From positions 1 to 25,492 of the forward strand of contig JAKLKB010000099.1 of NCBI GenBank assembly GCA_023150835.1: a DNA stretch of 25,492 nucleotides. The letters are read 5' to 3'. The DNA is from Myxococcota bacterium. Its GTDB lineage: Bacteria > Myxococcota_C > UBA6777. This document shows, piece after piece, positions 1-25,492 of this stretch. The notes beneath the pieces are model-generated. The model was not told the DNA's origin. It ran no database searches and saw nothing but the letters and a program-made list of their open reading frames with translations. Numbering within the stretch: position 1 is the first letter of the stretch; every line of letters begins with the position of its first letter. The translations under genes and the position numbers were made by a program.

Positions 1-150
1 GGTTCGTTTGAAGGCTCGGCGGAAGGTTCGTTTGAAGGCTCGGCGGAAGGTTCGTTTGAAGGCTCGGCGGAAGGTTCGTTTGAAGGCTCGGCGGAAGGTT
101 CGTTTGAAGGCTCGGAGATCGGTTCGTTTGAAGGCTCGGCGGAAGGTTCG
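1..150. repeat. 24-bp tandem repeat (about 6 copies) in the TIGR03790 gene
   Basis: The unit GGTTCGTTTGAAGGCTCGGC plus GGAA repeats with exact 24-bp spacing from position 1. Copies start at 1, 25, 49, 73, 97 and 121, and the array decays after about 150. The copy at 97 differs at its end (GAGATC in place of GCGGAA). On the minus strand each unit encodes eight residues, PSAEPSNE, and the variant gives PISEPSNE. The array probably continues left of the window. Confidence 0.95.
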
Positions 151-1703
151 GTGGATAGGCAGCCTTTGGGTCCAGCTTGTCCCACGACGCGCACCTCAGC
201 CCATCCCTTGGGCTGGAATTGATCTGGGAAGCTTGGCGTGCCTGTCTTGGCTTTGGTTTGGGCGACGGCAAGGATCTGTACAGACGCAGCGATGGGGATA
301 TCCGCACAAACCTCAACGGATGAAGTCGTGCTGCGAGCCACTTCTTTTCCATCCACAAACAGCGCGATCCACGCGATCCCAAGGCCCGAAGTCTCTGTTG
401 CTTGGGCTTTGATTCGGGTGGACCCAAGGATCGTCGAACCCGTTGTGGCCCCGCTGATCGTTACTTTGGGGCGTTTGGCATACGGGGCCGCCATCGGATC
501 TCCAAGCACCAGATTGCGCCAATACACATAGGGCAGATGGCGGTGATAGGCTTCGGCGAGTGTGCTGCCATCGACATAATCGAGCAACAAAGCGCGATTC
601 GGAAAGCAGTTGTTGAGCGGCTCGTCGGTGGTTCCGTGCGCTCCTGCGGCGCCTTTGGCCACCCAGCGGGCGATCGAGACTTGGCTTTGCCCTGTGGCGC
701 GAAAGTTCGTCGGAACCGCTCCAAAGCTCGTGAGGTTGTCGGTGATCGAACCCGGCAAATAGGTGTTGCCTTCGATGGTGTTTCCGAGACTGGCCGTCCC
801 CACAAAGAAAGCCCCAAGCGACCGACCGATCAGATTGCTGTTGAAGTTTTCGATCACCGTATCGGTCCATCCTCTCGCTTTCATCTGCGTCTCGATCGTC
901 GGAAAGCTACCATCCAACGCACCTCGCGCACTATCCGCTCCTTTCATCAACATAAATTGCCCCTTGGCTGCGCCTTGTGCTTCTGCGTCCAGCGCGCTTG
1001 TGAGCAGCTTTTCGGCATCTGCATACGAACGACCATGCAGCATCGTCACCAACAGCGGCTTCCAATCCACTCCCCCCGAAGTGGCCTGATAACCCGCACG
1101 AAATACGCCTGTACGAAAGGGATTGGTCCAACGCGCCGCCAGACACGCCGCCCCTCCGCTGCATGTGATCTGGCGACCCGGCATCTCTGTGAGCAGGCTT
1201 TTTCCGTTGTAGGTCGACTTCCAAACCCCTACAACTGCCGCCAACGACGCACCTTGGGTTTGGTTGTTGTTGACGATCCCCACCCGCAACGGAACACCAC
1301 GCATCAATACCACCGCTTCGATCCGCGCCAAGGCTCCGCCTTGTTGGAGGCATTGCTCTAGCGGTGTCAAGAGCTTTTGTTGGTACTCTGTTTGGGTGAT
1401 ATCTTCTTGTTGCGGTAGGTCCAAAAGGCAGATCTGGTTGGGTGGGATCGCTCGTTCCTTTGCGTACTTTTGCGCAAGCCCCACGCTGTCTTGATCGTTT
1501 TTGTTCGCAACCACCACCACCGAATCAGGCCCGGGAACGGCCCATGTGATCGCGGCCCACAGCCAGACGATCACACCCGCCATCACACCTCCGATATCTC
1601 GCCTCAAGGGTCCTATCCTTGTCTGCATCCTTTGCTGATCTACGGTTTGCGTCTTTCGTCGCAGCTTTTTTGGTTGTGTTGTTTGTGGATCGTGTCTGCT
1701 CAT
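1..1703 (-). CDS. TIGR03790 family secreted protein, C-terminus beyond window (partial)
   Basis: One uninterrupted minus-strand frame runs from an ATG at 1703 to the window edge with no stop (at least 567 residues). An AGGAGA ribosome site sits 7 nt upstream of the ATG. The N-terminus is basic and is followed by one hydrophobic segment (about residues 37-55), probably a signal peptide or anchor. Readable family motifs include [11 protein letters not shown], a [12 protein letters not shown] stretch, and [19 protein letters not shown], which match my memory of the TIGR03790 family. That family has no known function and was noted to occur mainly in genomes that encode exosortase. After a possible Ig-like segment the protein enters a linker of repeated PSAEPSNE units encoded by the 24-bp array at the window edge. 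It is last in a likely four-gene minus-strand cluster. Family assignment is fairly confident; function is unknown. Confidence 0.8.
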
Positions 1704-1807
1704 GTTGGCTCTCCTTGCGCGTTTTCTTTCAAAGCCTGCCACAAGGCTTCGAGGAAGAAAAGCTCCATCGCTGCGCACGAATCGAAACACACGGAATGCG
1801 AGGAAGC

Positions 1808-3709
1808 TCAACGACCCAAGGCTTTGCGGCAAGCCGCGATGGTTTGGGGAGAGGGGCTTTTGTACCCGGCGTATTGGGCGATAGGTTGGAGGAGGCGCGG
1901 AAGCTGAGAACGGCAAGATGTCATCTCAGAGATGCGGATCTTGCTGCCGAGAGGCGTAGAAAAGCGCGTGTGAGCGTAGGCGCGGCAGAACACCAGCGCA
2001 TCGCGCTTGCAAGGGGTTTTGCAAACGCGGGCCGCGCTGCGCATCCCGTTGGGGGTGCAAGGGTGAAGACCGTCTGCGTTGGGGCCAAAGTTGTCTGCTG
2101 CAAAGCGGTTAAGACAGCGCAGACAAGCCCCGTTGCTCGGGACGGAGCGTGTCTTGGGGCGGATGAGGGCTTGGGTAGGAGGGCGTGGTTGGGGCGTTGT
2201 GTTTGTGGGGGGGGCATCGTTGTTTTGGGCGGGAGGGACGGGGCGTGGGGTGCCGCTGTTTTGGGCGGATGGATCGGTCTGGATGTTTGTGGTGCGCGGA
2301 TGGGTGGAAGGTACCGAGGGTGTCGTAGTGCGTGGCTCTGTTGGTTGAAGGAGCTTGGGCTGCACCGCAGAGGCCGTTGTTCGCGGGTGGGTGGGAGGCT
2401 CAGTGCGTTGTTCTGGGGGGCGCGGTGTGTTTGGGGGATGGCTTGGCGTCGAAGGCTTGAGAACGGAAGGGCGCGAAGCATCGGGCGTGATGGGAGGGGA
2501 GGGGCGCGAAGGATCGGAGGGGACAGCAGCGCCGCCTGTGCGTTGGGAGGCAAGCTGTTGAGGGAGAGCGGAGGGCGTCGGAGAAGGGCTGCGGAAGGCG
2601 ACGGCGATCAGAACAAGGATGACAAGAAGGCCGCCACCCACAGCAACGAGGTGGTGCTTTTTCCAAGCCGAAGGGCGAAAAGGGCTGTCATGCTCGGACA
2701 TCAGGGTGGGAGAGCGAAACACGGTGTTGTTTTCGGGAGCGATCTCGCCGCTGGGCAACAGCCCTGCAAAGGACGGTGGTGGTTTTTGGATATCGGCGGC
2801 ATCGAGCGAGTAGGTGCTTTGTGCTGCGGGAAGAGCGGATGCTGCGCCCGAGGAGATGGCTTCTTTGAGGGCGGCTTGTAGTTGATCGGCGAAGGCTTTG
2901 CACGACGAATAGCGGGCATCGGGGGATTTTTCGAGCGATTTGAGAACGACCGCACGAAGGGAGGCTGGAACCATCAGGCCGAACGTCTCGAAGGCTGGGG
3001 GCTTTTCGGTAAAGTGAGCCATGATCAGTTGAAGGATATCATCCCCAACAAAGGGGAGACGCCCTGAGATCATCTGATAGAGCGTGATGCCGAGGGCGTA
3101 GATATCCGCCCGATGATCGACGTGTTTGGTGGATTGCGCTTGTTCGGGGGCGATGTAGCTGGGGGTCCCAAGAAGGGAGCCTGTTTTGGTCTGGCTTTCT
3201 TCGGCGGCGAGACTTTTGGCGATGCCAAAGTCCATCACTTTGGGGATCTCTTCGCCGCTCGTTCCATGAAGCAGGATGTTTGAGGGTTTGAGATCGCGGT
3301 GAACGATCTTTTGTTTGTGGGCGTGATCGACCGCGTGCAAGATCGGGATCAACAGCCGTTCGATCTCCGCATAAGGCACAGGCCCCGTATTTTTTTCGAG
3401 GTATTTTTCGAGATCTTGTCCCTCCACCCAATCCATCGCCATCCCCAACCAAGCGCCTTCTTCGATGATCTCGATCACTCGGACGATATGGGGGTGCTGG
3501 AGACGGAATTGGAGGCGTGCTTCTTGTTTGAAGCGTTCGCGCACAGGTTCGCGCTTGGCGAGATCCGGCTTGAGGAACTTGATCGCCACCCACGTATGCA
3601 TCGCATTGTTCCATGCTTTGTACACGACGGCTTGGCCGCCATCCCCCACCAACTGATGCAGCTTGTACTTGCCGATCTCTTTGCCTTCTAACGTCTCAAC
3701 CGATTCCAT
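1808..3709 (-). CDS. Transmembrane Ser/Thr protein kinase with Pro/Thr linker and Cys-rich C-terminus
   Basis: The 633-residue product is a eukaryotic-type (PknB-like) kinase. Residues 15-280 form the kinase domain: glycine loop GDGGQAVVY (22-30), catalytic lysine K44 in VAIK, helix-C glutamate E63, catalytic loop HRDLKPSN (137-144), DFG (160-162) and APE (187-189). All key residues are present, so it should be active. One transmembrane helix lies at about 353-372. A Pro/Thr/Ser-rich stretch follows to about residue 520, then a tail of about 110 residues with roughly eight cysteines that I do not recognise. The kinase would face the cytoplasm and the tail the periplasm, suggesting a sensor. 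The ATG at 3709 has AAGGAA upstream. The gene lies 48 bp after the upstream paralog and is probably co-transcribed. The Pro-rich coding DNA contains a run of eight C/G at 2207-2214, which could slip. Confidence 0.93.
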
Positions 3710-3757
3710 GCGCTTGTTCCTTGTAGATGTCTTTCGGTGGTTTCGGGGTTGTGGGGA

Positions 3758-5140
3758 TCAGTGATAGATGCCCAAGATCGTGGCGCGGTGTGCAGAGGAT
3801 AAGTCCGAAGGGAAACGACGCCAAGTAGCACTCCCCGAAGAGATCGAACTTTTTTCTTTGAGAAACCTTTCGTGAGATCGCAACGCCGAGTTGACGGAGG
3901 CATTTTTGGGCGGAGTCGTCAGCAAACCCGCGATCAACAAAGCGATCCCCGTCCCCCCCAAGATCGCCCCACCCACCAAAAACACCGGCCCACCCCAACC
4001 ATAGAAGCCCTTGAGACTGCGTTGTCCCATATCGTCGCGTGGTGGCATGATGATCGGGGCAGGAAGGGCGCGCTGCACTTCGCATTGGTATTTCATGTGT
4101 TTTTTGAGGTCTGTGCTTTGGGGTATCGCCTCGCAATTATAATCGAGGTAAGGATTTTTGGCGCTGAGATCATGGACAAAGATCCCGCCCATGATCGCGA
4201 ATCCTGCCCCAAGAGTCACAAGAGAGCCGCCCACGATGAAGAGGATACGGGCGTTGTTGGTGCGATCCAGCAATGCCTTGTGTTCTTTGGCGAAAGTTAG
4301 ATGCGATTCTTTGGCTTTGTTGGCAAAGAACAATTGCTCTTTACGTCGGGTGCTTTTCTGGATGGCGATGCGCTGCCGTTGTTCGCGCAGCGAGGCCAAC
4401 AGACTGCTTTGGTTTTGGTTGCGCTGCTGGAGGGCTTTTTTGTCGTTCCATTGGCTTTGGGCCAGACGCAGCGAAGCGATGTAGAACCAACCTTGGCGGG
4501 TGAACAGATCGATATCTTGTTCGATACGGAGGGAGGCTTGGAGTCGGATCTGCGCTTGGGTTCGATAAGTGAGAGCGATCTTGTTGTAGAGTTGGTTGTA
4601 GCGGCGAAGGGCATCAAGGGCTTTTTGTAGCTTGCCAAGCGACCCTTCAAACTCCGTAATGTATTGATTGATCGCATCGATCGATTCAAAGGATTCTAGA
4701 TCGCGGATCGGCGGGGGATTCGCTTCGATTTGGTAACGCTTGAACTGAAAGCGGTACAGCCAAAATTGGAATTGTTCGCGTTCTCCCTCGCTCAATTTCG
4801 CTTTTTCCGCAAGATAGGTCTTTTCCATCTTCTCAAGCGATTGTACAAACAATTGCATCTTGCCATCCGCGAGCGCTTCTTGTGTTTGTAGGAAGTGCTG
4901 CTGCAACGCGCTCGGAGGATTTGCGTTTGCAGTGAAAGCCATGAAAACAAACAGCCCGCAAACACTCCAACCCAACGTACGCAACATCTGAAACGCATGC
5001 AATATCCGCGATATCCGCAACGTGCGCAACGTCCGCGATACAGAGAACCCGCGATCCAGACGATTTGTTTGAGAAGCCTTGATCGAAGCAAAAAGAATTT
5101 GGGAAGCCTTGATCGAAGCAAAAAGAAATCGATTCCACAT
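3758..5140 (-). CDS. Membrane protein of unknown function, paralog of the adjacent gene (copy 2)
   Basis: I do not recognise this family. The product (460 residues from the ATG at 5140) closely resembles its upstream neighbour from LQQHFLQTQEAL onwards. It has a hydrophobic signal segment ending near TANA, a long charged helical region likely to form a coiled coil, and then two hydrophobic segments (FIVGGSLVTLGAGFAIMGG and VFLVGGAILGGTGIALLIAG). A loop with two cysteines (YNCEA and YQCEV) separates them. The start is uncertain. A TTG at 5218 lengthens it, and an ATG at 4987 gives a compact signal peptide (MLRTLGWSVCGLFVFMAF) but has no clear ribosome site. The N-terminal extension is itself repetitive (FASIKASQ twice), so true translation may begin downstream of it. 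It lies directly before the kinase and may work with it. Confidence 0.8.
   Translation of the reverse strand: MWNRFLFASIKASQILFASIKASQTNRLDRGFSVSRTLRTLRISRILHAFQMLRTLGWSVCGLFVFMAFTANANPPSALQQHFLQTQEALADGKMQLFVQSLEKMEKTYLAEKAKLSEGEREQFQFWLYRFQFKRYQIEANPPPIRDLESFESIDAINQYITEFEGSLGKLQKALDALRRYNQLYNKIALTYRTQAQIRLQASLRIEQDIDLFTRQGWFYIASLRLAQSQWNDKKALQQRNQNQSSLLASLREQRQRIAIQKSTRRKEQLFFANKAKESHLTFAKEHKALLDRTNNARILFIVGGSLVTLGAGFAIMGGIFVHDLSAKNPYLDYNCEAIPQSTDLKKHMKYQCEVQRALPAPIIMPPRDDMGQRSLKGFYGWGGPVFLVGGAILGGTGIALLIAGLLTTPPKNASVNSALRSHERFLKEKSSISSGSATWRRFPSDLSSAHRATILGIYH
5071..5130. repeat. 30-bp direct repeat, two copies
   Basis: Positions 5071-5100 and 5101-5130 are adjacent 30-bp copies that share the core GAAGCCTTGATCGAAGCAAA and differ only near the ends. 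On the minus strand they encode FASIKASQ twice in the N-terminal extension of the membrane-protein gene. The repeat lies upstream of the part conserved with the neighbouring paralog. Confidence 0.9.
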
Positions 5141-5236
5141 GATTCGTTGCCTGCTTTGGAGAGGATATCTTTGTTGTGGGTTTCTGTGCGCTTTTTGCGG
5201 GCCGATAGCTTTGAGCAAGACGCCAAGGCCCGAGGG

Positions 5237-6532
5237 TTATCGAAAGACGCCGAGCGAAGTGGCGCGTTGGGGAGAAGGTGCGTGGAGTTGCATCAAAGGC
5301 CAAGCATTTCCCGAAGAGATCGAGCTTTGTTCTTTGAGGAATCTTTCTTGTGAACGCAAGACCGCGTTGATCTGGGCATCTTTGCGAGGGATGATAATCA
5401 ACCCCGCGATCAACAAAGCGATCCCTGTTCCTCCGATCACCGCGCCTGTCGCGATAAACGTCGGCCCACCCCAGCCATAGAAGCCTTTGAGACTGCGCTG
5501 TCCTGCGTCGTCCTGTGGGGGCGAGATGATCGGGTTGGGGAGAGCGCGTTGTACTTCGCATTGAACTTTGAGGTTCTTTTCGGGCTCTGTGCTGTTGGGC
5601 ATCGCCTCGCAATTATACGTCGCGTAAGGGTTTTTGGCCGCGTTGTCATGCACGAAGATCCCGCCTGTTATCGCGATCCCTGCCCCGACTGCCGTCAAGA
5701 TCCCACCCACAATGAACAGAGTGCGGGCGTTGTTGGTGCGATCGATCAACGCTTTTTGTTCGTCGGTAAACAGGAGATGCGCTTCTTTGACTTTGCTGAC
5801 GAGGTTTCTTTGTTCTCTTCGGATGGCGCTTTGTTCGATGGTGACGCGCTGTTGTTGTTCGCGCAAGGTCGAGATCGTGCTGTCTTGGTTTTGGAGACGT
5901 TGTTTGAGGGCTTTTTTGTCGCTCCATTGGCTTTGGGCAAAGCGCAAGAGGGCGACGTAGACTTGTCCTTGGCGGGTTAATAGCTCGATATCGCGCTCGG
6001 TGCTGAGGGAGGCTTGGAGTCGGATCTGCGCTTGGACTCGCTGTGTCAGAGCGATCTTGTTATAGAGTTGGTTGTAGCGACGAAGAGCTTCGAGGGCTTG
6101 TTGTAGCTTGCCAAGCGAGCCTTCAAAGCGTTTGATGTATTGGTTTATGGCTTCGATCGATTCAAAGGATTCGATATTGCGGATCGGTGGGGGATCGGCT
6201 TCCATCTGGTAGCGCTTGAACTGAAAGCGGTACAGCCAAAGCTGGAATTGCTCGCGCTCGCCCTCTTTCAATTTCGATTGGGTCGCAAGATAGGTCTTTT
6301 CCATCTTTTCGAGCGATTGCGCAAACGCCTTCATCTCGCCGATCGCAAGCGCCTCTTGTGTCTGTAAAAAGTGCTGTTGCAGCGTCTTGGGATCTTCTGC
6401 CATCGCTGGGGTTGCCGACAGCATCAAGCACAGCGAAGCCCATCCACAAACGCGCAACAGGCGCGCAAAAGAAACAGATCGGCTTATCCAAAAAAGAATA
6501 AAAGCGAGAGATGGTTGTTTTTTGTGTTGCAT
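5237..6532 (-). CDS. Membrane protein of unknown function, paralog of the adjacent gene (copy 1)
   Basis: This 431-residue product is the tandem sister of the gene at 3758-5140. Its N-terminus is a signal peptide (hydrophobic WASLCLMLSATPAMA, likely cleaved before EDPKTLQQH). A glutamine- and arginine-rich helical region follows, containing LRRYNQLYNKIAL, which is also present in the sister. Then come two hydrophobic segments (FIVGGILTAVGAGIAITGG and FIATGAVIGGTGIALLIAG) around a loop with paired cysteines (YNCEA, VQCEV) and a shared QRSLKGFYGWGGP motif. No strong ribosome site precedes the ATG at 6532. It is the first gene of the minus-strand cluster that leads to the kinase. The function cannot be named from sequence; the arrangement suggests an envelope protein with a large periplasmic coiled-coil part. 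Confidence 0.85.
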   Translation of the reverse strand: MQHKKQPSLAFILFWISRSVSFARLLRVCGWASLCLMLSATPAMAEDPKTLQQHFLQTQEALAIGEMKAFAQSLEKMEKTYLATQSKLKEGEREQFQLWLYRFQFKRYQMEADPPPIRNIESFESIEAINQYIKRFEGSLGKLQQALEALRRYNQLYNKIALTQRVQAQIRLQASLSTERDIELLTRQGQVYVALLRFAQSQWSDKKALKQRLQNQDSTISTLREQQQRVTIEQSAIRREQRNLVSKVKEAHLLFTDEQKALIDRTNNARTLFIVGGILTAVGAGIAITGGIFVHDNAAKNPYATYNCEAMPNSTEPEKNLKVQCEVQRALPNPIISPPQDDAGQRSLKGFYGWGGPTFIATGAVIGGTGIALLIAGLIIIPRKDAQINAVLRSQERFLKEQSSISSGNAWPLMQLHAPSPQRATSLGVFR

Positions 6533-6843
6533 GATAACCCTGTTTTGATGCGATGGATTCTACAAAAACACTCTTCGCGATGCGCCCACAAAAGCGCAAG
6601 TGGTTGGTGGTTTGAAGGCAGACTACAGCAAACCACGCGCTTTGTCACTTGTTTGGTGAGAGCTGTCGCTTGCTGGCTGGATGGGTGGGGCTTTGCCCCA
6701 TGCCCTACAAGGGACTGATGGATGTTCGGAGCTTGATACACAAGGATATCTCTTGTTGTGGATTGCGGTTTTTTTTTAAGAAGCGTACACCCAAAGAATC
6801 CATCCAACAACGACAAAGCACCATAGATGAGAGAGGCATGGAA
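6533..6843. other. Divergent intergenic region with a GC hairpin
   Basis: This 311-bp gap separates the minus-strand membrane-protein cluster from the plus-strand lipoprotein gene and should hold promoters for both. I could not define a convincing -35/-10 pair. It contains a hairpin GTGGGGC-ttt-GCCCCAT (6685-6701) followed by GCCCTACAAGGG. This resembles the start of the dispersed repeat found at about 21000. A run of nine T residues precedes the lipoprotein leader. Confidence 0.5.
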
Positions 6844-8862
6844 ATGAGGCAACAAGTCGGAAAATGGAGCATTTTGTTTTTGGGCGTATTGTTTGGTTTT
6901 GTGGTGTCCTGTGGGGGAACGTCGAACTGCATCAACGGCATCCAGACGACGGATTACAACACCAGCGGCTTGCAATGCACCAAGTCTTGTGATTGCAGCA
7001 ACCTCAAATACGAAGGCTACTGCATCAACAGCACATGCGTTTCGACGGTGCGCAGTCCTGCCCAACGCAAGGGCGAGATCCGCTCTTGCAAGCTTTTGCA
7101 AAAAGTCGGTGCTTGTGAATGGGGCCAACAAGAAGCCCAGCCCGAGCCTTTGAAAGAACTGCTTTGGGGAAATTGTCTGCCGCCGACTATTGTCCCTGAA
7201 AACACAGCCGCTTTGTGTTCGGATGGCAAGGACAACGATTGTAACGGCACTGTCGACGATAAAGATCTCGGATGCAAAAGCTTTTGTGTTGAGGGCCGAA
7301 GTGAGCCTTGCTACCGTGGAGAAAAAGCCACTCTTAACCAAGGCAGTTGCCGCGCAGGTTTTCGAACCTGCCAACCGAATGGAGGTTGGGGAACTTGCGA
7401 GGGAGAAGTGGTTCCCAAAGCAGAAGTGTGCAACGCCCAAGATGACGACTGCAATGGGCTAATTGACGATGGTTTGGTGGGTTGTCACACCACGGAAAAA
7501 TGCCTTGAAGGCTCGCAAAAGCCTTGCTACACGGAACCGATGGGTTGCGTCTTGGAAACCCTGGCGGGTGGGGCAAAAGGCTTTCGGTGCGTGGGCGGTT
7601 GTCAGACGGGGACACAGCGTTGTGTGGGCGGATTATGGGGACTTTGCGAAGGAGCGGTCTCTCCAGCCGAAGAGCGTTGCGATGGCATCGACAACAACTG
7701 CGACGGAAAAGTTGATGAGATATGCGCTTGTCAAGCTGGCGAGCAACGCCTTTGTTTCTTGGGGCCACAAAACAAAGAAGTCGGCGTCTGCAAGGCAGGC
7801 ACACAACAATGCAAAGACGGTGTGTGGGGAGCGTGCGACGGGGCCGTCGCTCCAAGTCCTGAAACTTGCGATGGCCAAGACAACGATTGCGATGGCACGA
7901 TTGACGAAAGCTGCGGATGTACGGCGGGAACGTCGCGTGTGTGTTTTCTCGGTCCGCAACAGCGCGCTGTAGGAGAATGCACCGCAGGAAAACAGCATTG
8001 TGTCGCTGAAAAATGGGGTGTTTGTGATGGTGCAGGTAAGCCAAGTATCGAAGTATGCGATGGTTTAGACAATGATTGCGATGGAGTCGTTGATGAAGAC
8101 TGCGGATGCTCCACAGATGCCCAATGCCCGAACGGCATGCTTTGTTTTCGTGGTGTCTGCCAATCCCGTCCATTTGAAGAAACTGTCTCCGAGCCGATGC
8201 TGGAACCGACGCTCGACGCTGGCAACGAGCTGATGCTAGAACCGACGAGCGACGGCAGCAAAGAACCGACTCCTGAGCAAATCCCCGAAATCGCCCAAGA
8301 AGTCGTGCCAGAAACCATTGAAATCGTGAAAGAGATGGCTCCAGAAGCAATTCAAGAAGCGACACCCAGCCCCGGCCCGATGGCTTATGGCGAGAACTGC
8401 GCTCCCTCAAACGCAAACCAGCGTTGCCAAGCGGGTCTTATTTGCTTGACCTTTCCCAACGACACCATCGGCATCTGTTCGCGCCAATGCAACACCTCTT
8501 CTTGCCCCTCTGGTTCCCGCTGCGAAACCATCAACTCCACCACCGGCGACCGCGCTTGCTTTGTCAACTGCACCACAGTAGCTAACTGCCTTGCTGCTCA
8601 GCGTTGTGATTCTCGCATCAACGCTTGTTATCCAGATCCGAATCGGCGAGACTGTCGCCTTTCTGACCCTCTGGGTTCGTGTTCTTCGTATCGGGATTGT
8701 TGTGTTGGCCAGAATTGTTTGCTTGTGGGGGCTGGGCATTTTTGTGGGGCATGCTCAAAAGATTCAGACTGTCCAAAAATCGGGGGATTTGTTCCGACTT
8801 CTTGTTGTTCTCAAACGATCACAGGCCAAACGCAGCGCTTTTGCGCGACAACTTGCCCATGA
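6844..8862 (+). CDS. MopE-like lipoprotein with five CDGxDNDCDG metal-binding repeats
   Basis: The 672-residue product starts at the ATG at 6844. GAGAGG lies 8 nt upstream, while the ATG at 6838 is too close to it. The N-terminus is a lipoprotein signal with lipobox VVSC (C23), so it is predicted to be membrane-anchored. Five motifs of the type C-D-G-x-D-N-D-C-D-G-x-x-D-E begin at about residues 125, 196, 279, 342 and 405. This motif is known from MopE-type copper-binding proteins and from many myxobacterial surface proteins. The last three sit in units of about 63 residues, each with a WGxCDGA segment. A Pro/Glu-rich linker (about 440-520) leads to a Cys-rich C-terminal domain with closely spaced cysteine pairs. 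It probably binds calcium or copper at the cell surface; the ligand is inferred from family only. Confidence 0.88.
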   Translation: MRQQVGKWSILFLGVLFGFVVSCGGTSNCINGIQTTDYNTSGLQCTKSCDCSNLKYEGYCINSTCVSTVRSPAQRKGEIRSCKLLQKVGACEWGQQEAQPEPLKELLWGNCLPPTIVPENTAALCSDGKDNDCNGTVDDKDLGCKSFCVEGRSEPCYRGEKATLNQGSCRAGFRTCQPNGGWGTCEGEVVPKAEVCNAQDDDCNGLIDDGLVGCHTTEKCLEGSQKPCYTEPMGCVLETLAGGAKGFRCVGGCQTGTQRCVGGLWGLCEGAVSPAEERCDGIDNNCDGKVDEICACQAGEQRLCFLGPQNKEVGVCKAGTQQCKDGVWGACDGAVAPSPETCDGQDNDCDGTIDESCGCTAGTSRVCFLGPQQRAVGECTAGKQHCVAEKWGVCDGAGKPSIEVCDGLDNDCDGVVDEDCGCSTDAQCPNGMLCFRGVCQSRPFEETVSEPMLEPTLDAGNELMLEPTSDGSKEPTPEQIPEIAQEVVPETIEIVKEMAPEAIQEATPSPGPMAYGENCAPSNANQRCQAGLICLTFPNDTIGICSRQCNTSSCPSGSRCETINSTTGDRACFVNCTTVANCLAAQRCDSRINACYPDPNRRDCRLSDPLGSCSSYRDCCVGQNCLLVGAGHFCGACSKDSDCPKIGGFVPTSCCSQTITGQTQRFCATTCP

Positions 8863-8899
8863 AGAGGCCACTCGTTCTTGTCCCCTCATCCCCCCGCTT

Positions 8900-8937
8900 T
8901 TTTCTCCCCGCTGTCGCTGCGGCGAAGGGGGAGAAAA
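8900..8937. terminator. Inverted repeat between convergent genes, possible bidirectional terminator
   Basis: TTTTCTCCCC (8900-8909) pairs perfectly with GGGGAGAAAA (8928-8937) around an 18-nt loop. The left arm is followed on the minus strand, and the right arm preceded on the plus strand, by A/T runs belonging to the arms themselves. It lies between the 3' ends of the lipoprotein gene (+) and the DUF4276 gene (-), the usual place for a shared terminator. No run of T follows outside the stem, so termination is inferred. Confidence 0.45.
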
Positions 8938-9004
8938 GAACGGAGAACTGAGGCGAGAGCTGTGTGCGCAAAAAGTGTATCAAACGATCTGAGGCTCTTG
9001 TTGC

Positions 9005-9694
9005 TCAGAAGTCCGAGGTTTTCGTGGTGTTCAGTTGTTCGATGATACAAAGCCATTCGTGGAAGTGTTGGCAACGTTGGCGGAGCTTTGCCAAACCAAT
9101 ACGAGCGACAACCGAGACTCCAGAAGTGGCTTTGTCATACTCAGAGATCTCTTTGATGATGCGCTTGGATGGGGCCGTTTCACGCCCGTCGTTGATTAGT
9201 TCGGGATTTTGATCGCCGATGCTGCGTGCGAGATTTGCGATGGCATCGTCATGTTCGAGATACTCCCAATCCAGATATTCCGGTGCAGCCAAGAGCAGCG
9301 TTTCAAATTCGTGCAGTTGGATGTAAGGCACAAACCGTTGGTCGTTGAGGTCGAGGGCAAAAGCCTCTTCAAGTGTTTTCACACGCAGATAAGGAGGAAA
9401 CATCTTTGTTTCTTGGTATTTGGGAAAATCGTCAGGAAGCGCGTACAGATCGAACATGGTCGTAAATCGGCACTCGTCGGCTTGATCTTCTTTCATCCAC
9501 GCTTCGATATCTTTCTTCGCTTTTTGATAACTGATGAGTCCGCCACGATACGTTTTCGCGGCCCGTTTGTCTTTGCTTGTGAGCACACATCGAGCATCCG
9601 CATACACATCAAAGCCCGCCAGATAGGGAGCAAGCACGATATCAACAAACGCTTTTTCCGTTTGCCCTTCTACTGTAACGTGCAAACGGATCAT
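9005..9694 (-). CDS. DUF4276 family protein, TOPRIM-like, partner of the upstream ATPase
   Basis: The 229-residue product begins at the ATG at 9694, with GGAGGA five nt upstream. The N-terminal VEGQTEKAFV is the hallmark of DUF4276. The later FDLYALPDDFP and QLHEFETLLLA segments supply the conserved acidic residues. DUF4276 proteins are regarded as TOPRIM-like, so a nuclease role is plausible but not shown here. The start codon overlaps the stop of the ATPase gene (ATGA), so the two are translationally coupled. Split pairs of an ABC/AAA ATPase with a TOPRIM-like protein occur in anti-phage systems such as OLD-like and PARIS modules. This context makes a defence role reasonable, though no other defence gene lies nearby. 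Confidence 0.88.
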   Translation of the reverse strand: MIRLHVTVEGQTEKAFVDIVLAPYLAGFDVYADARCVLTSKDKRAAKTYRGGLISYQKAKKDIEAWMKEDQADECRFTTMFDLYALPDDFPKYQETKMFPPYLRVKTLEEAFALDLNDQRFVPYIQLHEFETLLLAAPEYLDWEYLEHDDAIANLARSIGDQNPELINDGRETAPSKRIIKEISEYDKATSGVSVVARIGLAKLRQRCQHFHEWLCIIEQLNTTKTSDF

Positions 9695-10803
9695 GGCTGT
9701 CCTCCAAGGACATTTTTCTCCCAAAGTTCGGAAAGGCTGTAATGTTGCAGCCATTCGTTCAGTTGGTTTGTGTCGAGCCTGCGAAACGTGCTGGTTCCTG
9801 AATGAGGATCTCGTTCGACGACGACGATGTCTTCCGATGAAAATTCATCGATCAATCGGGGGGATTGGGTGGCCGCGATGATCTGCGTGTGTTGCGATGC
9901 ACGTTTGATCAGACCGGCCAATTCAACGAGCGCTGCGGGATGCAAGCCTAATTCAGGTTCATCCAAGACGATCACTTTTGGGAAAAAGGCGGGTGGTTGT
10001 AGTAAGAGTGTGCTGAGCGCCATAAACCGCAACGAACCGTCCGATAACTGATCGGGTCCAAAGAGGTAATCAGGGCGAGCGCGATCCGTCCAATTCAAAC
10101 GAACGTACCGTTCATTCGTCGTTAGCGTATCCAGAACAAAATCATTGAGTTGGGGCATGATGCGTTGGATGTGGCTGACGATCCTTTTGTAGTATCGGTT
10201 GTAGGTGTCGCTTTCTTTGAGGACTTTTAAAAAAGCAGCCAGATTTCCTGCATCGCTGCGCAAAAAGGAAGCATCATCTACATAACAACGGCTCTTGATA
10301 CGCGCTGTATCCGAAGTATCGTGAAATTGAAACGTTTGAATACTTGCAAAAAAATCACGAAGCGCTTTGTTTTTTGGGTGCGTCTCTTGGCTTAAAGCGG
10401 CTTCTGAACTGCCCTCGCTCAACACCTCGGCTTGGGGGCTGGTGGTGCTAGGTTCAATGCGACGGACTGTTTCGGAACTTACAAACAAGCGCTCCAAGGC
10501 GGCGTAAGACAGACTTACACCGTAGTGGTCGGTGTGGGTTGCCTCTTCTACTGAAACGGAAAACTCCAGAGAGCCCGTCACTTTGGGTCCATAAAAAAGC
10601 AAGGTGTGAGCGCCTTGTTTGGCGGTATGTTGTTGTAAAGCACCGGTAGCAAGGGAAGCAAGAAGCCGAAAAAAAGAGACAATGTTGGTTTTTCCGCAGC
10701 CATTGGCTCCCAGCAAAAGAGTGATCTTGCCAAAAGAGATGTCCTGTCCGTTTTGGTTGTCGATGGATTTGAAACCCTTGAGGTGGATCTCTTTGAGTTG
10801 CAT
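9691..10803 (-). CDS. AAA/ABC-type ATPase (AAA_21/RecF-SMC-like), coupled to the DUF4276 protein
   Basis: The 370-residue product is a cytoplasmic ATPase of the OLD/RecF-like class. Walker A is GANGCGKT (residues 32-39), the signature-like segment is QLSDGSLRF, Walker B is VIVLDEPELGLHP, and the switch region is AATQSP. The start at 10803 is chosen because MQLKEIHLKGFKSI is the normal family beginning and AAGGAA lies upstream. A longer frame to 10923 adds only non-conserved residues. The gene ends in an ATGA overlap with the DUF4276 gene. The central region between Walker A and the signature is variable and probably holds the coiled-coil or recognition part. It most likely drives or gates its partner in a two-gene defence-like module. 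Confidence 0.9.
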   Translation of the reverse strand: MQLKEIHLKGFKSIDNQNGQDISFGKITLLLGANGCGKTNIVSFFRLLASLATGALQQHTAKQGAHTLLFYGPKVTGSLEFSVSVEEATHTDHYGVSLSYAALERLFVSSETVRRIEPSTTSPQAEVLSEGSSEAALSQETHPKNKALRDFFASIQTFQFHDTSDTARIKSRCYVDDASFLRSDAGNLAAFLKVLKESDTYNRYYKRIVSHIQRIMPQLNDFVLDTLTTNERYVRLNWTDRARPDYLFGPDQLSDGSLRFMALSTLLLQPPAFFPKVIVLDEPELGLHPAALVELAGLIKRASQHTQIIAATQSPRLIDEFSSEDIVVVERDPHSGTSTFRRLDTNQLNEWLQHYSLSELWEKNVLGGQP

Positions 10804-11096
10804 CGAATGTTTTTCCTTTGCGGCGCGGGTTTGGTGACGTTTTGTGGGGACAACTTGCCTATGAAGAGCATCGTCCATTTTTGCAGACTTGGTGGGACAG
10901 ACAGGGCCCGTTGCATCCGCCACAACGGATGTTGTTTTATTTGGTGATAGGAGCGATTTGTGGCCAAAAAAAGCCGTGTTCGCGACACTTCAAGCGACAG
11001 AGTCGTCGGGTTGAAAAACCTGTGATCTCTTCGTCTATACGGGGTCAAGGGAGCCGCGCTAAGGCAGTGGGGCGTGGGGTGAAACCCCCACAAACA
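10804..11096. other. Intergenic region with a dispersed repeat copy and a small hairpin
   Basis: This gap lies upstream of the ATPase gene and downstream of the DUF938 gene. It contains CATCCG/CGGATG arms (10914-10919 and 10926-10931) and a minus-oriented copy of a dispersed repeat (about 10990-11095) described separately. Near 10850 it has CAACTTGCC followed by TATGAAGAG, nearly identical to the 3' end of the lipoprotein gene near 8850. I see no gene in it. Confidence 0.5.
10990..11095 (-). repeat. Dispersed intergenic repeat family A, copy 1
   Basis: The 14-bp core CCCTTGACCCCGTA (minus strand, 11038-11051) is identical in copies at 21038-21051 and 24584-24597. Here it is preceded, on the minus strand, by GTGGGGGTTTCACCCCAC and followed by a weaker CGAAG...GTTTTTCA segment that also appears in copy 2. 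The boundaries are approximate. Confidence 0.7.
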
Positions 11097-11750
11097 TCAT
11101 CCAACTGCGTAAGTCCTAGGGTGATCTAGTTGTGGGTTGTTTTTGCGCCAAAGCACCGAGAGATTGTTGGCGGGCATGGAGACCACGATGGGATCGCAAA
11201 AGCCCGATTGTTGGGCCAATGGAGCGATCTGTTGATCGATGTCGCGCACACCCCACGCAGGATCGCGTTGTTGGAGAGATTGGTCGAAAGCCTCGTTGCT
11301 TGGGGCGGTATGTTCGCCGTGGCGTTTGAATGGGCCGTATAGATACAGCCAACCGTCTGGACACAGGACTTGGGAGGCTCCTTGGAACAAGGCTTCGCAG
11401 GCTGCCCACGGGGCGATGTGGATCATATTGATGCAGACGATCGCATCCAGATCGCGCACAGGCCAAGGGAGCTTGCAAACATCCAACGCAAGGGGAGGAT
11501 GGACATTTGGGAGATCGGCGTCTTGGAGCCATGCTTGGATGCTTGTGCGGGCGGTGGGATCGAGATCGCTGGTTTGCCAGTCGAGATGAGGGAGGTGTGA
11601 GCCAAAGTAGACGGCATGTTCTCCTGTGCCGCTTGCGATCTCCAAGACGCGACGGGTTGTTTGGAAGTAGGTACGCAAGACATCGAGGATGGGAGCGCGA
11701 TTGCGTTGGGTGGCGGGGGCGTGGCGTCGGAGATCTTGGGGCGTGGACAT
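11097..11750 (-). CDS. DUF938 family class I SAM-dependent methyltransferase
   Basis: The 217-residue product has the DUF938 pattern: RRHAPATQRNR (8-18), SAM-binding motif I LEIASGTG (36-43), the SDLDP acidic-loop segment, NMIHIAPW, and LYGPFKRHGEHTAPSN. The DPAWGVRD segment is also typical. It is a soluble cytoplasmic methyltransferase; the substrate of DUF938 enzymes is not established to my knowledge. The start at 11750 is supported by AAGGAG five nt upstream; a longer frame to 11786 lacks a comparable site. It diverges from typA, with 355 bp between starts, and is upstream of the ATPase/DUF4276 pair but separated from it by about 290 bp, so it is probably an independent unit. Confidence 0.9.
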   Translation of the reverse strand: MSTPQDLRRHAPATQRNRAPILDVLRTYFQTTRRVLEIASGTGEHAVYFGSHLPHLDWQTSDLDPTARTSIQAWLQDADLPNVHPPLALDVCKLPWPVRDLDAIVCINMIHIAPWAACEALFQGASQVLCPDGWLYLYGPFKRHGEHTAPSNEAFDQSLQQRDPAWGVRDIDQQIAPLAQQSGFCDPIVVSMPANNLSVLWRKNNPQLDHPRTYAVG

Positions 11751-12105
11751 CAAAGCTCCTTGGAATGGGCGTGACAGGTGTTTCACATCGGACTTCTACG
11801 AGATCGCAAGTCAGCCCGAAGTGGAAATGCAACGCCGCAGTTGACAGGGCAAAGGGTCGGTGCTACTTTGCCGCCGCCGAAAGGCCAGAAGGCGACCAGA
11901 ACGCGGTCAAGAAGCCGTTTTTCAAAGGTTTTGTGAAGATCATGCGTGTTGAGTGAGGCGTGCTCACCTGTGCAAACGCGCAAACCGTTGGGCTTTTGGA
12001 TGTATGTTGTTGCTTTGCTGTGTGTCAAGAATGTGCCTAGGGTATTTGTTTCAGTGAGCCACGCGATCGACGCGGTGGGCGCTGTGTATTGAGAGAACGA
12101 AGAAA
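11751..12105. other. Divergent intergenic region upstream of typA
   Basis: This 355-bp gap between the starts of the DUF938 gene and typA contains a sigma70-like promoter (listed separately) and a short GTGAG/CTCAC palindrome near 11952-11966. Open frames crossing it on the minus strand have no family similarity that I recognise, and I treat the region as non-coding. Confidence 0.5.
11841..11869 (+). promoter_or_regulatory. Sigma70-like promoter for typA
   Basis: TTGACA (11841-11846) and TACTTT (11864-11869) are separated by exactly 17 nt, the optimal spacing for a housekeeping promoter. Direction is towards typA, whose start is about 235 nt downstream. The -35 is perfect and the -10 is weak. 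The sufB promoter has the same design (TTGACA, 17 nt, TACTGT). Confidence 0.5.
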
Positions 12106-13917
12106 ATGGCCAAACGAGAGAATTTACGCAACCTTGCGATCGTCGCACACGTCGACCACGGAAAAACCACGCTTGTGGATGCCTTGTTTCGGCAGGGGGG
12201 GATCTTTCGCGAGAACCAACACGTCGAAGATCGCGTGATGGACTCCAACGATCAAGAACGTGAGCGCGGGATCACCATCCTCGCCAAAGCAACCTCCGTC
12301 CAATTCGGCGATATGCGCTTGCAACTGGTGGATACACCCGGCCACTCGGACTTTGGGGGCGAAGTGGAACGGACCCTTCGGATGGTGGACGGCGTCTTGC
12401 TGCTGGTGGATGCCGCCGAAGGTCCGCTGCCTCAAACTCGCTTTGTCTTGCGCAAAGCCTTTGAACTCAAACTGCCTGCCTTGGTCGCCATCAACAAGAT
12501 CGACCGCGATGATGCACGCCCCAAAGAAGTTCTGAACGAAGTGTACGAGCTTTTCTTGGAACTTGGCTCCGAAGATATCGACTTTCCTGTGGTGTACACC
12601 AACGCTCGCGTTGGTACAGCGACCCGCGATCTGAGCAAGCCCGGCGTGGATCTGCGCCCTCTCGTCGAAGCCATCGCAGAGCGCCTGCCCGCCCCCGAAG
12701 ATCTTTCGCACGAACCCTTTTGTATGCAGGTCAACCAGTTGAGCTATGACCCGTACGTCGGGCGTTTGGTGATCGGTCGCGTGTTGTCGGGTTCGATCCG
12801 CACCAGCGAGATGACCCTCGTCCAAGGCGAAGACACCAAGCCCAAACGCTACCGCGTGACGGGGTTGTTCACCTTCCACGGCATCAAGCGAGTGCCTCTC
12901 GAAGAAGCCCGCAGCGGTGATCTTGTCGCAGTATCAGGTATCGAAGAAGTCAACATCGGCGACACGCTGTGCGATCCGACACATCCTCAAACGCTCGAAG
13001 CGATCCGCGTCGAAGAACCCACCGTGGCGATGACGTTTCAGGTCAACAATGGGCCGCTTGCAGGTCGCAGCGGTGGCGAGTTTGTGACCAGCCGCCAACT
13101 GCGCGAACGGCTGATGCGAGAAGCCTATGCCAACGTCAGCATCCGCGTGGAAGAAGGCGATACACCCGAGCAGTTTCGTGTTCTTGCGCGGGGTGAACTC
13201 CAACTGGCCGTATTGATCGAGAATATGCGCCGCGAGAAGTTCGAGTTTTGCGTGCGCAACCCCCAAGTCGTCGTCCGTCAAGGAGAGGGCGGAAAAGAAG
13301 AACCGATCGAGCGTTTGGTGATCGACGTTCCCACAGAACACCTTGGGGCTGTCACGCAACTGTTGGGAACCCGCAAAGCACAGCTCTCTCAACAAAAACA
13401 AGAAGGTGCGCGTGTTCGGGTCGAATACTTGATCCCCACACGAGGCTTGTTTGGTTTGCGCTCGCAGATGCTCACACAAACGCGGGGAACCGCGATTATG
13501 ACCAGCGTGTTCGAGCGTTGGGCTCCTTGGGCAGGGCCGATCGCACGCCGCTCCAACGGAGCGATGGTCGCCGATCGTTCGGATGAGTCGACAGCGTATG
13601 CGTTGTTTAAGCTGCAACCGCGTGGACAGCTATTTATTCCTCCGGGTGTTCCCATCTACGAAGGGATGATCGTCGGCGAACACAGCCGTCCCAACGACCT
13701 CAACGTCAACGTGGGCCGCGAAAAGAAACTCACGAACATCCGCGCTGCTGGAAAAGACGAAGCCATCATCTTGACGCCGCCGCCTCGGATGTCTCTCGAA
13801 GATTATCTCGAATGGATCCGCGATGATGAGATGGTCGAAGTCACCCCCAAAGAGATCCGCTTGCGCAAGGTGATCCTCGAATCCAATCGTCGGCCTGTGT
13901 TGGCGGAAAGCGCTTAA
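12106..13917 (+). CDS. typA: Ribosome-associated translational GTPase TypA/BipA
   Basis: The 603-residue product is normal length for TypA/BipA, a ribosome-associated GTPase of the EF-G superfamily linked to stress and low-temperature ribosome assembly. GTP-binding motifs are intact: AHVDHGKT (14-21), the RGITILAK effector region, DTPGHSDF, and NKID. It also has the characteristic TypA C-terminal segment, including [16 protein letters not shown] and a [16 protein letters not shown] motif that separates it from EF-G and LepA. The ATG at 12106 follows a weak purine-rich site (GAACGAAGAAA). It appears to be transcribed alone from the upstream promoter. The identification is firm; nothing in the sequence suggests a truncated or damaged copy. 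Confidence 0.98.
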
Positions 13918-14115
13918 TCTCGGATCGGGATGGCGCGACGAGCAACATGGGTGTGGCTTGGGGGGGAAGGGACTTGAGGGGGAAAGGCGGGACGTTCGCT
14001 ATTCTTGACGCGCTGGGTGGCTTCTGTTAGAGAAGGGGATGCTTGCAACAGGGGCAATGGTGGCCTGCGAAGAAGAAACCAAAACCGTCGAAAAAAGGTA
14101 CCCCTCTTGTGTGGC

Positions 14116-14886
14116 ATGCGGTGGTTTTTTGGGAGAAAGCACCGAGAAGAAGGCGTCAACAAAAGCGGATGCACTGTGCAGATCTTACTCGTTGATCCGG
14201 ATGTTCAGTTCCTTTCGTTGATGAAACTCGTCTTGTCTGGAGAAGGGTACAACATCCACACCTGCTCGACTGGTTCCGAAGCAATGATGAAATCGATGAT
14301 GATCGATTTGGATCTGTTGATCTGCGAGGTGCAGGTGCCGGACTTTCAAGGCGCAGACCTTGTTCGGACGATCAAGGCGCAAAGCCCACATCTTCCGATC
14401 TTTGTGGTCTCTGAATTGGATGCTGGCACTTGGCAGGACGCTTGTTTGTCTGCGGGGGCCGACCAGTTTTTTTCCAAGCCCCCTGATTTGGAACGCATTA
14501 AAGAAGAAGTGATGATGGTGCGGATGGGGCGTGCGGGGCTGGATGTGGTTGTGGTGGACACGGATGTCATCCATCGCAATCGCTTGCGGGTGTCGTTGGT
14601 TGCGCAGGGATGCCAAGTTCGTGCGTGGGACAGCATGGACAACGCAATCGGCGATATCGCTCGCAAACTCCCGACTTTGCTTGTCTTGGATGGTGGCCAA
14701 GAACATTCGATCGAGCTTTTGCGTTGGGCAAAAGCCCGAGGCGTCACGATCTTCGTTTTTTCGGATGAGATGTCGGATGAACTGGAAGATGCGATGATGC
14801 GCGCAGGGGCGGCCTTGATCATGAACAAGCCCGTCGACTGCGATGCGCTGATGATCCAAGCCCGTTTTCTTGCCGCTGGTTTTTGA
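14116..14886 (+). CDS. Tandem receiver-domain protein (two REC domains, first with Glu at the acceptor site)
   Basis: The product (256 residues from the ATG at 14116) is two response-regulator receiver domains in tandem with no output domain. REC1 (about 21-137) has acidic pocket residues D27 and D29 and conserved K121 in SKPP. The expected phospho-acceptor Asp is E71 (LLICEVQVPDFQG), which would mimic constant phosphorylation or prevent it. REC2 (about 142-256) keeps D148/D150, an Asp at D192 (TLLVLDGG) and K238 in NKP. It is probably cytoplasmic signalling through protein contacts. The start is uncertain: no clear ribosome site precedes 14116. A GTG at 14176 trims the product to the domain edge, and a TTG at 14005 adds an unlikely basic leader. 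It ends 6 bp from the end of the convergent gene. Confidence 0.82.
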   Translation: MRWFFGRKHREEGVNKSGCTVQILLVDPDVQFLSLMKLVLSGEGYNIHTCSTGSEAMMKSMMIDLDLLICEVQVPDFQGADLVRTIKAQSPHLPIFVVSELDAGTWQDACLSAGADQFFSKPPDLERIKEEVMMVRMGRAGLDVVVVDTDVIHRNRLRVSLVAQGCQVRAWDSMDNAIGDIARKLPTLLVLDGGQEHSIELLRWAKARGVTIFVFSDEMSDELEDAMMRAGAALIMNKPVDCDALMIQARFLAAGF

Positions 14887-14892
14887 GCGTGT

Positions 14893-15153
14893 TTAGGAGC
14901 GGTTGCGCGGGGGAAGATGTGGACTGATCAAAGCGACGCCGACGACCATCACCAACAAGCACCAAGGGAGGGCGTCAGGGGGTTGGAGGGCCTCGATGTG
15001 TGCGGCGTGAAAGAGCAGATGAAGACCCATGACCAAGAGAGAGGCAAAGGCCCCAACCAACAGCAGCAACCAACCCACAAGCAAAAGGTTTTCGGCTTGT
15101 AGGAAGGGAGGTTTGGGGGGCGGCTGTGCAGGTTTTTTGGACGAAGGCAGCAT
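14893..15153 (-). CDS. Small two-helix membrane protein of unknown function
   Basis: This 86-residue product is supported by AAGGAG six nt before the ATG at 15153. A longer frame to 15378 has no comparable site. A short Lys/Pro-rich N-terminus is followed by two hydrophobic helices (LLLVGWLLLLVGAFASLLVMG, about 26-46, and WCLLVMVVGVALI near the C-terminus) joined by a loop with HAAHIEALQPPD. The end is basic (PPRNRS). It converges on the double-receiver gene with only 6 bp between the stops. I know no family for it; the good ribosome site and the membrane pattern make it a likely real gene. Confidence 0.72.
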   Translation of the reverse strand: MLPSSKKPAQPPPKPPFLQAENLLLVGWLLLLVGAFASLLVMGLHLLFHAAHIEALQPPDALPWCLLVMVVGVALISPHLPPRNRS

Positions 15154-15585
15154 CGGAGGCTCCTTGCTCGGTTGCAGGGTCTTTTCTGCGGCACTGCTTT
15201 TTGGAGAGATGCCGTAGGACCTTTCAAGGTAGCGCAGGCAAGATGCAAAGATCAAGGAAAGAGTTTGCGTGTCATCAAGGCAGCGGCTTTTTCCCGATCC
15301 AGCCGTTGTGATCGAGCGCACCGAGTAGGGCTTGGGTGTCGCTTTTGTGGCCGTGTGCGTGATCGGCCTGCCGAGCAAAGAAAATCATCCCCCTCATCGA
15401 ATCCAACAAACACAACGCGAATCCAACAGGGCAGTCGCCTCGTCCTTATGAGACAAACGGCCTTGGTTTTGACCTGTTGGCTGGGGTGTCGAACAAAGAC
15501 CCACTAAAAGAGTAGACAAACGGATCGAGCTTGTGTATCAACGCGAATCGTCGGTTTAAAGAGGGGCCGGTGTCGATCTTTTGGG

Positions 15586-15614
15586 TTGACATCTTGCATC
15601 AGGGCGACTACTGT
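15586..15614 (+). promoter_or_regulatory. Sigma70-like promoter of the suf operon
   Basis: TTGACA (15586-15591) and TACTGT (15609-15614) are 17 nt apart and point towards sufB. Transcription would begin near 15621, leaving an untranslated leader of about 105 nt. The -35 is perfect and the spacing ideal. Confidence 0.62.
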
Positions 15615-15624
15615 ACGCCACCAA

Positions 15625-15649
15625 ATAGCCTAGTACAAAAGTAGGTTAT
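15625..15649. promoter_or_regulatory. IscR/Rrf2-type operator overlapping the suf transcription start
   Basis: A 25-bp imperfect palindrome has outer arms ATAGCCTA and TAGGTTAT (7 of 8 positions complementary) around a 9-bp centre. By eye it agrees at about 19 of 25 positions with the E. coli IscR type 1 consensus (ATASYYGACT... form). It sits a few bases after the predicted start site, a normal place for repression. IscR-family proteins control suf or isc operons in many bacteria, so apo/holo-dependent control by an Rrf2-family regulator is plausible. No such regulator gene is in this window. Confidence 0.5.
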
Positions 15650-15727
15650 CGAACGAACCGCTGAAGTTGCGGTCGCTGCTCGGTGAGACACTTCGGGATC
15701 GCGTGGTAAACAAGGGAAAGCAAAAAC

Positions 15728-17173
15728 ATGACTTCTTCGACAGAAACCATCCACGAATTAGCAAACCAAAAGTACAAGTACGGGTTTGTGACGGATATCG
15801 AAACTGACAGCGTTCCTGCCGGACTGAGCGAAGATATCATTCGTTTGATCTCCGCCAAAAAACAAGAACCCGAGTGGCTGTTGGAGTGGCGTTTGAAAGC
15901 CTACCGCCACTGGCGAACGATGGCCGAACCACGTTGGCCAAAGGTCGATTATCCAACGATCGACTTTGATCGGATCGTGTATTACTCCGCACCCAAACAA
16001 CGCCCAAAGCTCGATAGTTTGGACGAAGTCGATCCCGAGTTGTTGAAGACGTTTGAAAAGCTCGGTATCCCGCTTGAAGAGCAAAAGCGCCTGACAGGGG
16101 TCGCGGTCGATGTGGTGTTTGACAGCGTGTCGGTGGCGACTTCCTTCAAAGACAAGCTCGGTGAGTTGGGCGTGATCTTCTGTTCGATGTCCGAAGCTGT
16201 GCGCGAACATCCCGATCTTGTGCGCAAGTATCTCGGTACGGTGGTGCCTTACACCGACAATTTTTATGCTGCGCTGAACTCTGCGGTGTTTTCGGATGGC
16301 TCGTTTTGTTATATCCCCAAGGGCGTGCGTTGTCCGATGGAGCTTTCGACTTACTTTCGTATCAATGCCGCAGGGACGGGCCAGTTTGAACGAACTCTGT
16401 TGGTGGCCGAAGACAGCAGCTATGTGAGTTATCTCGAAGGATGTACCGCCCCACAGCGCGACGAAAACCAGCTTCATGCCGCAGTGGTCGAACTGATCGC
16501 GCTCGATAACGCGCAGATCAAATACTCGACCGTCCAAAACTGGTATCCGGGCGACGAACAAGGCAAAGGCGGTATCTACAACTTTGTCACCAAACGCGGT
16601 ATCTGCGCGGGTGTGAATTCCAAGATCTCATGGACACAAGTCGAAACAGGCTCGGCGATCACTTGGAAATATCCAAGCTGTATCCTCAAAGGCGACGGCT
16701 CTGTGGGCGAATTTTACTCCGTGGCTCTCACCAATCATTTTCAACAGGCCGATACTGGCACCAAGATGATCCACCTCGGCAAAAATACCAGCAGCACCAT
16801 CGTCTCCAAAGGTATCTCCGCAGGTAAGGGCCAAAACACGTATCGCGGTCTTGTGCGGATCGCCAAGTCCGCCACCCACGCCCGCAATTATACCCAGTGC
16901 GACTCGATGTTGATTGGTGATCGTTGTGGTGCGCACACCTTCCCGTATATCGAAGTCAATAACAATTCGTCGCAGGTCGAACACGAAGCCACCACCTCCA
17001 AGATCGGCGAAGAGCAGTTGTTTTATTGCCGTCAGCGCGGTCTTTCCGAAGAAGACGCGGTCTCGCTGATCGTCAACGGCTTTTGTAAAGAGGTGTTTCG
17101 CGAGCTTCCGATGGAGTTTGCGGTCGAAGCCCAAAAGCTCTTGGGGATTAGCCTCGAAGGCACCGTAGGTTGA
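15728..17173 (+). CDS. sufB: Fe-S cluster assembly protein SufB
   Basis: The 481-residue product is full-length SufB, the scaffold subunit of the SufBC2D complex that builds iron-sulfur clusters in the cytoplasm. Hallmarks include [31 protein letters not shown], and the C-terminal [21 protein letters not shown]391 in the last motif aligns with the conserved cysteine of E. coli SufB needed for cluster formation. AAGGGA lies upstream of the ATG at 15728. It is the first gene of the operon, 52 bp before sufC, and follows the promoter and operator described above. No insertion or repeat is present, in contrast to sufD. Confidence 0.98.
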
Positions 17174-17225
17174 GAGCTTGTCGTTGATTTTTCGGACGTG
17201 ATAAAAGACAAAGGAACAAAAGCGT

Positions 17226-17978
17226 ATGTTGAAGGTAAGCAATCTGCAAGCCCGTGTCGACGGCAAGATGATCTTGAATGGCCTTGATCTCGAAGTCAAA
17301 GCGGGCGAAGTCCACGCGATCATGGGCCCCAATGGATCGGGAAAAAGCACCTTTGCCAATGTCTTGGCAGGGCATGAAGCCTTTGAAGTGACGGGCGGAA
17401 CGGTCGAGTTTGAAGGCAAGAATCTCTTGGAGATGGAACCCGAGGAGCGCGCTTGGGCGGGCATCTTCTTGGCGTTTCAATATCCCGTCGAGATCCCGGG
17501 CGTTGGAAACACCTACTTTTTGCGGATGGCGCTGAATGCGATCCGCAAGGCGCGTGGTCAAGAAGAACTCGACTCGGTCGCCTTTATGAAGGTCTTGCGT
17601 GAAAAAGTCAAACTGTTGAAGTTGCGCGATGACTTGTTGAAACGCCCCCTCAATGAAGGCTTTTCAGGCGGCGAAAAGAAGCGCAACGAGATCCTTCAGA
17701 TGGCGTTGTTGGAACCCAAGCTGGCGATCCTCGACGAGACCGATTCGGGCTTGGATATCGACGCTCTCAAGATCGTGGCCGATGGCGTCAATGCCTTGCG
17801 CGATGGTACGCGCAGCGTGATCGTCGTCACGCATTACCAGCGCCTGCTTGATTACATCGTTCCTGATCATACGCACGTCCTCTACAAGGGCAAGATCGTT
17901 AAATCCGGCGGCAAAGAACTTGCGCTCGAACTCGAAGAAAAAGGCTACGGCTGGATCCAAGAAAGCCACGCCGCCTAA
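17226..17978 (+). CDS. sufC: Fe-S cluster assembly ATPase SufC
   Basis: The 250-residue product is an ABC-type ATPase of standard SufC length. Walker A is GPNGSGKST (34-42), the signature is FSGGEKKR, Walker B is LAILDETDSGLD, and the H-loop is VVTHYQRLL. SufC binds SufB and SufD and powers conformational change of the scaffold. It begins at 17226 with AAAGGAAC upstream, 52 bp after sufB, and precedes sufD by 97 bp. It is repeat-free and appears fully functional. Confidence 0.98.
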   Translation: MLKVSNLQARVDGKMILNGLDLEVKAGEVHAIMGPNGSGKSTFANVLAGHEAFEVTGGTVEFEGKNLLEMEPEERAWAGIFLAFQYPVEIPGVGNTYFLRMALNAIRKARGQEELDSVAFMKVLREKVKLLKLRDDLLKRPLNEGFSGGEKKRNEILQMALLEPKLAILDETDSGLDIDALKIVADGVNALRDGTRSVIVVTHYQRLLDYIVPDHTHVLYKGKIVKSGGKELALELEEKGYGWIQESHAA

Positions 17979-18074
17979 ATCCACATCCCTCCGCGTCAGC
18001 CCGATTCGATGTCAACCTCTTTCGCGTACAGCGTTTTTCGTTTGCGTACCACGCCACCACAAGGACAAAGAGCG

Positions 18075-19616
18075 ATGAGTCACGATCCGATACAACACTA
18101 CCAAGATCTCTGCCAGTCGCGTTCGCAACAAAAGCAACCTGCGTGGTTGCGTGCGATCCGTTTGTCCGCTGCTGCGCGACTTGCGGAGCTTGGCTTTCCA
18201 ACGCGCAAGCATGAAGAATGGAAGTACACGCCTGTACGCCCTCTGACTGCCGTTGCTTTTGCCCAATCGCCGCTGCCTCTTTCGCTTTCTCGTGTTGCCG
18301 CTGAGGATCTGCTGTCTCGCACAACACAAGGCGCTTTGCGGGTGGTGATCGGCGACGGTCAGATCCTCCCCGCTATTTCGTCTCTTGAAGCCCTCCCGGC
18401 GGGCGTCTCGATCCGCAGTCTTCGTGAGATCCTCGATACCGAAAACGAGCCAGACGATCTCTTGCGCCAGCGTTTTGCGCTTGCGCTCGATCGCGTCGGG
18501 GATAACGCCTTTGATGCGCTCAATCTTGCCCTCTTTTCCGATGGTGTGGTGATCGATATCCCCAAAAATACATCGGTCACACAACCGATCGAGATCGTGT
18601 ATGTCGGCTCCTGTTCTTCCACTCCGCAGATCGGCGCGATCCGCAGCTTCGTTTCGCTTGCACGCGGTAGCCAAGCCTCGATCATCGAGCGTTTTGTCGG
18701 CCTCTCCCCTGACGGCGCACACAACCCGCACACGACGGGCAGCGCATCCACCCCACACAACCCCCACACGACGGGCAGCGCATCCACCCCACACAACCCC
18801 CACACGACGGGCAGCGCACCCACCCCACACAACCCCCACACGACGGGCAGCGCACCCACCCCACACAACCCGCACACGACGGGCAGCGCACCTTACTTTA
18901 CAACCGCATCGACGGCCTTTTTCGTTGAAGAAAACGCCGCGCTCGATCATTACAAGATCCAACAAGACGACCCCTCGGCCTTTCACATCGCTTGGACGTG
19001 GCTGCATCAAAAGAGCCATAGCCGCGTAAGCACTTTTGCCGTCTCTTTGGGGGGCAAGATCGCACGCAATGAAACCGAGGCCGCGCTCGACGGCCAAGGC
19101 ATCGAAACCACCCTCAACGGTCTCTATCTGGTCGAAGGCGACCGCTTTGTCGACAACCGCACCTTTTTGGATCACGCCAAGCCCCACTGCCACAGCGTCG
19201 AAGTGTACAAAGGCATCCTCTCTGAACGCGGAAAAGGCACCTTCAACGGCAAGATCTTGGTGCGCCAAGATGCCCAAAAGACCGATGCCAAGCAATCCAA
19301 CCAAGCCTTGCTGTTGTCCGATGATGCCACGATCTACAGCAAGCCGCAGTTGGAGATCTTTGCGGATGATGTGAAGTGTACGCATGGAGCCACGACGGGC
19401 TATCTCGACGAAAAATCGATGTTTTATGCGCGCTCACGCGGCGTTCCCGAAGACGCTGCGCGTGGTCTGTTGACGTATGCCTTTGCAAACGCCTTGATCG
19501 AGGGCGTTCGATTGCCCGCCTTGCAACAAGAACTCAGCGCGTTGTTGGCGCAGCGCTTTCAATTGTCTGCGATGGACGATCTGATGGGCCTGCTCGACGA
19601 GCAGGAGCTTGGCTGA
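18075..19616 (+). CDS. sufD: Fe-S cluster assembly protein SufD with an internal histidine-containing tandem repeat
   Basis: The 513-residue product is SufD, partner of SufB in the SufBC2D scaffold, longer than the usual roughly 430 residues. The N-terminal segment has the typical RKHEEWKYT motif. The C-terminal beta-helix part, with [17 protein letters not shown] and [20 protein letters not shown], is intact. Residues 216-272 are a minisatellite of HNPHTTGSA(S/P)TP units inserted between SIIERFVGL and the FTTAST...[12 protein letters not shown] strand, on an expected surface loop. The ATG at 18075 has AAGGACA upstream; a longer frame to 18009 lacks support. Its stop overlaps the start of a 12-codon mini-ORF that precedes sufS. 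Confidence 0.95.
18720..18890. repeat. 36-bp tandem repeat (4.75 copies) inside sufD
   Basis: Four full 36-bp units start at 18720, 18756, 18792 and 18828, with a 27-bp partial unit from 18864. Each full unit encodes HNPHTTGSA then STP or PTP. All copies are in frame and nearly identical, differing by a few single bases (CCG/CCC, TCC/CCC). Near-identity suggests a recent expansion. Confidence 0.97.
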
Positions 19617-19654
19617 TGTCTGTTTACGCCGTTCATCCGAAGGAGTTTGTGTGA
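19616..19654 (+). CDS. 12-codon mini-ORF linking sufD and sufS
   Basis: An ATG at 19616-19618 overlaps the sufD stop (TGATG) and reads [12 protein letters not shown] to a TGA at 19652-19654, which in turn overlaps the sufS ATG (again TGATG). The peptide resembles the sufS N-terminus (MSVYAVH against MSLYTAH), so it looks like a partial duplication of the sufS start with a 38-bp period. It could relay ribosomes from sufD to sufS by termination-reinitiation, but it may be a non-functional remnant. Confidence 0.4.
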
Positions 19655-20928
19655 TGTCTCTCTACACCGCCCATGTATCGACCGCTCCTTCTTCCCGTAA
19701 TGAGGGCGGATTGGATATCCAACGCATCCGCCAAGACTTCCCCGCTCTCCACCAAAAGGTCAACGGAAAGCCGCTGGTGTACTTGGACAACGGAGCCTCC
19801 GCACAAAAGCCGCAAGCCGTCCTCGATACCTTGGTCCATTTTTACCAACACGACTACGCCAACATCCATCGCGGCGTACACTCGCTGAGTGAGCGGGCTA
19901 CTCGGGCTTATGAGGCCGCACGCGGCGTCGTTCAACGCTTCTTAAACGCCCGCGAAGAGCGCGAGATCATCTTTGTCCGAGGAACCACCGAGGCGATCAA
20001 TCTCGTGGCCGCGACGTATGGCCGCACAAACCTCTCTGCGGGCGATGAGATCGTGATCTCCGCGATGGAACATCACGCCAACATCGTCCCTTGGCAGATG
20101 CTTTGCGAACAACTCGGGGCCAAGCTTCGCGTGATCCCTATGGATGATCGCGGTGTCCTCGATATGCAGGCGTATCAGGATCTACTCAACCACCGCACCA
20201 AGCTCGTTGCCGTCGTCCATCTCTCCAACGCCCTCGGCACACTCAATCCCGTCGAAGAGATCATCACACTTGCCCATCAACACAATATCCCCGTATTACT
20301 CGACGGAGCCCAGTCCGCACCTCACCTCAAAGTCGACGTTCAAGCCCTTGATTGCGACTTCTTCGCCTTTTCGGGCCATAAGCTCTACGGACCCACAGGG
20401 ATCGGTGTCCTCTACGGAAAGGCCGCTCTGCTCGAACAGATGCCTCCCTACCAAGGCGGCGGTGACATGATCGAAGAAGTCACCTTTGAAAAGACCACCT
20501 ATGCCTCCATCCCAAGCCGTTTTGAAGCTGGAACCCCCCACATCGCAGGCGTGATCGGCCTCGCTTCCGCCATCCAATACGTCGAACAGATCGGCCTTCA
20601 GGCGATCCACGCCTACACCCAGACCTTGCTTGATTACGGCACGCAGCGCCTCCAAGAAGTCCCCGGCTTGCGCATCATCGGCACCGCCCCCCACAAAGCC
20701 AGCATCCTCGCCTTTCGCATCCAAGATATCCACCCCCACGACATCGGCACGATCTTGGATCAAGAAGGCGTCGCCATCCGCGCCGGCCACCATTGCGCTC
20801 AGCCCGTCATGCAGCATTATCAACTCCCCGCCACCGCTCGCGCTTCCTTGTCCTTCTACAATACCCGCGAAGAGATCGATATCTTGGTCGCTGCTTTGCA
20901 AAAAACGGTTCGCATCTTTTCTTTGTAG
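19654..20928 (+). CDS. sufS: Cysteine desulfurase SufS
   Basis: The 424-residue product is a group II (SufS-type) PLP-dependent cysteine desulfurase that takes sulfur from L-cysteine for cluster assembly. The PLP-binding lysine is K243 (FSGHKLYGP) and the catalytic cysteine is C381 in RAGHHCAQP. The PLP-contact motif [14 protein letters not shown] and LDGAQSAPH are intact. The start at 19654 has AAGGAG nine nt upstream and gives MSLYTAHVS; an upstream in-frame start at 19609 lies inside sufD. With SufU it forms the sulfur-transfer pair of the operon. A 469-bp repeat-rich gap separates it from sufU. Confidence 0.98.
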
Positions 20929-20997
20929 TGGATTCTTTTCCCTCTCGATCGTTTTGATCGTTGCGGTTGTTTCGGAGTTTTGAGTTTGCTTTCGGTT

Positions 20998-21105
20998 TTG
21001 TGGGGCGCTGCCCCACACCCCGCAAGGGGTCGCAGCCCCCTTGACCCCGTATTGGCGGAGCGAACAGGCGTTTTTCAAACAAACGGTTGCGCCGCTTGGA
21101 TGGTT
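20998..21105 (+). repeat. Dispersed intergenic repeat family A, copy 2
   Basis: This copy begins with a hairpin GTGGGGC-gct-GCCCCAC (21000-21016), then ACCCCGCAAGGGG, the identical core CCCTTGACCCCGTA (21038-21051), and GGCGGAGCGAACAGG followed by GTTTTTCA. The order matches copies 1 and 3. Boundaries are approximate. Confidence 0.75.
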
Positions 21106-21214
21106 GGTGTAGACGGGGTTGGAAAGTTTCGTGGAAACGAGCAGGTTGTTTGTGATGTCGGTCATCACGGTGTTTTTACAAACTTCGGGAAAACGAACGA
21201 ATTATAGGACTTAT

Positions 21215-21291
21215 ACGATATCCGCAAGATGTGTGATCGAAGGATCGTGCGTAGATGCCCTACGGTTGGGCAGCCACAGGGGGCTGCCCAA
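21215..21291 (+). repeat. Dispersed intergenic repeat family B, copy 1
   Basis: The copy begins with ACGATATCCG (21215-21224) and ends in a perfect 10-bp stem TTGGGCAGCC/GGCTGCCCAA (21266-21275 and 21282-21291) with loop ACAGGG. A CGTAGA-GCCC segment between them is shared with copy 2 at about 23350. The hairpin lacks a T-run, so I do not call it a terminator. Confidence 0.75.
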
Positions 21292-21397
21292 GAACAGGAC
21301 TGTTGCAACAAATCGTGACGGCATTGAAAAGCTGTGTTGATCTTGAGTCATCCGTTGTTTTTGTGGTGCGGATGGTTTGTTCCAAAGGAGCGCATGG

Positions 21398-22093
21398 ATG
21401 GTTGTGGATGCTGCCTCGATCTATCGGCAGATGGTGATCGATCACGGTCGATCTCCCCGTCACTTTGGCCCGTTGGCCTCTTGCTCTTGCCGATCGGCTG
21501 GACACAATCGCGTTTGTGGCGACAAACTCGACGTTTTTTTGCAAGCAGACACCGAACAGATCCAAGCCGCCAGCTTTCAAGGCGCAGGCTGCGCGATCAT
21601 GATGGCCTCCGCCTCCATGATGATGGAACGCCTGCAAGGTTGCTCTCGATCAGATGCCCTCCGTCTGCTTCATTGCTTTTTACAAATGATGTCTCTCCGC
21701 TCTGCCTCCACACCATCGCCAACAGCGGCCACACCGCCAACAGCGGCCACTTCGCCAACAGCGGCCACTTCGCCAACAGCGGCCACTTCGCCAACAGTGG
21801 CCACTTCGCCAACAGCGGCCACTTCGCCAACAGCGGCCACTTCGCCAACAGCGGCCACTTCGCCAACAGCGGCCACTTCGCCAACAGCGGCCACACCGCC
21901 AACAGCGGCCACTTCGCCAACAGCGGTGATCTCGCCGATAGCTTTGTCGGAGGATTGCGCCGATATCCTCGGACCCTTGACTCATTTTGCCGAAGTTCGC
22001 GGGTTTCCGACGCGGATCAAGTGTGCGACCCTTGCTTGGGAAGCCCTTGCTGCGGCTTTGCGACAAGATCCACAGACGGTCTCCACCGAATAG
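21398..22093 (+). CDS. sufU: SUF scaffold/sulfur-acceptor protein SufU with an internal PTAATS repeat
   Basis: The 231-residue product is a SufU (zinc-dependent sulfur-transfer partner of SufS), expanded from the usual roughly 150. Conserved features are IYRQMVIDHGRSPRHFG (8-24), C40-G-D42, C65 in FQGAGCAIMMASASMMM, and C209 in RIKCATLAWEAL. These are the zinc and active-site ligands, with Asp42 as in Bacillus SufU. Residues 108-177 are a low-complexity run of PTAATS units, in the region between the second and third conserved cysteines where SufU already differs from IscU. AAGGAG lies seven nt before the ATG at 21398. It follows the long repeat-rich gap and precedes sufT by 61 bp. Confidence 0.93.
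   Translation: MVVDAASIYRQMVIDHGRSPRHFGPLASCSCRSAGHNRVCGDKLDVFLQADTEQIQAASFQGAGCAIMMASASMMMERLQGCSRSDALRLLHCFLQMMSLRSASTPSPTAATPPTAATSPTAATSPTAATSPTVATSPTAATSPTAATSPTAATSPTAATSPTAATPPTAATSPTAVISPIALSEDCADILGPLTHFAEVRGFPTRIKCATLAWEALAAALRQDPQTVSTE
21719..21928. repeat. 18-bp tandem repeat (11 copies plus a partial) inside sufU
   Basis: Eleven 18-bp units run from 21719 to 21916 with a partial unit to 21928. The base unit is CCAACAGCGGCCACTTCG and encodes PTAATS; three variants occur (two PTAATP, one PTVATS). All three forward frames stay open through the array because the unit is a multiple of three. Confidence 0.97.
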
Positions 22094-22154
22094 CACCCCG
22101 TCTGTCTCAAACCTTTGCTTTTCATCCGTAGCACCTGCGCGAAGGAGTGCTTTG

Positions 22155-23300
22155 ATGCGTACCCCCGTACCCCCCAATCCTCATACACACAGTCACGACC
22201 ATGCCCACGAATGCGGCCATGATCATCATCACCACGAACATCACCACGAACATTACCACGAGCACGGCGAGGGTCACACGCATCCTCCCGAGCATCATAA
22301 CGAGCATAACACAGGTCATAACGAGCATAACACAGGTCATAACGAGCATAGCACAGGTCATAACGAGCATAGCACAGGTCATAACGAGCATAGGACAGGT
22401 CATAACGAGTATAGGACAGGTCATAACGAGTATAGGACAGGTCATAACGAGTATAGGACAGGTCATAACGAGTATAGCACAGGTCATAACGAGTATAGGA
22501 CAGGTCATAACGAGCATAGCACAGGTCATAACGAGTATAGGACAGGTCATAACGAGCATAGGACAGGTCATAACGAGCATAGCACAGGTCATAACGAGTA
22601 TAGTGCAGGTCATACGCACCATCACGAACACCACCACCCGCATGATGAGGGCCACGAACACCACCACGGGCATCACCACGAACACGGCCCTGACTGCCAT
22701 CACCACCACGAAGACGTCTATGATCCCGAAACAGGCGAGGTATTGGGGGGGTATCTTGACGACGAAGATCTTTCGGAGATGGATGGCTGCGAAACATCCG
22801 ATGCAGTCGAGACTTCTGGAGCGCATGACGCAACAACGTGTCACTTCTCTTCGCAGACAGGAGCGCGAGGCGGCGAGACTTCTTTGCAGGCAGAAGCGCG
22901 AGGCAGCGAGACCGATCCGCAGACAGCGCCCCCACGCACCGAAGGCGATGGGGATTCTTCTTCTTTGAGCGAAGACGAGAAAAGCGAGTTGGCTCTGGAT
23001 GATCTTCAAGAGCGTGTGATCGAATCTTTGCGTCGAGTCTATGATCCCGAAGTACCCGTCAATATCTATGACTTGGGCCTGATCTACAAACTTGAGATGG
23101 ATACGATGGGCCGTGTGGAAGTTCAGATGACGCTCACCACGCCCAATTGCCCTGTGGCCGAGTCGATGCCCGAACAAGTCCAAGCCGCGATCCTTGCGGT
23201 GGAAGGTGTCGAAACGGTACACGTCGATCTGGTGTGGGAGCCGCCTTGGTCGCCCGACATGATGGAAGAAGATATCCGCCTTGCGATGGGCTTTTTCTGA
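22155..23300 (+). CDS. sufT: SufT-like DUF59/MIP18 protein with a large histidine-rich repetitive N-terminus
   Basis: The 381-residue product ends in a DUF59/MIP18 domain (about 283-381) with DPEVPVNIYDLGLIYK and conserved C332 in TTPNCPVAESM. This is the SufT type of Fe-S maturation factor, usually about 100-180 residues. Before it lies an unusual extension. Residues 10-48 are His-rich (HTHSHDHAHECGHDHHHH and similar), residues 49-153 are fifteen NE(H/Y)xTGH units, residues 154-187 are a second His cluster (HHEHHHPHDEGHEHHH), and about 188-280 is an acidic, low-complexity linker. The extension would bind metal ions. The ATG at 22155 has AAGGAG seven nt upstream. It is the last suf gene, 61 bp after sufU. 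Identification of the C-terminal domain is firm; the role of the extension is inferred. Confidence 0.92.
   Translation: MRTPVPPNPHTHSHDHAHECGHDHHHHEHHHEHYHEHGEGHTHPPEHHNEHNTGHNEHNTGHNEHSTGHNEHSTGHNEHRTGHNEYRTGHNEYRTGHNEYRTGHNEYSTGHNEYRTGHNEHSTGHNEYRTGHNEHRTGHNEHSTGHNEYSAGHTHHHEHHHPHDEGHEHHHGHHHEHGPDCHHHHEDVYDPETGEVLGGYLDDEDLSEMDGCETSDAVETSGAHDATTCHFSSQTGARGGETSLQAEARGSETDPQTAPPRTEGDGDSSSLSEDEKSELALDDLQERVIESLRRVYDPEVPVNIYDLGLIYKLEMDTMGRVEVQMTLTTPNCPVAESMPEQVQAAILAVEGVETVHVDLVWEPPWSPDMMEEDIRLAMGFF
22299..22613. repeat. 21-bp tandem repeat (15 copies) inside sufT
   Basis: Fifteen units of 21 bp, encoding NE(H/Y)(N/S/R)(T/A)GH, run from 22299 to 22613. Variation is concentrated at codon 3 (CAT/TAT) and codon 4 (AAC/AGC/AGG), and the order of variants (three NEYRTGH in a row, later alternation) suggests repeated unequal exchange. 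The array lies between the two histidine clusters. Confidence 0.97.
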
Positions 23301-23321
23301 TCGTTGGAGTGCGGTACTCAG

Positions 23322-23430
23322 ACGATATCCGAGTGATGTACACAAAGGCGTCGTAGACGCCCGATTCTTGGGCAGCCACAGGGGGCTGCCCCTACCTCTT
23401 TACGATAACGCAACGGGCGGATGTCGTATC
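23322..23430 (+). repeat. Dispersed intergenic repeat family B, copy 2
   Basis: The copy begins with ACGATATCCG, has GTAGACGCCC, then the hairpin GGGCAGCC (23370-23377) and GGCTGCCC (23384-23391) with loop ACAGGG, followed by CTACCTCTT and an imperfect inverse of the left end (GGCGGATGTCGTATCG). It lies between sufT and the threonylcarbamoyl-AMP synthase gene. Confidence 0.75.
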
Positions 23431-23449
23431 GTTTGATTGGAGTGGCGGG

Positions 23450-24469
23450 GTGTGTATGTGGGAAGTTGTCGAAGAACGACGCACGCAGATGATGCGAGTG
23501 CTTTCCGAGGGGGCAGATAGCGCCGAACAATGGGCTGAGATCGAACAAGCAGCCTCACGCCTTCAATCGGGGGGATTGGTGGCTTTTCCGACCGAAACGG
23601 TTTATGGGCTGGGTGCTTGTGCATGGAACGCAGAGGCGATCCGCCAAGTCTTCGTCTGCAAGGGACGCCCCGCAGACAATCCGTTGATCGTGCATCTTTC
23701 GCATCCCTCGGAGATATCTTTGTTTGCTGCGGAGATCCCTGCCTCGGCGGTGCGCCTGATCGATGCGTTTTGGCCGGGACCCTTGACGCTGATCTTGCCC
23801 AAAAAGCCCGAAGTCTTGGATATCTTGACTGGGGGATTGGATAGCGTGGCCTTGCGGATGCCTGCTCACCCTGTCGCGCTCGCGTTGATCGAAGCCGCAG
23901 GGCCTTTGGTGGCCCCAAGCGCCAACCGTTCGGGCCGTCCAAGCCCGACCCATCCTGCCCATGTTCGCCACGATCTCGGCCCTGAAGTGATGGTGATCGG
24001 CCATACGCCTTGCGCTTATGGACTCGAATCCACCGTCCTTGATCTCACCGCCACCCCCGCGATCTTGTGCCGTCCCGGGCATCTCGGGGCGCAACAGTTG
24101 TCCGCTGTTTTGGGCGAGCCTGTCGTCTCGATGACCAGCACTCTCGACGGTCACGCCCCCCGTAGTCCGGGCATGAAGTACACGCATTATAGCCCGAGCG
24201 CCGAAGTCCGTTGGGCGGATGCCTCGGTCCAGCCGCCCTCTCGAACGCTCTGGCTGGTTCACTCTTCTGTGCCGACGGCTGTGTCCGAAGATATCGCGGT
24301 CGTCGATTATGCGGGTGAATTTGCGCGGATGGCGCGTGAACTCTATGACCGCTTTCGCCAAGCCGACCTCGAAGGCCGACCTGCCGTCTGGATCGAGCCT
24401 CTCCCTCTTCCTCCCCACGATGGCGTCATCGCCGCTCTATTTAACCGCATCACAAAAGCCATCGGCTGA
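23450..24469 (+). CDS. sua5: L-threonylcarbamoyladenylate synthase (Sua5/YwlC type)
   Basis: The 339-residue product makes threonylcarbamoyl-AMP, the first intermediate for the t6A37 modification of ANN-decoding tRNAs. The YrdC-like domain (about 32-220) has PTETVYGLG (47-55), KGRPADNPLIVH (71-82) and PSANRSGRPS. The C-terminal Sua5 domain, with the SPGMKYTHYSP linker, makes it the long (Sua5/YwlC) form, not the short TsaC. The GTG at 23450 is chosen because GGAG lies seven nt upstream; ATG 23456 is only two codons later with a longer spacing. It sits downstream of the suf cluster behind a repeat and may have its own promoter. Confidence 0.96.
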   Translation: MCMWEVVEERRTQMMRVLSEGADSAEQWAEIEQAASRLQSGGLVAFPTETVYGLGACAWNAEAIRQVFVCKGRPADNPLIVHLSHPSEISLFAAEIPASAVRLIDAFWPGPLTLILPKKPEVLDILTGGLDSVALRMPAHPVALALIEAAGPLVAPSANRSGRPSPTHPAHVRHDLGPEVMVIGHTPCAYGLESTVLDLTATPAILCRPGHLGAQQLSAVLGEPVVSMTSTLDGHAPRSPGMKYTHYSPSAEVRWADASVQPPSRTLWLVHSSVPTAVSEDIAVVDYAGEFARMARELYDRFRQADLEGRPAVWIEPLPLPPHDGVIAALFNRITKAIG

Positions 24470-24540
24470 GCGTGTGACCCTCACCCTCACCCCCCCACCT
24501 CCCTGCTGTCGCAGAGGCGTGGGGGGGGCCGCGCAGCGAC

Positions 24541-24655
24541 GAGGTGAGGGGTACGCAAAATGTACCCCCGCAAGGAGCGAAGCCCCTTGACCCCGTACAG
24601 GCGAAGCGATCATTGTTTCCCGCACAGACAACTGTGTCGCTCGCAATGGCTGCGA
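24541..24655 (+). repeat. Dispersed intergenic repeat family A, copy 3, with a preceding GC-rich inverted repeat
   Basis: The identical core CCCTTGACCCCGTA lies at 24584-24597, preceded by CCCCGCAAGG and followed by GGCGAAGCGA as in copy 2. Just upstream CCCTCACC (24479-24486) and GGTGAGGG (24543-24550) face each other across a G/C-rich stretch, which may form a hairpin. The region is between the threonylcarbamoyl-AMP synthase and methyltransferase genes. Confidence 0.7.
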
Positions 24656-24708
24656 ACACGGGGGGTTTGTGACGGGTCCATTTTCGCCAGAGCGGAGGTT
24701 TGAGGTCG

Positions 24709-25326
24709 ATGCAAAAAGAACATTGGGAAAAAGTCTACACATCGAAAGCGGCGCATGAGGTCTCGTGGTTTCAGGAGCGAGCGGAGTTATCGTTGCGTCT
24801 GATTCAGGAGGCGGGGATCGCAAAAGAGGCATCGTTGATCGATGTGGGAGGGGGAGCCTCGACGTTGGTCGATGATCTGTTGGCGTTGGGGTACGAAGAC
24901 CTGACGGTGTTGGATCTGTCGGGTGCGGCGTTGGAGACGGCGAAGGCGCGGTTGGGAGCACAAGCAGCGCGTGTCCATTGGCAGGTGGCGGATATCCGAA
25001 CGGCGGTGTTTGCGAAGCATCGCTTTGATGTCTGGCATGATCGTGCGGTGTTTCACTTTTTGACTGAAGAGGCAGACAAACAGAAGTATGTCGAGCAGGT
25101 CTTGCATTCGGTGAAGCCGGGTGGATGGGTGATGGTGGCGACCTTTGCCGAAGACGGCCCGACGCGGTGCAGCGGTCTTCCTGTTGCGCGCTACAGTCCC
25201 GACGAGCTGCACGGCGTTTTCGGCGAACCGTTCTCGTTGATCCAGCACGTCCGTGAGTCGCATTATACGCCCGCAGGCAGCGAGCAAAAGTTCGTGTATT
25301 GCTTTTGTCGCAAAGAGGCTTTTTGA
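24709..25326 (+). CDS. Class I SAM-dependent methyltransferase, substrate unknown
   Basis: The 205-residue product begins HWEKVYTSKAAHEVSWFQ, a typical opening of a small class I methyltransferase group. It has SAM-binding motif I LIDVGGGAS (43-51), the acidic LDLS segment, and WHDRAVFHFLTE followed by KPGGWVMVATF. It should be a soluble enzyme; the substrate cannot be told from sequence. The ATG at 24709 is preferred because GGAGG lies 11 nt upstream, and a TTG at 24700 would be too close. It is separated from the upstream gene by a 239-bp repeat-bearing gap, so it is probably transcribed on its own. Confidence 0.9.
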   Translation: MQKEHWEKVYTSKAAHEVSWFQERAELSLRLIQEAGIAKEASLIDVGGGASTLVDDLLALGYEDLTVLDLSGAALETAKARLGAQAARVHWQVADIRTAVFAKHRFDVWHDRAVFHFLTEEADKQKYVEQVLHSVKPGGWVMVATFAEDGPTRCSGLPVARYSPDELHGVFGEPFSLIQHVRESHYTPAGSEQKFVYCFCRKEAF

Positions 25327-25338
25327 GGGGGGGGTGAT

Positions 25339-25492
25339 ACGATATCCGAGTTAGAGGGTGTTTGCGAAACTCGCTACATGACAGTTGAAGAAAACAACGA
25401 AAACTCGAGGGGTTCATTCAAAACAGATAGCGATGAAGAGGTCAGCGACGCAACAGAGCGAGGGCAGGCACGGGGGCCTGCCCCTACCTCTT
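25339..25492 (+). repeat. Dispersed intergenic repeat family B, copy 3 (reaches the window edge)
   Basis: The copy opens with ACGATATCCGAG (25339-25350), as in copy 2, and ends with a hairpin GGGCAGGC (25462-25469) and GCCTGCCC (25476-25483) around ACGGGG, followed by CTACCTCTT. Compensated changes keep the stem paired (GGCAGCC to GGCAGGC). The middle differs from other copies. No gene is visible in the last 166 bp. Confidence 0.65.

Follow-up and report, generated by a model that had tools for sequence, protein, structure and literature searches.

SufT proteins carry a DUF59 domain with the diagnostic motif DPE-X26-31-T-X2/3-C, which includes a reactive Cys (PMC9045647). None of the nine SufT architectures in the literature is described as having a His-rich module, nor does a survey of 761 SufT homologs mention a His-rich extension (PMC4982691). 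The protein analyzed here resembles M. tuberculosis Rv1466 and S. aureus SufT in its DUF59 domain, its motif and the last position of its gene in a suf operon, but differs from them by an additional 187-residue His-rich tail and a 95-residue linker. With its dense His clusters and occasional Cys residues on a cofactor-assembly protein, this tail is reminiscent of the His-rich metallochaperone tails of HypB, SlyD and Hpn/Hpn-like, although the resemblance is in composition only; here the core is that of a putative Fe-S maturation factor and a long minisatellite lies inside the tail. As a rule, densely clustered His residues prefer Ni, Zn or Cu. The minisatellite itself is comparable to the intragenic VNTRs of bacteria such as Legionella pneumophila, which likewise consist of in-frame tandem units whose copy number varies between relatives (PMC2639597); in contrast to these, the arrays described here are unusually dense and are found also inside the core housekeeping genes sufD and sufU.

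The 381-aa open reading frame corresponds exactly to positions 22155-23300 of the analyzed window, a myxococcotal contig of 25,492 nucleotides (Table 1). Domain, motif and operon identify its product as a DUF59/SufT-type protein, in agreement with the preliminary description: PF01883 matches residues 286-357 (71.9 bits versus a gathering score of 23.5, E 5e-20), and a DPE-X29-T-X2-C motif that fits the SufT consensus begins at residue 297, its Cys being invariant across 19 sequences. Solved homologs of the domain are 1uwd, 2cu6, 5ird and 3lno. The NCBIfam equivalog model TIGR02945 (SUF_assoc) is matched over all of its 99 positions with 141.4 bits, which narrowly misses the cut-off of 143.4, and the protein is therefore not filed under this equivalog. 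Judged from family and operon, its role in the maturation of Fe-S proteins is putative. In the AlphaFold model the DUF59 domain is folded, while most of the extension shows pLDDT values below 50. His accounts for 65 of the 381 residues. The preliminary description had correctly placed a His-rich part upstream of the domain, namely residues 1-187, but had overlooked the acidic, Ser/Thr-containing linker of about 95 residues that separates the two; similarly, both the His clusters and the repeat array it had reported are present, but the array (23 His in 105 residues) accounts for no more than about one third of the His residues.

Table 1. Features of the suf locus and of the sufT-like gene (positions in the window)
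Feature	Position	Strand	Remarks
sufB	15728..17173	+	PF01458; 80% identical in same-family genomes
sufC	17226..17978	+	ABC_tran PF00005; 70-74% identical in relatives
sufD	18009..19616	+	split in frame by 36-bp x4.9 array, 18718-18892; about 2 units in congener
sufS	19609..20928	+	PF00266, E 1e-154
sufU	21377..22093	+	split in frame by 18-bp x11.7 array (TSPTAA), 21716-21926; array also in congener
Ribosome-binding site AAGGAG	22142..22147	+	good/strong, 7 nt 5' of ATG; read from sequence
sufT-like gene, His-rich N-terminal extension, 381 aa	22155..23300	+	ORF and domain match
N-terminal His flank, residues 1-47, 19 His	22155..22295	+	contains AHECGHDHHHHEHHHEH; 12-bp CATCACCACGAA x2.9
21-bp minisatellite, 15 units HNE(H/Y)xTG, residues 48-152	22296..22610	+	5 units in congener
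C-terminal His flank, residues 153-187, 20 His/35	22611..22715	+	ends with GPDCHHHHED
Acidic/Ser-Thr linker, residues 188-283	22716..23003	+	weakly constrained (dN/dS about 0.34); predicted disordered
DUF59/SufT domain, residues about 284-381	23004..23297	+	DPE-X29-T-X2-C motif; predicted folded

The gene order is sufB-sufC-sufD-sufS-sufU-sufT, with sufT as the last gene, followed by a Sua5/TsaC gene, and the suf genes adjoin one another in three other genomes of the same family (G002-G004) as well. The TSPTAA array of sufU is located between the conserved N-terminal and C-terminal halves of the protein and is kept in both genomes of the genus. No in-frame arrays were found in SufD and SufU of G002-G004. 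Elsewhere in the window, a 737-aa protein with repeats of a MopE-type putative Cu-binding motif (PF11617) is encoded at 6649-8862 (+), and an AAA_21 ATPase and DUF4276 pair at 9005-10923 (-) matches the PADLOC candidate defence system HEC-01 (HEC-01A 404 bits, HEC-01B 250 bits).

At the level of the phylum the comparison included five genomes, one of them congeneric (G001) and three others from the same family (G002-G004). The congener, labelled Myxococcota bacterium KLAP109 at NCBI, encodes the same protein with the same flanks and the same repeat unit, the latter in five copies (contig CAUJFU010000505.1). In G002-G004, sufT is located behind sufU as it is here and its product has an N-terminal extension of about 110-155 residues, which contains at most three His and no His clusters. 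Conservation of the His extension in close relatives, which had been proposed as a check, thus holds for the congener but not for the same-family genomes, whose extensions are not His-rich. When the His part alone was used as query, no further carrier was retrieved among the five family genomes, and in about 65 other SufT loci the extension held at most five His per 30-residue window, compared with 18 here, the highest His density in the sampled sequence of this genome (G000) and G001. Among 146 genomes of another phylum, 97 of which encode SufT, the His part went unmatched, matches to the full-length query starting at residue 155 at the earliest; a literature search combining SufT and histidine-rich returned nothing relevant. 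The earlier claim that such an extension is unusual for SufT is therefore well founded. As far as visible, the His tail is a genus-level trait, since only the congener carries it, and SufT does not depend on it to function, since the same-family genomes lack it. Dense His clusters kept in relatives, a hallmark of metallochaperone tails, are thus seen at the genus level only.

The array within the tail comprises 15 in-frame 21-bp units encoding H-N-E-(H/Y)-(N/S/R)-(T/A)-G, as had been noted before, and was delimited by TRF to 22295-22614 (period 21, 15.2 copies, 95% matches). With its score of 514, and with gene and array recurring in a second genome, it is not a chance match. It is tandem, its period is divisible by three and its copy number differs threefold between this genome and the congener, features of an intragenic minisatellite (VNTR). 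Unit numbers also differ in SufD (about five versus two) and SufU (about 12 versus about nine), all three arrays being longer here.

The sufT array is one instance of a genome-wide phenomenon. In a sample of 1.009 Mb of contigs from the 7.56-Mb genome we detected 292 arrays, that is 28.9 per 100 kb or 3.3% of bases, which extrapolates to about 2,200 arrays in the genome; by score, the sufT array ranks among the top 12 of the 292 and is thus long, though not unique. The period was divisible by three for 183 of 213 arrays (86%) in long open reading frames versus 8 of 27 (30%, chance level) outside (Fisher p 2e-9). The congener shows a comparable density (35.9 per 100 kb), the same-family genomes G003 and G004 roughly a third as many arrays (11-12.5), and unrelated loci 6.9, with no arrays of at least four copies among the latter. 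The window alone holds seven arrays, which besides those in sufD and sufU include arrays at 1-150, 5068-5127 and 22848-22926. Units of 9 bp of the CACGGAAAG/CTTTGCGTG type, readable as KHGKHG peptides, occur in several contigs (L070 9470-9907, L122 18668-19087).

We consider it fairly probable that the tail consists of two layers, constrained and likely metal-binding His/Cys flanks and a near-neutral minisatellite between them, both carried by a SufT-type Fe-S maturation factor. Three other explanations have to be weighed against this reading. An assembly artefact, which might have generated either the array or the fusion, would be in line with the finding that 8 of 57 short contigs start inside arrays, which is above expectation (p 0.0006); because of this, array copy numbers may be misassembled. 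However, the array is internal to its contig, the differences between its units are ordered, and the same gene, flanks and unit recur in an independent genome, for which reason we reject this explanation as extremely improbable. A further explanation, which takes up the metal reservoir of the preliminary description, is that the array itself is an adaptive reservoir, tunable by copy number. It is indeed in frame, the first His of the unit is kept in 15 of 15 units, and the units of the congener retain both His. In contrast, the second His is replaced by Tyr in 8 of 15 units here, so that each seven-residue unit contributes one or two His, and its variants comprise four replacement types (His/Tyr, Asn/Ser, Ser/Arg, Thr/Ala) and one silent type, a ratio of 4:1 that matches the neutral proportion of available sites per unit (17.2 replacement versus 3.8 silent) and thus gives no sign of purifying selection. 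Similar arrays free of His are present not only in sufD and sufU but in hundreds of further genes, and the sufT unit itself recurs with 93% identity at the end of another contig (C216, locus L113, 42732-42847), where the copies lie just 5' of an unrelated gene, which has its own ribosome-binding site, and share its frame; this recurrence suggests that repeat units spread between loci. By its sequence the array is thus not evidently maintained for its His. The suggestion that it forms part of a purpose-built metal store does not agree with an array that is one of an estimated 2,200, varies threefold and loses a His in 8 of its 15 units, and we regard a reservoir made up by the array as very unlikely.

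Rather unlikely, but of more weight, is the explanation that repeats expanded unchecked in a disordered N-terminus that tolerates them, and that the entire His region including the flanks arose as a by-product without any function. Arrays are present genome-wide, His-clustered repeats occur in some unrelated open frames (e.g. KHGKHG in L070), and the SufT tails of G002-G004 are low-complexity regions of other composition, one with a short duplication of its own. The flanks may share the mutational origin of the array, as they contain repeat-like codons (the 12-bp CATCACCACGAA repeat), and such near-repeat codons could be homogenised instead of selected. Against a mere by-product, 57 unambiguously anchored flank codons show six synonymous and four nonsynonymous changes relative to the congener (dN/dS 0.11, Fisher p 0.0015), a value below that of the adjacent linker (0.34), the DUF59 domain having 0.06; moreover, 26 of 27 anchored flank His and both flank Cys are kept, residues 1-26 are identical despite four synonymous changes, and the His density is unmatched in the sampled sequence. 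The flank His clusters therefore look constrained, although ten differences between two metagenome-assembled genomes lend support to this rather than prove it.

Under the two-layer reading, the SufT/DUF59 protein encoded last in the sufBCDSUT operon would bear a disordered tail in which the His/Cys-rich clusters around the array represent a genus-specific, selectively maintained layer. By analogy to metallochaperone tails, the most probable role of these clusters would be to bind transition metals (Ni, Zn, Cu or Co), and they might thereby buffer or screen metal around the Suf machinery and so affect Fe-S assembly. The second layer, the minisatellite in the His-coding stretch, would have grown by slippage or unequal recombination like thousands of others in the genome; its copy number and His content would be near neutral, and the removal of frame-breaking copies would keep it in frame. 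An iron reservoir, as considered in the preliminary description, is less likely, since nothing points to one and other metals are generally preferred by dense His clusters. In addition, M. tuberculosis SufT, which has no such tail, was found to bind neither Fe nor an Fe-S cluster (PMC9045647). It also seems improbable that minisatellite copy number tunes the metal capacity of the lineage through a His/Cys tail that buffers metal and is coupled to Fe-S maturation.

Should the flanks bind metal, Fe-S maturation and metal handling by an integral tail would be combined in one protein, which could provide a way into the biochemistry of SufT. In this genome, minisatellites at very high density are tolerated within essential bacterial genes without loss of the reading frame; its repeat density is a warning against assigning a function to any single repeat in it, and makes it a good system for studying how repeats enter conserved proteins.
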